DNA of 64,000 nt from Lysobacter sp. (GTDB taxonomy: Bacteria > Pseudomonadota > Gammaproteobacteria > Xanthomonadales > Xanthomonadaceae), in contig JABFRN010000001.1 in the NCBI GenBank assembly GCA_013141175.1, positions 3,554,001-3,618,000 on the forward strand, written 5' to 3'. Of this stretch, positions 1 through 64,000 are shown piece by piece. Below the pieces are notes generated by a model. It was not told where the DNA came from. It did not search any database and worked only from the letters and a program-made list of their open reading frames with translations. The translations under genes and the position numbers were made by a program. Numbering within the stretch: position 1 is the stretch's first letter; every line of letters begins with the position of its first letter.

Positions 1-2048
1 CGCTCTGGGTATGGCTGCTGCTGGTGCCGGCGCTGGTCGAAGCGCGCGGCCTTGAGACGCAGTGGTTGCGCGAGGGGCCGGGTGGCTGGTCGATACTCGC
101 GCCGGACGCGTTCTTCGGGCTCACCGGCTGGAGCCGGCTCGGACGTGCGGTGACGATGAGCCTGTTCGCCGGCGTGATCGTCACATTGTTCGCATCGACG
201 CGCGCGACCGCGTGGTGGCAGGCGGGCCCGCGCCGTGCGGGCGCGCGCGGACTCGCACTCGATACCTTGCGCGATGCCGGACGCCGATTTCTTCCGCGCG
301 AGACCGTCGATGCCGCGCTGCTGGGCGCACCCGCCGCCGGTGCGGTGCCGGTGCTGCAGGAGACGCGGCTGGAGCGCGAGCTCGCGGCGGTGTTGGGGTC
401 GGCGTCCGCACGCCTGCTGCTGGACGCCGCGCGTCGCGAGGCGGGCCGCGATTTCGATACGGTCGCCGCGATCGTCGGCGAAGCCTCGCAGGATCTGCGC
501 TTCAACCAGCGCCTGCTCGAAGCCGCGTTGGAGAACATGAGCCAGGGCATCAGTGTCGTCGATCGCGATCTGCGCCTGGTGGCATGGAACCACCGCTACG
601 CAGAACTGTTCGGTTATCCGGAATCGCTGCTGCGCGTGGGCGTGCCGGTCGCCGATCTGGTGCGCTACAACCTGCGCAATGGCTGGAACGCGAGTTCGAT
701 CGAAGAGGAAGTCGAGAAACGCGTGCGCCACATGCATGCCGGCACACCGTACATCAGCGAGCGCGTGTTTCCCGATGGCGGTGCGGTCGAAGACGGCGTG
801 ATCGAAATCCGCGGCAATCCGATGCCCGACGGCGGTTTCGTCGCGACGTTCACCGATGTCACCGCGTTCCGCCATGCCGAGGCCGAACTGATCCGCAGCA
901 ACGAAACGCTGGAGCAGCGCGTGGCCGACCGCACCGCGCGACTCGATCAGGCGCGTGCCGACGCCGAGCGCGCCAACGATGCCAAAAGCCGCTTCCTCGC
1001 CGCGATCGGCCACGATCTGCTGCAGCCGCTGCATGCGGCGCAGTTGTTCACCGACGCGCTGGTGGAACAACTGCCCGCCGAAGCGCAGCGCGCGACCGCA
1101 CAGCAGATCCGCGGTGCGCTGGATTCCACCGGCGACCTGCTGTCGGGGCTGCTGGACATGTCGCGGCTGGAAGCCGGTGGTCTGGTGCCGCAGCCGCGCG
1201 TATTTCCGCTGGCCGACGTGCTGGAACCGCTGGCGTCGGAATTCCGCGCGCTCGCCGCGGAGCGCGGCCTGCGCTTCCGCTATCGCGCCACCCGCGCCTG
1301 GGTGCACACCGATCCGCAGTTGTTGCGGCGGGTGTTGCAGAACTTTCTCGCCAATGCCGTGCGTTACACCGAACGCGGCGGCGTGCTGCTGGGCGTTCGC
1401 CATGACGGCGGCCGACTGCGGATCGAAGTACACGACACCGGCCCCGGCATTCCCGAATCGCAGCAACGGGTGATCTTCGAGGAATTCCGGCGTGGAGACG
1501 GCGCCGCAGGGCAGGGGCTCGGTCTGGGCCTGGCCATCGCCGATCGCATCGCGCGTCTGCTCGATGCGCCGCTGCGGCTGCGCAGTCGCCGTGCGCGTGG
1601 AACGGTGTTTTCGCTGATGCTGGCTTCGATCGCCGCGCCACAGCAGGAAGCGACGCCTGCCGCGGCGGGTCTCGAAGGGTTGCGCGTGTTGATCGTCGAC
1701 AACGATCGACACGCGCTGGCGGCACTGCGCACGATTCTCGAAAGCTGGCATTGCAGCGTAGACGCCGTCGCCGATGGCGCGGATGCCGAAGCGCTGCTCG
1801 CTGCGGGCGCGGATCATGCGCTCTGGCTGTTCGACTATCACCTCGACGATGGCGATACCGGCGTTGCGGTGCAGGCCCGGCTCGCACAGCGTTTCGGCAC
1901 GCGTCCGACCTTGATCCTCAGCGCCGACGACAGTGGCGATGTGCGTCGCGTCGCGCTGGAGCATGGCCTCGGTCTGTTGCCGAAGCCGGTCAAAGCGCTG
2001 GCGCTGAAATCGATGCTTCGAAGGATGTTGACCGCGCGCGCGGCGTGA
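1..2048 (+). CDS. Hybrid sensor histidine kinase/response regulator with N-terminal transporter-like membrane region (5' end outside window)
   Basis: The reading frame is open to the left edge, so the start is missing. The first visible residues are the hydrophobic end of a membrane region (two segments to about nt 200) that resembles the last helices of the sodium/solute symporter domain found fused to kinases in Pseudomonas and Xanthomonas. A PAS domain follows (about nt 500-880, containing ENMSQGISVVDRD), then a coiled linker and a HisKA H-box GHDLLQPLHAA with the phospho-accepting His codon at 1011. The HATPase domain has the N-box NFLANAVRY, HDTGPGIP and GLGLGLAIA. A receiver domain ends the protein (VLIVDNDRHAL; acceptor Asp codon at 1833 in FDYHLDD; LPKPVK). 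Expected role: membrane sensor that autophosphorylates and passes phosphate to its own receiver or to a partner. The ligand is unknown. The kinase assignment is firm; the symporter part is inferred from a short stretch. Confidence 0.9.
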   Translation, partial: LWVWLLLVPALVEARGLETQWLREGPGGWSILAPDAFFGLTGWSRLGRAVTMSLFAGVIVTLFASTRATAWWQAGPRRAGARGLALDTLRDAGRRFLPRETVDAALLGAPAAGAVPVLQETRLERELAAVLGSASARLLLDAARREAGRDFDTVAAIVGEASQDLRFNQRLLEAALENMSQGISVVDRDLRLVAWNHRYAELFGYPESLLRVGVPVADLVRYNLRNGWNASSIEEEVEKRVRHMHAGTPYISERVFPDGGAVEDGVIEIRGNPMPDGGFVATFTDVTAFRHAEAELIRSNETLEQRVADRTARLDQARADAERANDAKSRFLAAIGHDLLQPLHAAQLFTDALVEQLPAEAQRATAQQIRGALDSTGDLLSGLLDMSRLEAGGLVPQPRVFPLADVLEPLASEFRALAAERGLRFRYRATRAWVHTDPQLLRRVLQNFLANAVRYTERGGVLLGVRHDGGRLRIEVHDTGPGIPESQQRVIFEEFRRGDGAAGQGLGLGLAIADRIARLLDAPLRLRSRRARGTVFSLMLASIAAPQQEATPAAAGLEGLRVLIVDNDRHALAALRTILESWHCSVDAVADGADAEALLAAGADHALWLFDYHLDDGDTGVAVQARLAQRFGTRPTLILSADDSGDVRRVALEHGLGLLPKPVKALALKSMLRRMLTARAA

Positions 2049-2127
2049 TCGGCTGCGCGATGTCGTTTCACAGGGTGTGCGTGTCGCGCACCGGTTTCGA
2101 GATCATCGCGAAAAGCCGATGCGCCAG

Positions 2128-2345
2128 GGCCTGATGCATCCCCACACTTCGTGCAGTTCAAGAAACGTCGTTATCCCCACGAATGTGGGGATCCAGCGAC
2201 TTCAAGCTTCTGCGCAGCATAAAGACACTGGGTTCCCGCGTTCGCGGGAACGACGGGTAAAAAGAGCGGTGTCTGCAGATCAGGTGACTGCCGATCAATC
2301 GATCCGTTCGATGTCCATGGGGAAGAAGTGGGGACGCCCCAGGCC
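2128..2345. repeat. Copy A of a ~200-bp intergenic repeat with imperfect terminal inverted repeats
   Basis: The ends read GGCCTGATGCATCCCCAC on the left and GTGGGGACGCCCCAGGCC on the right, which are imperfect inverted copies of each other. Inside are two GC-rich hairpins (near 2172-2195 and 2231-2254) and the core GCCGATCAATCGATCCGTT, which is identical in three other copies at 44381, 50290 and 59141. The element fills most of the gap between the kinase and the Nudix gene. Confidence 0.75.
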
Positions 2346-2356
2346 AAGGCGCCCCC

Positions 2357-2362
2357 TATAAT
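2357..2362 (+). promoter_or_regulatory. Candidate -10 box (TATAAT) for the Nudix gene
   Basis: A perfect TATAAT lies 26 bp before the ATG and just outside repeat copy A. No convincing -35 box is visible at 16-18 bp spacing; that position falls inside the repeat end. Confidence 0.4.
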
Positions 2363-2388
2363 CCGTTCGTTCGTACAGGAAGCTTCGC

Positions 2389-2877
2389 ATGCCCTACACA
2401 CCGATTGTCGCCACACTCGGCTACGTGCTGTCGCCGGATCGCAGGCAGGTGCTGTTGATCCACCGCAATGCGCGGCCCGACGACCAGCATCTCGGCAAGT
2501 ACAACGGCCTCGGCGGCAAGCTCGAAGCCGACGAGGACGTGGTCGCGGGCATGCGTCGCGAGATCCACGAGGAGGCCGGCATCCACTGCGATGAACTCGT
2601 CTTGCGCGGCACGATCAGCTGGCCGGGTTTCGGCAAACAGGGCGAGGACTGGCTCGGGTTCGTGTTCCTGATCACGGCTTACAGCGGTACGCCGCACGCG
2701 ACCAATGCCGAAGGCGTGCTGGAGTGGGTGCCGGTGGAGCGCATTCTGGATTTGCCGCTGTGGGATGGCGACCGCCGCTTCCTGCCGCTGGTGTTCGACG
2801 ACGACTCCCGAGGCTTCCATGGGGTGATGCCGTATCGCGATGGCAGGATGGTGTCGTGGGCGTATTCGCGGGTGTGA
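2389..2877 (+). CDS. Nudix hydrolase, MutT/8-oxo-dGTP diphosphatase-like
   Basis: 162 residues. The Nudix box is complete (GGKLEADEDVVAGMRREI continuing into HEEAGI), giving the Mg-binding REIHEE core, at about residues 43-66. It hydrolyses a nucleoside diphosphate linked to another moiety. The overall length and the LGKYNGLGGKLE segment are like the 8-oxo-dGTP diphosphatases that clean the nucleotide pool, but the substrate cannot be read from sequence. The ATG is preceded by AGGAAG at good spacing, and a TATAAT sits 26 bp upstream. It appears to be a single-gene unit: the next gene starts 82 bp later after a gap with no obvious terminator. Confidence 0.85.
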   Translation: MPYTPIVATLGYVLSPDRRQVLLIHRNARPDDQHLGKYNGLGGKLEADEDVVAGMRREIHEEAGIHCDELVLRGTISWPGFGKQGEDWLGFVFLITAYSGTPHATNAEGVLEWVPVERILDLPLWDGDRRFLPLVFDDDSRGFHGVMPYRDGRMVSWAYSRV

Positions 2878-2959
2878 GCGATGACGCGATGTCCACTCCC
2901 GCTCATGTCCGGGCTAAAGTGGGCCGCCGATTTGACACTCGATTTGACAGGGGTACTGC

Positions 2960-3550
2960 ATGAAACAATTCGTCATCACCCTGATCGCCGTGCTCGTCGG
3001 CGGTTTCCTGGCGCTGTTGGGCTACGACCGTTTCATTGTCCAGCCGCGCGAGGCTGCGGCGGCCGAGGCCGCTGCCAAAGCGCAGGCAGGACCCGCGAAT
3101 CCGCAGGTTGATCTGGGGCGCGCCCGCGCCGAAGCGCAGCAGGTCGCCGCCGAGGTCGAAGCTTCGGTGCAGCGCAGCGTCGACGGCGCCCGCGAAGCGA
3201 TGGATGCCCAGGCCAAGGTGATGGACCGCCGTGCGCTGATCGCGGATGCCGCCAGCCGGGCGACGATGTTCCGGGTGTCGCTCACCGAGTATTACCAGAG
3301 CAATGGTCGCTGGCCGCGCGATGCCGATGAGGCAGGACTGCCGGCCCCGACCGAGATGCGCGGCGGCGCCGTGCGCGAGATCAGGCTCGGGACGCAGGGC
3401 GTGGTCACGGTGAAGATGGACGAACGCTTCCCCGAGGGCAGTGCGATCGTGCTGCGTCCTGCCGTGAATGCGGCATCGGGAATGGTCGACTGGACCTGCG
3501 AGGTCAAGGGCGATGAGTTGAAGCAGTCCCTGCCGAGATGCAAAGGCTGA
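2960..3550 (+). CDS. Membrane-anchored protein with type IV pilin-like C-terminal domain
   Basis: 196 residues. An N-terminal hydrophobic anchor (residues 5-24) is followed by an Ala/Glu/Gln-rich helical stretch (about 33-80). The C-terminal region has the order seen in PilA-type pilins: YYQSNGRWPRDADEAGL, a VTVKMD strand, IVLRP, a DWTCE motif and a final LPRC. The two cysteines could form the pilin D-loop disulfide. Unlike a real pilin, the N-terminus has no prepilin-peptidase site (no G-F/M-T-L-I-E). The protein is therefore probably a permanently anchored pilin-fold protein and not a fibre subunit. It is convergent with the PP2C gene, with 21 bp between stop codons. Function unknown. Confidence 0.7.
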   Translation: MKQFVITLIAVLVGGFLALLGYDRFIVQPREAAAAEAAAKAQAGPANPQVDLGRARAEAQQVAAEVEASVQRSVDGAREAMDAQAKVMDRRALIADAASRATMFRVSLTEYYQSNGRWPRDADEAGLPAPTEMRGGAVREIRLGTQGVVTVKMDERFPEGSAIVLRPAVNAASGMVDWTCEVKGDELKQSLPRCKG

Positions 3551-3571
3551 ACATGGACAGCCGCCGCAACC

Positions 3572-4306
3572 TCAATTGCGGCGGACCAGCACCACGGTGA
3601 TGTTGTCCGAGCCGCCGCCGTCGAGTGCAGCTGCAACGAGACCATCGACGCATTCCTGTGCGCTGCATTCGATATGCGAGAGCACCTGCGACAGGTTGCC
3701 GTCGTCGACTTCCTCGGTCAGACCGTCGCTGCACAGCAGCAGTTGCATGCCCGGGCGCAGCTCCCCGGACAGGGTCTCGACATTGAGGTTCTGCGGGTCG
3801 GTCACGCCCAATGCCTGGGTGACGACGTTGCGATGCGGATGGCTGCGCGCCTGATCGACGGTGATCGCGCCCTGCGAGATCAGTTCCTGGACATAGCTGT
3901 GGTCGTGCGAGAGCTGGGCCAACTGGCCGTCGCGCCACAGATAGGCGCGGCTGTCGCCGACCCAGGCCACTTCGAAGCGGTTGCCGAGGACGCGCAGGGC
4001 GACCACGGTCGTGCCCATCGGCAGGGCGTCGCTGCGCTGGCGAGAGACACGGATGATTTCCTCATCGGCGGTGCGGATCGCCTGGGCGAGGGATGCGCCC
4101 TGGCGGATCTCGCGGACGATGGTCTCGCGGGCGAGCGCGCTGGCGACTTCGCCGTACTCATGGCCGCCCATGCCGTCGGCGACCAGCCACAGCCCGAGGT
4201 CGCTGTCACCGTAATAGGTGTCCTCGTTGAGCTCGCGGCGCAGTCCGGCGTGGGTCAGGTGCCCGAATTCGATCATGCAACGGCCATGGGGGAGGGAGTC
4301 AGCCAT
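3572..4306 (-). CDS. PP2C-family serine/threonine protein phosphatase (Stp1/PppA-like)
   Basis: About 244 residues from the chosen start. The PP2C metal-binding and catalytic motifs are all present in order: RRELNEDTYYGD, VADGMGGHEYGE, GTTVVAL, AWVGDSRAYL, LLLCSDGLTEEVDD and SDNITVVLV. Family role: Mn/Mg-dependent removal of phosphate from Ser/Thr proteins, usually paired with an Hanks-type kinase. No such kinase is in this window. The frame is open upstream to 4432, but the family-like part begins at MIEFGHLTHAG. I chose the ATG at 4306, which adds ten residues; the ATG at 4276 is an alternative, and neither has a strong ribosome site. PP2C proteins of this type can control type VI secretion (PppA), but this gene lies about 55 kb from the T6SS genes, so no link is claimed. 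Confidence 0.85.
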   Translation of the reverse strand: MADSLPHGRCMIEFGHLTHAGLRRELNEDTYYGDSDLGLWLVADGMGGHEYGEVASALARETIVREIRQGASLAQAIRTADEEIIRVSRQRSDALPMGTTVVALRVLGNRFEVAWVGDSRAYLWRDGQLAQLSHDHSYVQELISQGAITVDQARSHPHRNVVTQALGVTDPQNLNVETLSGELRPGMQLLLCSDGLTEEVDDGNLSQVLSHIECSAQECVDGLVAAALDGGGSDNITVVLVRRN

Positions 4307-4409
4307 ATCCTCGGGGATATACGTAATCGAAGGATGAAACCGGACGCGGACGAAAAATCGATCGCCGATCCGAACGCTGGCATCCCGGCCTGTGTCGCTT
4401 CCATTCCCG

Positions 4410-4430
4410 CAGATACGCAAAGCGCCCCGC
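4410..4430 (+). repeat. Direct repeat of the tRNA-Ser downstream sequence
   Basis: CAGATACGCAAAGCGCCCCGC here is found again at 4618-4638, and its complement is in the right arm of the hairpin at 4642-4661. It is therefore a third copy of a motif that otherwise belongs to the tRNA-Ser 3' flank. The sequence after this copy (GGGGGATTC) also resembles the tRNA T-arm. Confidence 0.6.
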
Positions 4431-4605
4431 AAACATCAGGGGGATTCACTCGGCACATCCATGTGCCTTTCCGGCCAGCGCTCGCGCGCTGGCGTTCGGC
4501 GGCGCGCGGACATGCCGCGCGATGATCCGCCTCACCCCTGCGGGCGGCTTCGCCGTGCCGATCGGCAATCCTGCCGATCGGTCGAACCTGGGGTCCTCAT
4601 CGAAG

Positions 4606-4749
<144 letters not shown>

Positions 4750-4873
4750 GAAGGGGCTCGCGACGATGGATTGCGGTCCACCGCTGCGGGGGCGTCATCA
4801 TAAGGGGCGAGGCGCCCGGGGACAAGGCGCGTACACTTCCCGCCTCACTTCCCGCCATTCCAGATACGCCGCC

Positions 4874-5281
4874 ATGTCCGAAATCCTCGCTCCCGTCTCG
4901 TTCGGCGAACTGCTCGACAAGATTGCAATCCTCCAGATCAAATCCGAGCGGATGAGCGACCCGGCCAAGCTCGCCAATGTCCGTAACGAACTGTCGGCAT
5001 TGGAGAACAGCTGGATGGCGCATCCGGCGGCGGGTCACGACATCGCCCGCCTGCGCGCGCAGCTGAAGGCGGTGAACGAGCGGCTTTGGGTGATCGAAGA
5101 CGACATCCGCATCAAGGAAAAGGCGCAGGCTTTCGACGAGGAATTCATCCGCCTCGCACGCAGCGTCTATTTCGAGAACGACGAGCGCGCGCGGATCAAG
5201 AAGGACATCAACCTCGCGCTGGGTTCGGCATATGTAGAAGAGAAGTCGTATCAGGATTACCGCGCTGGCGCGACGCCCTGA
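4874..5281 (+). CDS. DUF6165 family protein
   Basis: 135 residues, mostly charged helix. The start MSEILAPVSFGELLDKIAI, the middle KLANVRNEL and the tail INLALGSAYVEEKSYQDYR match my memory of the conserved DUF6165 family of Xanthomonadaceae. That family is often close to LPS-core genes; here the GT9/kdkA pair begins 1.2 kb downstream. The frame runs upstream into the tRNA, but the family start is at this ATG. No catalytic motif is visible and the function is unknown. Confidence 0.75.
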   Translation: MSEILAPVSFGELLDKIAILQIKSERMSDPAKLANVRNELSALENSWMAHPAAGHDIARLRAQLKAVNERLWVIEDDIRIKEKAQAFDEEFIRLARSVYFENDERARIKKDINLALGSAYVEEKSYQDYRAGATP

Positions 5282-6254
5282 GCGTCATGTGACCGATCCG
5301 GCCCTCGGCAGAGGGTATCCACGCATTTCGTATCGCCCGGGCGGTTGAATCCGCACCGTCGCCGGACGCCGTGTGCGCCGACGATGGCCGCTGCCATGCG
5401 ATCGCCACGGCGATTCTCGGACTGGACTTCGTGGACCTCCGGAATGCGGAAGGGCGGCTTCGCATGTCCGGCGGAGAGGATGGCGTGAAGGCGCTGAAAC
5501 TGGGATGCCTTCCACATTCCGGGGCATCAAGCGGAAATGCTACTAATGGTATCCCTGCCAGCTATATTCACATAGCACTGTTCACTATCGGTAGCGGGTT
5601 CCGCAAAGCTTTCATGGAAATCCGGTGTTTTTGACTCATGGCTACCAGAATTGGCCGAATTCCCGGTGTCCCCCATCTTCCCTTCCTCATCGCTTGCGCT
5701 TACGTTTCACCTGCACGTGAAGGATCGCAGTCGAAGCGCAAGCGGCTACTTCGATCCCGGAGCTCCCGGCCTGCCGGGCACTTCGCAGGCACATGGATGT
5801 GCCGCGTGCATTCGCCCCTCAGGGGGCGCGCGATATCCACGGATGGGTGTCGTGTGTGTTCGGTGCAGGATGCACGCGATTGCCTGGAGGGACCCGACAT
5901 CGTACGGAAACGATGGGCAGAACCAAGGTCGTTGCGCGGGCCCCAAGGAGGGGGCTCGCCCCGGCTGACCCGAGCATGGCCGTATCAACATGGGTCGTAT
6001 CAGGGACGAGACGGATCGGGATTCGGACATCTCGAAATCGAAGGCATACGGACGAACCCTCGCGATGCATCATCGCGGGGGTTTTTTGTTGCCCATCGCG
6101 CCTGCAGGGTCGGTATCGAGCGCTGCAAACGCGCGAATCGGGAAGGGCATCAGCCGCGCGCCGGGTTCTGCGCCTGTTGAAGAGGATTTCTGTCGGAGAG
6201 GATTTCCTCTCGGGTTCGCTGCGCCCATGCGCTTTTTTTGGAAGCGCGCTTCAG
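5282..6254. other. Long gap with no convincing gene
   Basis: About 1 kb with only short or low-quality frames on both strands. Base composition falls near 5530-5640. Several small palindromes are present, and a terminator-like hairpin with a T-run at 6056-6087 implies transcription from the left, so an unrecognised small RNA or a decayed gene is possible. No known RNA family is recognised. Confidence 0.5.
6056..6087 (+). terminator. Rho-independent terminator
   Basis: CCCTCGCGATG and CATCGCGGGGG form the stem and are followed by TTTTTT. No recognised gene lies directly upstream on this strand. Confidence 0.6.
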
Positions 6255-6374
6255 CATGGGAACGTCTATCAGGATGACGAGGATTTCTGGAATTTGAATT
6301 TCTGGATCGGCTCGCCGGATACGGTGATGGGCGGTGGTTCCAACACTTGGCGCGCGCTGGCCAAAGTGAAGTAA
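6255..6374 (+). pseudogene. Possible remnant of a protein C-terminus
   Basis: The last 39 codons before the TAA (HGNVYQDDEDFW then NLNFWIGSPDTVMGGGSN and a final RALAKVK) look like real protein: mixed composition with Trp, Asn and Asp, in contrast to the Arg-rich shadow sequence upstream in the same frame. A GC hairpin at 6399-6425 follows. No start codon or upstream domain can be joined to it, so it may be the decayed end of a lost gene or chance. Confidence 0.25.
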
Positions 6375-6398
6375 TCGGCTCTGCGATCCGACTGTGGA

Positions 6399-6425
6399 CG
6401 CCCTCCGGTCAAAGCCGGAGGGCGT
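6399..6425. terminator. GC-rich hairpin between converging units
   Basis: ACGCCCTCCGG and CCGGAGGGCGT with a TCAAA loop. It lies 78 bp past the stop of the minus-strand GT9 gene and just after the remnant. Neither side has a strong T-run. Confidence 0.45.
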
Positions 6426-6502
6426 TCGTGCATGGCGAGTGCAATTCCGACTTCGCCGACGATGTCCGGAAATCGTACGAGGAGGCTTGTCTCCGCACTG
6501 GG

Positions 6503-7543
6503 TTATCGGCAGGCGTCGACATATCGTTCGAACGCCGCGATGCCATCCTCCACCGTCACCAGATCCATCACTCCATCGTGCTCGATCTTGGCACCCCATT
6601 TGAGTTCGCTGGCGGGCTTGCCGAGGTATTTCCGCGCTGCATCGTCGTAGCGATCGACGCAGAAACGGAGATCCGAATACGGCCCGCTGCGGCGCGGATT
6701 GCTGGCCGCGTGCAGGCCCAGCACCCTGGTGCCCATCGCATTGGCGATATGCATCGGCCCGGAATCCGGCGTCATCAGCAGGTCGGCGCGTCCCAGTAGC
6801 GCCGGCAGCTGTTTGAGCGTGTCCTTGCCGACCAGATCGAGCGCTGGCGCCTGCATCGCTGCGAGGATCGCGTCGCTGGTGTCGCGTTCAAGCTGGCTGC
6901 GCCCGCCGAGCAGCACGACCCGCCAGCCCCGCCCAGCTGCGTGGTCGGCGACTGCGGCGTATCGCTCCGGTGGCCAGTTGCGCAGGGCGTGGCTGGAGCA
7001 GGGCGAGATCGCCAGGGTCGGCACGCCGTTGTCCGGCCATTGCGCACGTGCCCACTCGCGCGCCGCGTCGGGGACCGGCAGGTCCCAGATCACCTCGGTC
7101 TGTTTCAGGCCCAGCGGTTCGCAGAAGCTGCCGATCGCATCGAGTACATGGATGCCGGGCCGGTCGGGGATACGTTCGTTGATGAAGAGGCCATGCAGGT
7201 CCTTCGAGCGCGATCGGTCGTAGCCGATCCTGCGTGTCGCCGGCAGGAACGCCGACAGCAGATTCGCCCGCGCCGCCACCTGCATCTGCAGCAGTGCGTC
7301 GAAGCGCCGGCCCTGCAGTTCGCGGCGCAGCATGCGCATCCCGGCCAGACCGGTCTTCTTGTCGTAGACCAGGAATTCGACTCCCGGCAGACCCTCCAGC
7401 AGTTTCTGCTCGCCCTTGCCGATCACCCAGGTCAGTGCGACTCCGGGCCAGGCCTGGCGCAGGGTGCGGATGAGCGGCAGGACATGGGTCACGTCGCCCA
7501 GTGCGGACAGGCGCAGCAGGCAGATCGACTGGGGGACGTTCAA
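6503..7543 (-). CDS. Glycosyltransferase family 9 (heptosyltransferase-like), LPS core
   Basis: 346 residues. The N-terminal LLRLSALGDVTHVLPLIRTL and the C-terminal donor-site region TPDSGPMHIANAMGTRVLGL are GT9 signatures (WaaC/WaaF family). These cytoplasmic enzymes add ADP-heptose or a related sugar to the inner core of lipopolysaccharide. Only 36 bp separate its start from the divergent Kdo kinase gene, which acts on the same molecule. The conserved region begins six residues after a TTG, and no ATG is available nearby, so the start is TTG at 7543. The ribosome site is weak. Acceptor and exact sugar cannot be told from sequence. Confidence 0.88.
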   Translation of the reverse strand: MNVPQSICLLRLSALGDVTHVLPLIRTLRQAWPGVALTWVIGKGEQKLLEGLPGVEFLVYDKKTGLAGMRMLRRELQGRRFDALLQMQVAARANLLSAFLPATRRIGYDRSRSKDLHGLFINERIPDRPGIHVLDAIGSFCEPLGLKQTEVIWDLPVPDAAREWARAQWPDNGVPTLAISPCSSHALRNWPPERYAAVADHAAGRGWRVVLLGGRSQLERDTSDAILAAMQAPALDLVGKDTLKQLPALLGRADLLMTPDSGPMHIANAMGTRVLGLHAASNPRRSGPYSDLRFCVDRYDDAARKYLGKPASELKWGAKIEHDGVMDLVTVEDGIAAFERYVDACR

Positions 7544-7579
7544 AATATTTTCTTCACTTGCAGTTGATAGACTCGGTCA

Positions 7580-8365
7580 ATGGCCGCCTTCGATGCCACC
7601 GAAAGCCTGACGCCGTTCCGCGATGTGCGCGGAGCGGGGGGAGGGGCGATTCTGTTCGACGCGACCTGCCTGCGGCAAGCGGGCGGGCGGGCGGCCGATC
7701 CTGTCTGGTTCGATCCGGCCTGGTGGGGCGACCGCGCCGAACCCGTCGGAAGCGGTGGCCGCGGCGGCGCCTGGTTCGTCGACGGCGCGCCGTCGGGAGG
7801 CGGTTTCGGCCCGGCGGTGCTGCGGCACTATCTACGCGGCGGTGTCGCTGCCCGGTTCAGTCACAACCGTTTCATCTGGCGCGGGGTCGGTCGGATCCGC
7901 AGCTTCGATGAATTCCGCCTGCTCCGCGAGCTGCTGCGCCGGAAGTTGCCGGTGCCGCGTCCCATCGCCGCGATCTACTGGCGCGACGGGATGTCCTATC
8001 GTGCCGGCATCCTGCTCGAACGTTTGCAGGGCGTGACATCGCTCGCCGATCGCGCCACCGCTGCCGGCAGCGCTGCGCCGTGGAAGGAGGCGGGGCAGAT
8101 GATCGCCCGCATCCACCGCGCGGGGCTCGATCACGCCGATCTCAACGCTCACAACGTGCTGTTCGAGGACAGCGGACGCGGCTGGGTCATCGATCTGGAT
8201 CGCAGTCAGCTGCGGATCCCCGCCACGCCGTGGCGCGAGGCCAATCTCGCCCGCCTGCAGCGCTCGCTGCTGAAGCTGCGCGGCGCACGCAGCGAGGTCG
8301 AGGTGGAGAAGGATTACGCCGCGCTGCGCAACGCGTACGATGCGCTCTGGCAGCGCGGGACCTAG
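7580..8365 (+). CDS. kdkA: 3-deoxy-D-manno-octulosonic acid (Kdo) kinase
   Basis: 261 residues. A kinase-like fold with the catalytic loop [11 protein letters not shown] and the metal-binding IDLDRSQLR is characteristic of the KdkA/WaaP lipopolysaccharide kinases. KdkA phosphorylates Kdo in the lipid A inner core at the inner membrane face, using ATP. The segment [20 protein letters not shown] is the typical N-lobe. The gene is divergent from the GT9 gene with a very short shared upstream region. The next gene starts 11 bp after its stop and is probably co-transcribed. Confidence 0.9.
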
Positions 8366-8376
8366 GCGACAGCACG

Positions 8377-9183
8377 ATGAGTTGGGCTTTGCGGTTTCAT
8401 GGCGTCGGCAACGCGGCGGCGGTCGAATTGGGTTCGGCGATGGCGACCATCGAGCGCGATGCGCGGCCGTGGCTGACCATCGACTGCGGTGCGGAAGGGC
8501 TGAGCGAATACCTTGTGCACTACGGCGAAGCGCCGCGCGCCCTGTTCGTGACCCATGCCCATCTCGATCACATCGGCGGCTTCGAGCGGTTGTTCATCGA
8601 TGCGTTCTTCGACCCGGCGCGGCGCGGGCGCACTCGCGTCTATGTGCCGGCCCGCGTGGTACCGCTGCTGCACCAGCGCGTCGGCGATTATCCGAACGTC
8701 CTCGCCGAGGGCGGCGCGAATTTCTGGGATGCGTTCCAGGTCATCCCGGTCGGCGACGCCTTCTGGCATGAGGGCGTGCGTCTGGAAGTGTTCGAAACCC
8801 GCCACCATTGGCCGCAGACCAGCTATGGCCTGCGCCTGCGCGGCAGCGTCGTCTGGACCAGCGACACCCGGCCGATCCCCGAAGCGCTGGCGCGATACGC
8901 CGATGCCGACGAGTTGATCGCCCACGACTGCGCGCTGCACGGCAATCCTTCGCATTCCGGTATCGACGATCTCGAGCGCGAGTATCCGCCTGCGCTGCTC
9001 GATCGCTGCATCCTCTACCACTACGCCAGTGCCGCCGACGGCGAAGCCCTGCGTGCGCGCGGACGGCGTGTCGCCCATCCCGGCGAATGCATCGCACTCG
9101 CCGCGCCGACCGCGCCGCAGGCGGAGCCCTTCGGCGCAACCGAAACCGTGGATGCCGCCTCTGTTCCGGCATCCGCCACGTAA
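8377..9183 (+). CDS. MBL-fold metallo-hydrolase
   Basis: 268 residues from the ATG at 8377. The metal-binding THAHLDHIGG motif, a downstream conserved His (ETRHHWPQTSYGL), SDTRPIPE and an ELIAHDCAL motif give a metallo-beta-lactamase fold of the RNase Z-like group. The substrate is unknown. The C-terminal 25 residues are Ala/Pro/Thr-rich and look unstructured. It follows kdkA by 11 bp and precedes moaA by 9 bp, so one transcript probably joins LPS and molybdopterin genes here. Confidence 0.8.
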   Translation: MSWALRFHGVGNAAAVELGSAMATIERDARPWLTIDCGAEGLSEYLVHYGEAPRALFVTHAHLDHIGGFERLFIDAFFDPARRGRTRVYVPARVVPLLHQRVGDYPNVLAEGGANFWDAFQVIPVGDAFWHEGVRLEVFETRHHWPQTSYGLRLRGSVVWTSDTRPIPEALARYADADELIAHDCALHGNPSHSGIDDLEREYPPALLDRCILYHYASAADGEALRARGRRVAHPGECIALAAPTAPQAEPFGATETVDAASVPASAT

Positions 9184-9192
9184 CTGGAAGCC

Positions 9193-10215
9193 ATGAACGC
9201 CGTTCCGCAACCCCTCGATCTGCCGCGCGATGCCCTCGGGCGCCCGCTGCACGACCTGCGCTTGTCGGTGATCGAAGCCTGCAATTTCCGCTGTCCGTAC
9301 TGCATGCCGGCGGAGCGCGTGCCCGACGATCATGGCCTCGATGCCGCATCGCGGCTGTCGTTCGACGAGATCGAACGCCTGGTACGTGGTTTCGTGCGCG
9401 TGGGCGTGCGCAAGCTGCGCATCACCGGCGGCGAACCGCTGTTGCGCAAGCGGCTGCCCGAGCTGATCGCGCGGATCGCGGCCATCGAAGGCCTCGACGA
9501 CATCGCCTTGACCACCAACGGCAGCCTGCTCGCCGCGCAGGCGCGCGCACTGCGCGACGCTGGCCTGCATCGGGTCACCGTGAGTCTCGATACGCTCGAT
9601 TCCGCGCAGTTTTCGACGCTGTCGGGCGGGCGCGGCGATCTCGCCGAGGTCCTGCATGGCATCGACGCGGCAAAGGCCGCCGGCTTCGCGAAGATCAAGC
9701 TCAACTGCGTGGTGCAGCGCGGCGTGAACGAGGACCAGGTCCTGCCGCTGGTCGAGTTCGCCCGCGAACACGGCCACACCCTGCGCTTCATCGAATACAT
9801 GGATGTCGGCACCTGCAACGACTGGAAGATCGAGCGCGTCGTGCCTTCGGCCGAACTGCGCGACCGGATCCACGCACGCTGGCCGCTGCATGCGCTGGGT
9901 CCGCAGTATCGCGGCGAAGTCGCCGCGCGCCATGCCTTCGACGACGGTCGCAGCGAGGTCGGTTTCGTCAGCTCGATCAGTGCGCCGTTCTGCGGCGACT
10001 GTCATCGCGCTCGCGTTTCGGCGGAGGGCCGCCTGTACACCTGCCTGTTCGCGGGCGAGGGCACCGATTTGAAGCCATGGCTCGGCGGCAGCGACGCCGA
10101 TGTCGTCGAACGCCTGACCGGTCTGTGGCAGGCACGCGGCGACCGTTACAGCGAATTGCGCAGCGGTTTGCGCGACCCGCGCAAGCGCGTCGAAATGTAT
10201 CTGGTCGGAGGTTGA
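9193..10215 (+). CDS. moaA: GTP 3',8-cyclase
   Basis: 340 residues. Radical-SAM motif CNFRCPYCM at about residues 30-38, ITGGEPLLRK, and a second iron-sulfur cluster motif (CGDCHRARVSAEGRLYTCLF). The C-terminal Gly-Gly (LVGG) is essential in this family. The enzyme converts GTP to 3',8-cyclo-H2-GTP, the first step of molybdenum cofactor synthesis. It heads the run moaA-(PhyH)-moaC-moaD-moaE. Confidence 0.97.
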   Translation: MNAVPQPLDLPRDALGRPLHDLRLSVIEACNFRCPYCMPAERVPDDHGLDAASRLSFDEIERLVRGFVRVGVRKLRITGGEPLLRKRLPELIARIAAIEGLDDIALTTNGSLLAAQARALRDAGLHRVTVSLDTLDSAQFSTLSGGRGDLAEVLHGIDAAKAAGFAKIKLNCVVQRGVNEDQVLPLVEFAREHGHTLRFIEYMDVGTCNDWKIERVVPSAELRDRIHARWPLHALGPQYRGEVAARHAFDDGRSEVGFVSSISAPFCGDCHRARVSAEGRLYTCLFAGEGTDLKPWLGGSDADVVERLTGLWQARGDRYSELRSGLRDPRKRVEMYLVGG

Positions 10216-10219
10216 GCGC

Positions 10220-10891
10220 ATGTCGCGTGCGATGCTGGCCGAAGCAGGATGGCAGCGCGTACCCTCGGGTTTGCCGCGCGCGTGGCTCGGCGCGCTGCCG
10301 ATGGATCCCGCGCTCGATGCCGGCGATGCCGGTTCGCGCAATCTGCTGGCGGAAGCCTGGTGCTCCGATCTCGTCGCGCCGTTGCGCAACGGCCTGCAGT
10401 CGCTCGGGCTGCTGTCGAACGACGCGGTCGCCGTGCAGTGCACGCTGTTCCGCAAGACGCCGGACTGCAACTGGAAGGTTCCGTACCATCAGGACCTGTC
10501 GATTCCGGTCGCCGGACGCGTGGAACATCCTGCATTGTCGGGCTGGTCGGTCAAGGAGGACGGTCTGTACGTGCAACCCCCCGTCGAACTGCTGGATGGG
10601 TTGTTGGCGGCGAGACTGCATCTCGATCCGTGCGGCGATGACGACGGTGCGCTGCGCGTGGTCCCGGGGACGCACCGTCTCGGCCGTTTGAGCCCGCAAC
10701 GGATCGCGGCGATGGACAAGCGACGCGACGAAGTCGTGTGCGTCGCCGATGTCGGTGACGTGCTGTTGATGCGTCCACTGGTGCTGCACGCATCATCGAA
10801 AGCCGAACGGCCGAAGGGTCGTCGCGTCTTGCATTTCCTGTTCGCGCCGCCGGATCCCGGCTGCGGGCTGCAGTGGAGGATCGCGGTTTGA
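10220..10891 (+). CDS. Phytanoyl-CoA dioxygenase (PhyH)-like protein inside the moa operon
   Basis: 223 residues. The likely iron ligands are the His and Asp of [10 protein letters not shown] and the His of [12 protein letters not shown], with an Arg (GRRVLHF) placed to bind 2-oxoglutarate. [12 protein letters not shown] is a typical PhyH segment. The family is Fe(II)/2-oxoglutarate dioxygenases; the substrate is unknown. It starts 4 bp after moaA and its stop overlaps the moaC start (TTGA), so it is translated with the cofactor genes. This could mean a role in the pathway or a passenger gene. No moa operon component of this family is known to me. Confidence 0.75.
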
Positions 10892-11385
10892 AAAAGAATC
10901 CAGGGCTGACCCATCTCGATGCGCAGGGCCGCCCGGCGATGGTCGATGTCTCGGCGAAAGCGGTCGCCGCCCGCGCCGCCACGGCCGAATGCCGGGTGAG
11001 ATTCCCGGTTGCCGTCGCTACGCAGCTGCGCAAGAGCGGACTGAAAAGCGCGAAGGGCGGGGTGGTCGAAACCGCGATCGTCGCCGGCACGCTGGCGGTG
11101 AAGCGCACGCACGAGCTGATCCCGTTCTGCCATCCGCTGCCGATCGACGGCATCCGTTTCGCCATCGATTGGCGTGGCGAGCGGGAGCTGGAGATCGTGT
11201 GCACCGTCAACGCCACCCACCGTACCGGCGTCGAAATGGAAGCGCTGACCGGCGCCACTGTCGCCGCGCTCACCGTCTACGACATGTGCAAGGCACTGAC
11301 GCACGCCATCGTGATCGGTCCGGCGAAGCTGCGCGGCAAACGCGGCGGCAAGCGCGACTTCGGCGCGATCATGGAGAAGACTTGA
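10888..11385 (+). CDS. moaC: Cyclic pyranopterin monophosphate synthase
   Basis: 165 residues. Conserved [32 protein letters not shown] and [20 protein letters not shown] are MoaC signatures; the enzyme makes cPMP from the MoaA product. The start is decided by the ribosome site: GGAGGA at 10875-10880 is 7 nt before a TTG at 10888, whereas the GTG at 10873 has none. The TTG overlaps the stop of the PhyH-like gene as TTGA, suggesting translational coupling. Confidence 0.95.
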
Positions 11386-11624
11386 TGGCAGTGGCCACCG
11401 TGCTGTATTTCGCCAGCCTGCGCGACGCAGCGGGCCGCGACGGCGAGCACGTCGATCATGACGGCGATCTGCGTTCGCTCTATCTCATGCTGCAGGCGAA
11501 GCATGGTTTCGCGCTGCCGGTCGGACGCCTGCGGGTCGCGATGAACGGCACATTCGCGCGTTGGGAAGACGTGCCGGGCGAAGGCGCCGAGATCGCCTTC
11601 ATTCCGCCTGTCAGTGGCGGTTGA
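11385..11624 (+). CDS. moaD: Molybdopterin synthase sulfur carrier subunit
   Basis: 79 residues, ubiquitin-like fold ending in PPVSGG. The terminal Gly-Gly is adenylated and thiocarboxylated to supply sulfur for the dithiolene. YFASLRDAAGRD near the N-terminus is typical. The ATG overlaps the moaC stop by one base (TGATG). Confidence 0.93.
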   Translation: MAVATVLYFASLRDAAGRDGEHVDHDGDLRSLYLMLQAKHGFALPVGRLRVAMNGTFARWEDVPGEGAEIAFIPPVSGG

Positions 11625-11625
11625 G

Positions 11626-12045
11626 ATGGTTCCGCGCTTCGCCATCGCCGACGCGCCCTTCGATATCGCCCCGCTGCGTGCGCATCTGCTGCGTGCGGAG
11701 GCGGGCGCCTACGCGAGCTTCGAGGGTTGGGTGCGCAATCACAACGAGGGCCGCGCCGCGCTCGGGCTGCGCTACGAAGCCTACGCCGCGCTGGCCGAAG
11801 TCGAGGGTGCGAAGATCGTCGAAGAGGCGTTGGCGCGCTTCGATATCGCCGATGCCACCTGCGTGCACCGCGTCGGCGATCTCGACGTCGGCGATCTCGC
11901 GGTCTGGGTCGGCGTCAGTGCGGCGCATCGCGATGCCGCGTTCGCGGCCTGCCGCTGGATCATCGACGAAGTGAAGACGCGGGTGCCGATCTGGAAGCAC
12001 GAGCGCTACGCGGAAGGCGATGCCGCGTGGCTGCATCCCGATTGA
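11626..12045 (+). CDS. moaE: Molybdopterin synthase catalytic subunit
   Basis: 139 residues. FEGWVRNHNEGRAALGLRYE, VHRVGDLDVGDLAVWVGV and TRVPIWKHERY are MoaE motifs. Two MoaE and two MoaD subunits convert cPMP to molybdopterin. It starts just after the moaD stop. An in-frame GTG at 11614 inside moaD is an alternative start, but the ATG at 11626 fits the family N-terminus better. It is the last gene of the moa run and is convergent with recN. Confidence 0.94.
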   Translation: MVPRFAIADAPFDIAPLRAHLLRAEAGAYASFEGWVRNHNEGRAALGLRYEAYAALAEVEGAKIVEEALARFDIADATCVHRVGDLDVGDLAVWVGVSAAHRDAAFAACRWIIDEVKTRVPIWKHERYAEGDAAWLHPD

Positions 12046-12093
12046 GCCCGTTGTCTGAATGGCTCTGCTCGAAGTCGCTCTGGTCGAGACGGC

Positions 12094-13776
12094 TCAGGTC
12101 ACGCTGTCGAGCAGCCGCTTCGCCGCCGCGCGCGCTTCCTTGCTGACTTCCACGCCGCCGAGCATCCGCGCGAGTTCTTCCTGGCGTTCTTTCGGCCCCA
12201 GCCGCTGCACGGCGCTCTGGGTCATGCCGGCGGCTTCGGCCTTGCTGACGCGGTAGTGGGCGTGGCCCTGCGCGGCGACCTGCGGCTGATGGGTCACGCA
12301 CAACACCTGCCGGGTTTCGCCCAGCGCACGCAATTTCTGGCCGACGATCTCGGCGACCGCGCCGCCGATGCCGGAATCCACTTCGTCGAAGACCATCGTC
12401 GGCACCGCGTCGAGGCCCAGCGCGGCCACTTCGATCGCCAGCGACACCCGCGACAACTCACCGCCCGAGGCGACCTTGCGCAGCGAGCGCGGCGGCTGTC
12501 CGGCATTCGCCGAAACGAGGAATTCCACGCGCTCCGCACCGAGCGGATCGGGGCGTTCGACGTCGTTGGGCTCCAGCGCGATCTCGAAACGGCCGCCGCC
12601 CATGCCGAGATCGGCGATCAGTTCGGTGGTCGCTTTCGACAGCGTTGCCGCCGACGCGCGGCGCGCGGCGCTGAGCGCTGCCGCAGCCTCGCGCCAGCGA
12701 TGCGTGGCGCCGACGATTTCGTCATCGAGGCCGATGAGGCGGGTGCTGGCATTGCGCAGGGTTTCGAGTTCGGCCGCCAAACGGTCGCGGACTTCGATCA
12801 GCGCTTCGGGCGCGGCACGGTGTTTGCGGCCGAGATCGTGCAGGCGGGTGAGGCGGTCTTCCAGCGTTTCGAACTGGTCGGGATCGACTTCCAGATCGTC
12901 GCGGATGCGCTGCAGCTGCCGGGTGGCTTCGTCGATCTGGATCGCGGCGGCGTCGAGCATGCCATCGACTTCGCCCAGTCGCGGTTCGTCGTTGCGGGCG
13001 CGGGCGATGTCGCCGCGCAGCTGTTGCAGGGTCTGCAGCAGCGAGGGCGCGTCGTCGCCTTCGAGCCGGGTCAGTGCGTGCTCGCAGGTTTCGATCAGGG
13101 TCGCGGCGTTGGCGTGGCGGCGATGGTTCGCGAACAGATCGAGGATCGAGACCGGCTCCAGGGTTTCGCGCTCGAGTTCGCGCCACTGGTGGTCCAGCAG
13201 GTCGATGCGATCGGTGACATCGCCCGCGCGCGACAGCGCATCGCGTTCGCGCAGCAGTGCGGACCATGCATCCGCGGCATCGCGCACCGCTGCGAGCGGT
13301 GCGGGGTAACGACCGAAGGCGTCGAGCAGATCGAGCTGACTGGCTTTCGACAGCAACGCCTGGTGCTCGTGCTGGCCATGGATTTCGACCAGCAGGCCGG
13401 CGAGTTGCGCCAGCTGCGTCACCGTCACCGGCCGGCCGTTGATCCAGGCGCGTGAACCACCGTCCGAGCGCAGCGTGCGCCGCAGCTGGCAGCCGCCCTC
13501 GTCGTCGCGGCCTTCATCCGACATTTCCTGTTCGCGCAGCCACGCCAGCGCTTCGGGGCGGTCGGCCAGGTCGAATTCGGCGTTCAGTTCGGCGCGTTCG
13601 GCGCCGTGGCGGACCATGCCGCTGTCGGCGCGCAGGCCGGAGAGGAAGCCCAGCGCATCGACCAGCAGGGACTTGCCGGCGCCGGTTTCGCCGGAAATCA
13701 CCGTCATGCCGGGGCCGAATTCGAGCTCGGTGGCGGCGACGACGGCGAAATCGCGGATGGAGAGATGGGTGAGCAT
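12094..13776 (-). CDS. recN: DNA repair protein RecN
   Basis: 560 residues. SMC-like ATPase: Walker A GETGAGKSLLVDALGFL near the N-terminus, long central coiled coil, signature region KVASGGELSRVSLAIEV, Walker B VFDEVDSGIGG, and CVTHQPQVAAQGHAHYRVSK at the end. It acts early in double-strand break repair. The frame is open further upstream, but the family start MLTHLSIRDFAVV is at the ATG at 13776. It is divergent from hrcA with 113 bp between them; no clear LexA box is seen there. Confidence 0.96.
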   Translation of the reverse strand: MLTHLSIRDFAVVAATELEFGPGMTVISGETGAGKSLLVDALGFLSGLRADSGMVRHGAERAELNAEFDLADRPEALAWLREQEMSDEGRDDEGGCQLRRTLRSDGGSRAWINGRPVTVTQLAQLAGLLVEIHGQHEHQALLSKASQLDLLDAFGRYPAPLAAVRDAADAWSALLRERDALSRAGDVTDRIDLLDHQWRELERETLEPVSILDLFANHRRHANAATLIETCEHALTRLEGDDAPSLLQTLQQLRGDIARARNDEPRLGEVDGMLDAAAIQIDEATRQLQRIRDDLEVDPDQFETLEDRLTRLHDLGRKHRAAPEALIEVRDRLAAELETLRNASTRLIGLDDEIVGATHRWREAAAALSAARRASAATLSKATTELIADLGMGGGRFEIALEPNDVERPDPLGAERVEFLVSANAGQPPRSLRKVASGGELSRVSLAIEVAALGLDAVPTMVFDEVDSGIGGAVAEIVGQKLRALGETRQVLCVTHQPQVAAQGHAHYRVSKAEAAGMTQSAVQRLGPKERQEELARMLGGVEVSKEARAAAKRLLDSVT

Positions 13777-13889
13777 GGGTCGGAATTGTGCCTGAACCTG
13801 TCTCAATGTCCGAGACGGCATCGTGCGCCGGCTTCGATTCGGGCCCGCTTCCGCGTCCGCGCGCCCCTCGATCGGTATGATCGGCAGGT

Positions 13890-14954
13890 ATGCACCGTCC
13901 CATCGACACCGGCTTCGATTCGCGCGCCCTCGACCCGCGCGCGCGCCTGCTGTTGCGGACATTGATCGCGCGCTACATCCGCGATGGCGAGCCGGTCGGT
14001 TCGCAGACGCTGGCCCGGCACGCTGGCCTCGATGTCAGTTCGGCCACGATCCGCAACATCCTGTCCGAGCTGGAAGACGTGGGCCTGCTTTCGGCGCCGC
14101 ATACCTCATCGGGGCGGGTGCCGACCTCGCAGGGCTACCGGGTGTTCGTCGACAGCCTGCTGCAGATCCAGCCGCTGGCCGAGGGCGAAGTGGCGCGGCT
14201 GCGTTCCGAATTGGCGCCCGGTGCCGGCACCAACAGTCTGCTCGGCAGCGCGTCGGAGCTGGTGTCGGCGATGACCCATTTCGTCGGCGTTGTGAGCGTG
14301 CCCAAGCGCGAGCAGTTCGCGTTCAAGCATGTCGATTTCGTGCCGATGGACGGCCAGCGGGTGCTGGCGATCCTGGTTTTCGCCGACAACGATGTGCAGA
14401 ACCGCATTCTCCACACCCGCCGCAGCTACGATGCCGGCGAACTGGAACGCATCGCGAACCATCTCAACGCCCACTACGCCGGCCGGCCGCTGGCGGAGGC
14501 GCGGGCGCTGCTGCTGGCCGAACTGCGCAACGCCAAGCAGGAAATGGAGGCGCTGATGGCGCAGGCGCTGGAACTGGCCGATCAGGCCCTGGCGACCGAC
14601 GCCGAGGACATGCTGGTGGCCGGGCAGACCCGGCTCATCGGCATGCAGGGTCTGTCCGATCTGGACCGCCTGCGCGAACTGTTCGAGGCCTTCGCCAGCA
14701 AGCGCGAGATCCTGCAGGTGCTGGAACGGACGCTGCGCGCACCGGGCGTGCGGATCTTCATCGGCGAGGAAACCGGCATGGCGCCGCTGGACGGCGTGTC
14801 GCTGGTCACCGCGCCCTACGGCGTCGGCGGGCGGACGCTGGGCGTGCTCGGCGTGATCGGACCGACCCGGATGGCCTACGAGCGGGTGATCCCGGTGGTG
14901 CAGGCGGCGGCTTCGGTGTTGACGCAGGCGCTGGGGTCCGAAGAGGTCAGGTAG
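13890..14954 (+). CDS. hrcA: Heat-inducible transcription repressor HrcA
   Basis: 354 residues. N-terminal winged helix (LDPRARLLLRTLIARYI, GEPVGSQTLARHAGL, SSATIRNILSELEDVGLL, PHTSSGRVPTSQGYRVFVD) followed by the GAF-like dimer domain and a C-terminal GVIGPTRMAYERVIPVV. HrcA represses heat-shock genes by binding the CIRCE inverted repeat. I see no CIRCE (TTAGCACTC-N9-GAGTGCTAA) in this window, so its targets, such as groES/groEL, are probably elsewhere. The stop codon overlaps a palindromic repeat. Confidence 0.96.
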   Translation: MHRPIDTGFDSRALDPRARLLLRTLIARYIRDGEPVGSQTLARHAGLDVSSATIRNILSELEDVGLLSAPHTSSGRVPTSQGYRVFVDSLLQIQPLAEGEVARLRSELAPGAGTNSLLGSASELVSAMTHFVGVVSVPKREQFAFKHVDFVPMDGQRVLAILVFADNDVQNRILHTRRSYDAGELERIANHLNAHYAGRPLAEARALLLAELRNAKQEMEALMAQALELADQALATDAEDMLVAGQTRLIGMQGLSDLDRLRELFEAFASKREILQVLERTLRAPGVRIFIGEETGMAPLDGVSLVTAPYGVGGRTLGVLGVIGPTRMAYERVIPVVQAAASVLTQALGSEEVR

Positions 14955-15018
14955 AGCGGCCTTCAGGCCGCTGTCTACCCCATCCCGCGGACACGGCGGC
15001 CTTGAAGGCCGCTCTACC
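14950..15018. repeat. Palindromic intergenic repeat between hrcA and grpE
   Basis: GGTAGAGCGGCCTT at 14950-14963 is exactly complementary to AAGGCCGCTCTACC at 15005-15018. Each arm carries its own smaller palindrome (GCGGCCTTCAGGCCGC). REP-type unit, and a possible mRNA stem. Confidence 0.7.
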
Positions 15019-15099
15019 CTTGATTCCATTCCGGATGGTCCCCATCCATCGGCGGTCGGCGGGGTTCTCTCCCTTTGCCCGCCTCCGGACCGAGTACGC

Positions 15100-15621
15100 A
15101 TGAATCAGGAACAGACCCCGCAGGAAGACCAGATCTCCACCGCTGACGGAGTCGTCGCTGAAGACACCCCGCAGGCGATCATCGAACAGCTGAAAGGCGA
15201 GCTGGAACAGCTTCGCGCGGACGCCCTGCGCGAGCGTGCCGATCTCGACAACCAGCGCAAGCGGCTCGCGCGTGAAGTCGAAATGGCCCGCAAATTCGCC
15301 AATGAACGCCTCCTGGGCGATCTGTTGCCCCTGTTCGACAGCATGGAGGCCGGTCTGGCCGCCGCCGCCGAGGGCGACCCCCTGCGTGCGGGCATGGAGC
15401 TGACGCTGCGCCAGTTGCACCGCATCGCCGAGGCCAACGGCTTGCTGGAAGTGTCGCCGGCGGCCGGCGAGACCTTCGACCCGGAACGCCACCAGGCGAT
15501 GAGCATGATCGATGCCCCGGGCGTGGCCCCGGGCGCGGTCGCACAGACGTTCCAGAAGGGTTACCTGCTCAACGAACGCCTGCTGCGGCCGGCGCTGGTG
15601 GTGGTGGCGAAGCAGGATTGA
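15100..15621 (+). CDS. grpE: Nucleotide exchange factor GrpE
   Basis: 173 residues. Acidic N-terminal tail, long helix (QLKGELEQLRADALRERADL, NQRKRLAREVEMARKFANER), then the four-helix/beta part with the signature MTL-type region (GMELTLRQLHRIAEANGL, HQAMSMI, VAQTFQKGYLLNERLLRPA). It releases ADP from DnaK. It stands between hrcA and dnaK in the standard order. Confidence 0.96.
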   Translation: MNQEQTPQEDQISTADGVVAEDTPQAIIEQLKGELEQLRADALRERADLDNQRKRLAREVEMARKFANERLLGDLLPLFDSMEAGLAAAAEGDPLRAGMELTLRQLHRIAEANGLLEVSPAAGETFDPERHQAMSMIDAPGVAPGAVAQTFQKGYLLNERLLRPALVVVAKQD

Positions 15622-15637
15622 GGCGGCCCGTTCTCCC

Positions 15638-15703
15638 GTAGGAGCGACTTCAGTCGCGATTGCCGCTGCGGCGAAGCCTGATCGCGGCTGAAGCCGCTCC
15701 TAC
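15638..15703. repeat. REP-type palindrome between grpE and dnaK
   Basis: GTAGGAGCGACTTCAGTCGC and its imperfect inverted copy GCGGCTGAAGCCGCTCCTAC. A related half-copy is at 41931. This unit is common in Xanthomonadaceae intergenic DNA. Confidence 0.7.
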
Positions 15704-15816
15704 AAAAGCTTTGCCGGCCGCAGGGTAGCGCTTGAAACCTCCGCGCCGGCCCCCACAAACAGACCATCGGCGGCCGTGAGCCACCACCAATCTCCAACGT
15801 TCCAGAGGACAACATC

Positions 15817-17742
<1,926 letters not shown>

Positions 17743-17750
17743 TGCAAACC

Positions 17751-17780
17751 GGTGCCGCCGTACGCAAATGCGGCGGCACC
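17751..17780 (+). terminator. Hairpin after dnaK
   Basis: Perfect 10-bp arms GGTGCCGCCG/CGGCGGCACC, but no T-run after it. Probably an attenuating or mRNA-stabilising stem between dnaK and dnaJ. Confidence 0.5.
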
Positions 17781-17814
17781 TCGTTATCGATCCCTCGATC
17801 GTCGAAGGTCAAAG

Positions 17815-17850
17815 GTCAAAAAGAGCGGTCGCGTTCTTTTTGACTTTTTT
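17815..17850 (+). terminator. Rho-independent terminator or attenuator between dnaK and dnaJ
   Basis: GTCAAAAAGA and TCTTTTTGAC are perfect 10-bp arms around a 10-nt loop, followed by TTTTTT. It lies 36 bp before the dnaJ start, so dnaJ is either expressed by read-through or from its own promoter. Confidence 0.65.
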
Positions 17851-17886
17851 GCTTTCGACTTTTGACTTGCCGGCAGCAGCAGACCT

Positions 17887-19014
17887 GTGAGCAAACGCGA
17901 TTACTACGAAGTCCTGGGCGTCGCCCGCAACGCCAGCGAGGACGAGCTGAAGAAAGCCTATCGCCGGCTGGCGATGAAGCTGCATCCGGACCGCAACCCG
18001 GACGATGCCGGCGCCGAGGCTGCGTTCAAGGAGGCGAAGGAAGCCTACGAAATGCTGTCCGACGCCAGCAAACGCCGTGCCTACGATGCGCATGGACACG
18101 CCGCTTTCGAGCATGGTACGGGCGGCGGAGGTGGCGGCCAGGGACATGCCGACATCAACGATATCTTCGGCGACATCTTCGGCAATATCTTCGGCGGAGC
18201 CGGCGGCGCGCGCGGCCCGAGGCGCGGCGCCGACATCGGTTATGTGATCGAACTCGATCTCGAAGATGCGGTCGCGGGTGTCGACAAACGCATCGAAGTG
18301 CCGACGATGGTCGGCTGCGGCCCGTGCAAAGGCAGCGGTTCCGAAGATGGCAAGATCGAAACCTGCAGCACCTGCCAGGGACGCGGACAGGTCCGTTTCC
18401 AGCGCGGTATCTTCGCGATGCAGCAGCCGTGCCCCACCTGCGGCGGGCGCGGCCAGAAGCTCAGCAATCCCTGCAAAGCCTGCCACGGCGCCGGGCGTGT
18501 CGAAGAGGAGAAAGTCCTGTCGGTGAAGATTCCCGCAGGCGTCGACAATGGCGATCGCATCCGTCTGGCCGGCGAGGGTGAAGCGGGCCCGGCCGGCGCC
18601 GCTGCCGGCGATCTGTATGTGGAAATCCGGGTGCGCGAACACGCGATCTTCCAGCGCGATGGCGACGATCTCCATTGCGAAGTACCGATCCGATTCTCTC
18701 AAGCAGCACTCGGCGATACCGTGCGCGTGCCGACGCTCGGTGGCGAAGCGGAAATCCGCATCCCGCTCGAAACCCAGACCGGCAAGGTCTTCCGCCTGCG
18801 CGAGAAAGGCGTGAAGTCGGTGCGCAGCCGCAGCACGGGCGATCTGTATTGCCGCGTCGTGGTCGAGACGCCGGTGAACCTGACCTCGCAGCAGCGCGAC
18901 TTGCTGCAACAGTTCGAGGCGACGTTCGTCGGCGAGAGCGCGCATCGTCATTCGCCGCGTTCCAGCACCTTCATCGATGGCGTGAAGAGTTTCTGGGAGC
19001 GGATGACTTCGTGA
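17887..19014 (+). CDS. dnaJ: Co-chaperone DnaJ (Hsp40)
   Basis: 375 residues with GTG start. J domain with the HPD motif (KLHPDRNPD), a Gly-rich region, four CxxCxGxG zinc repeats ([32 protein letters not shown]), and the C-terminal substrate domain. It stimulates DnaK ATPase and delivers clients. Two hairpins in the 144-bp gap from dnaK suggest lower expression than dnaK. Confidence 0.97.
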
Positions 19015-19263
19015 CGGCCTCGTGGTCCGGGCGGCGTTCGCGCCGCCGATAGGCCCGTCGGTAGCGTTCCCACGTTCCGCGCCCGATGTTGCGGCGCGGT
19101 TTGACATCGTCCATGGCCGGTAAGACGCTTGGCGGCGACGGTGCATCGTGCGCCGTCGCGCGCGCTTGTCAGCGCGCGTCCAGGAGATGTGGGCACCGAT
19201 CCGACGTTGCCGGTATCGCCGGCCGTGGTTCGGGTTCGCCCCCCAGGATCAAGGAGAATCCCC

Positions 19264-20682
19264 ATGTCGTTCGATTCACGTCCTGCCCGCCGGCTTGCGC
19301 TCGCTTCCGCGTTGTCGGCAGCCGCTTTGGCGGCCCCCGCATTCGCCGCCGGGCGCGTTCATCTGTCGCCTCTCAGCGAATACGATCCCGCCGACGGTTT
19401 CATCGTCGGTTACCGCAGCGGCAGCCTGCTCCGATCGGATTCGGCGCTGGTGCAGCGTTCGCTCAGCGGCGCGGTGGCATCCGTCTTCGGTCGCAGCGCC
19501 GCGCCGACGCTGCGTCGCGAACGCACGCTCGGCATCGGTGCCGAACTCATCGCCGTGGATCGCAGGCTCGGTCGCGCCGACGCCGAACGGCTGATGCGGC
19601 AGATCGCGCTCGATCCCGACGTGGAGTACGTCGAACCCAACATCCGGCTGCGCGCGGATTTCACGCCGAACGACACCTACTTCAACCTGCAGACCAATCT
19701 CAGCAGCGTGGGTGAGAACACCTACGCCACGCAGGCGTGGGATACCGGTTATCGCGGCCAGGGCAAGATCATCGCGGTCATCGATACCGGAATCACCAAT
19801 CATCCGGATCTCAACGCCAACGTCATCGCGGGCGGTTTCGATTTCGTCAGCAATGTGTTCATGGCCAACGACGGCGGCGGACGCGACAACAATCCGGCCG
19901 ATCCCGGCGATTGGGTCGCCGCGAATCAATGCTATGCCGGCTCGCCGACGCTGGGCTCCAGCTGGCATGGGACGCACGTCGCGGGTATCGCCGCAGCGGT
20001 CACCCACAATGCGACGGGCGTCGCCGGCATGGCGTTCAACGCGCGCATCCTGCCGGTACGGGCATTGGGGCGCTGCGGCGGCACGCTCGCGGATATCGCG
20101 GACGCGGTGACCTGGGCTTCGGGCGGCGCCGTGGCGGGCGCTCCGGCCGTGGGTGGGAACCGCGCCAATGTCATCAACATGAGTCTCGGTGGTGCCGGTG
20201 TCTGCAGCGCGGTCATGCAGAATGCGATCAATGGCGCGGTCGGCCGCGGCACGGCCGTCGTGGTCGCGGCGGGCAACAGCAACGCCAACGTTTCCGGTTT
20301 CACCCCGGCCAGTTGCGCGAATGTCATCGTGGTCGCGACGCACAGTCATACCGGCAGCTTTTACGGACAGAAAGAGCCCTTCTCGAACCATGGCAATGGC
20401 GTGGATCTCTCGGCGCCCGGCTACAGCATCGCATCGACCTACAATACCGGCGCATCGTCGCCCGGCGCGGCGACCTATGCCTATCTCAGCGGCACATCGA
20501 TGTCGGCGCCGCATGTCGCCGGCGTGGTCGCGATGATGATGTCCAAGCCGAGCGCCGACTGTACGCCGGCGGCCTGCGAATCGATCCTGAAAACCAATTC
20601 CGACCTGTTCATGGGGCCGGTGCAGTACTACATCGGTTGGGGGCGCCTGAATGCATGGAAAGCATTGAACGCGACGCCTTGA
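19264..20682 (+). CDS. Secreted S8 subtilisin-like serine protease (first of a tandem pair)
   Basis: 472 residues. Signal peptide ending near AAPAFA, an N-terminal propeptide (FIVGYRSGS to DPDVEYVEPN, inhibitor I9-like), then the catalytic domain: Asp in IIAVIDTGI, His in SSWHGTHVAG, oxyanion Asn in VAAGNSNANVSGF, Ser in SGTSMSAPHVAGV. It matches the extracellular subtilases of lysobacters and xanthomonads. A strong AAGGAG decides the ATG at 19264, although the frame is open upstream. There is no C-terminal P-domain. It is followed by a close paralog 387 bp downstream. Confidence 0.93.
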   Translation: MSFDSRPARRLALASALSAAALAAPAFAAGRVHLSPLSEYDPADGFIVGYRSGSLLRSDSALVQRSLSGAVASVFGRSAAPTLRRERTLGIGAELIAVDRRLGRADAERLMRQIALDPDVEYVEPNIRLRADFTPNDTYFNLQTNLSSVGENTYATQAWDTGYRGQGKIIAVIDTGITNHPDLNANVIAGGFDFVSNVFMANDGGGRDNNPADPGDWVAANQCYAGSPTLGSSWHGTHVAGIAAAVTHNATGVAGMAFNARILPVRALGRCGGTLADIADAVTWASGGAVAGAPAVGGNRANVINMSLGGAGVCSAVMQNAINGAVGRGTAVVVAAGNSNANVSGFTPASCANVIVVATHSHTGSFYGQKEPFSNHGNGVDLSAPGYSIASTYNTGASSPGAATYAYLSGTSMSAPHVAGVVAMMMSKPSADCTPAACESILKTNSDLFMGPVQYYIGWGRLNAWKALNATP

Positions 20683-21068
20683 TGTCGGAGTGATCGACGC
20701 TGCATGTGTTGCTGTTCCGTTAAAGCGTCGGCTGGCCGATTCATTCGGCCGGCCGATCGCCGTTGCATCGATCATGTTCGCGCGAGAGCTGTTTTTTTAA
20801 CGGTTTTTTTCTGTTTGCATATTTGGATAGCCGATCGGTTTTGTTAATGTTTTTTGATCTGCTGATCGTCGTCACGCAATCGAATGCGATTTCGGATGCG
20901 GCTGTATTGACGCGGTCATCTGCGAGTCGCAAGGTATGCAGCAGGCACGGAACGTGCCTGTATCGTGTCCGACCCGGGCTCCAGCGTGACGTTGGGGGCA
21001 GGTCGCCCAGGAAATAGGACATTTCTGCCGCATCCGCGGCATTCCGATTGAAATATGGAGATTTCGCA
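20683..21068. other. AT-rich intergenic region between the two proteases
   Basis: The middle (20785-20870) is strikingly T-rich for this genome, which suits a promoter region for the second protease. A small hairpin with arms CAGGCACG/CGTGCCTG lies at 20942-20960. No convincing -35/-10 pair with canonical spacing and no gene were found. Confidence 0.4.
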
Positions 21069-22505
21069 ATGTCATCCAAGAACTCGCGCCTGCATCGTCG
21101 GGCGCTCGCACTCGCTGTGTCCGCTGTCTTCCTCTCCGGTGCGGCGATGGCTGCCGACCGCGTCAGCATCAGTGGTCTGAGCAACAACGAACCCGTCGAT
21201 GGCTTCATCGTCCGCTATCGCGACGGCAGTGCAAGCAAGCTCGACCTGGCCACGCAGCAGCGTTCGCTGGATCAGGCCGCGTCGACCGCGTTCGGCCGCG
21301 CCCAGGCGCTCACCCTCAAGCATCAGCGCACGCTCGGTATCGGCGCCGAACTGGTCCAGGCCGATCGCCCGCTGGATCGCACCGAAGCCGAAACCCTGAT
21401 GCGCCAGATCGCGACCAATCCGGACGTGGAATTCGTCGAGCCGAACATCCGGCTGTATGCGACGTTGACTCCGAACGACACCTTCTACAACCTGCAGTAC
21501 GGCTTCCAGAACGGTGTCGGCGGCAGCAACGCCAACCTCGCTTGGGATACAGGCTTCCGCGGCGCTGGCAAGATCGTCGCTGTGCTGGATACTGGCTACC
21601 GCCCGCACGTCGACCTCAACGCCAACATCATCAATGGCTACGACTTCATCAGCAGTACCTTCTACTCCAACGACGGCAACGGTCGCGATAGCAGTGCGCT
21701 GGATCCGGGTGACTGGTCCACGGCAGGCCAGTGCTACGCCGGTTCCCCGGCCAGCAACTCCAGCTGGCATGGCACCCACGTTGCCGGTACGGTCGCAGCG
21801 GTGACAGGTAATGCTGCTGGCGTGGCCGGCATGGCCTTCAACGCGAAAGTGTTGGCGGTACGCGTGCTGGGCCGTTGCGGCGGTACGCTCGCCGATATCG
21901 CCGACGCGATCACCTGGTCGTCCGGCGGTGCGGTCGCTGGTGTACCAGCGGTCGGTGCCAACAAGGCGCAGGTCATCAATATGAGCTTGGGCGGCGGCGG
22001 CGCGTGTACGGCGGCGTCGGCGATGAATGTCGCGATCAACGGCGCGATCGGCCGTGGTACCACCGTGGTGGTGGCGGCCGGCAACAGCAACGCCAACGTG
22101 AGCGGTTTCACGCCTGCGAGCTGTCCTGGTCCCGGTGGCCTCGTCACGAACGGTCTGATCGTGGTCGGCGCGACCGATTCGGCGGCGAGAAAGGCATCGT
22201 TCTCGAACTACGGCGCGCGCGTCGATGTGTCGGCTCCGGGCGTGAGCATCGCTTCCACCCTGAATGCCGGCACCACTGTTCCGGGCGCCGACAACTACGT
22301 CTACTACAGCGGCACCTCGATGTCGTCTCCGCACGTGGCCGGTCTGGTTGCGCTGATGCACTCCAAGCCCAGCGTCGACCGTACGCCGGCGCAGGCCGAG
22401 ACCATCATCAAGGCCAACATCAAGCCGTTCGGCGCGGTGCCGGTGCCGGGCCCGCTCGGTACCGGCATCATCAATGCGCAGACCACGCTCAACGCCACAC
22501 CGTAA
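21069..22505 (+). CDS. Secreted S8 subtilisin-like serine protease (second of a tandem pair)
   Basis: 478 residues, closely similar over its length to the upstream protease (shared SWHGTHVAG, FNAKVLAVRVLGRCGGTLAD, VVVAAGNSNANVSGFTPASC). Signal peptide ends AAMA; I9-like propeptide to PDVEFVEPN. Catalytic Asp (VAVLDTGY), His (WHGTHVAG) and Ser (SGTSMSSPHVAG) are all present. GGAG at 21057 decides the ATG at 21069. It has its own T-rich upstream region and a good terminator, so it is probably an independent unit. Confidence 0.93.
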   Translation: MSSKNSRLHRRALALAVSAVFLSGAAMAADRVSISGLSNNEPVDGFIVRYRDGSASKLDLATQQRSLDQAASTAFGRAQALTLKHQRTLGIGAELVQADRPLDRTEAETLMRQIATNPDVEFVEPNIRLYATLTPNDTFYNLQYGFQNGVGGSNANLAWDTGFRGAGKIVAVLDTGYRPHVDLNANIINGYDFISSTFYSNDGNGRDSSALDPGDWSTAGQCYAGSPASNSSWHGTHVAGTVAAVTGNAAGVAGMAFNAKVLAVRVLGRCGGTLADIADAITWSSGGAVAGVPAVGANKAQVINMSLGGGGACTAASAMNVAINGAIGRGTTVVVAAGNSNANVSGFTPASCPGPGGLVTNGLIVVGATDSAARKASFSNYGARVDVSAPGVSIASTLNAGTTVPGADNYVYYSGTSMSSPHVAGLVALMHSKPSVDRTPAQAETIIKANIKPFGAVPVPGPLGTGIINAQTTLNATP

Positions 22506-22533
22506 TCGCGGATTCCATCCCGTCGCACCATGG

Positions 22534-22563
22534 ACCCCGGCTTCGGCCGGGGTCTTTTGTTTT
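22534..22563 (+). terminator. Rho-independent terminator after the second protease
   Basis: ACCCCGG-CTT-CGGCCGGGGT stem followed by CTTTTGTTTT. Confidence 0.8.
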
Positions 22564-22640
22564 GCGTGGCGTCAATCGGCCGCAGCAGGCGCTCCGGTAT
22601 GCTGCCCAGCCTGTCCATCGCCCGTATCGCCGAGGTCTGC

Positions 22641-23351
22641 ATGCCCGTCCCCGTCCGAGTCCTGATCCACGGCGCCAGCGGGCGCATGGGCCAGACCCTG
22701 CTGCGACTCGCCGCCGAGCGCGAGGATCTGACCATCGTCGCTGCGGTCGCGCCGCCATCGGCCGATACCGCGCTGCTCGGGCAGCCGTTCCACCCGTCGA
22801 GCAACATCGAGCACGCGCCGGGCTTCGATGTCGCGATCGACTTCAGCCTTCCGGCCGGCGTCGACGCCATTCTGTCGCTGTGCGCGGCACGCGGTGCGGC
22901 CTTCGTGTCCGGCACGACCGGGCTGGCTTCGCAACAGCGCGCGATGCTGCGCAGTGCGAGCAGCCAGATCCCGGTGCTGTGGGCCGCCAATTTCAGCCTC
23001 GGCGTGGCCGTGCTGGAGGATCTGGTCGAGCGCGCCGCCGCCGCGCTGCATGCCTGGGACTGCGACATCGTCGAGTCCCACCACATCCACAAGCTCGATG
23101 CCCCTTCGGGCACTGCGCTCGCGCTCGGTGGGGCCGCGCAGCGCAAGGGCGCCGAACCGCGTTACGCCAGTCTCCGTGCAGGCGATATCGTCGGCGAGCA
23201 TCTGGTGCAGTTCACGGGGCAGGGCGAGCGGATCGAATTGATCCACCGCGCCACCAACCGCGACATCTTCGCCCGGGGTGCGCTGCATGCGGCCGTCCGG
23301 CTCGCCGGTCGTGCGCCGGGCAATTACCGGCTGCGCGATCTGCTCGATTGA
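22641..23351 (+). CDS. dapB: 4-hydroxy-tetrahydrodipicolinate reductase
   Basis: 236 residues. N-terminal nucleotide-binding IHGASGRMGQTLLRLAAERE; substrate and catalytic motif ESHHIHKLDAPSGTALALG; VSGTTGLA. It performs the second committed step of lysine/diaminopimelate synthesis. It is shorter than the ~270-residue enterobacterial protein, mainly in the middle. I believe this compact form is normal in this bacterial group. The ATG at 22641 matches the family start and has GAGG upstream. Confidence 0.95.
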   Translation: MPVPVRVLIHGASGRMGQTLLRLAAEREDLTIVAAVAPPSADTALLGQPFHPSSNIEHAPGFDVAIDFSLPAGVDAILSLCAARGAAFVSGTTGLASQQRAMLRSASSQIPVLWAANFSLGVAVLEDLVERAAAALHAWDCDIVESHHIHKLDAPSGTALALGGAAQRKGAEPRYASLRAGDIVGEHLVQFTGQGERIELIHRATNRDIFARGALHAAVRLAGRAPGNYRLRDLLD

Positions 23352-23385
23352 ACCTGCACGCGACCGCCGCAAGGGAGAGGATGCG

Positions 23386-24507
23386 ATGACGCGACACCCT
23401 GTGATCGGCATCGTCGGCAGCGAAGGCGCCTATGGTCGCTGGCTGCGACGATTCTTCGAAACGCGCATGCGGTTGCAGGTGCTGGGCCACGATCCGGCGG
23501 CATCGGACAGCGACGCGTTGGAACGCCTGCTGAGCGATGCCGATGTACTGCTGTTCGCAGCGCCGATCCGCAGTACCGAAACCATCATCGACGACTGCCT
23601 GCATCGATCGGCGGGCCGCGAGCGTGGCCGGCTGTGGCTGGACATCACCTCGATCAAACAGGCGCCGGTGGCCGCGATGCTGCGGTCGCGGGCGGAAGTC
23701 GCGGGCTTGCATCCGATGACCGCGCCGCCCAAGGCGCCGACGCTGAAGGGCAAGGTGCTGGTGATCTGCGAAGCGCGCCTCGATGCCTGGCGCGGTTGGC
23801 TGCAGGTGTTGTTCGATGCCTTGCAGGCCGAATGCGTGCGGGTCGCGCCCGAGTACCACGACCGGGCGATGGCGCTGATCCAGGCGATGGTCCACGCCAC
23901 CCATCTCGCGGAAGCCGGCGTGCTCCGCAGCCATGCGCAACACCTCGGACCGCCGTCGGCGCTCCTGCCGCTTCGTTCGGCGTCCTTCGAACTCGATGTC
24001 GCGGTGATCACCCGCATCCTGTCGCTCAATCCGCAGATCTACGAGGACATCCAGTTCGGCAACCCGTATGCGCTGGAGATGCTGGACAGCCTGGTCGGCG
24101 AACTGTCCGCGCTGCGCGAGCTGATCGCACGCGGCGACGATGCTGCGCGGGCCTGTTTCCGCGCGCGATTCCTGCACGACAACCGCGCGCATTTCGACGC
24201 CGGCACGTTGGCCGACAGCAATCACACGTTCGAGCGCGTCGGTTACCTGCTCGCGGATCTGGTCGAGCGCGTATCCATCAGCGTGCATCTGCCGGAAGAC
24301 AGCCCGGGTGCGCTGAGAGCGCTGCTGCAGGTGTTCGAGCGGCATGGCATCAACCTGTCGTCGATCCACTCGTCGCGCACGCCCGCCGGAGAGGTGCATT
24401 TCAGGATCGGATTCGACGCGGGCCTCGATGCCTGTGCCTGCGCCGCAGTGATCGCCGAGATCGACGCCAGCCGGATGGGCAGGGTGCTGGCGTCGTCCGC
24501 GCCATGA
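23386..24507 (+). CDS. tyrA: Prephenate dehydrogenase with C-terminal ACT domain
   Basis: 373 residues. The N-terminal NAD-binding region VIGIVGSEGAYGRWLRRFF, the conserved substrate-site segment GLHPMTAPPKAPTLKGKVLV, and an all-helical dimer domain match prephenate dehydrogenases. An ACT domain (VSISVHLPEDSPGALRALLQ through NLSSIHSSRTPAGEVHFRI) ends the protein and probably binds tyrosine for feedback control. The usual GxGxxG appears as GIVGSEG, so cofactor binding may be slightly altered. GGGAGAGG precedes the start. It lies 34 bp after dapB and is probably co-transcribed. Confidence 0.82.
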   Translation: MTRHPVIGIVGSEGAYGRWLRRFFETRMRLQVLGHDPAASDSDALERLLSDADVLLFAAPIRSTETIIDDCLHRSAGRERGRLWLDITSIKQAPVAAMLRSRAEVAGLHPMTAPPKAPTLKGKVLVICEARLDAWRGWLQVLFDALQAECVRVAPEYHDRAMALIQAMVHATHLAEAGVLRSHAQHLGPPSALLPLRSASFELDVAVITRILSLNPQIYEDIQFGNPYALEMLDSLVGELSALRELIARGDDAARACFRARFLHDNRAHFDAGTLADSNHTFERVGYLLADLVERVSISVHLPEDSPGALRALLQVFERHGINLSSIHSSRTPAGEVHFRIGFDAGLDACACAAVIAEIDASRMGRVLASSAP

Positions 24508-24637
24508 TCCGGTAGCGCCCGGGAGCCCGTCGAAGGCCTCGCAGCCGCTGCCCGGCCGCATGTGCGCCGCAATCTGCGGGCCATGCGGGTCGCGTGTTCA
24601 GGTTGCTCCGGGCGCCGGGACAGCGCACAAATTTCGC

Positions 24638-24666
24638 TGGCGAAGGGTGGGGTGCGTCGGTACAAT
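24638..24666 (+). promoter_or_regulatory. Candidate sigma70 promoter for carA
   Basis: TGGCGA and TACAAT with 17-bp spacing, about 94 bp before the GTG of carA. This leaves a leader long enough for pyrimidine or arginine control, but no operator can be read directly. Confidence 0.4.
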
Positions 24667-24759
24667 TCCCGCTCGCCTGATTCCCTCACGCCCCGGACCG
24701 GTTAGACACCGCGCCCGAGGCTTTGTGCAACCTGATGTAGCCCGACATAGGCGAACCAC

Positions 24760-25881
24760 GTGACCGAAACCGCAATCCTTGTCCTCGAAGACGGCACCGT
24801 ATTCGAGGGCGAATCCGCAGGCGCGCCCGGCCTGTCCGTTGGCGAGGTCGTGTTCAATACGGCCATGACCGGATATCAGGAAATCCTGACCGATCCGTCC
24901 TACGCCCGTCAGCTGGTCACGCTGACCTACCCCCACATCGGCAACACCGGCTGTACCGACCTCGATGACGAGGCTGAACGGGTCTGGGCGTCCGGCCTGA
25001 TCGTCCGCAACGTGCCGCGCCGCCCCAGCAGCTGGCGCAGCCGGGTCGCGCTGCCGGAATGGCTGAAGGCGCGCGGCATCGTCGCCATTTCCGAAATCGA
25101 CACCCGCAAGCTCACGCGCCTGCTGCGCGATCGCGGCAGTCAGAACGGTGCGGTGATGGCGGGTGAGATCGATATTGATAAAGCCCTCGAAGCCGCGCGC
25201 AAGTTCCCGGGCCTGAAGGGTATGGATCTGGCGAAGGTGGTCAGCACCGGCGAACGCTTCGCATGGCGCGAAGGCCAGTACGATCTCGACCGCGATACCT
25301 TCGTCAGCGCCGCACCGAAGTTCAAGGTCGTGGCCTACGACTTCGGGGTGAAGCGCAACATCCTGCGCATGCTCGCCGAACGCGGTTGCGACGTGACCGT
25401 GGTGCCGGCGCAGACCTCCGCCGCCGAGGCACTGGCGCTGAATCCTGATGGTGTGTTCCTGTCGAATGGACCCGGCGACCCGGCACCCTGCGATTACGCG
25501 ATCGCAGCGATCCGCACGTTCATCGATCGCAGAATCCCCACCTTCGGCATCTGCCTCGGCCATCAATTGCTGGGTCTGGCCTCCGGCGCGCAGACGTTGA
25601 AGATGAAATTCGGCCATCACGGCGCCAATCATCCGGTGATCGAACTCGACAGCGGCCGGGTGATGATCACTTCGCAGAACCACGGTTTCGCCATCGACGA
25701 ATCCACCCTGCCGGCGAACGTCCGCGTGACCCACCGCTCGCTGTTCGACGGCAGCAACCAGGGCATCGCGCTCGCCGATGCGCCGGCCTTCAGCTTCCAG
25801 GGACATCCGGAAGCCAGCCCCGGCCCGCACGATGTCTCGCCGCTGTTCGACCGGTTCGTGGCGATGATGGCTGCTGCGTAA
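24760..25881 (+). CDS. carA: Carbamoyl-phosphate synthase small subunit
   Basis: 373 residues with GTG start. N-terminal [16 protein letters not shown]; glutaminase nucleophile in [13 protein letters not shown]; catalytic His/Glu in [13 protein letters not shown]. It frees ammonia from glutamine for CarB in arginine and pyrimidine synthesis. The start of the next gene overlaps its stop (TAATG). Confidence 0.97.
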
Positions 25882-26312
25882 TGCCCATCCCCACCCGCCG
25901 CCGCTGGTTGCGCAGGACGATCGTCGCGATCGGCGTCTGCGCGCTGTATCCGGCCTTCGTGCTTGCAACCGTGTATGCGGCGACCGCGCAATCCGATCTG
26001 CCCGGCGGGCGCCACGGTCCGCGCGACGCCTATCGTCACAGTCTCGCCAGCGCGACCGTCGCCTACACCGGTTCGCCGCACTGGGTGCAATGGGTGACCG
26101 CCGTGATGGAGGACGGTGGGCGTGGCGACGACGCGCGCGCGATGGATGCGCACAACAATCTGCTCGGCGCGCGCATCGGTGCCGACGCGCACAGCTGGGC
26201 CGGGATGCGCGCTGCAGTCCTGGCGGCGGTCAAAACCGGCGATATCGATGTCAAGGATCCGAACCGCATCACCTGGTTGCCGCAGACGCGCTGGCGGGAA
26301 CGCGCGTACTGA
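25881..26312 (+). CDS. Membrane-anchored protein of unknown function, DUF6973-like
   Basis: 143 residues. One N-terminal hydrophobic segment (about 12-34), then DAYRHSLASA and AMDAHNNLLGARIG. The DxxRH...MDxHNN...G pattern is like the DUF6973 family seen in phage and bacterial proteins; this likeness is from memory and only moderate. It overlaps the carA stop by one base, so it is translated with carA. Role unknown. Confidence 0.6.
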   Translation: MPIPTRRRWLRRTIVAIGVCALYPAFVLATVYAATAQSDLPGGRHGPRDAYRHSLASATVAYTGSPHWVQWVTAVMEDGGRGDDARAMDAHNNLLGARIGADAHSWAGMRAAVLAAVKTGDIDVKDPNRITWLPQTRWRERAY

Positions 26313-26365
26313 GCGTCATGCCCCATCTCTTCCAACAACTCCCAGACCCGACCGGACACAGCACA

Positions 26366-27040
26366 ATGAAACAGTTTCCCTTCCTCGATCACGTCCGCCT
26401 GTGTTGCGCCGCGCTGTTGGCGCTCGCCGCGCCTGGCGTTGCGCTGGCTGCGGAAAGCAGCGCGCCGGCGGTGTCCAGCGCGGTACGCATGACCGATCTG
26501 CAGGTGCGGATGATGCCGTTCGGCGCGATCTTCGATTCGCTCGCCAGCGGAAATCCGGACTGGCCGATGCAGGAGAAGCCGGACGCGGTCACGCCGAAGC
26601 AGCGGGCCTGCCTGCGCGATGAGCTCTCCACGCCGGGATTCCGCCGCTACAAGCTGGCGCAGGTCGAGACGTACATCGCCGCCAATCCGTCGCGCGTGGA
26701 TGCGGAGATCGCGCTGCTGGAGCAGGGTGCGGCCGATCTCTTCGGCACGCTGGTGGCTGCAGGCGCCGAAAGCGAGCGCACCGGCGTCGAGGCCGATCCC
26801 GCGGTCGTGCTCAAGAACGCCTCGCCGGAACAGATGCTGTCGTTCGTCACCTTCTTCAGCGATCCGAATTACGCCGAACTGCGCAAGCTCTCCGGGCTCG
26901 GCGATGCGCTCAGCATCGACAAATCCGCCGAGGAAAACGAATCCGCAGGCGAGAAAGTCGGCTCCACCCTCACGATGCAGATCATGCTGACCGCGATGTC
27001 GACCTGCAACGTGCCCACCACGGTGCTTTTCGACAAGTAG
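26366..27040 (+). CDS. Secreted/periplasmic protein of unknown function
   Basis: 224 residues. Clear signal peptide (hydrophobic residues 9-28, cleavage near VALA-AE). The mature part is mostly helical, with [20 protein letters not shown] and an acidic [10 protein letters not shown] stretch near the end; there are two mature cysteines. No domain is recognised. It sits between carA and carB and is probably on the same transcript. Confidence 0.65.
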
Positions 27041-27099
27041 TGGATCCGCGATCCGCGACTGCTCCATATTCCACACTCCCACATTTCCCGAGTAACGAG

Positions 27100-30341
<3,242 letters not shown>

Positions 30342-30345
<4 letters not shown>

Positions 30346-30821
30346 GTCGAGCCCCCCTGACCCTGAAAGGCGCGCAGCGCCTGCGCGCCGAGCTGGAACA
30401 ACTCAAGAGCGTGCAGCGCCCGGCGGTGATCAGCGCGATCGCCGAAGCCCGCGCCCACGGCGATCTGAAGGAAAACGCCGAGTATCACGCCGCGCGCGAG
30501 CAGCAGGGCTTCATCGAGGGCCGCATCAAGCAGCTCGAAGCCGAGCTGTCGCATGCGCAGGTCATCGATATCTCAACGCTCAACGCCGGCAGCCGCGTGG
30601 TGTTCGGCGCGACCGTGACCCTGGCCGACGTGGAGACCGAGGACGAGAAGCGCTACCAGATCGTCGGCGACCTCGAGGCCGACATCAAACTCGGACTGAT
30701 CGCGATTTCCTCGCCGATCGCGCGTGCGCTGATCGGCAAGCACGAAGGCGATGTGGTCGAAATCGACGCACCCGCCGGCCGGCGCGAGTACGAACTGATC
30801 CAGGTCGCGTACGAAGGCTGA
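30342..30821 (+). CDS. greA: Transcription elongation factor GreA
   Basis: 159 residues, usual length. N-terminal coiled coil with the acidic tip [20 protein letters not shown] and C-terminal FKBP-like domain ([20 protein letters not shown]). It stimulates transcript cleavage by backtracked RNA polymerase. ATGA overlap with carB. Confidence 0.97.
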
Positions 30822-30834
30822 CGGGGTCGCTACG

Positions 30835-31815
30835 ATGGCGCGTGCCATCTTCCTGCTGCCCGCGTGGTCGAGCTTCGGTCGTCAGGGTCTTTCGCCCGAA
30901 CTTGCGAAAGCGTTCGGTCGCGCGGATGCGCCCGCCCCCGGCCACAGCGGCGGCGATGCGCAGTTGATGCGTCATTTCACCGCCACGCCCGCGCAATGGG
31001 CGCCGGCCGCGATCACGCGTCAGGCCGATGTCGGCGATGCCGCCGGCGCGGCGTGGCTGCGTGCCGATCCCGCGCACGTGCGGCCGGAGATGACCGGTGC
31101 GCGCCTGCTGGGCATCGGCGAGCGCCTGTCGCTGTCGCAGGACGATGTCGATGCGCTGCTGCCGGCGCTGAAGCCGGTGTTCGGCGACAGCGGCTTCGCA
31201 CTGGACGCGCCGACCCCGGCGCGCTGGTATCTGCGCCTGCTGCGCGAAGCGAAATTTCCGGCCTTCAGCACGCCCGACGAAGCGCTGGGCGAGGATCTGT
31301 TCGAGCACCAGCCCGAGGGTCCGGAAGGACGCCGCTGGCGCGCATTGCTCAACGAAGTGCAGATCGTGCTGCACAACCATCCCTGGAACGCGCGGCGCGC
31401 CGAACGCGGGCTGGTGCCGATCAACGCACTGTGGGTCTGGGGCGGCGGTGTTCTGCCGGATCGTATCGCCGCCGATGCGACCCATGTGCACTGCGACGAC
31501 GATCTGCTGCAGGCGTTGATTGGGCTCGCGGGCGGTACGGCGCAGCCTTTGCCGCAGGATTTCGGCAGCGCGTCGTCGAATCGCAGCGGGATCGCGCTTC
31601 ATGACCTGCGCCGATACCGCGATTTCGCCGTATTGCAGCGCGATTGGCTGCTGCCGGCGTTGCGGGCACTGCGCGTGGACGGGCTCGCATCGCTTGTTCT
31701 CGACGCGGCGGACGGCACGCAGTTGAAACTCGCGCGCTCGCAGCGCTGGCGCTTCTGGCGCGGCGTGTGGGCGATGCCCGCACCCTCTCGACCGCAGGCT
31801 GCGGATCCGACATGA
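30835..31815 (+). CDS. Conserved protein, COG4255/putative phosphoglycerate mutase-like
   Basis: 326 residues. The conserved core NEVQIVLHNHPWNARRAERG then LVPINALWVWGGG is typical of a proteobacterial family often annotated as cofactor-independent phosphoglycerate mutase. The catalytic metal-site motifs of true mutases are not visible, so the name is doubtful. It is placed 13 bp after greA and overlaps the recJ start by ATGA. I know no experimental function. Confidence 0.65.
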   Translation: MARAIFLLPAWSSFGRQGLSPELAKAFGRADAPAPGHSGGDAQLMRHFTATPAQWAPAAITRQADVGDAAGAAWLRADPAHVRPEMTGARLLGIGERLSLSQDDVDALLPALKPVFGDSGFALDAPTPARWYLRLLREAKFPAFSTPDEALGEDLFEHQPEGPEGRRWRALLNEVQIVLHNHPWNARRAERGLVPINALWVWGGGVLPDRIAADATHVHCDDDLLQALIGLAGGTAQPLPQDFGSASSNRSGIALHDLRRYRDFAVLQRDWLLPALRALRVDGLASLVLDAADGTQLKLARSQRWRFWRGVWAMPAPSRPQAADPT

Positions 31816-33551
31816 CTCGTACGATCCGGCGCCGCGACGCTGCGGATGCACCCGACGCGCAGGGCGACTGGCCGCCGCAGCTGTCGCCGCTGCTGCGTCG
31901 CGTCTACGCCGCGCGCGGCGCGCACAGCTACGCGCTCGCACAGCCGCGCCTGAGTCAATTGCTGCCGCCGGATGCGCTGCTCGGCATCGATGCCGCCGCG
32001 CGTCTGCTGGCCGATGCGATGGCGGCCGGGCGACACATCGTGGTGGTCGGCGATTTCGATTGCGATGGCGCCACCGCCTGCGCGGTCGCGGTGCGCGGGC
32101 TGCGCATGCTCGGTGCGCAGCAGGTGTCGTATGCGGTCCCCAATCGCATGGTCCACGGTTACGGGCTGTCGCCGGCGCTGGTCGAAGACCTCGTCGGCAT
32201 GCGTCCCGATGTGCTTGTGACGGTCGATCACGGCATCGCCTGCCATGCCGGCATCGCTGCGGCGAAAGCGCACGGCTGGCAGGTGCTGGTCACCGATCAC
32301 CACCTTCCGGGCGAACTGCTGCCGTCGGCCGATGTCATCGTCGATCCGAACCTTCCGGATGATCCATTCCCCAGCAAGGCGCTGGCCGGCGTCGGGGTGA
32401 TGTTCTACGTGCTGCTCGCGCTGCGCCGCCATCTGCGCGATGCCGGTCACTTCGGCGCCGATCCGCCCGATCTGTCGGTGCTGTTGGATCTGGTCGCGGT
32501 CGGCACGGTCGCCGATCTGGTGCCGCTCGATGCGAACAACCGCACCCTGGTCGCGGCCGGTCTGCGCCGGCTGCGCGCCGGTCGCGGCTGCGCCGGTCTG
32601 CAGGCGCTGATCGAGGTGTCGCGCAAGCAGGCGGCGACGCTGACTACCAGCGACATCGGTTTTTCGATGGCGCCGCGCATCAACGCCGCCGGTCGTCTGG
32701 AGGACATGGCGCTCGGCATCGAATGCCTGCTCTGCGACGATCCGCGCCGCGCGCGCGAGCTGGCCGAAGTGCTGGACGGCATCAACGCCGAACGTCGCGG
32801 CGTGCAGCAGCAGATGGTCGGCGATGCCGAGGCCGCACTGGCCGGACTCTCGTTCGACATCGACTCCGGCCGCGCCACGGTCTGTCTGTATCGCGAGGAC
32901 TGGCATCCCGGCGTCGTCGGCCTGGTCGCATCGAAGATCAAGGAGCGTGTGCATCGCCCTGCGATCGCGTTCGCGCCCAGCGATACCGGCAGCGATCAGT
33001 TGCGCGGCTCGGCGCGTTCGATCGCCGGTTTCCATATCCGCGATGCGCTTGCGGCGGTCGATGCGCGACATCCGGGATTGATCGAGAAATTCGGCGGACA
33101 TGCGATGGCCGCCGGGCTCAGTCTGCGACTGACCGATCTGCCGCGTTTCCAGGCTGCGTTCGAGGACTGCGCGGCGGCGATGCTGTCGCCTGAACTGCTG
33201 CAGGACGTGATCCTCAGCGACGGTGCGATGCCGCCCGAAGCCTGCGACATCGGCACTGCGCTCGCGCTGCGCGATGGCGGACCGTGGGGGCAGGGCTTCG
33301 CGGAGCCGCTGTTCGACGATGTCTTCGAGGTCGTCGACTGGAAGATCCTGGGCGGGCAGCACCTGAAGCTCGAACTGGTCCGGCCGGGCATCGCGACCAG
33401 GCGTTTGAACGCGATCCACTTCGGCGGTTGGACCGGCGAAGCGCCGGCCCCGCGTTCGCGCATCGCCTACCGGCTGCAGCCCGACGATTGGCGCGGCGGC
33501 GATGCCGTGCAGTTGGTGGTCGTGCATCGCGAGGCGGCGACCGCTGCGTAA
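31812..33551 (+). CDS. recJ: Single-stranded-DNA-specific exonuclease RecJ
   Basis: 579 residues. DHH-family motifs: VVGDFDCDGATACAV (DxDxDG), VTVDHGIACHAGI, LVTDHHLPGELLP, then APRINAAGRLEDM and the DHHA1 region GSARSIAGFHIRDAL / KFGGHAMAAGLSL. A 5'-3' ssDNA exonuclease for recombination and mismatch repair. The ATG overlaps the previous stop. Confidence 0.96.
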   Translation: MTRTIRRRDAADAPDAQGDWPPQLSPLLRRVYAARGAHSYALAQPRLSQLLPPDALLGIDAAARLLADAMAAGRHIVVVGDFDCDGATACAVAVRGLRMLGAQQVSYAVPNRMVHGYGLSPALVEDLVGMRPDVLVTVDHGIACHAGIAAAKAHGWQVLVTDHHLPGELLPSADVIVDPNLPDDPFPSKALAGVGVMFYVLLALRRHLRDAGHFGADPPDLSVLLDLVAVGTVADLVPLDANNRTLVAAGLRRLRAGRGCAGLQALIEVSRKQAATLTTSDIGFSMAPRINAAGRLEDMALGIECLLCDDPRRARELAEVLDGINAERRGVQQQMVGDAEAALAGLSFDIDSGRATVCLYREDWHPGVVGLVASKIKERVHRPAIAFAPSDTGSDQLRGSARSIAGFHIRDALAAVDARHPGLIEKFGGHAMAAGLSLRLTDLPRFQAAFEDCAAAMLSPELLQDVILSDGAMPPEACDIGTALALRDGGPWGQGFAEPLFDDVFEVVDWKILGGQHLKLELVRPGIATRRLNAIHFGGWTGEAPAPRSRIAYRLQPDDWRGGDAVQLVVVHREAATAA

Positions 33552-33581
33552 GAACTGCGGCTTCGATCGTTGGTTCGATGC

Positions 33582-33684
33582 TGTCATCCCGAACGAGGGC
33601 GAAGCCCGAGGAGGGACCTGCTTGTGGCGCGTACAGCCACAACAGCAGGTCCCTCGGCCCGTTGCACGGGCGCTCGGGATGACA
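33582..33684. repeat. 103-bp nested palindromic repeat
   Basis: The outer arms TGTCATCCCG/CGGGATGACA enclose inner arms GAGGGACCTGCT and AGCAGGTCCCTC around a GTGGC...GCCAC loop. It can fold into one long cruciform. REP-like intergenic unit at the end of recJ; may also act as a bidirectional terminator. Confidence 0.7.
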
Positions 33685-33751
33685 ACGACCTGGTCCATCT
33701 ACGGCCGAGGAAGATTTGAACAGTCGGCTATGTTTTTTGTTCAGATCGTTG

Positions 33752-35815
33752 CTATTCCTCTTCGTGCCTCGGTTTGTAGGCATCGACCAGTCGGCTCTGC
33801 ACCTGCGCCGGCACCGGTTCGTAGTGGCTGAAGTCGAGCGAATACCGCCCACGACCCGCGGTGACCGATTTCAGCTCCGCCGCATAGCCTTCCAGCTCCG
33901 ACAGCGGCACCTGCGCCTTGACCAGGATCTCGCCGCCGCGCACCGAGTCGGTGCCGTTGATGCGCGCGCGCTTCGACGACAGACCGCCGCTGATATCGCC
34001 CATATGCGATTCCGGTGCGGCGACTTCCAGATCGACGATCGGTTCGAGCACCTGCGGACGCGCTTTCGCGATCGCGTCGAGGAAGGCCTTCTTGCCGGCG
34101 GCGACGAACGCGACCTCCTTGCTGTCGACCGGATGATGCTTGCCGTCGTAGACGATCACGCGCACGTCCTGCATCGGGTATCCGGCGACCGCGCCGGTGC
34201 CCAGTACCTGGCGCACGCCTTTTTCCACGGCGGGCATGAATTGCCCGGGAATCGTGCCGCCCTTCACTTCGTCCAGGAACTCGAAACCGGCGCCGCGCGG
34301 CAGCGGTTCGATGCGCAGGAACACTTCGCCGAATTGACCGGCACCACCGGTCTGCTTCTTGTGGCGATGATGGCCTTCCGCGTTCGCAGCGACGGTTTCG
34401 CGATAGGCGATGCGCGGCGGGCGGCTGGTCACTTCCACGCCGTAACGGTCCTTCAATCGCTGCAGGTTGATGCGCAGGTGCAGGTCGGAGAGGCCGCGCA
34501 CCACGGTTTCGTTGGTCTCGATCTCATGCTCGACGTGGAAGCACGGATCCTCCTCGGCCAGCTTGTGCAGCGCGATCGACAGTTTCTGCTCATGGCCTTT
34601 GCTCGCCGCCGCCACCGCAAGGCCGAACATCGGCTTCGGGAAATCCAGCGGCGCGAGATGGATCTGGTCCTCGTCGTGGCTGTCGTGCAGCACGGCGTCG
34701 AAATGCAGCTCGTCGATCTTGGCCACGGCGGCGATATCGCCGGGAATCGCCTGTGCGATTTCGACGTGCTCCTTGCCCTTCATCTTGAACAGATGCGCGA
34801 CCTTGAACGGCTTCTTGCCGTCGTCGACGAACAGTTGCGTGTCCTTCTTCACCGTGCCCTGGTAGATCCGGAAGATGCCGAGCTTGCCGACGAAAGGATC
34901 GTTGACGATCTTGAACACGTCGGCGATCACATGGGCGGCGGCATCGGGCGTGGAGACGATCGGCGCTGCGGTATCGCCCATGCCCTTCACGAACGGCGGC
35001 GGATTGGCTTCGCCCGGATGCGGAAAGAGTTTCTCGGCGACATCGAGCAATTCCTTCACGCCCACGCCGCTGCGCGCGGACACGAAGCAGACCGGGACGA
35101 GATGACCTTCGCGCAGGCACTGCTCGAAGGCATCGTGCAACTCCTGACCGCTCAGGCCTTCCTCGCCGACTTCGAGGAAATGGTCCATCACGCCTTCGTT
35201 GATTTCGACCACCTGGTCGATGATCTTCTGGTGCCAGTCGCCGACCGGGCCCAGGTCGCTGTCGCCGGTGCGATGGCCGAAACAGTCGATGACCGCCTTG
35301 CCGCCGTCGGCGGGCAGATTCAGCGGCAGCACTTCATTGCCGAAGGTCTCGCGCAGCTCGTCGAGCAATGCGCCGAGCTTGGTGCCGTCGTGATCGATCT
35401 TGTTGACGACGATGACCCGGCAGAGTTTGCGCGCCTGGCCGTACTCCATCATCCGGCGCGTGCCGTAGCCGATGCCGGCGTCGGCATCCACCACGACCGC
35501 AAGTGTTTCCACCGCCGCCAGCGCCGACAGCGTGGGGCCGCGGAAATCCGGATAACCGGGCGTATCGATGAGATTGACGTGGATCAGCGGTTGACCGGGC
35601 GCGGTGTGGTCGATGCCGGCGATGGCGGCATCGATGGAATGTCCGCGTTCCTTTTCGATGGCGTCGAAATCGGACACCGTGCTGCCGCGTTCGATGGTGC
35701 CTGCCGTCTGGACTGCGCCGCCGGCATGCAGCAGGGCTTCGAACAAGGTAGTTTTGCCGGCGCCGGGGTGGCCTGCGAGGGCCACGTTGCGGATGTGTTC
35801 TGTGGAGTACGACAT
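33752..35815 (-). CDS. Elongation factor G paralog (EF-G-like GTPase)
   Basis: 687 residues. G-domain motifs: P-loop GHPGAGKTTLFEAL, DTPGYPDF, VVNKIDHDG and VSARSG, followed by EF-G domains II-V (KQTGGAGQFGEVFLRIEPL, GQFMPAVEKGVRQ, SHMGDISGGLSSKRARI). The switch I segment reads EKERGHSIDAA where true EF-G has ERGITI, so this is one of the EF-G-like proteins kept beside the ribosomal fusA. Those are thought to act in recycling, stress or tetracycline-type protection; the role here is unknown. Strong AAGGAGAG precedes the ATG. Transcribed alone. Confidence 0.88.
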   Translation of the reverse strand: MSYSTEHIRNVALAGHPGAGKTTLFEALLHAGGAVQTAGTIERGSTVSDFDAIEKERGHSIDAAIAGIDHTAPGQPLIHVNLIDTPGYPDFRGPTLSALAAVETLAVVVDADAGIGYGTRRMMEYGQARKLCRVIVVNKIDHDGTKLGALLDELRETFGNEVLPLNLPADGGKAVIDCFGHRTGDSDLGPVGDWHQKIIDQVVEINEGVMDHFLEVGEEGLSGQELHDAFEQCLREGHLVPVCFVSARSGVGVKELLDVAEKLFPHPGEANPPPFVKGMGDTAAPIVSTPDAAAHVIADVFKIVNDPFVGKLGIFRIYQGTVKKDTQLFVDDGKKPFKVAHLFKMKGKEHVEIAQAIPGDIAAVAKIDELHFDAVLHDSHDEDQIHLAPLDFPKPMFGLAVAAASKGHEQKLSIALHKLAEEDPCFHVEHEIETNETVVRGLSDLHLRINLQRLKDRYGVEVTSRPPRIAYRETVAANAEGHHRHKKQTGGAGQFGEVFLRIEPLPRGAGFEFLDEVKGGTIPGQFMPAVEKGVRQVLGTGAVAGYPMQDVRVIVYDGKHHPVDSKEVAFVAAGKKAFLDAIAKARPQVLEPIVDLEVAAPESHMGDISGGLSSKRARINGTDSVRGGEILVKAQVPLSELEGYAAELKSVTAGRGRYSLDFSHYEPVPAQVQSRLVDAYKPRHEEE

Positions 35816-36117
35816 GAGCGACTCTCCTTTCGCGAAAGGCGTTGGGGTGAGCCGTCATGGCTGTCCGCGTTCGGGAAGCCTGCCGTCCGAGCAGGCGCTC
35901 GGCGGGCGGTCATGGCGGTACGTCCTGAGGACGCCCGCCAAGGATCGGAACTTCGGCGGCGCGGGTCAAGCCGCATTGCGGTACGGCGATGCGGGTATTT
36001 GATTTCGGTCAATCGCAGCGCTGCACCCAGTCTGCGGATGCGCGCGCACAGGCACATTTCCAAGCCGCGGCGAGCGCGTAGACTCGGCCGCTCAGCAACG
36101 GATGAGGAGTAGTCGTC

Positions 36118-36552
36118 ATGGCTTTGAAACGTATCGCGACCGCGCATTGGGAAGGCGACATCCAGACCGGCAAGGGCGGGATGAGCACGCCGCAGAGCGG
36201 ACTGTTCGCCGATCAGAATTATTCGTTCAAGACCCGCTTCGGTGACGAGAAGGGAACCAACCCCGAGGAGTTGCTGGCCGCCGCCCACGCCGGCTGCTTC
36301 AGCATGGCGCTGTCGGCGGTACTGGGCCGCGCCGGGTTCACGCCGACCCGGATCGACACCCGTGCCGAAGCGACGATGGAGCCGGGCATGGATCCGGGCC
36401 CGACCGTGACCGGTGTGCATCTGGTCGTGAGCGCCGTGGTGCCGGGTATCACCGCCGCGCAGTTCGCCGAGATCGCCAATGCCGCGAAAGCCGGCTGCGT
36501 GATCTCGCGAGCGCTGGCGGTGCCGGTGACGATCGACGCGACACTGGTTTGA
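36118..36552 (+). CDS. osmC: OsmC-family peroxiredoxin/organic hydroperoxide reductase
   Basis: 144 residues, usual length. Both redox cysteines are present: AAAHAGCFSMALSAVL and AAKAGCVISRALAVP, with the typical N-terminal KRIATAHWEGDIQTGKG. It detoxifies organic hydroperoxides in the cytoplasm. It is divergent from the EF-G-like gene with 302 bp between them. Confidence 0.93.
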   Translation: MALKRIATAHWEGDIQTGKGGMSTPQSGLFADQNYSFKTRFGDEKGTNPEELLAAAHAGCFSMALSAVLGRAGFTPTRIDTRAEATMEPGMDPGPTVTGVHLVVSAVVPGITAAQFAEIANAAKAGCVISRALAVPVTIDATLV

Positions 36553-37228
36553 TCGCTGCCGCTTGATCGGCCGTGCCCGGCATCATGCGGGCACGGCCGG
36601 CGGCGCGTGGCTGGCGGACAACCCGGGACAATGGCGGAGAGGCGGTGGATGACCTTGCCAGTGTGGAGATCCGATCAATACCCGGTGCTGTAAATAAATT
36701 GTTAATCCGTGGCGCGGCTCGAACGCAAGCAGGATCCCACGGGCGATGAAGCTACCGCGCCTTGTTCGCCGTCGGCTTCCTGCAGGGTGCGGAGGCAACA
36801 TCGCCTGCAGGCCTGAGCTTGTCCGGCGCCTGAGGGCGCCACTTCCCACCTTCGCCCGGAGTTGCTAGCCTGAGCCGGAACGCGTCCGGAGCGCGGCCTT
36901 GCCGGCCGCCCGGAAACATCGAATCGGGAGATCGGGAATCCGGATGGAACATGCATCGCCATCGACGCTGAAGGGTGCGCCTGCGCCGGCCGCGTGGATT
37001 TCCGCCCTTGGCTTCGATGTTGCGCACGATTTCGACATTGCGCCCGATGCAGTGCGGACCTCCTCTACAACGATCCGGAGCCCCGCGTCGATCTGGGGGG
37101 CATCCGCTCCCGCGACCCGCGACCCGACCCCTTCTTTTCTTCGCAACAGACCCGTCATGGAAAATCGATGTCGTAAGGCATAACCACCGCTGAGCGACAC
37201 TCGTTGAATATCCATTTGGAGCAGCTTG
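36553..37228. other. Intergenic region before the effector island
   Basis: 676 bp. A strong GC hairpin with arms GGCCGTGCCC/GGGCACGGCC at 36569-36598 probably ends osmC transcription. An AT-rich patch near 36690-36710 and another just before 37229 could hold promoters. Short frames here have no protein-like composition. Confidence 0.5.
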
Positions 37229-38284
37229 ATGGCTGATATTCGACAACAGGCAGTGGCCACTGCCCATGAATACCGACAAGGGAATATCGCGACATTGGAC
37301 GACGCGATGACCCGCAGGCTGATCGCCTCCACCGTGATGAGCGAAAGCCACGGCGGCGATCCTGCCGCGACGAATCGTCTCGGATTCGTCGGACGCTACA
37401 AGGCCGGCGCGGAATTCCTCGCCGAAGCCGGTTACGTCGACAGGGACAAGCTCGGCCAGGCGATGGCGGGGCAGAAGTCCGAGTGGGCGTGGGCGAAATC
37501 CGGCGGCATGGCCGCATTCCTCCAAGACGCTTCCCACTGGACCAGCGGGCTCAGCCTCGACGCCTACAAACGCTCGCCGGAGCTGCAGGACAACGCGTTC
37601 AAGCTCAACGCCGAGAAGCATCATCAGCGCGCCTTGGAACAGGGGTTCCTGGGCGAGGACGAAAAACCCGGGCGCGTCGCCGGCTTCCTCAAGGCCGCGC
37701 ACATCGTGGGTTTCAACAGCGCCCGTGAAGCCATGACCGGCGGTCGCGCCTATCGCGACGCCAATGGCGTCAGCAACTACGACCGCATCCACGACATCAG
37801 CCGCAATGGCGATGGTCTGGACAAGTTGATGACGGCCATGCGGCCCGATGCATCGGAAACATCGGCCGGAAAGACGGCCGCGATCGCTTCGGTCGCGCAT
37901 CCGGATCACCCCGAGCACGGGCGGTATCGCGAGATGTACGCCGCCCTGGCGTCGGTGCCCGGACTGTCCAGCGATCAGGAACGGCAGCGGGCGGCAGCCT
38001 CGATGATGGTCGCGACCATCGTCGCCGACATGCCGCGCGTCGATCACGTCGTCGCCGGTCCGGGCGGTGCGGTGTTCGCGGTACAGGGCGATCTGCGCGA
38101 CGTCTCGCACAAGATCCTGCCGCTCAACCTCGCGCAGCTCGCTTCGCAGCCGATCGAAACATCGACGGCGCAGCTTGGCGTGCTCGCGCCGCCGCAAACC
38201 TCTCCACCCCGCAATCCACACACCGACCCACAGTCCGACCCACACGTCGACGCTACGCGCCAGGAGCGTGCGCGCGCCGTCTGA
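37229..38284 (+). CDS. XVIPCD-containing putative type IV secretion effector with lysozyme-like N-terminal domain
   Basis: 351 residues. N-terminal residues 25-200 look like a muramidase/lytic transglycosylase fold: a candidate catalytic Glu at 39 in VMSESHGGDPAATN, GRYKAGAEFLAEAGYVDRDK, FKLNAEKHHQRALEQGF, AHIVGFNSAREAMTGG. Residues 222-351 fit the XVIPCD domain (HPEHGRYREMYAAL, PRVDHV, VFAVQGDLRD) that directs X-Tfe toxins to VirD4 of the Xanthomonadales type IV secretion system. The tail is Pro/Gln-rich. There is no signal peptide, as expected. Predicted to cut peptidoglycan of a rival cell. The enzyme class is inferred; the C-terminal domain call is stronger. A lipoprotein gene follows 69 bp later. 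Confidence 0.8.
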   Translation: MADIRQQAVATAHEYRQGNIATLDDAMTRRLIASTVMSESHGGDPAATNRLGFVGRYKAGAEFLAEAGYVDRDKLGQAMAGQKSEWAWAKSGGMAAFLQDASHWTSGLSLDAYKRSPELQDNAFKLNAEKHHQRALEQGFLGEDEKPGRVAGFLKAAHIVGFNSAREAMTGGRAYRDANGVSNYDRIHDISRNGDGLDKLMTAMRPDASETSAGKTAAIASVAHPDHPEHGRYREMYAALASVPGLSSDQERQRAAASMMVATIVADMPRVDHVVAGPGGAVFAVQGDLRDVSHKILPLNLAQLASQPIETSTAQLGVLAPPQTSPPRNPHTDPQSDPHVDATRQERARAV

Positions 38285-38296
38285 TTTCCGCCACGT

Positions 38297-38336
38297 CGCC
38301 ACACCGATCCGTGGCGTTCCATTTTTTCTTTTTTTC
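38297..38336 (+). terminator. Weak terminator between effector and lipoprotein genes
   Basis: CGCCAC/GTGGCG stem with 8-nt loop followed by TTCCATTTTTTCTTTTTTT. Read-through into the lipoprotein gene is likely because the stem is short. Confidence 0.5.
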
Positions 38337-38353
38337 GAGATGAGGAAGCACGT

Positions 38354-39217
38354 ATGCGTTATCGAAGTGCATCGATCCTGACATTGATGTTGTTGGTGGC
38401 CGCGTGCAAGCCGACCGCGCCGGCGGCCGAACCGGCGGCAGCGGCACCACCCGCCGCCGTCGCAGAGCCCGTGACCGCGCCGACGCCTGCTCCGGCACCA
38501 GCGGTGGATGCCGCGTTCACCAGGGAGATGCCGTATGCGGATCTGCGCAAGCGACTGACCGATGCCGGATGGTTGCCTTTGAGAGATCCGATGTGCCGCG
38601 AAAACGTCGGCGGCGCAGCGCTGGTTTGCGGCGAGCTGCCGGAAGTCGAAAGCTGCAGCGGCGACGGCCATTGCGTCATGTATTTCGCCAATGCCGCCGA
38701 AGGCAAGCGCATCCGCGTGACCGCGTATGGACCTTCCGAACGCTGGAACGTCGCGGGCGAAGAAGCCGCGTTCGCGGTGACGTCGTGGGATGTTTCCGCG
38801 CTCGACCCTGCCGCGAAGTCGATGGATGGCGCTGTGCCTGCCTGTCCTTCGCAGGATTTCGACGCGTTCCTCAAGGCGTTCGCTTCCGACGATCGCGTCG
38901 AGCGGGCGTTCACCGCGTCGATGGTCAAGACCGCGGAACTCGGCGGCGGCGAGGATGGCGACGACACTGTGCTGGTGTACCAGCCTGCGGCGGGTTACGC
39001 CGACTTCAACGTCAAGTACACGGACAACGCGTTCCACTTCATCGACGCAAACGGCAAGAAGGATGCCGCTTCGCTGGATCTGAAGGTGGAGCCGCAAGGC
39101 GATGACGTTCGCATGGTCCGTTACCAGTACGGCATGTCGGAAGGCAATTCATACAAATTCGAGAAGAAGGCGGGCTGCTGGTATCTCACCGAGGATCCCG
39201 ATCCGCCGAGTCCTTGA
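38354..39217 (+). CDS. Lipoprotein, candidate immunity protein for the flanking effectors
   Basis: 287 residues. Lipobox LLVAAC with Cys18; Lys at +2 suggests outer-membrane sorting. An Ala/Pro-rich linker leads to a first domain with four cysteines (PMCRENVGGAALVCGELPEV, SCSGDGHCVMYFA) and a second domain ending YKFEKKAGCWYLTEDPD. X-Tfi immunity proteins are typically periplasmic lipoproteins next to their effector, and this one lies exactly between two effector genes, 69 bp after the first and 151 bp before the second. The immunity role is inferred from position and cell location. It could protect against either neighbour or both. Confidence 0.7.
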   Translation: MRYRSASILTLMLLVAACKPTAPAAEPAAAAPPAAVAEPVTAPTPAPAPAVDAAFTREMPYADLRKRLTDAGWLPLRDPMCRENVGGAALVCGELPEVESCSGDGHCVMYFANAAEGKRIRVTAYGPSERWNVAGEEAAFAVTSWDVSALDPAAKSMDGAVPACPSQDFDAFLKAFASDDRVERAFTASMVKTAELGGGEDGDDTVLVYQPAAGYADFNVKYTDNAFHFIDANGKKDAASLDLKVEPQGDDVRMVRYQYGMSEGNSYKFEKKAGCWYLTEDPDPPSP

Positions 39218-39368
39218 GTCGGAACAGACCGCGGCAGGCGTCCCGCGCTTGCTGTATTCCACGTTTCATGAGTGAAGACATTGACATGAGCGGGAAGGGG
39301 GCCGGTTTCGCATTGCCCCCGCCGACTGCTCTTCCCCGAGATCATGCGTCGAACAGGAGATTCCGGAA

Positions 39369-41804
39369 ATGGCCAAAATCAAGATCTACGAAAGCGTCGG
39401 CGGTAATTCCGACCCCGTCAGCAACTACCGCGATCTGGAGAATCATCATCCCAGCAAAGGGCTGCAGGAGAGTGGGCGCGTGTATGCCCGCGTCGGTGGG
39501 GAGTCGGAAGAAATACTGGGCAACTACAAGGGCGGCGCGGTCCTGACGCCGGGCGGCGAATACATGGTCAGCAAGGACATGGTGCTGACCGCGCCCGGGC
39601 TTTCCAACGGCAACGTGCCGATCCCGTCCCCGGCTGCCGGCGTGATCGGCAAGATCGATCGCACGGATGGCGTCATCACCATCAACGACCCCAAGACCGG
39701 CGACACGATGTTCCAGATCCGTCATGCCCAGGTCGATCCGAATCTCAAGCCCGGCGACAAGATCGAATACGGCCAGTCGCTCGGGTTGCAGCACGGCTAC
39801 AACAACGGCAATCCGAACGCATTTCCGAATCACGTCCACTTCGATGTGAACACCAGGTACATCGCCCAGGCGGACAAGTGGATCAAGGACATGGACAGCG
39901 GCGCGCTGACCACCGACAAGCGCCCGGCGCAGACCGAAAACCTCGTGACCGAACGCCCCAGTTTCGTGCCGATTTCCGGCAATTTCCCGAAGCCTGCCGA
40001 TCCGCCGCTGGCCGATGGCAAGCTCAGCATCGGCGAAAAGGGCCCGGAAGTGGAAAGACTGCAGCTGGCGCTCAAGGCCGCCGGTGCGCTCGATGCGAAG
40101 GGCAATGCGCTCAATCCGGACAAGGATTTCGGCGAGCGGACGCGTGAAGCGGTCATCAATTACCAGAAGACCCATGGCCAGCCCGAGACCGGCGTTGCCG
40201 ACCGGAAGATGCTGACCGATCTGGGCGTGATCGCACCGCAGCAGAACCAGACGCCGCCGACGCAGACGCCGACACAGACGCCTCCGCAGGATCAGACGCA
40301 AACGCCCCCGCAGCAGCCGACGGGCAACCGGGTTCCGGGCGGTCCAACCGACTTCGGCTCGACCAATCCGCTCGGTACGCTGATTTCGAGCGGCGAAGGC
40401 GGTTACGGCTCCTACAACCGCGGTCGTGCAGGCGACGCCAACGGTGCGCAGATCGACTTCTCGCAGATGACCGTGGGCGAAGTGATGCGCCGTCAGGATC
40501 TGGCGAAAGGCGATCCCGACCGTCTGTTCGCGGTCGGCAAGTACCAGATGATCCCGGGCACCTTCGAGGAAGCGGTGAATTCGTTGGGGGTCGATCGCAA
40601 CGCCAAGCTCACGCCGCAGTTGCAGGAACGGATGTTCGCCGATTACCTGGTCGACGAAAAACGTCCGCAGGTGAAGGCGTACATCACCGGTGAGACCAGC
40701 GGCGCGCAGGGCCTGCAGGGCGCGCAGCTCGCGCTGGCGCGCGAATTCGCGAGCGTCGCCGATCCTCGGACCGGGCGCAGCGTCTACGACGGCGATTCGG
40801 CCGGCAACAGCGCATCGATCACGGCCGCCCAGGTCGGTACCGCGCTCGATCAGATGCGTGGCCAGTACCAACAGAACATCAAGAGCGGCATGAGTGCGGA
40901 CGAAGCCTATCGCGCGCTGAGCGGCGACCCCACTCAGACCCAGGGCGGCCAAACCAAGGGCCAAAGCGGCAGCACCAGCGATACGCTGCTGATCAAGGAA
41001 GAACGCGGCGAAGGCGTGAAAGGCCTGCAGGAAGCACTGAACAAGGCGGGCATCCGCGATGCGCAGGGCCAGTCGCTGCCGACCACCGGTTATTTCGGCG
41101 ACAAGACCGAAGAAGCGGTGCGCAAGTATCAGGAGCAGAAGGGGTTGGAAGTCGACGGCAAGGCCGGCAAGGACACGCTGACCGCGCTGGGGATCTATCC
41201 GGGCCAACAGGCGGAGCGCGCCACGGCCACGCAAAACGCCACGACGCCCGTCAGCAGCAGCGAGCAGCGCCCGTCATCGACCACCGCGCCCGAAGGATCG
41301 AAGTCGTCGCAAACGCAGTCGCCAGCGACATCGACCGAAACCCCGCCGAGCAATGTCGCCCCGCAGCAGATGTCGCAAACGGACAAGCCGCTCATGTCCA
41401 ATCCCAACCATCCCGACAACAAGCTGTACCAGCAGGCCTTGTCGAATCTGGAACAGTTGGGCCCGAGCGGCGGCTTCAAGTCGCGCGAAGACATGGAGAA
41501 AGCAGCCGCAGCGGTCGCAGCGGACGCCAAGGCGACCGGCTTGCAGAGCATCGACCATGTCAGCAAGACCTCGGCGCCGAATGGCCAGAATTATCTGGTG
41601 GCGGTCCAGGGCGACCCGACCAGCGCGGCGTCGAAGAATTCCTATGTCGACTACAACCAGGCGGTGAACCAGGGCGTCGACCAGAGCACGAAGATGGCCG
41701 AAGCGACCAAGCCTGCGGTACAGCAGGCGCAGCAGGTCGATCAGAACCAGCAACAGGACCCGAACAAGCAGGACCAGAACAAGGTGGCCATGGGCGCTCG
41801 TTGA
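39369..41804 (+). CDS. Multidomain XVIPCD effector: M23-like domain, two peptidoglycan-binding domains and a muramidase-like domain
   Basis: 811 residues. Residues 75-165 resemble an M23 peptidase (HAQVD at 119-123 and HVHFDV at 155-160), although the first zinc ligand of the family is not obvious. Residues 216-288 and 538-610 are PG_binding_1 domains. Residues 335-515 look like a lysozyme-type hydrolase (SGEGGYGSYNRGRAGD with likely catalytic Glu343, RLFAVGKYQMIPGTFEEA). After a Ser/Thr/Pro/Gln linker, residues 678-811 are an XVIPCD (HPDNKLYQQAL, GLQSIDHV, YLVAVQGD) with a Gln-rich tail. There is no signal peptide. Predicted cell-wall-degrading toxin delivered by the bacteria-killing T4SS. 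Good AGGAG ribosome site. Confidence 0.85.
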   Translation: MAKIKIYESVGGNSDPVSNYRDLENHHPSKGLQESGRVYARVGGESEEILGNYKGGAVLTPGGEYMVSKDMVLTAPGLSNGNVPIPSPAAGVIGKIDRTDGVITINDPKTGDTMFQIRHAQVDPNLKPGDKIEYGQSLGLQHGYNNGNPNAFPNHVHFDVNTRYIAQADKWIKDMDSGALTTDKRPAQTENLVTERPSFVPISGNFPKPADPPLADGKLSIGEKGPEVERLQLALKAAGALDAKGNALNPDKDFGERTREAVINYQKTHGQPETGVADRKMLTDLGVIAPQQNQTPPTQTPTQTPPQDQTQTPPQQPTGNRVPGGPTDFGSTNPLGTLISSGEGGYGSYNRGRAGDANGAQIDFSQMTVGEVMRRQDLAKGDPDRLFAVGKYQMIPGTFEEAVNSLGVDRNAKLTPQLQERMFADYLVDEKRPQVKAYITGETSGAQGLQGAQLALAREFASVADPRTGRSVYDGDSAGNSASITAAQVGTALDQMRGQYQQNIKSGMSADEAYRALSGDPTQTQGGQTKGQSGSTSDTLLIKEERGEGVKGLQEALNKAGIRDAQGQSLPTTGYFGDKTEEAVRKYQEQKGLEVDGKAGKDTLTALGIYPGQQAERATATQNATTPVSSSEQRPSSTTAPEGSKSSQTQSPATSTETPPSNVAPQQMSQTDKPLMSNPNHPDNKLYQQALSNLEQLGPSGGFKSREDMEKAAAAVAADAKATGLQSIDHVSKTSAPNGQNYLVAVQGDPTSAASKNSYVDYNQAVNQGVDQSTKMAEATKPAVQQAQQVDQNQQQDPNKQDQNKVAMGAR

Positions 41805-41835
41805 TCGAACGCGACGATGCGATGAGGAACGCCAG

Positions 41836-41863
41836 CGGGCCATCGGGAGATGGCCCGTTTTTT
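41836..41863 (+). terminator. Rho-independent terminator after the large effector
   Basis: CGGGCCATC-GGGA-GATGGCCCG followed by TTTTTT. Confidence 0.85.
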
Positions 41864-41930
41864 GCGCGTTTCGAGCGCCATCGTCGTGGATATCAAATTC
41901 CAAGGCTGACGCCGATAGCGGTTGCTTTTT

Positions 41931-41954
41931 TGTAGGAGCGGCGCAAGCCGCGAA
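41931..41954 (+). repeat. REP-type half unit
   Basis: TGTAGGAGCGGCGCAAGCCG plus CGAA, related to the palindrome at 15638. Confidence 0.55.
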
Positions 41955-42121
41955 ACCCGCAGCCCATCCCCCCGGCAACTTTCGCAATCAGGGCACAGCC
42001 CCGCAATCCATCACAGCATTCAGCCGATTAGTGCTAACTGCAAGCAGTACAGCGTCGAAGACAATTCAAGGCTTACTGCTCTGCGCGGGAAGGGCGATCC
42101 AACGGAGCCGCTGGAGTGTCG

Positions 42122-42287
42122 GCTCAGTGTCGAATGGCACTTACTTAAGCACGGCATCCAGATTTTCGTCATTCCCGCGTAGGCGGGAATCCAGTGACTT
42201 CAGGCTTTCTTGACCAAGCAAAGGCGCTGGATCCCCGCTTTTTGCGGGGATGACGGGGCTTAAGTAAGCGCCATTCAGCTCAGTGTC
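42122..42287. mobile_element. MITE-like element (about 145 bp) with flanking 10-bp direct repeats
   Basis: The terminal inverted repeats GAATGGCACTTACTTAAGC (42132-42150) and its complement (42258-42276) differ at one base. GCTCAGTGTC stands directly before the left end (42122-42131) and again one base after the right end (42278-42287), as a target-site duplication would. Between the ends are two hairpins of the ATTCCCGC...GCGGGAAT type and no coding sequence. It has no transposase, so it would be non-autonomous. Confidence 0.65.
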
Positions 42288-42343
42288 CCTTTCTTTTTGG
42301 TAATGCGGCGTCATAGGCTGTGTCGATTCCGCGCGTGGTGCAT

Positions 42344-43194
42344 ATGGACAAAGATCCTGGATTCTCTGAATGGTTAGCTGAAACCATGCGGCTTCGAGGT
42401 CTTGGTGATCAATTGCCATCCCGTATGTATAAATTTTTGTCGCCGGAGTCGAAATTTTTTTCTTCAACGATGCAAGAAATAATGCTCAATAGCCGTGTGC
42501 GGCTTTCGTGCCGAAGCGAGTTCAACGATCCGTTCGACACAAGCTTCGGCCTAGAAGAGCCAGATTCAAGGATTATTTCTTCGTTCCTGCAGGGGATATC
42601 TACTCGGCAAGGCAATTTTTCTGCTTTGCCCGATGAGTATATTCAAGGCGCCGCGAGCAACCCATCAGCATTCAAGGTCAAGGCGCACGCAAGTATCTCC
42701 GAATCTCTTGATCGCTTTGGCATTTTCTCGATGACAGAGAGCATCGCCCAGCCATTGATGTGGGCCCACTACGGCTGTTCTCATAGGGGAATTGCCTTGG
42801 TGTTTCGCCACGCGCTTTCGGAAAACAGCCTTGGAGGTTTTCCGATTCGCTACCAGGACGAGTACCCTCGCTCCACCTTGGCACCCGAAGGGATCGAGAT
42901 CATCCACGTGTTCGTCAAGGGCCGAGCGTGGGAATATGAAAAAGAATGGCGTCTCGTGTATGGCAATCGGGCTCGAGAATGGTTGGACATTCCGCCGGCG
43001 TCGCTTGTGGGGTGGTGTTCGGCATTCACACAGAGCAATCGACCTATGACTGTGTCTTTGAATTGGCCAAGCAACGGCGGGAACTGAACTTGCCACCGAT
43101 ATGTCTTTTCCACGCGTTCGCTGGGGAGTCCTACGACCTCTCTTTTGCGCAGTCCGTCGGAAATAACCAGTGGAAACCCGCCGACCTTCCCTGA
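42344..43194 (+). pseudogene. DUF2971 family protein, frameshifted near its C-terminus
   Basis: The first frame runs to 43087 and contains the DUF2971 pattern: MYKFLSPESKFF, SCRSEFNDPFDTSFGL, FGIFSMTESIAQPLMWAHYG, HRGIALVF, WEYEKEWRLVYGN. The expected C-terminal part (VVFGIHTEQSTYDCVFELAK, CLFHAFAGESYDLSF) is in another frame ending at 43194. Adding one G to the GGGG run at 43009-43012 joins them cleanly. Either the gene is broken or the run was miscounted in sequencing. Base composition is clearly more AT-rich than the neighbours, suggesting transfer. A GTG at 42320 is an alternative start. Function unknown; the family is common in mobile and defence regions. Confidence 0.75.
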
Positions 43195-43251
43195 GCTAAC
43201 AACTACTCTCGACAGCAAAAATGAATTTCAGTACGACGGACAGTACAACGG

Positions 43252-43281
43252 AAAAGGCCATCCGTTTCCGAATGGCCTTTC
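43252..43281. terminator. Bidirectional terminator between DUF2971 and tRNA-Val
   Basis: AAAGGCCAT/ATGGCCTTT stem. A-rich and T-rich flanks on both sides can serve the plus-strand gene and the minus-strand tRNA. Confidence 0.6.
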
Positions 43282-43314
43282 GCTAAAAAAACCCCTATAA
43301 ATCATAGGCTTGTT

Positions 43315-43389
43315 TGGTGGGCGGTGCAGGGTTCGAACCTGCGACCCTTGCCGTGTGAAGGCAATGCTCTACCGCTGAGCTAACCGCCC
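43315..43389 (-). tRNA. tRNA-Val (anticodon CAC)
   Basis: On the minus strand: acceptor GGGCGGT/ACCGCCC with encoded CCA, D-arm GCTCAGCGGTAGAGC, anticodon stem TTGCC/GGCAA with loop TTCACAC (anticodon CAC, codon GUG), T-arm with GGTTCGAACC. Confidence 0.95.
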
Positions 43390-43463
43390 GGAGATCGGGT
43401 TGATGATTGTACGGAGTGAGCGAAACCGAGGCAAGCCGGTAGAGGCCCGGTGCTTCGGAGGGC

Positions 43464-44315
43464 TTACTCCAGTTCGGATTTGGCGTAGGCGGCGTCCAGG
43501 GCTTCCATCGCATCCAGCGGTTTGCAGCTGGCGGCTTTCTCGTAGGCGGCAGCGGCTTCGTCTTCTTTCTTGTCGCCGTGCAGCAGCATCAGCAGGTTGC
43601 CGTGCTCGATATTGGCGATGGGGGAGGCCGGGGTGAGCTTCAGCGCTTCCTTGATGTGCTTTTCGGCCTCGGACGCCTTGGCGCCGTAGGTCAGGCCGCC
43701 GATCATCGCGCCGATCTTGTTGATGATCTCGCCGTGGTAGATCGCCAGCGCGGTATGCGCTTCGGCGTGTTTGGGCGCCAGCGACAGCGCGGTGTCCAGC
43801 GAGGCGCGGACCTTGCCGGCGATACCGTCCTTCAACGCCTTGGCGATCGACAGCCCCTGGCTGTAGCGGCCGAGCGCGAAGGCATGGCGGTAGTGGCTGT
43901 TGGCTTCATCGGGAAGCGCCTTGATGGCGGCTTCGGCCAGTTTCGCGGCCTGTTCGAAACGCTTGAGCTTTTCCGCGTCGTTGTCGACCAGATAGGTCGC
44001 GTGGATGCCGATCGCTTTGGCCGCGACCGAGGCGCCCACTGGACCAAGCGCTTCGCCGGCCTCGAATGCGGCCTTGAAATCGCCGGCGTGGAAGCTGCGC
44101 CAGGCATCCTGCAGCGCATCGGCCAGCGCGTTGGCGTCCATCCCCTTGGGCGCTGCTTTTCCGGCCGCTTTGATCAGCGCTGCAGTGTGTTTCGCATCCG
44201 GGAAGGGTTCGCAATCGCCGGCATGCAGCTTGGGCCAGGCTTTCTTGAGCGCATCGCCGGCATAGGCGAAGGCTTTGGCGTCGTGGGGGAAGGCGGCCCA
44301 ACTGGATTTGGCCAT
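43464..44315 (-). CDS. TPR-type protein of unknown function
   Basis: 283 residues, almost all helix. TPR-like units occur at KHAEAHTALAIYHGEII, EKHIKEALKLTPASPIANIE and DEAAAAYEKAASCKPLDAME. GAMIGGLTYGAKASEAEKHI is a conserved segment also seen in RMDN-type proteins. It has no signal peptide. GAGGA before the ATG at 44315 decides the start; the open frame above it runs into repeat copy B. Probably a scaffold or interaction protein. Confidence 0.75.
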   Translation of the reverse strand: MAKSSWAAFPHDAKAFAYAGDALKKAWPKLHAGDCEPFPDAKHTAALIKAAGKAAPKGMDANALADALQDAWRSFHAGDFKAAFEAGEALGPVGASVAAKAIGIHATYLVDNDAEKLKRFEQAAKLAEAAIKALPDEANSHYRHAFALGRYSQGLSIAKALKDGIAGKVRASLDTALSLAPKHAEAHTALAIYHGEIINKIGAMIGGLTYGAKASEAEKHIKEALKLTPASPIANIEHGNLLMLLHGDKKEDEAAAAYEKAASCKPLDAMEALDAAYAKSELE

Positions 44316-44380
44316 GTTCGAGTCCTCGCAATGGAAGCCGCCAGCATCCCGCGAGTCGCGATGCGTGGCAAGTCCTGAAG

Positions 44381-44574
44381 CTGAGGTATCCCCACATTTG
44401 CGTGCATCCAAAAACATCGTCGTCCCCGCGAACGCGGGGATCCAGCGACTTTCAGCTTCTGTGCAGCGCAAAGAGACCGGGTTCCGGCGTTCGCGGCAAC
44501 GACGGGTAAAAGATATGGTGATGGCCGATCAATCGATCCGTTGATGTCCATGAGGAAAAAGTGGGGCACCTCGG
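44381..44574. repeat. Copy B of the ~200-bp intergenic repeat
   Basis: Begins CTGAGGTATCCCCACATTT and ends AAAAAGTGGGGCACCTCGGG; the ends are imperfect inverted repeats. It contains both hairpins and the shared core GCCGATCAATCGATCCGTT. It lies between the divergent TPR and phasin-like genes and is separate from their start sites. Confidence 0.75.
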
Positions 44575-44687
44575 GCCCCGAAGGCCTTGCAGCATGGGCG
44601 GCCCTAGTGTGTTTGCTCTGCCGTGCGGAGCCATGCTGGCCGTGTCCCAAGCCGGGTCCCCCGGCATCCCCGCAACGGAGATCACTC

Positions 44688-45101
44688 ATGGCACGCAAGA
44701 AAATCACCGGCAAGACCCGTATTTCCACGCCCACCGCGACGCCCCGCCACCTGTGGCTTGCCGGTCTGGGCTTGGCGTCGATCGCACGCAAGCAGAGTTT
44801 CGCTGCGGTCGGTGGCGCCGCCGACCGTGTCGTCGAAGCGCGCCGTCAGGCGACCGCCGCCGTCGGCCAGATGCAGTCCAATCTCACCACCGCCGCTGGC
44901 GAATTGCGCACCCGCATCGAAGCCGGTGCCGCCCAGTTGGGCAATACGCTCGAAACCACGCTGTCGCCGCTGGTCGCCAGGTTCAAGCCGGCGAAGGCCA
45001 AGCGCACCGCCCGTCGCGGTCGCAAGCCGGGCAGCAAGAATGTCCGCCGCACCACCGCGAAGAAAACGGTCAAAGCCGTGAAGCGCGCGCGCAAGGCCTG
45101 A
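44688..45101 (+). CDS. Phasin-like protein with basic C-terminal tail
   Basis: 137 residues. HLWLAGLGLASIARKQ near residue 20 is the motif by which PhaI/PhaF-type phasins begin, followed by an amphipathic helix and a Lys/Arg/Ala-rich tail (AKRTARRGRKPGSKNVRRTT) like that of PhaF or histone H1-like proteins. Such proteins coat polyhydroxyalkanoate granules and bind DNA. No PHA synthase gene is in the window. GGAG precedes the ATG; a strong terminator follows. Confidence 0.75.
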   Translation: MARKKITGKTRISTPTATPRHLWLAGLGLASIARKQSFAAVGGAADRVVEARRQATAAVGQMQSNLTTAAGELRTRIEAGAAQLGNTLETTLSPLVARFKPAKAKRTARRGRKPGSKNVRRTTAKKTVKAVKRARKA

Positions 45102-45131
45102 TCGTTTCGGGCTGCAATCGATAGTGCAAAA

Positions 45132-45164
45132 AACAAGGGCGCCATTGGCGCCCTTGTTCGTTTC
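45132..45164 (+). terminator. Rho-independent terminator after the phasin-like gene
   Basis: ACAAGGGCGCC-ATT-GGCGCCCTTGT followed by TCGTTT. Confidence 0.75.
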
Positions 45165-45179
45165 CACGGCGCGATGGGC

Positions 45180-45368
45180 TCACGGAATGGGGCCGCATCC
45201 CTTCTGCGCCATGCATACTTCAAACCGGAATTGGCAGATGTCCGGATGGGTGCCTCTGGCGATGCATCGCACCAAGCCGTCGTCGCACTCCCGATATGCA
45301 TGTGGTGGGCATGCAGCGTCGGCGATGCCGATATCGAAATATCCGCGACAAAGCACGCGCACGAACAC
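45180..45368 (-). CDS. Small cysteine-rich protein, paralog of the upstream gene
   Basis: 62 residues as drawn from a GTG. The sequence ECDDGLVRCIARGTHPDICQ then FRFEVC carries the spacing C-x6-C-x9-C-x6-C, identical to that of the gene at 45450-45677. Unlike that gene, no signal peptide is visible in this frame. The true start may differ, or this may be a decayed copy. A perfect hairpin at 45370-45403 stands just upstream. Function unknown. Confidence 0.45.
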   Translation of the reverse strand: MFVRVLCRGYFDIGIADAACPPHAYRECDDGLVRCIARGTHPDICQFRFEVCMAQKGCGPIP

Positions 45369-45369
45369 G

Positions 45370-45403
45370 GACGATGCCTGCCGTATGTATGGCAGGCATC
45401 GTC
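45370..45403. repeat. Perfect 13-bp inverted repeat between the two cysteine genes
   Basis: GACGATGCCTGCC and GGCAGGCATCGTC around GTATGTAT. No T-run on the minus strand, so it may be an operator or an RNA stem at the start of the second gene and not a terminator. Confidence 0.6.
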
Positions 45404-45449
45404 GACAAGGACAGCGTTGGTTTCCGAAATCGCGGCGTGGATTCCGGAA

Positions 45450-45677
45450 TCAGTAGCGACGATCGCCGGGAATCATCTGCGCTGCCGATTTTGCTGGCAG
45501 ATAACCGTACTTGCAGAGCCATAACTGGTCCCTGCAGATATCGATATCGATTCCGGCAGCCACGCAAGCACGAAACTCCGATACGCATCCATAGGCTGCT
45601 GCTGCGTTGCCGGAAGACACCGTGAGTAGAAGTCCTGTCACAAGTGTGCCGATGGTTGTTTTCAGTATTGTTTTCAT
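45450..45677 (-). CDS. Small secreted cysteine protein
   Basis: 75 residues. A good signal peptide (KTTIGTLVTGLLLTV, cleavage near NAAAA) is followed by a short mature domain with four cysteines (GCVSEFRACVAAGIDIDICR then DQLWLC; spacing C-x6-C-x9-C-x6-C). Two disulfides are likely after export. AAGGAA before the ATG at 45677 fixes the start. A paralog lies directly downstream on the same strand. No family is recognised. The stretch upstream to alr (about 300 bp) holds no gene but is T-rich near 45690-45710, suiting a promoter. Confidence 0.7.
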   Translation of the reverse strand: MKTILKTTIGTLVTGLLLTVSSGNAAAAYGCVSEFRACVAAGIDIDICRDQLWLCKYGYLPAKSAAQMIPGDRRY

Positions 45678-45982
45678 GGGCAATTCCTTTTTTCCGTTTA
45701 AAAAATCCCCTGCGTCGACAGACTACTGCGGCAGCTGGATGGTTGCAATTCCGCGCCTGCCCGGCGAATGCGCGATGCGTCAAGGATCGCGACCGTCCTG
45801 ATCGCCCATGCGCTCATTCCCGCTGGGGCCCATCAAAGCGAAACGATCCCTCGCCCGATCGACCGCGCATGCCGGCGATTGTCGTGAGCAGGTGAATGGG
45901 GATCGCGATCCGCTCGGGATATACGACAAAGGGATATGCGGCAAAGAGAACGCATTCAGGCCCGCGGCCGGTAAAATGCCGC

Positions 45983-47173
45983 ATGACCCGACCGACGCCC
46001 ACCATCACCGACGTCGATGCCCTGCGCCATCGCCATGCCGAGGCGAGCGAGCGGCCGACCCGGATCCATGTCGATCTCGATGCGCTTTCGCACAATCTCC
46101 GTGCACTGCGCGCGCATGCGGGCGTGCCGGTGATGGGCATCGTCAAGGCCAACGCGTACGGGCACGGGCTGGTGCCGGTGGCCTTGCATCTGCAGGCGCA
46201 GGGGGTTGAACACTTGGGTGTGGCTTTCCTTGAGGAAGGCATCGCGCTGCGGCAGGCAGGCGTGGACGTGCCGATCCTGGTGATGGGCGGCATCTTCGGG
46301 CCGCAAGTGGCCCGGTTCATCGTCCATGACCTGGACATCACGGTGTCGTCGCTGGACAAGCTGCGCCAGGTCGAGCGCGCGGCCGAGGCGCTTGGTCGCA
46401 AAGCCACCATCCATCTGAAGATCGACACCGGGATGGAGCGTATCGGCGTGCACAACTACCGTGCCGGCGGTTTCATCGAAGCGGCGGTCGCGTCGCCGTG
46501 GTGCGTGGTGAAGGGCATCTATTCGCATCTGGCCTGCGCCGACGATCCCGCATCGCCGATGACCGCGCTGCAACTCGAACGCTTTCTCGAGGCCTGCGCG
46601 CATTTCGACCGCATCGGCGCACCGATGCCGCTGCGCCATCTGGCCAATTCCGGCGGGGTGCTGCATTTCCCCGAAACCCATCTGGACATGGTCCGTCCCG
46701 GGATCGCGCTGTACGGCGTGCTGCCCGACCCCGCGTCCCGGCCCACGGTGGATCTCCGGCCCGCGCTTTCGCTGGTGTCCCAGATCGTGTACTTCAAAGT
46801 GGTCGAGGCCGGGCATCCGGTCAGCTACGGCGCCACGTGGGCTCCGCAGCGGGACACGCGCGTGGTGACCATTCCGATAGGCTACGGCGATGGCTATCCA
46901 CGTTCGCTGTCGTCGCGCGGCGAAGTGCTGATCCGTGGACATCGCCACCCCATCGTCGGCCGGATCTGCATGGACCAGTTCATGGTCGACCTCGGACCAC
47001 AGGGCACCGCCTACAACGAAGACGAAGTGGTGTTGATCGGTCGCCAGGGCGATGCCGGGATCCGCTGCGAGGCGGTGGCGCAGGCCGCGGGGACCATCCC
47101 GTACGAGATTCTGGTGGGCCTGAACGATCGCATTCCCCGCGAATACCGGGGCGGCGCTTTGTCGCGGATCTGA
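45983..47173 (+). CDS. alr: Alanine racemase
   Basis: 396 residues. The PLP lysine is in MGIVKANAYGHGL; LKIDTGMERIGV, HLANSGGVLHF, VSYGATWAPQRDTRVVTIPI (catalytic Tyr) and GRICMDQFMVDLG are all present. It makes D-alanine for peptidoglycan. The ATG at 45983 is used by analogy with the family; the frame is open further upstream. A TAAAAT only 6 bp before the ATG hints at a very short or absent 5' leader, but no -35 is clear. Confidence 0.95.
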   Translation: MTRPTPTITDVDALRHRHAEASERPTRIHVDLDALSHNLRALRAHAGVPVMGIVKANAYGHGLVPVALHLQAQGVEHLGVAFLEEGIALRQAGVDVPILVMGGIFGPQVARFIVHDLDITVSSLDKLRQVERAAEALGRKATIHLKIDTGMERIGVHNYRAGGFIEAAVASPWCVVKGIYSHLACADDPASPMTALQLERFLEACAHFDRIGAPMPLRHLANSGGVLHFPETHLDMVRPGIALYGVLPDPASRPTVDLRPALSLVSQIVYFKVVEAGHPVSYGATWAPQRDTRVVTIPIGYGDGYPRSLSSRGEVLIRGHRHPIVGRICMDQFMVDLGPQGTAYNEDEVVLIGRQGDAGIRCEAVAQAAGTIPYEILVGLNDRIPREYRGGALSRI

Positions 47174-47266
47174 CGCATGATCGGTGCCGGGAGCACGAGG
47201 ACGCGAGTGCGGTTTGCTCGCAAAACAGGCGGATGGCCGCAGTGGTGCGGCAGAAGGAGATTCACC

Positions 47267-47305
47267 ATGTTCACAAGGATGTTCGTCCGCATGGAGACGA
47301 TGTGA
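47267..47305 (+). CDS. Twelve-codon leader open reading frame before the photolyase gene
   Basis: AAGGAG at ideal distance precedes an ATG, giving MFTRMFVRMETM then TGA. The stop overlaps the photolyase ATG as TGATG. It may exist only to load ribosomes on the downstream gene. Translation is inferred from the strong ribosome site. Confidence 0.35.
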   Translation: MFTRMFVRMETM

Positions 47306-48732
47306 TGGCCAATGCGATCGTCTGGTTCCGCAATGATTTGCGCCTGTCCGACAATCCCGCGTTGCAGGCCGCGCTCGACGCTGGCTATGCACCGATTCCG
47401 GTCTATATCCATGCGCCGGACGAAGAGGGCGCATGGACGCCCGGCGCGGCGGCCGAGGCTTGGCGGCACCACTCGTTGGCCGCGCTCGACGCCGCGCTGC
47501 GCAAACGCGGCTCGAGGCTGCGTTTTTTCCATTCGCCGACCTTGCAGACCCTGCAGTCGCTAGCAGCCGCCTGCAACGCCGAAGCGGTGTTCTGGAATCG
47601 CCGCTACGAGCCTGCGATCGAGAAGCGCGACACCGCGATCAAGGCCGCGCTGAAGTACCAGGGCCTGCGCGCCGAGAGTCACAACAGCGCACTGCTGTTC
47701 GAGCCCTGGCAGATCGCGACCAAGCAGGGCGGCCCGTACAAGGTCTTCACCCCGTTCTGGCGCGCGTGCCAAGCGGCGCTGCATTTGCCGATGCTGCACG
47801 ACGCGCCCGCGACCCTGCCGAAGGTCGACGATGGTCCGCATGGCCTGCCGTTGGAGGCGTTGAAACTGTTGCCGTCGCCGGGTTGGGACACGGATTTCTG
47901 GGCGCATTGGCAGGCCGGAGAATGCGGCGCGCGCGCGGCGCTGGATGTCTTCGCCGAAGGCGCATTGCGCGATTACCGCAAGGAGCGCGACCGTCCCGAC
48001 CGCGTCGGCACCTCGCGGCTGTCGCCGCATCTGCATTTCGGCGAGATCGCGCCCTGGCGGATCGCGGCGGTGTTGCTGTCGCTGCGTACGCCGCGTTTGG
48101 CCGAGGAGATCGACGGCTACCTCCGGCAACTGGGTTGGCGCGAGTTCGCCTATCACCTGTTGCATCATTTTCCGCAGACGACCGAACAGAATCTCAATCC
48201 GCGCTTCGCCGATTTTCCATGGGCGAAGGTCAGCCCGTCCATGCGCGATGCCTGGCATCACGGCCGCACCGGCGTTCCGATCGTCGATGCCGGCATGCGC
48301 CAACTGTGGCAGACCGGATGGATGCACAACCGCGTACGGATGATCGTCGGCAGCTATCTGTGCAAGCACATGCGCTATCACTGGCGTGAAGGCGCGCGCT
48401 GGTTCTGGGACACCCTGGTCGATGCCGATCTGGCCAACAACACCCTCGGCTGGCAGTGGATCGGCGGCACCGGCGCGGATGCCGCGCCGTATTTCCGCAT
48501 CTTCAACCCGGTGACCCAGGCCGAAAAGTTCGATCCCGATGGTGCGTACATCACCCGATGGTTGCCGGAGCTGTCGCCATTGCCGCCTGCACTGCGATTC
48601 GCGCCGTGGACCGACCCGCTCACGCTGGCCCGCTACGCCCCCGACTACCCGCGAAAGCCCATCGTCGATCTCGCCCGCGGCCGTCTCGCGGCGCTGGACG
48701 CCTATCGCAGGATCGGTGGCGGGAGCGACTGA
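47305..48732 (+). CDS. phrB: Deoxyribodipyrimidine photolyase (cryptochrome/photolyase family)
   Basis: 475 residues. N-terminal antenna domain (AIVWFRNDLRLSDNPALQAA) and C-terminal FAD domain with GTSRLSPHLHFGEIAPWRI, QLGWREFAYHLLHHFPQTTE, RMIVGSYLCKHM, WQWIGGTGADAAPYFRIFNP. It repairs UV cyclobutane dimers using light. It is translated from the ATG that overlaps the leader ORF stop. Confidence 0.95.
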   Translation: MANAIVWFRNDLRLSDNPALQAALDAGYAPIPVYIHAPDEEGAWTPGAAAEAWRHHSLAALDAALRKRGSRLRFFHSPTLQTLQSLAAACNAEAVFWNRRYEPAIEKRDTAIKAALKYQGLRAESHNSALLFEPWQIATKQGGPYKVFTPFWRACQAALHLPMLHDAPATLPKVDDGPHGLPLEALKLLPSPGWDTDFWAHWQAGECGARAALDVFAEGALRDYRKERDRPDRVGTSRLSPHLHFGEIAPWRIAAVLLSLRTPRLAEEIDGYLRQLGWREFAYHLLHHFPQTTEQNLNPRFADFPWAKVSPSMRDAWHHGRTGVPIVDAGMRQLWQTGWMHNRVRMIVGSYLCKHMRYHWREGARWFWDTLVDADLANNTLGWQWIGGTGADAAPYFRIFNPVTQAEKFDPDGAYITRWLPELSPLPPALRFAPWTDPLTLARYAPDYPRKPIVDLARGRLAALDAYRRIGGGSD

Positions 48733-48801
48733 GCGATCCACGGCTCGCGTTGACCGCGGCTGTCGCGCGTGATTCACTCGCGGCACGACGGGGAGACACG
48801 T

Positions 48802-50265
48802 ATGACCGATGAAAAGTCCGCAGGCACACCGGCGTTCAAGCGTCCGCGCCGCGAATCCATGTCGCGGGTCGACACCGCATGGCTGCGGATGGAGCGGCCG
48901 ACCAACCCGATGATGATCACCGGCGTGCTCATGTTCGATGAGCCCATCTCGCTTGTGAAACTGAAGAAGGTCATCGAAAAGCGTTTCCTCGATTATTCGC
49001 GGTTCCGGATGAAACCGGTCGAGACGCCTGCCGGCATGGCGTGGCAGACCGACGATGATTTCGATCTCGACTGGCACGTGCGGCTCTCGGCGCTGCCGGG
49101 CCGCGCCGACCAGAAAGCGCTGGAACGCTTCGTCAGCGCGCTCGCTTCCAGCCCGCTGGACAAGACCAAGCCGCTCTGGCAATTCCATCTGGTCGAGAAA
49201 TACCACGGCGGTTCGGCGCTGGTGTCGCGCATCCACCACAGTTATGCGGACGGCATCGCGCTCGTGCAGGTCCTCTTGTCGCTGACCGACACCGCCCGCG
49301 AACCGGGCAAAGGCGCAGATCTGGGCAAGGCCTGGCTGAAGCAGGACGGCGCCAAGGTCGCGCGCCGCGTGGGTGCGGTCGAGCGTTACGCCAAGCTCGG
49401 TACGAAGATGCTCGAAAAGGGCATGGACATGTACCGCGACCCCACCTTGGCCGGCGTACTGGCGAAGGAGGGCGGCGATATCGCCCGCGAACTCGTCCAG
49501 GCCCTCGCGCTGCCCGACGATCCGCCGTCGCTGCTGCGCGGCAAACTGGGCGTGAGCAAGCGCGTCGCCTGGGCGCCGCCGCTGGATCTGGAGGAAGTGA
49601 AGGCGGTCGGCCGCGCTTGCGGCTGTACCGTCAACGATGTCCTGATGGCCACCGCCGCAGGCGCTTTGCGCGATTACATGATCGAACGCGGCGAGCATGT
49701 CGACGGCATGACCCTGCGCGCCACCGTGCCGGTCAACCTGCGTCCGCTGGAGCACGCGCGCAAGCTCGGCAACCATTTCGGCCTGGTGTTTCTCGACTTG
49801 CCGGTAGGCATCAGCAACCCGATCCGGCGCCTGGAGCACGTCGCCGAATGCATGCACCAGCTGAAGAATTCACGGCAGGCGATCGTCGCGTACGGGCTTC
49901 TGGCGGCGCTCGGCATGGCGCCCGCGCCGGTGCAGGAACTCGCGCTCGAGATGTTCAGCCGCAAAGCGACCACGGTCGCGACCAACGTCCCGGGCCCGCA
50001 GCAGCCGCTGTACCTGGCCGGCGGCAAGATCCGCGAAATGATGTTCTGGGTACCGCAGACCGGTTCCATCGGCATCGGCATGTCGATCCTGAGCTACAAC
50101 GGCAAGGTGCACTTCGGGTTGATCGCGGATGCCAAGCTCGTCCCCGATCCGGATGCGGTGATCCGCCGTTTCGGCACCGAGTTCGAGAAGCTGCTCTACC
50201 TCACCCTGATGGGCAGTTGGGAGCAGACCATGGATTCGGTGGCCGCCGAGGCCCTGCTCAGCTGA
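48802..50265 (+). CDS. Wax ester synthase/diacylglycerol acyltransferase (WS/DGAT)
   Basis: 487 residues. Catalytic HHxxxDG motif as SRIHHSYADGIALVQVLL; PLWQFHLVEKYHGGSALV; C-terminal TVPVNLRP, NHFGLVFLDLP and TTVATNVPGPQQPLYLAGGK are all family hallmarks. It joins acyl-CoA to a fatty alcohol or diacylglycerol to make storage lipid. GGGAGA precedes the ATG at 48802. Repeat copy C follows its stop. The phasin-like gene 4 kb away may point to storage metabolism, but no operon joins them. Confidence 0.93.
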   Translation: MTDEKSAGTPAFKRPRRESMSRVDTAWLRMERPTNPMMITGVLMFDEPISLVKLKKVIEKRFLDYSRFRMKPVETPAGMAWQTDDDFDLDWHVRLSALPGRADQKALERFVSALASSPLDKTKPLWQFHLVEKYHGGSALVSRIHHSYADGIALVQVLLSLTDTAREPGKGADLGKAWLKQDGAKVARRVGAVERYAKLGTKMLEKGMDMYRDPTLAGVLAKEGGDIARELVQALALPDDPPSLLRGKLGVSKRVAWAPPLDLEEVKAVGRACGCTVNDVLMATAAGALRDYMIERGEHVDGMTLRATVPVNLRPLEHARKLGNHFGLVFLDLPVGISNPIRRLEHVAECMHQLKNSRQAIVAYGLLAALGMAPAPVQELALEMFSRKATTVATNVPGPQQPLYLAGGKIREMMFWVPQTGSIGIGMSILSYNGKVHFGLIADAKLVPDPDAVIRRFGTEFEKLLYLTLMGSWEQTMDSVAAEALLS

Positions 50266-50289
50266 AACGCACCCCATGGGGTGCGGCTT

Positions 50290-50490
50290 GGCCCGAGGTA
50301 TCCCCACACATCGAACATTTCAAAAGACGTCGTCATCCCCGTGAACGCGGGGATCCAGCGACTTCCCGCTTCTGTGCAGCGCAAAGACACTGGGTTCCCG
50401 CGTTCGCGGGAACGACCGGTGGAAGAACGGCGACTGCCGATCAATCGATCCGTTTTATTTTCATGCGGAAAAGCGGGGATGCCCCAGGCC
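50290..50490. repeat. Copy C of the ~200-bp intergenic repeat
   Basis: Left end GGCCCGAGGTATCCCCACA, right end AAGCGGGGATGCCCCAGGCC, imperfect inverted repeats, with both hairpins and the core GCCGATCAATCGATCCGTT. After it, 50491-50580 contains a tandem 'CGCACAGGCATTTCCGATGC'-like duplication. Confidence 0.75.
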
Positions 50491-50702
50491 AAGGCGCATC
50501 GGCATGTCCGATGCGGCAGTTGCGCAAAGGCGCACAGGCATTTCCGATGCGGCGGGTGCGCCAAGGCGCATCCCATGGGCGCGGGAAAGGATGCAGGTTG
50601 CATGCTGCGCCGCGCAATTCGCATAGACAGCCCGGTGTCAGCTTCCCGAGCCTAAGGTGACTCCGCCTACCGGCGCCCTATGCCGGTCTACAGGAGTTCC
50701 TC

Positions 50703-51386
50703 ATGTTCAAGTCCTCCCATACCTCGGTCGCGATCGCCATCGCGACCAGTCTGCTGCTCACCAGTTGCGCCACCTACACCGGCCAGACCAATGCCCCGGA
50801 CGATCCCAACCGCACCCGCAATGGCGCCCTGATCGGCGCGGCCATCGGTGCGGTGGCCGGCATCCTGAGCGGCGACGACGCGCTTGAGCGTCGCCAGCGT
50901 GCGCTGGTCGGTGCCGGTGTCGGCGCAGTCGCCGGCGGCGCGGTCGGCGTGTATCAGGACCGCCAGGAAGCCGATTTGCGGCGCCGCACCGCCGGTACCG
51001 GCATCGAAGTCACCCGCGATGGCGACGTGATCAAACTCAATCTGCCCGATGGCGTGACCTTCGATTTCGGCAAGGCCAATCTCAAACCGCAGTTCTACTC
51101 CGCACTGGATCAGGTCGCCGCGACTATGGCCGAGTACAACCAGACCGTTGTCGAGATCAGCGGCCACACCGACAGCGTCGGCAGCGACGAAGCCAACCAG
51201 CGTCTGTCCGAGCAGCGCGCAGGATCGGTCTCCAATTACCTCGCCGGCAAGGGCCTGATCCGCGAACGCTTCGAAGTGGTCGGCATGGGCGAACGTTATC
51301 CGGTCGCCAGCAACAACTCCGATTCCGGTCGCGCCATGAACCGTCGCGTCGAGATCCGCGTGGTGCCGCTGACCCAGGGCGGCTGA
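50703..51386 (+). CDS. OmpA-family lipoprotein (YiaD-like)
   Basis: 227 residues. Lipobox LLLTSC with Cys22, two glycine-zipper stretches (GALIGAAIGAVAGILSG and GAGVGAVAGGAVGVY), then an OmpA C-terminal domain with NQRLSEQRAGSVSNYLAGKG and NRRVEIRV that binds peptidoglycan. Outer-membrane anchored, linking it to the wall. Followed by its own terminator. Confidence 0.92.
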   Translation: MFKSSHTSVAIAIATSLLLTSCATYTGQTNAPDDPNRTRNGALIGAAIGAVAGILSGDDALERRQRALVGAGVGAVAGGAVGVYQDRQEADLRRRTAGTGIEVTRDGDVIKLNLPDGVTFDFGKANLKPQFYSALDQVAATMAEYNQTVVEISGHTDSVGSDEANQRLSEQRAGSVSNYLAGKGLIRERFEVVGMGERYPVASNNSDSGRAMNRRVEIRVVPLTQGG

Positions 51387-51408
51387 GTTTCCACCATCGC
51401 AATCCATC

Positions 51409-51438
51409 GACGGGCCGCATTGCGGCCCGTCTTCGTTT
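51409..51438 (+). terminator. Rho-independent terminator after the OmpA-like gene
   Basis: GACGGGCCGC-ATT-GCGGCCCGTC followed by TTCGTTT. Confidence 0.75.
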
Positions 51439-51644
51439 GTGGAGCGTGCTGGCGCGAAACGACTCGCATTCAAGAGTCGTCGCAATCTGTTTCGGGATGC
51501 AGGGAATGAAATGTGATTCCGATCACCGAAGGCGCTGGTCGAAACGTGGCCATAATCCGTCGTGATCGCGGGCGGGGCAGGATGCCGAGCGCTGGCGGGT
51601 CGCGAACAGGGGGTTTCCTTCGGACATCATAACGAGCCCTGTTC

Positions 51645-53138
51645 ATGTCGAACCCATTTCCGTTTCATCATCATCTCCTCACGATCTGCCTCGGTGCCGC
51701 AGCAGCAGTCGCCACGTGCTCCTGTACCGATACGAACAACGACGCGCGCAGCCGACGATCGACCGCGACGCTTCTTGCGCAGACCGAGCGTGCGCCCGTG
51801 GGCTCGCCGAGAATCAGAAGCCGACCACTGCCGCCGCTCTTGAGCGGCCCACCCGCAGGCAGTCTTGATACAGCCTTCAGCAATGACGGTATCGTCGCCC
51901 ATCACAATGCTGCTGGCGGCAACGGCAGCGACAACGGCGAGGCCGTCGCGATCGACAGCAACGGACGCATCGTCGTCGCCGGCTACAGCACGAATGCCAA
52001 CAACGCACTGGTCATGACCCTGTGGCGGTACACGTCGACCGGTGCGCTCGATACCACTTTCAACGGCACCGGTCATGCGACCCATGCCGGCGGTGGCGGC
52101 GCGAACGCCAACGATCAGGCGATCGCATCGTCCGTTGCGATCGACGCCAGTGGCCGCATCCTCGTTGGCGGTTACAGCATTGCGGCGAATGTCTGGGGCA
52201 TGGCGATGTGGCGGTTCAATGCGAATGGCACGCCGGACGATACGTTCGGTGCGGCCGGCAGCGATGGCATGGTGCGTTTCCCCAGCCCGCAGAGCGGCGG
52301 CACGGTCGCGACGATGGCGCCGAACGGGCACATCCGCGCATCGGGTTTCACCTGGAACGGCACCGACTGGGATTCGGCGCTGTGGCGTTACGACGCCAAC
52401 GGCGCTTTCGATGCCGGCCGCGCCTACATCTATTCGAATTACTCGACCGGCGGCAACAACGAAGACATCGCCGTCGACGTTGCGCATGACACCAATGGCA
52501 GAGTCGTGATGACCGGCTATCGCACGAATGCGGCCGGCAACCAGGACATGACCGTGTTCCGGTTTTCCGATGATGACGGAGGCCCCCTCGACGACAACTT
52601 CGGCACCGGCGGCATCGTCAGCCACGACAATGCTGCAGGCGGGCAGGGCAACGATGTTGGCCGCGCGATCGCGTTCGACAGCGACGGCAAGATCGTGATC
52701 GCCGGTTGGAGCCCGCGCGGCAGCGGCGACACCAACGGCGACATGGCGATCTGGCGTTTCAACGGCAACGGCACGCTGGACGCCACGTTCAAGAGCAGCG
52801 GTTACGTGACTCATCATGCGGCGGCCGGTGGCGACGGTAACGACTGGGGACGAGCCGTGGTGATCGACGGCAAGGGGCGGATCGTGGTCGCCGGGCAAAG
52901 CGCGAATACGGCCGGCGATGCCGATATGGCCGTGTGGCGCTATCTGGCAAACGGCGAACTCGACACCGCGTTCGGAGGCAAGGGCTGGATCGTCAATGCG
53001 GCTGGCGCCGGTGGCACCAGCGGCAGCGACGGCGCGCGCGGCATCGCGATCGATGCGAACGGCCGGCTCGTCGTGGTCGGGCGCAGCGCCAACGCGAACG
53101 GCGATATCGACATGACGATCTGGCGCATCCTGCCCTGA
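51645..53138 (+). CDS. Delta-60 repeat (beta-propeller-like) exported protein
   Basis: 497 residues. Hydrophobic signal region (HLLTICLGAAAAVATC), then six to seven repeats of about 60 residues with the pattern 'GGxGND.GxAVAIDSxGRIVVAGxSxxxxxxDMAVWRxxxxGxLDTxFxxxG' (for example GRAVVIDGKGRIVVAG, DMAVWRYLANGELDTAFGGK). This is the delta-60 family, a propeller-like fold of unknown role on the cell surface or outside. The lipobox is not clean. The last repeat ends right at the stop. Confidence 0.85.
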   Translation: MSNPFPFHHHLLTICLGAAAAVATCSCTDTNNDARSRRSTATLLAQTERAPVGSPRIRSRPLPPLLSGPPAGSLDTAFSNDGIVAHHNAAGGNGSDNGEAVAIDSNGRIVVAGYSTNANNALVMTLWRYTSTGALDTTFNGTGHATHAGGGGANANDQAIASSVAIDASGRILVGGYSIAANVWGMAMWRFNANGTPDDTFGAAGSDGMVRFPSPQSGGTVATMAPNGHIRASGFTWNGTDWDSALWRYDANGAFDAGRAYIYSNYSTGGNNEDIAVDVAHDTNGRVVMTGYRTNAAGNQDMTVFRFSDDDGGPLDDNFGTGGIVSHDNAAGGQGNDVGRAIAFDSDGKIVIAGWSPRGSGDTNGDMAIWRFNGNGTLDATFKSSGYVTHHAAAGGDGNDWGRAVVIDGKGRIVVAGQSANTAGDADMAVWRYLANGELDTAFGGKGWIVNAAGAGGTSGSDGARGIAIDANGRLVVVGRSANANGDIDMTIWRILP

Positions 53139-53756
53139 GCAGGTGCGGCTCTGGACAGGTGCGGCTCTGAGCAGGCGTGAATGCGTTGGAACCCGCCGAC
53201 TTCAGCCCACCGCAATCAGGAAAGACGCGGGATCCACGCGTTCGCCGGGGTGACGCGATTGGACGTCGCGATTGCCGGATCCATCGCGGATACGCTTGTA
53301 TCTGAAAAACGGCTGTCCTAAGATCGCCTGCTGGCAAAGGAACAGGGAATGGGTGCGATGCCTAAGTTCGATGCTCAACATCATGCCGTCGGGCGGGTTG
53401 CTCGAAAGCGCATGCACTGCGCGCTGGGCAGCGCGAAACACATCAATCGCAACGCACATCGACTGAAGCCCGTCGGCGACGGACGGTCATAGTCATCGCT
53501 GGCCTGCGACAGGGCCGGTACGCGTCATTCTTCAGCGTCATGGATCAGCGATGGTCCGGCATGCACCTGCGCAACGTGGGGGCGGGGCTGTCGGGCGTAA
53601 CAGGGCGTTGGCCGCAGACGGGACAGGGATCCAGCGTTTTTTTCGAAAAGCAGGCCACTGCAGGTCCTGGATTCCGTTGATGGGGTGTCTGTCGAGAGTG
53701 TGCTGGGGCGACGCGTTCGCGCCCGTCATGACGATCTAAATATCCGGGGGGGTACG
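53139..53756. other. Intergenic region before the sigma54 activator
   Basis: 618 bp. Two tandem copies of AGGTGCGGCTCTG stand at the beginning (53142-53168). A 47-codon frame with a good ribosome site (53349-53492) is listed separately. A GGGGGG run serves the next gene. No known motif was recognised in the remainder. Confidence 0.4.
53349..53492 (+). CDS. Possible small basic protein
   Basis: 47 residues (starts MGAMPKFDAQHHAVGRVARK, ends LKPVGDGRS). AAGGA lies 7 nt before the ATG. The composition is His/Arg/Lys-rich, like a tiny nucleic-acid-binding protein, but it could be chance. No family is recognised. Confidence 0.25.
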   Translation: MGAMPKFDAQHHAVGRVARKRMHCALGSAKHINRNAHRLKPVGDGRS

Positions 53757-54743
53757 ATGGAAGCGTATTCACGATTCAACTTGATAGGCTCATCCGAGCA
53801 GTTCCAGAAAGTCCTCGCGCGCATCCAGAAGCTGGCGTCGCTCGACGCGACCGTGCTGCTGTCCGGGGAAACGGGGACAGGCAAAGAGCTCGCGGCGCGG
53901 GCGATCCACTACCGCAGCGCCCGGTCCGACAAGCCGTTCGTGCCGGTCAACTGCGGTGCGCTTGCCGAATCGCTGATCGAAAGCGAGTTGTTCGGCCACG
54001 AGCGCGGCGCATTCACCGATGCCAAGACCGCCTCCAATGGATTGATCGGCGAGGCCGCTGGCGGCACGCTGTTCCTGGACGAGGTCGACACGCTGAGCGC
54101 CAAGGCGCAGGCGGCGCTGCTGCGTTTCCTGCAGGATCGCACCTATCGACGGGTCGGCGGCGGCACGCTGCGGCAAGTGGACGTGCGCGTGCTGGTGGCC
54201 AGCAACGCGGACCTGCCCGAACTCGTGCAGAAGCGTCAATTCCGCCAGGATCTGCTCTATCGCCTGAATGTGCTGTCCCTGCACTTGCCCGCGCTGCGCG
54301 ACCGCGAGGGCGATGCTGCGGTGCTCGCGCGGGCGGCGCTGCAGCGGTTGAGCCATCAATACCGTTTGCCGTTGAAACAACTGCATGCCGATGGTCTCGC
54401 GTTCATCCAACGCTATCGCTGGCCGGGCAATGTCCGCGAGTTGGAAAACATCATCCATCGCGAATTCCTGATGAGCGACGATACCGAACTGCATCTGCGC
54501 GAATCCTGCGAAGCGCTGATGGGCCCGGCCGTACTGCTCGCCGACAGCGATACAAAGGCGCCTTTCCGCGATGCCAAGGCCAATGCCCTGGCCGAGTTCG
54601 AACGCAGCTATGTGCGCGCGATGCTGGCGCGCACCGGTGGCAACATTTCGCAGGCGGCGCGCTTGTCGAAGCAGGAGCGCAGTGCCTTCGGCAAGCTGGT
54701 GCGCAAGTACAAGCTCGGCGGTTTCGAAGGTCAGGTGGCCTGA
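53757..54743 (+). CDS. Sigma54-dependent transcriptional activator without N-terminal sensor domain
   Basis: 328 residues. AAA+ domain: Walker [19 protein letters not shown], the sigma54-contact loop written ERGAFTDAK (canonical GAFTGA), Walker [12 protein letters not shown]-finger region [20 protein letters not shown] and [19 protein letters not shown] Fis-type HTH ([20 protein letters not shown]) ends it. There is no receiver or GAF domain, as in PspF, so activity must be controlled by a partner or by level. It heads the T6SS side of the window, and a -24/-12 promoter precedes tssBC. Stand-alone activators of this kind (VasH type) commonly switch on T6SS. The target is inferred. Confidence 0.88.
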
Positions 54744-55038
54744 CCGTTGCTTGGAATGCGCGCATCGCGTGCGTTCGATCCGATGCGTCCGCGCGGCTCG
54801 CCCTTCCGGGGCGGGCCCGGCGAATGGCGCCGGTGTCCGACGGTGCCGTCGAATCGCCATCCGCTGAATCGCGCGCGGAATCCGCAAGGCGGCGCGCGCC
54901 GACGAACCCCAGGTTCTCCTGCGTGCGCGCAGGTGGGGCCGGCTCGCGCAATTTTGAGTCAAATCATGCCGAATCCACCGGAGCGCGCGGTATTCTTGGC
55001 CCACGATCCGGTGACACATCAACTTCAAATCCGCACCT

Positions 55039-55284
55039 ATGGATGAGCAACTCGTTGTATTCGCTGAGAATGCCATCCGCGCCTACCTGGCCGACCGCCC
55101 GGACAGCGCGGATACGCTCGATGGCATCCATTGCTGGTGGATTCTCTGGCCCGGCTTGTCCGAGTCGCCGGTGGTGACCCAGATCGCGTTGGAGCGGCTC
55201 GAAGCCGCGGGCGAGGTGGAGCCCGTCAGCGTCGGCAATCAGATCCTGTGGCGGCGCCCGCGCGCACAGCATCAAACGGTTTGA
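55039..55284 (+). CDS. Small protein of unknown function in the T6SS region
   Basis: 81 residues (MDEQLVVFAENAIRAYLADR, DTLDGIHCWWILWPG, VTQIALERLEAAGEVEPVSV, ILWRRP). The second half looks like the recognition end of a winged helix (helix followed by a wing with VGNQILWRR), so DNA binding is possible but unproven. It lies 295 bp after the sigma54 activator and has its own terminator. Confidence 0.6.
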   Translation: MDEQLVVFAENAIRAYLADRPDSADTLDGIHCWWILWPGLSESPVVTQIALERLEAAGEVEPVSVGNQILWRRPRAQHQTV

Positions 55285-55775
55285 ATCCACGCACCGCATA
55301 TCGCCGTCACCGGCGATTTTTTTCGTCTCGATGCCTTCACTGCGATCGCCCCGCCATGGTGGGCGTCTCCGTGCGGCCGATGAGGTGAAAATCCACCCAC
55401 CGGGTAAAAAACGACTCGATCCGACCCGATCCGCAGCGGAGTCTCGAAAACACCCGTGATCTGTCGATTCTTCGGCGATCGTGCCTGCAAGCGCGGATGG
55501 TCGGCGGTGTGGCGCGCATCGGCATGAGGTCGAAAAGCACCTCGTGCGCGGCGTCCGGATGCGGGGTTCGTATCGCAAACAATTGTTTTTCATGGTGCTT
55601 GCGGCCGGATCTTCCGGTGGCGCGGAAATTGCTGTGCATCGTTGCAAGGCGTGCGATCGGCATTCGATGGGGCGCAGGCCGTGCCCGTCCGTGTGGCGGG
55701 GAACGTTTTACAGGGGCGTCGCGCCGAGGCCGGCGTAGGCGATGCGCTGCAGGGATCGAAGAAGAAGGGGTGGCG
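55285..55775. other. Intergenic region upstream of the unknown-gene cluster
   Basis: 491 bp. Starts with a terminator (55300-55324). The remainder has slightly lower GC near 55390-55470 and 55580. No -24/-12 match good enough to report, and no gene. Confidence 0.35.
55300..55324 (+). terminator. Rho-independent terminator
   Basis: ATCGCCG-TCAC-CGGCGAT followed by seven T. Confidence 0.8.
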
Positions 55776-56297
55776 ATGAACTGGTTCGGCAGCGGTGGCG
55801 GCAAACCGAAACCCGGCGGTGGCCAGTGGGTGGAGATGCAGGAGTACGTGCACAAGCGACCCGGCGTGGACGGCCAGCGCGGCGAGATCGAAAACCCGCA
55901 GGGCAGCGCGACCTACGATCGCAATCCCACCGACCTCACCGTGCACGGCATCGTGTCCGAGAAGCCGGGCGGTGGGACGTTCCTGATGCAGCAGATCGCC
56001 CTGGACGCGCAGCAGATGGGCAAACCGTTCGTGCGGACCACGATGACAGCGCCCAGCGCGTTCGGTTTCTACCATCGCATGGGCATGCTGCCTTCGCAGC
56101 AGAGCAAGGCGATGGGCGAGCTGTCGATGGCGCGGACCCATCCGGAAGGCGTGAGCTTCCCGATCGGACAGGTGGGCAGCAAGCCCGGGCGTCTGAACCA
56201 GGAGTCGCTGGACGCGATGGACCTGCGCATCAAGACCTCGCGGATGCAGTGGGAAGCGCCGACCGAGACGGTGGTGCGCAAGTCGTCCGGACGTTGA
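55776..56297 (+). CDS. Unknown protein, possibly GNAT-like, near the T6SS genes
   Basis: 173 residues. Gly/Lys/Pro-rich start (NWFGSGGGKPKPGGG). The middle HGIVSEKPGGGTFLMQQIAL followed by SAFGFYHRMGMLP resembles the acetyl-CoA-binding and FYxxxGF parts of GNAT acetyltransferases, but the usual Q/RxxGxG/A loop is altered to EKPGGG. The tail has IKTSRMQWE. Its ATG has a GAAGGGG ribosome site. First of three unknown genes on the same strand ahead of a GNAT gene and tssBC. T6SS cargo or accessory role is only inferred from place. Confidence 0.5.
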   Translation: MNWFGSGGGKPKPGGGQWVEMQEYVHKRPGVDGQRGEIENPQGSATYDRNPTDLTVHGIVSEKPGGGTFLMQQIALDAQQMGKPFVRTTMTAPSAFGFYHRMGMLPSQQSKAMGELSMARTHPEGVSFPIGQVGSKPGRLNQESLDAMDLRIKTSRMQWEAPTETVVRKSSGR

Positions 56298-56436
56298 GCG
56301 GATGCGCGATGCCCCGGCCCGCACTTTCTTGATCGTACCTGCTTTGATCGTACTTTCTTCGACCGCGCCGTCTTGAATCCACGGTCGACGCGGATTGCCG
56401 ATATCGGAACTGTTCCGCTCACCCTGCGAGACAACG

Positions 56437-57210
56437 ATGGATGAACCCAAGCGACAGGTGAAACACCAGAATCCCTATCCCGAGGGAACCGAAAAGCACG
56501 CGCTGTTCGAGGAAGCCTGGTCGAAGAAAACCGCGTTCGGCAATTTCACCGGGATGTGGGATTCGGGCCGCAAGAAACGCGAGGCGCGCGTGCAGCAGCG
56601 CGTGGAAAGTTTCACCGCGAACCGGGATGCCTTCGTCAGCGACAATGGCCTGCCTTTGCAGCCTTCGTATCATCCGGAGCGGGATCAGCCCGATCATCCG
56701 TACACCGGTTTTCACGGCAAGGGAGAGTCGGTCAAGTACCTCGATCACAGCAAGGACGACCGGCAGGGCTTCGCCGTCAGCTTCGATCAAGGACGTCTGC
56801 AGCAGAAAGGCATCAAGAATGCGCAGGGCGAGGTGGTTCCGCCCGATCGCGTGGGCGACAAGGTGATGTTCACCCGACGGGCGTCCAACGCGGGTCAACT
56901 GCTCGCCATGATCAAGAGCACCAGGCCCGAGCGGGTGCAGCACAGCACGTTCAACGAAGGCATGGCGGTGGCCAATGCGGGCTTCATCAACCTGGATCAA
57001 ACCGGTCAGGTGGACAGCTTCAAGTTGAGTTCGGGTCACTACGCGCCCGATGTCGAGAGCGGCGTGAAGCTTGCGATGTGGAGCGAGCAGCATGGCGTCT
57101 TTCAACAGGGCCAGGCGCGCATCCAGGACCACAGTGGCAAGCCGATGGACACATCGATCCAGGCGCGCATGTTCGCGGTGCAGTCGTGGGCGTCACGGCA
57201 GAACCACTGA
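56437..57210 (+). CDS. Unknown protein with SGHYxP motif, near the T6SS genes
   Basis: 257 residues, charged, no signal peptide or membrane segment. The C-terminal QVDSFKLSSGHYAPDVESGV resembles the 'G.I..is.SGHYxP' element seen in a number of large bacterial toxins and unknown proteins, usually as a small domain before an effector tail. The middle has LDHSKDDRQGFAVSFDQGRL and MFTRRASNAGQLLAMIKSTR. No catalytic motif is recognised. A T6SS-linked role is possible from neighbourhood. Confidence 0.5.
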   Translation: MDEPKRQVKHQNPYPEGTEKHALFEEAWSKKTAFGNFTGMWDSGRKKREARVQQRVESFTANRDAFVSDNGLPLQPSYHPERDQPDHPYTGFHGKGESVKYLDHSKDDRQGFAVSFDQGRLQQKGIKNAQGEVVPPDRVGDKVMFTRRASNAGQLLAMIKSTRPERVQHSTFNEGMAVANAGFINLDQTGQVDSFKLSSGHYAPDVESGVKLAMWSEQHGVFQQGQARIQDHSGKPMDTSIQARMFAVQSWASRQNH

Positions 57211-57304
57211 CGACCCGGCGCTCGGCGCCCCGACACCCTCCAGGCGCGCGGACCAGGTTCCGTGGCGCGGTCTTCACGGGAATCACGACAACAGGAAAAA
57301 GATC

Positions 57305-57916
57305 ATGGAGGGTGGAAATGGAGGGAGAGGCAGGGGTTATGCCAGCGGTGAGCACAGGGGCGCGATGGAGTTCCTGAGTGCCGAGAACAGAGGGCGAAGC
57401 AGACGCAATTCGCTGCAGCAGGCGGACCTGATCCATCAAGCCGGATTGGAACAGGATCCGTTGATGCCACCCAGGGCGTTCGGCCGGGACAGCTTCGAGG
57501 CGCTCACGGACCCGCGTGGAAGCATCGATGCGCGCGCGCTGCTGAGCCAGATGCATCCGACCCAGGAGCAGCGATGGAATCCTGATCTGGGAGGCGGGCG
57601 GCGTCAGATCCGGACAGGCCGGAATTTCAGGGTTCCGGACCGGGACGATCCCAATCGCCATTTCAATGTGCGCATCCATACCAACGACAACCACCGGGAG
57701 AATCCCGAAGAGAACGCGTTCGGCCACGCCATCGTCCGGGTCGAGCACGTCGAGCGGGTGATGAACGCCGCAGGCGTTGAAGTGCATCACGTCAGGGGTG
57801 CGCTGATGGGGCTGCCGCCCGTGGGACATGTCGGCGGCCCGTGGGTCGCGCACCCGAACGATGACCAGGCCAATGCCGCGCATATCCCGGCGAGATTCGG
57901 CCGTCGTCTTCCCTGA
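57305..57916 (+). CDS. Unknown protein, near the T6SS genes
   Basis: 203 residues. Begins with a Gly/Arg-rich low-complexity stretch (EGGNGGRGRGYASGEHRG), then a polar domain rich in His, Asn and Arg (NRHFNVRIHTNDNHRENPEE, FGHAIVRVEHVERVMNAAGV, HIPARFGRRLP). AGGAAA precedes the ATG. The composition would suit a secreted enzyme or toxin tail, but no family is recognised. It is 57 bp before the next gene on the same strand. Confidence 0.5.
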   Translation: MEGGNGGRGRGYASGEHRGAMEFLSAENRGRSRRNSLQQADLIHQAGLEQDPLMPPRAFGRDSFEALTDPRGSIDARALLSQMHPTQEQRWNPDLGGGRRQIRTGRNFRVPDRDDPNRHFNVRIHTNDNHRENPEENAFGHAIVRVEHVERVMNAAGVEVHHVRGALMGLPPVGHVGGPWVAHPNDDQANAAHIPARFGRRLP

Positions 57917-57973
57917 TGCGATGGTCGGAGCGGACTTTCCGATGATCGACCGCCGCTGGACAAGGAGTCGTGC

Positions 57974-59080
57974 GTGCATGCAATAGCGGAGATGAATGCG
58001 GCGGCGCAGCTCGAACCGGCGGACGAATCGCCTGCCGGCCTGTCGCTGTCGACGCTCTGGGATGCGCTGGCGTCCGCGCAGTGGTCGCTGCGCGCACAGC
58101 AGCGGTGGCTGCCCGAAGTGCTGGCTCGCGCGCACGAACTGGTGCCGGAATCGCGCATCGCATGGCTGCTCCGATTGCGCGAAGCGTCCCACTCCGCGTG
58201 GGCGGCGCCGGCATCCGTCCGGCAAACGATGCTGCAACTGGCGTCTGCATGGTGCGATTGGCCCTTGCTGTTGACGAGCTGCGAGCGCATGGACGCCGCA
58301 GGCGAATTGCCGGCCTGGGCCGGCTCCCTCATGGCGACAGCGCAACTGCGGTTGGGCGAGTCGCAAGCGGCATTGAGCCGCTGTCGGGCGATGGCGTTGC
58401 TGGATCCGCAGGATCGTTGGGCGACCGGGATGCACGATGCGCTGCAACAGTGGATCGCCTTCGTCGAGCGCGCGCCACCGATCCCCGGCGACGGATTGCG
58501 GCTGGAACCCCTGGGACATCATCACGCGCAGGACTTCGCGAACCAGTACTTCGACCCCGCCATCGCCGAACGCTGCTGCCTGCCGACCTTCGCCGATCAC
58601 GCGCACTGGCATCGTTGGCTCGACCAGTGCTGGGGCTACGGCGATCAGCGCCTGTATGCCGTGATCCATGCCGAATGGGGCTTCGTCGGCAGCGTCAGTC
58701 TGATCCTGCACGACGACATCGGCCTGTTCTACTACTGGCTGGGCCGCGATTTCCAGGGGCATGGCCTCGGCCCGGCCGCGGCGCAGCTGCTGTTGGAAGA
58801 CGCACGCGTGCAGCGTCGCATGCGCACCTGCTATGCCAAGGTCTTCGAGTACAACACGCCTTCGCGCCGCGCATTGGAAAAGCTCGGTTTCGACGCGCTC
58901 GATTTCCGCCCGGCGCCACCGAACGCGGATGAAATGCTGTATCGGCGGGGCCCGGCGCAGACGCGGCAAGGCAGCGTCGAAGAACTGCGCGCCCTGTTCG
59001 TGCGCATGGGCCTGGACACGCGGATCGCGGTGCCGTTGCCGGAAGCGCCAACGACGCGATCGATGCGCTTCGATCGGTAG
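57974..59080 (+). CDS. GNAT acetyltransferase (RimJ/RimL type) with helical N-terminal extension
   Basis: 368 residues. Residues 1-170 are helical and look TPR-like (LLDPQDRWATGMHDAL, SEALSRC-type repeats). Residues 172-340 form a GNAT domain: GLRLEPLGHHHAQDF, VGSVSLILHDDIGLFYYWLG, FQGHGLGPAAAQLLL (acetyl-CoA loop), NTPSRRALEKLGFDAL. It may acetylate a protein N-terminus or Lys. AAGGAG six nt before a GTG decides that start; the ATG at 57992 lacks a site. Similar GNATs occur in some T6SS loci. It is the last gene before the -24/-12 promoter of tssBC. Confidence 0.75.
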   Translation: MHAIAEMNAAAQLEPADESPAGLSLSTLWDALASAQWSLRAQQRWLPEVLARAHELVPESRIAWLLRLREASHSAWAAPASVRQTMLQLASAWCDWPLLLTSCERMDAAGELPAWAGSLMATAQLRLGESQAALSRCRAMALLDPQDRWATGMHDALQQWIAFVERAPPIPGDGLRLEPLGHHHAQDFANQYFDPAIAERCCLPTFADHAHWHRWLDQCWGYGDQRLYAVIHAEWGFVGSVSLILHDDIGLFYYWLGRDFQGHGLGPAAAQLLLEDARVQRRMRTCYAKVFEYNTPSRRALEKLGFDALDFRPAPPNADEMLYRRGPAQTRQGSVEELRALFVRMGLDTRIAVPLPEAPTTRSMRFDR

Positions 59081-59140
59081 TCCCGACCCTGAAGTCGCTT
59101 TTCGCCGGCCCTGTGGCCGGTGACGCTTTGGATCCTGTCC

Positions 59141-59354
59141 CTGAGGTATCCACACTCTTTCGAGCATTTCAAAAAAACGTCGTCATCCCCGCGAATGCGG
59201 GGATCCAGCGACTTCAAGCTTCCGATGCTTCCGGCTTCTGCGCAGCGCAAAGGCACCGGGTTCCCGCGTTCGCGGGAACGACGGGCAAAGGAACGGTGAC
59301 TGCCGATCAATCGATCCGTTTGATGTTCTTGAGGAAAGAGTTGGAATACCTCAG
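59141..59354. repeat. Copy D of the ~200-bp intergenic repeat, upstream of tssBC
   Basis: Best-preserved ends: CTGAGGTATCCACACTCT on the left and AGAGTTGGAATACCTCAG on the right, 15 of 18 complementary. Both hairpins and the core GCCGATCAATCGATCCGTT are present, with an extra ~15 bp CTTCCGATGCTTCCG-type insert. Confidence 0.8.
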
Positions 59355-60032
59355 ATCCGGTTCCGGGTCCGATGCGTCTCCCGTGCGCGGCACGCGTTTC
59401 CGCCCCGACGGCTGCGCCGAGACTGCCGCGAACGGTTGCGGTGTCGGTGTGCAGGCGATATCGGCGCTTAGCTTCTGCCGGTGGAAGCGCTGCGACCTGC
59501 TCATCGTCGGAACCGTCGGAGACCTGCTCCACGACGGTGCCCGGTACGGGCGTGACCGGCGCCGCGTCGGTCATGACATCGCAACGCGATGGTTTTTTTC
59601 TTCAAGCATCGCGCGGTGGGTGGAATTGCACCCGTATGCGGTTTTTTTCGCTCATCGCGCATCGCGATCGTTCCAGTCGTCGCAAAGCTGGCGTATCGCC
59701 TTGATCCGACAGGCTTTGCGGCGCTTCGCCGGGTGTGGATGCCGACTGCGGTTCGCATGCGCACCGAGTCGACAAGTACTCGGTACGTTGCGGGTCGGGT
59801 TGCGGAAATACCTGGAAACGCAGTGATATCAACGACTTCATCGATTCCGGGAAGTTGGCACGCAACTTGTTATCGATATCCTCGAAACAGCTTCGGCGGC
59901 CGTCGAAATCGCAGGCGCAATCGCGAACGATCGAGCCGATGTTGTTGAAGGTTGCATGCAGTCCGGCAGCCGCCACGGGTCCGCAAGTCGGACGCATCGA
60001 ACATCAACACAACCCAGGGTTGGGGCAAGCGA
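59355..60032. other. Regulatory gap upstream of tssBC
   Basis: 678 bp. Holds the -24/-12 promoter at 59855-59871. A minus-strand frame starting near 59574 (MTDAAPVTPVPGTVVEQVSD) has some coding character but runs into repeat copy D without an ending of its own; it is not called. AT content rises near 59590-59650. Confidence 0.45.
59855..59871 (+). promoter_or_regulatory. Sigma54 (-24/-12) promoter for the T6SS operon
   Basis: TTGGCACGCAACTTGTT against the consensus TTGGCACGNNNNTTGCW: a full match in the -24 block and correct spacing, with T for C at the -12 GC. It lies about 160 bp before tssBC, on the right strand. A sigma54 activator gene is 5 kb upstream in the same cluster. Confidence 0.65.
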
Positions 60033-62411
60033 ATGAGCGAAAGCATTCAGAAGAAGCTGTTGCGAGTGCGTCCACCACGTGTACGCATCACCTACGACGT
60101 GCATACCAATGGAGCCATCGAGAAGCGGGAACTGCCGTTCGTGGTCGGGATCTTCGCCGACCTGTCGGGCGACCGCGATCCGAATCCGGCAGATCCCAAG
60201 GCGGCGCTGCCGGAGTACAAGGATCGCAAGATCGTCGACATCGACCGCGATAACTTCAACGAAGTGCTCAAGCAGAGCGTCCCGCGCGTCAACCTGAAGA
60301 CCGTGAACAACGTGCTGCCGGGCGGCGACGGCAGTCCGCTGAAAGGCGCGCTGGTGTTCGAATCGATGACCGACTTCGAGCCGATCAATATCGTCCACAA
60401 GGTGCCGGTGCTCGACAGGGTCTTCCAGCAGCGCAAGCTGCTGCGCGATGCCCAGGCCCGCGCCGAGGTCAAGGACACGGCCGCCAAGGCGCTCGACGAT
60501 GCCGTGGTCGCCATGGAAAGCACCGGCGCGCATTGGGCGTCCACGGCCAGGTCCGCACTGACGGTGCTGGCGGATGCGCTCAAGGCGGTCAACGACGCGA
60601 AACCGGCCGCCGCGACCACCGCGCAGATCCATGCGGCCAGCGACGCCTTGAAGAACAAAGCCGTGCCTGCGTTGAGACATGCGGCCGACCATCTCAAGGT
60701 GGAAGACGAGCGTCAGGACAGGATCGCAACGGCCGGTGGTGCGACCACCGGCAGCGATGCGGCGCGGACTGCGCTGAAAGCGGCGGTCGCGCCGTTCGAA
60801 GCCGCTGCCGTGGCCGCCGAAAATGCGGTCAAGGAACTGGTTGCATTGGCCGACCCGAACACCGCCAAGGTGTCCGATGCCACCGCAACGGCGCTTGAAA
60901 CCAACAGTACGACGACGCTGCCGCCGCTGGTCGCCGCGATCGAAACAGCGACGCCGTACAGCGCGGTCGACAGCCAGATCACGGCGACACTGACGACGGC
61001 GTTTCCAGCGCCTGCGGATTTCGCGGCCGGCGTGTCCGCCGCACTGCGGGATCATGTGTTTCCGGTCGTGAGTGCCGGCGGCGGCAGCGGCGTCGGTCGC
61101 GGCTCGGCGCTGTCGATCGATTTCGCGGTGGCCGCCATCGATGCTGCGCTCAGCAAGCAGCTCTCGGCGATCATGCACAGCGCGAAGTTCAAGGAAATGG
61201 AAGCGACCTGGCGCGGGCTGTTCCATCTCGTGTCGCGCACGGAAACCGGCACGCGACTGAAGTTGCGCATCTTCAATGCCACGCTCAAGGAACTGCAGGA
61301 CGACATGTCCAAGGCGGTCGAGTTCGACCAGAGCAAGCTGTTCAAGCTGATCTACGAAGCCGAATACGGCACGTTCGGCGGCTTCCCCTACAGCATGCTG
61401 CTGGGCGGCTACGAAATCGGCCCGGGCGCGCCGGACATGACCTTCATCAACGCGATGTCCAGCGTGGCGTCGGCGGCGCACGCGCCGTTCCTGGCGGCCA
61501 CGGCGCCGGCGATGTTCGGCCTGCCTGATTTCGGCGATCTTGCCAAGCCGCGCGATCTGGCCAAGATCTTCGAAGGCGCCGATCTGACCGCGTGGTCGGA
61601 GTTCCGGGGCACCGAGGATTCGCGCTATGTGTCGCTGGTGTTGCCGCACGTCATGCTGCGCCTGCCGTACGGCGAGAACACGCTGCCGGCCGATGGCTTC
61701 CGCTTCGAGGAAGCGGTGCTCACCGAAGACGGGGTGCCCGACAACCGGAACTTCCTGTGGGGCAATGCCGCGTATTTCCTGGCCGAGCGCATCACCAATG
61801 CGTTTTCGCTGTACAGCTGGACGGCGGCGATCCGCGGCGTCGAAGGCGGCGGCCTGGTCGAAGGCCTGCCGATCTACACCTTCAGCAGCGGCGGCGACGA
61901 CGGCATCAAGGAAATCCTCTGCCCGACCGAAGTGGCCATCACCGACCGGCGCGAGAAGGAGATCAACGATCTGGGCTTCATCGCGCTGTGCCACAGCAAG
62001 GGCAGCGGCAAGGCGGCATTCTTCGGCGGCCAGACCACCAACCGGCCGAAGAAGTACATCAATGCCGATGCCAACGCGAACGCCGCGCTGTCTTCGCGCC
62101 TGCCGTACATCATGGCGGCTTCGCGATTCGCCCACTACATCAAGGTGATCGTGCGCGACAAGGTGGGCGGATTCCTGACCCGGGGCAACGTCGAAACGTT
62201 CCTCAACACCTGGATTTCGCAGTATGTGCTGCTCGACGACAACGCATCGCAGGACGTGAAGTCCGCGTTCCCGCTGCGCGAAGCGTCGATCGTCGTGGTG
62301 GATGTGCCGGGCGAGCCCGGAGCGTACAAGGCGACCGTGTTCCTCAAGCCGCATTTCCAGCTCGAGGAGCTGACCACGTCGATCCGGCTCGTGGCCGATC
62401 TGCCGAAGTAG
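60033..62411 (+). CDS. tssBC: Fused T6SS contractile-sheath protein TssB-TssC
   Basis: 792 residues. Residues 1-165 are a complete TssB/VipA (RVRPPRVRITYDVHTNGAIE, ELPFVVGIFADLSG, FNEVLKQSVPRVNL, ALVFESMTDFEP, LLRDAQARAEV). Residues about 166-360 are an Ala-rich helical linker with no known domain. Residues 361-792 are TssC/VipB (ATWRGLFHLVSRTETGTRLK, YGTFGGFPYSMLLGGYEIGP, SVASAAHAPFLAATAPAMFG, EDSRYVSLVLPHVMLRLPYG). Normally these are two genes; here there is one uninterrupted frame with no stop or start between. Together they form the sheath that contracts to fire the Hcp tube. The start at MSESIQKK fits the TssB family; the frame opens upstream of it. Confidence 0.9.
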   Translation: MSESIQKKLLRVRPPRVRITYDVHTNGAIEKRELPFVVGIFADLSGDRDPNPADPKAALPEYKDRKIVDIDRDNFNEVLKQSVPRVNLKTVNNVLPGGDGSPLKGALVFESMTDFEPINIVHKVPVLDRVFQQRKLLRDAQARAEVKDTAAKALDDAVVAMESTGAHWASTARSALTVLADALKAVNDAKPAAATTAQIHAASDALKNKAVPALRHAADHLKVEDERQDRIATAGGATTGSDAARTALKAAVAPFEAAAVAAENAVKELVALADPNTAKVSDATATALETNSTTTLPPLVAAIETATPYSAVDSQITATLTTAFPAPADFAAGVSAALRDHVFPVVSAGGGSGVGRGSALSIDFAVAAIDAALSKQLSAIMHSAKFKEMEATWRGLFHLVSRTETGTRLKLRIFNATLKELQDDMSKAVEFDQSKLFKLIYEAEYGTFGGFPYSMLLGGYEIGPGAPDMTFINAMSSVASAAHAPFLAATAPAMFGLPDFGDLAKPRDLAKIFEGADLTAWSEFRGTEDSRYVSLVLPHVMLRLPYGENTLPADGFRFEEAVLTEDGVPDNRNFLWGNAAYFLAERITNAFSLYSWTAAIRGVEGGGLVEGLPIYTFSSGGDDGIKEILCPTEVAITDRREKEINDLGFIALCHSKGSGKAAFFGGQTTNRPKKYINADANANAALSSRLPYIMAASRFAHYIKVIVRDKVGGFLTRGNVETFLNTWISQYVLLDDNASQDVKSAFPLREASIVVVDVPGEPGAYKATVFLKPHFQLEELTTSIRLVADLPK

Positions 62412-62472
62412 GCATTCCGAAGCTTATCCGGCGAGACATCGCCCAATACATCCCATACGAGGAACCAAAGCA

Positions 62473-63024
62473 ATGGACCTGATCATTTTGCGGCCCGGGA
62501 AATCGGACATCATCGGCGAGGACAGTTCGACCTATATCGACAACGACAAATGGCGCGATCCGATCTTCAAGTTCGACAAGTGCCTTGAACTGGTGTCGAT
62601 CCACCAGGGCATGAAGCAGCAGATCACCACCGACGTCAGCAACAAGGCCCGCACGTCGGGCCGGCCGGTGATCACCGAGTTCACCTGCGTGAAGTACGTC
62701 GATCAGACATCGGTCAAGCTCTACGACTATTGCCTGCGCGCCGAGACGCTGGGGTCGGGCAAGGACGAGCCGACGATGCTGTACATCGCCCGCAACTCCG
62801 GCGACCGGACCGGCAACATCATGACCTTCGCGCTGCGCGACGCGATCATCAGCGAGATCCAGTTCCAGTCGCACCCCAACGACATGCCGACCGAGCAGTT
62901 CAAGCTCAATTTCACCGAAATCCTGTGGACGTACACGATCCAGGACGTCGACATGTCGACCAAGGGCAGCATCCACAAGGGCTGGAGCGTGATGCACAAC
63001 AAACCGATCGGCAGCTTCACCTGA
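62473..63024 (+). CDS. hcp: T6SS tube protein Hcp (TssD)
   Basis: 183 residues. FTCVKYVDQTSVKLYDYCLR, GNIMTFALRDAIISEIQFQS and LNFTEILWTYTIQ are Hcp-family features. Hexameric rings stack into the inner tube expelled by the sheath. GAGGAA precedes the ATG. It lies 61 bp after tssBC. Confidence 0.9.
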   Translation: MDLIILRPGKSDIIGEDSSTYIDNDKWRDPIFKFDKCLELVSIHQGMKQQITTDVSNKARTSGRPVITEFTCVKYVDQTSVKLYDYCLRAETLGSGKDEPTMLYIARNSGDRTGNIMTFALRDAIISEIQFQSHPNDMPTEQFKLNFTEILWTYTIQDVDMSTKGSIHKGWSVMHNKPIGSFT

Positions 63025-63100
63025 TCCGACGTGCGTCCGGGCCGTCGACGCCTCGTGTCGGCGGCCCGCCTGCCAGTGCATTGCCCAGTGCGGGGTCTCC

Positions 63101-63478
63101 ATGCAGTTCCTGTTCGAGCGTCTGAGTGTTCTTCCCCGCAACCTGGATGGCCGATCCGAGCCATTCGACCAGGTCGCTGCGGTCATCGCGCAGATCCAGC
63201 GCATCGCATCTACCGCGCGCAGCGTCGGCGATTCGGTCGCAGTCGTGCCGTGGGGAATGCGCTCGGTTCCCACCATGGGTGCGAGCGCGACGCTGCAGAT
63301 CGAGGCGTTCGCGAAGACGCTCGGCGATGCCATCGCGCGCTACGAGCCGCGTTTGAAATCGGTGCAGGTCAGCGTCGAGCGTCACGACGATCCGCTCAGC
63401 CCCTACGGTCTGCTGGTCAGCGCGATCTTTCCCGATGAAGACCAGCCGCGCAATGTGCGCGTCGCTGCGCCGTTCTGA
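63101..63478 (+). CDS. tssE: T6SS baseplate protein TssE (gp25-like)
   Basis: 125 residues, usual length. Small gp25/lysozyme-like fold with GASATLQIEAFAKTLGDAIA and RLKSVQVSVERHDDPLSPYG. It forms baseplate wedges with TssF and TssG and touches the sheath. Placed between hcp and tssF as in many T6SS loci. Confidence 0.82.
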   Translation: MQFLFERLSVLPRNLDGRSEPFDQVAAVIAQIQRIASTARSVGDSVAVVPWGMRSVPTMGASATLQIEAFAKTLGDAIARYEPRLKSVQVSVERHDDPLSPYGLLVSAIFPDEDQPRNVRVAAPF

Positions 63479-63498
63479 AACCGGGCAGGAGCGCGCGC

Positions 63499-64000
63499 AT
63501 GCATTCCCCGGCGGATCGCCTCAAGGACTTCTATCAGCAGGAGCTGACGGCCCTGTGCGAGGAGGCCAGCGAATTCGCCAACGATTATCCCGAGCAGGCG
63601 AACATGCTCGGACTGCAGCGTGGCCGCTCGTCCGATCCGCAGGTCGATCTGATGATGCAGTCGTTCGCTTATCTGACCGGCCGCCTGCGCCATCAGCTGG
63701 AGATCGACCAGGCCGACCTGCCCAATGCGCTGTTGGGCGATCTGTATCCGCATCTGGAAGCGCCGCTGCCGTCGATGGTGATCGCCGAGATCGGCGTGCA
63801 ACCCGATGGCGTCGCGGTGATCGAGCGCGGGCGCAGCGTGACGGCGACCGTGCCGATCAAGGGCGGCGGCAGCGCCATCTGCCGGTTTCGCACCTGCTGC
63901 CAGACCGTGCTGTATCCGTTGACGGTCACCGAACTGGGCATCGTGTCTCCCGGCGACTATCCGCTGCTCGCCCCCGATCCCGATGTGCGCGGCATCCTGC
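63499..64000 (+). CDS. tssF: T6SS baseplate protein TssF (3' end outside window)
   Basis: The first 167 residues are visible and the frame is open to the window end. RLKDFYQQELTALCEEASEF, DYPEQANMLGL, SDPQVDLMMQSFAYLTGRLR and LLGDLYPHLEAPLPSMVIAE match the TssF N-terminus (VasA/ImpG). It is a main baseplate wedge protein. AGGAG 7 nt before the ATG; 20 bp after tssE. The remaining T6SS genes should follow to the right. Confidence 0.9.
   Translation, partial: MHSPADRLKDFYQQELTALCEEASEFANDYPEQANMLGLQRGRSSDPQVDLMMQSFAYLTGRLRHQLEIDQADLPNALLGDLYPHLEAPLPSMVIAEIGVQPDGVAVIERGRSVTATVPIKGGGSAICRFRTCCQTVLYPLTVTELGIVSPGDYPLLAPDPDVRGIL

Follow-up and report, generated by a model that had tools for sequence, protein, structure and literature searches.

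TssB and TssC, the two sheath proteins of the type VI secretion system (T6SS), are encoded as a single polypeptide in Lysobacter sp., in a 64,000-nucleotide stretch of contig JABFRN010000001.1 (hereafter the window, to which the positions below refer). The fused proteins found so far form one clade, and this lineage is without both the ClpV motif of TssC and a clpV gene in the cluster. The sequence evidence suggests, with a probability that we put at roughly 70%, a working T6SS with a contractile sheath of one-chain TssB-TssC protomers that would not be recycled by ClpV.

The tssBC fusion gene (60033..62411, + strand) is a single stop-free frame of 792 amino acids running from ATG to TAG, and its coordinates, strand and length had been given correctly in a preliminary description of this DNA. 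The TssB part comprises residues 1-159 (60033..60509, +) and matches TIGR03358 at model positions 1-145 of 160 (residues 6-159, 120.6 bits, cut-off 97.25), while the TssC part comprises residues 358-791 (61104..62405, +) and matches TIGR03355 at model positions 46-473 of 473 (582.6 bits, cut-off 271.5). Pfam agrees with NCBIfam, with PF05591 in the TssB part and PF05943 and PF18945 in the TssC part. The linker between the two matches (residues 160-357; 60510..61103, +) is Ala-rich and predicted to be helical. Its 198 residues have no NCBIfam or Pfam match, and Ala accounts for 28% of residues 151-352, in line with the Ala-rich linker of about 195 residues without a recognised domain described before. 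Both families are thus present as had been claimed, but they are not complete, as TssB is without its last 15 model positions at the junction and TssC without its first 45. Judged from the profile alignments, these missing pieces are precisely the two ends that meet at the junction. As the TssC match begins at model position 46, the TssC N-terminus, which is the ClpV-binding site in other systems, is absent from the fusion, and on the same alignments the linker takes the place of the TssB tail and of this ClpV-binding end.

The window genome consists of one contig of 4,155,120 bases (4.16 Mb). In a profile search of the whole contig, TssB and TssC were each matched once, in either case inside the fused frame, and the second, separate copy of either gene for which a check had been proposed was not found there. 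Each of the 17 solved TssB or TssC sequences that we found matches one half of the window protein only. Structure prediction, also proposed at the outset, was carried out for the window protein and for a short fused form and gave no usable fold (mean pLDDT 51.7 and 48.9, respectively). Fair confidence in these models is confined to the helical region around the junction, and the linker helices have moderate pLDDT within the otherwise poor model of the window protein.

The fused gene is followed by hcp/tssD for the tube protein (62473..63024, +; PF05638, 66.6 bits, under the TIGR03344 cut-off), tssE for a baseplate protein (63101..63478, +; PF04965, 28.7 bits against a cut-off of 27.2, under the TIGR03357 cut-off) and the start of tssF (63499..64000, +; Pfam match over cut-off), which is cut by the window end. 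The genes from tssF to tssA lie at G000:C1:3617499-3635727 of the genome with no Clp gene within. The order of the whole cluster is tssBC, hcp, tssE, tssF, tssG, vgrG, a DUF2169/pentapeptide gene, a second pentapeptide frame, a DUF3540 gene, a PAAR-like gene, tssK, tssL, tssM and tssA. Pfam matches over cut-off were obtained for Hcp, TssE, TssF, TssG, the VgrG hub domain, TssK, DotU/TssL, the IcmF-related N-terminus (TssM), ImpA_N (TssA) and the PAAR-like domain; Hcp, TssE and TssM are under their NCBIfam cut-offs. A search for TssJ pointed to a small frame between the PAAR-like gene and tssK, which has a lipobox-like start and no Pfam or NCBIfam match. Since tssG and vgrG overlap, there is no room for clpV between them. 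Among the features that define T6SS type i, the locus has the TssB and TssC families and, adjoining them, Hcp, TssE, F, G, K, L, M, A, VgrG and PAAR, and it has neither the ClpV/TssH ATPase nor TssB and TssC as separate chains.

Several other elements were observed around the cluster. Two genes past tssA (L004 7944-9716), one with DUF5636 and one without a family match, are possible effectors. A sigma-54 activator gene is located at 53685-54743, and the frames between it and the T6SS operon (55742-57916), two of which were scanned without a Pfam match, are possible cargo or accessory genes. A sigma-54-like site with one mismatch was seen at 59856-59870, about 160 bases upstream of tssBC; it was rejected as meaningful, being no better than chance, as 25 of 100 shuffles had an equal match number. 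A repeat element is present in two copies about 8.85 kb apart (50322-50471 and 59172-59337; 51 nt at 90% plus 110 nt at 87% identity), the second of them shortly upstream of tssBC.

A search for the same fusion elsewhere had also been suggested. The natural fusion proved to be real but not a single case, as TssB and TssC share one stop-free frame in at least 21 genomes of several families, where the products span about 631 to 807 amino acids; the count is a lower bound because the long frames of the genome draws were fetched in part. Within the genus, 5 of 11 genomes matched and all five were fused. PF05943 was present in 88 of 398 genomes of the phylum draw, and four of the 12 longer-frame loci fetched from it were fused (the window, G070, G011 and G220). 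The class draw (40 of 369 genomes matching at 1e-120) added G742, and the order draw (56 of 250 matching) added G936, G814, G983, G965 and G971. In the family of Pseudothauera, 52 of 297 genomes matched at 1e-150 and six were fused, four of them new; the frame check found nine of 52 loci fused, which correspond to six distinct genomes, two already known. G070 was the only fused case among 78 genomes of its class. Named members are metagenome-assembled genomes of Lysobacterales, Lysobacteraceae, Lysobacter and Rhodocyclaceae, together with the isolate Pseudothauera nasutitermitis. Among the other long open frames checked (12 loci, L022-L032 plus Rhizobium L020, and the 52-locus set), many were discarded as fusions, since the two genes either occupy different frames or share a frame that a stop interrupts. 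A plasmid search gave 158 matching records, and among the 20 listed, the three with TssB covered carry separate genes by annotation. A second TssC-like gene follows TssC in tandem in L020, L022, L029, L032 and L143.

In a TssC tree of 83 rows (21 fused and 62 separate), the fused proteins form one clade with an ultrafast bootstrap of 100 and an SH-aLRT of 99, recovered in 200 of 200 bootstrap trees. Twelve rows were left out of this tree, being long-branched additional TssC paralogues or near-duplicates, and a quick 52-row tree gives the same single fused clade. By its phylogeny, then, the fusion in the 21 genomes is one evolutionary event, and its link with the loss of ClpV counts once, whatever the number of genomes. 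Because one clade amounts to one event, cause and order between the fusion and the loss of ClpV are unproven. In many separate systems (L099-L107, L109), TssB and TssC share a reading frame with one stop between them, so a fusion would need little change; despite this short step, the fused cases found make up one clade. In the fused locus of G070 (L083), an additional segment interrupts the TssB part, and the genes are ordered differently, with K, L/M and A ahead of tssBC.

With ClpB as the query, no Clp gene was found in the stretch fetched for any of 17 fused loci, L141 and L144 among them. The window genome has no TIGR03345 (ClpV) match over cut-off, and its best Clp match is ClpB by the curated model (1432 bits). 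TIGR03345 was over cut-off in 3 of the 21 fused genomes (1/14, 0/3, 2/4) versus 42 of 44 unfused ones (9/9, 1/1, 32/34), the latter being relatives chosen by hand, not at random. The three positive fused genomes (G220, G1075 and G1024) each have another T6SS of the ordinary kind (L143, L139 and L140, respectively), with ClpV immediately behind its tssG; the fused cluster L141, also in G1075, contains no ClpV. Among the 18 fused genomes without ClpV, G998 and G1243 gave not even a ClpB-like match, so that their assemblies look incomplete. In the separate clade nearest by identity, 7 of the 9 loci fetched run from TssB and TssC through Hcp, E, F and G to ClpV, and in the other two ClpV is elsewhere in the genome. 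The unfused genomes without ClpV over cut-off are G1206, in many contigs, and G985, in one contig. The G985 locus (L142) has separate TssB and TssC and a DUF2169 gene, which indicates that loss of ClpV does not need fusion.

TssC of V. cholerae binds ClpV through the motif LLDEII (PMC4239648), and we modelled on it a strict motif, LLDxI[IVLM]. This motif occurs in none of the 21 fused proteins, in 24 of the 62 separate tree rows and in all nine TssCs of the nearest separate clade. It is missing from 38 of the 62 separate rows as well, and modes of ClpV binding without an LLDEII-type motif are described (PMC4239648; PMC5048182), so the absence of LLDxI alone proves nothing. In the fused lineage, the TssC ClpV motif and the cluster clpV are jointly absent. 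The linkage had been expected to constrain ClpV access; the connection with ClpV is indeed affected, but beyond mere constraint, since the binding motif and the cluster gene are both gone.

How such a sheath might work can be considered on the P. aeruginosa structure, in which the N-terminal strand of TssB and the C-terminal strand of TssC knit neighbours, the C-terminal helix of TssB packs with the first TssC helices as an outer tri-helical bundle, and ClpV targets the TssC N-terminal helix in that bundle (PMC5807055). The R2 pyocin, which is not recycled, is without the outer tri-helical domain (PMC5807055). The fused chain would fold like the usual TssB-TssC pair, and the join would link two helices of the outer bundle, the C-terminal one of TssB and the first one of TssC. 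The TssB N-arm and the TssC C-arm are free and conserved in the fused proteins, and they would still knit neighbouring protomers, with contraction as usual. The strand exchange on which sheath assembly depends, as the preliminary description pointed out, is therefore probably not hindered. With no free TssC N-terminus and no ClpV, contracted sheaths would escape recycling by a dedicated ATPase. Most likely the fused sheath has no dedicated recycling and would be cleared slowly by the general disaggregase ClpB, or by proteases and dilution, in the manner of phage tails and pyocins, which likewise have single-chain sheaths and serve once. More tentatively, and at somewhat below even odds, the T6SS lineage would have reverted to a phage-like one-chain sheath fired once. 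On this view the fusion stripped TssC of its ClpV handle, the sheath, once clpV was gone, became disposable or took a different recycling route, and several lineages later added unrelated linker segments on the outer face.

Counted against a working one-chain sheath without ClpV recycling were the single evolutionary event, G985, the separate rows without the motif, the poor structure models, the two fused genomes that look incomplete and a secretion result. The T6SS-1 of Azoarcus olearius BH72, of phylogenetic group 4, is likewise without tssH, and it was reported in PMC6423157 to be expressed with no detectable secretion. The bacterial order of this strain also contains fused members.

The strongest alternative is that the fused sheath is still recycled by the general ClpB, which would engage the linker or some other exposed loop in the way that it acts on contracted sheaths in Francisella; this is a serious contender that falls a little short of an even chance. 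ClpB-range matches (801-853 bits under TIGR03345) are found in 19 of the 21 fused genomes, and ClpB recycles the sheaths of the Francisella T6SS (IglA/IglB), which likewise is without ClpV (PMC5481754). Unlike the fused protein, the Francisella sheath has its two components on distinct chains (IglA and IglB; 3j9o), and the role that ClpB has there is only putative for the fusion. ClpB is, however, a housekeeping protein that relatives lacking this T6SS have as well, and finding it is therefore uninformative about recycling. The linker sequence is also poorly conserved between fused lineages, and no shared ClpB recognition site is therefore evident.

It is unlikely that a protease cut or an internal start yields a separate TssC, and with it an ordinary two-chain sheath. 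Although a protease might plausibly cut within the linker, which is variable and in part Ala-rich, 4 of 16 fused proteins, all of them short (L015, L017, L018 and L019), have no Met from residue 150 to the TssC core, GTG and TTG starts being outside this check, and a two-chain product would still be without the LLDxI helix and ClpV.

It is very unlikely that the locus is a degenerating T6SS without function whose tssB and tssC ran together through loss of a stop codon. The scores of Hcp and TssE under the NCBIfam cut-offs and the absence of ClpV would agree with decay, but coding constraint spans the whole gene, linker included. The closest homologue of the window protein (G006, same locus as L014) is 92% identical, also 792 amino acids long and without a frameshift. 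Between the two genes, dN is 0.043 for TssB, 0.112 for the linker and 0.016 for TssC, and dS is 0.209, 0.503 and 0.288, giving dN/dS of about 0.21, 0.22 and 0.06, respectively. The linker value is close to that of TssB, so the linker evolves as coding sequence under similar constraint. Decay also fits poorly with a gene order that is long and conserved across 17 fused loci and with a well-supported clade spread over families. A sequencing or assembly artefact, or a lone accident, is refuted in practice by the 21 separate assemblies, as the window genome is one contig and a comparable stop-free frame is present in 20 further genomes, including that of the cultured isolate P. nasutitermitis (L019).

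The long linker of the window is common only to G006, and their nearest relatives total 643-649 amino acids. In the L070-L074 group the linker is about equally long and shows no detectable similarity to that of the window, in a comparison of very low power owing to the Ala-rich sequences, and G1243 has a different linker with a DAP repeat. Going by these lengths and sequences, the long linker is lineage-specific and not an essential part of the fusion. These linkers, together with the insert inside TssB of G070, make it probable that the sheath gained additional outer segments repeatedly. An outer sheath layer formed by the long linker, as first proposed, may exist in such lineages.

Compared with TssB/TssC (VipA/VipB) of a canonical T6SS, the fused system has the same two families, B before C, and the same neighbours (Hcp, E, F, G, VgrG, K, L, M and A); it differs in being a single chain with neither a free TssC N-terminus nor LLDxI, and in having no ClpV gene in the cluster. 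Extracellular injection systems have a single-chain sheath protomer that is not known to be recycled by ClpV. The sheaths of contractile phages and R-type pyocins (gp18 and kin) are also one polypeptide with both arms and are not ClpV-recycled (PMC5807055). Unlike all of these, the fused protein consists of TssB and TssC sequence beside T6SS baseplate and membrane-complex genes, and its best family matches are T6SS families only, not a one-chain sheath family. The fused sheath may work like those of phages, pyocins and extracellular injection systems, but its family matches place it outside their family.

No report of a fused TssB-TssC was found in open-access full text, consistent with the initial statement that no natural example had been characterised. 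In the portions available, papers matching explicit fusion phrases concern reporter or two-hybrid fusions only, and the words "fused" and "fusion" are absent from the available part of the Xanthomonadales T6SS review PMC6653060. The existence of a clade and the absence of ClpV strengthen the original sense of the finding, whose emphasis on the long linker is reduced.

Why the T6SS sheath has two chains and the phage or pyocin sheath one is an open question, and ClpV recycling is one proposed answer. A fused clade without the ClpV-binding end or clpV makes this question testable. The fusion provides a fixed 1:1 protomer, which would be useful in structural work, and it points to a sheath whose outer face has probably taken up extra segments repeatedly within the clade.
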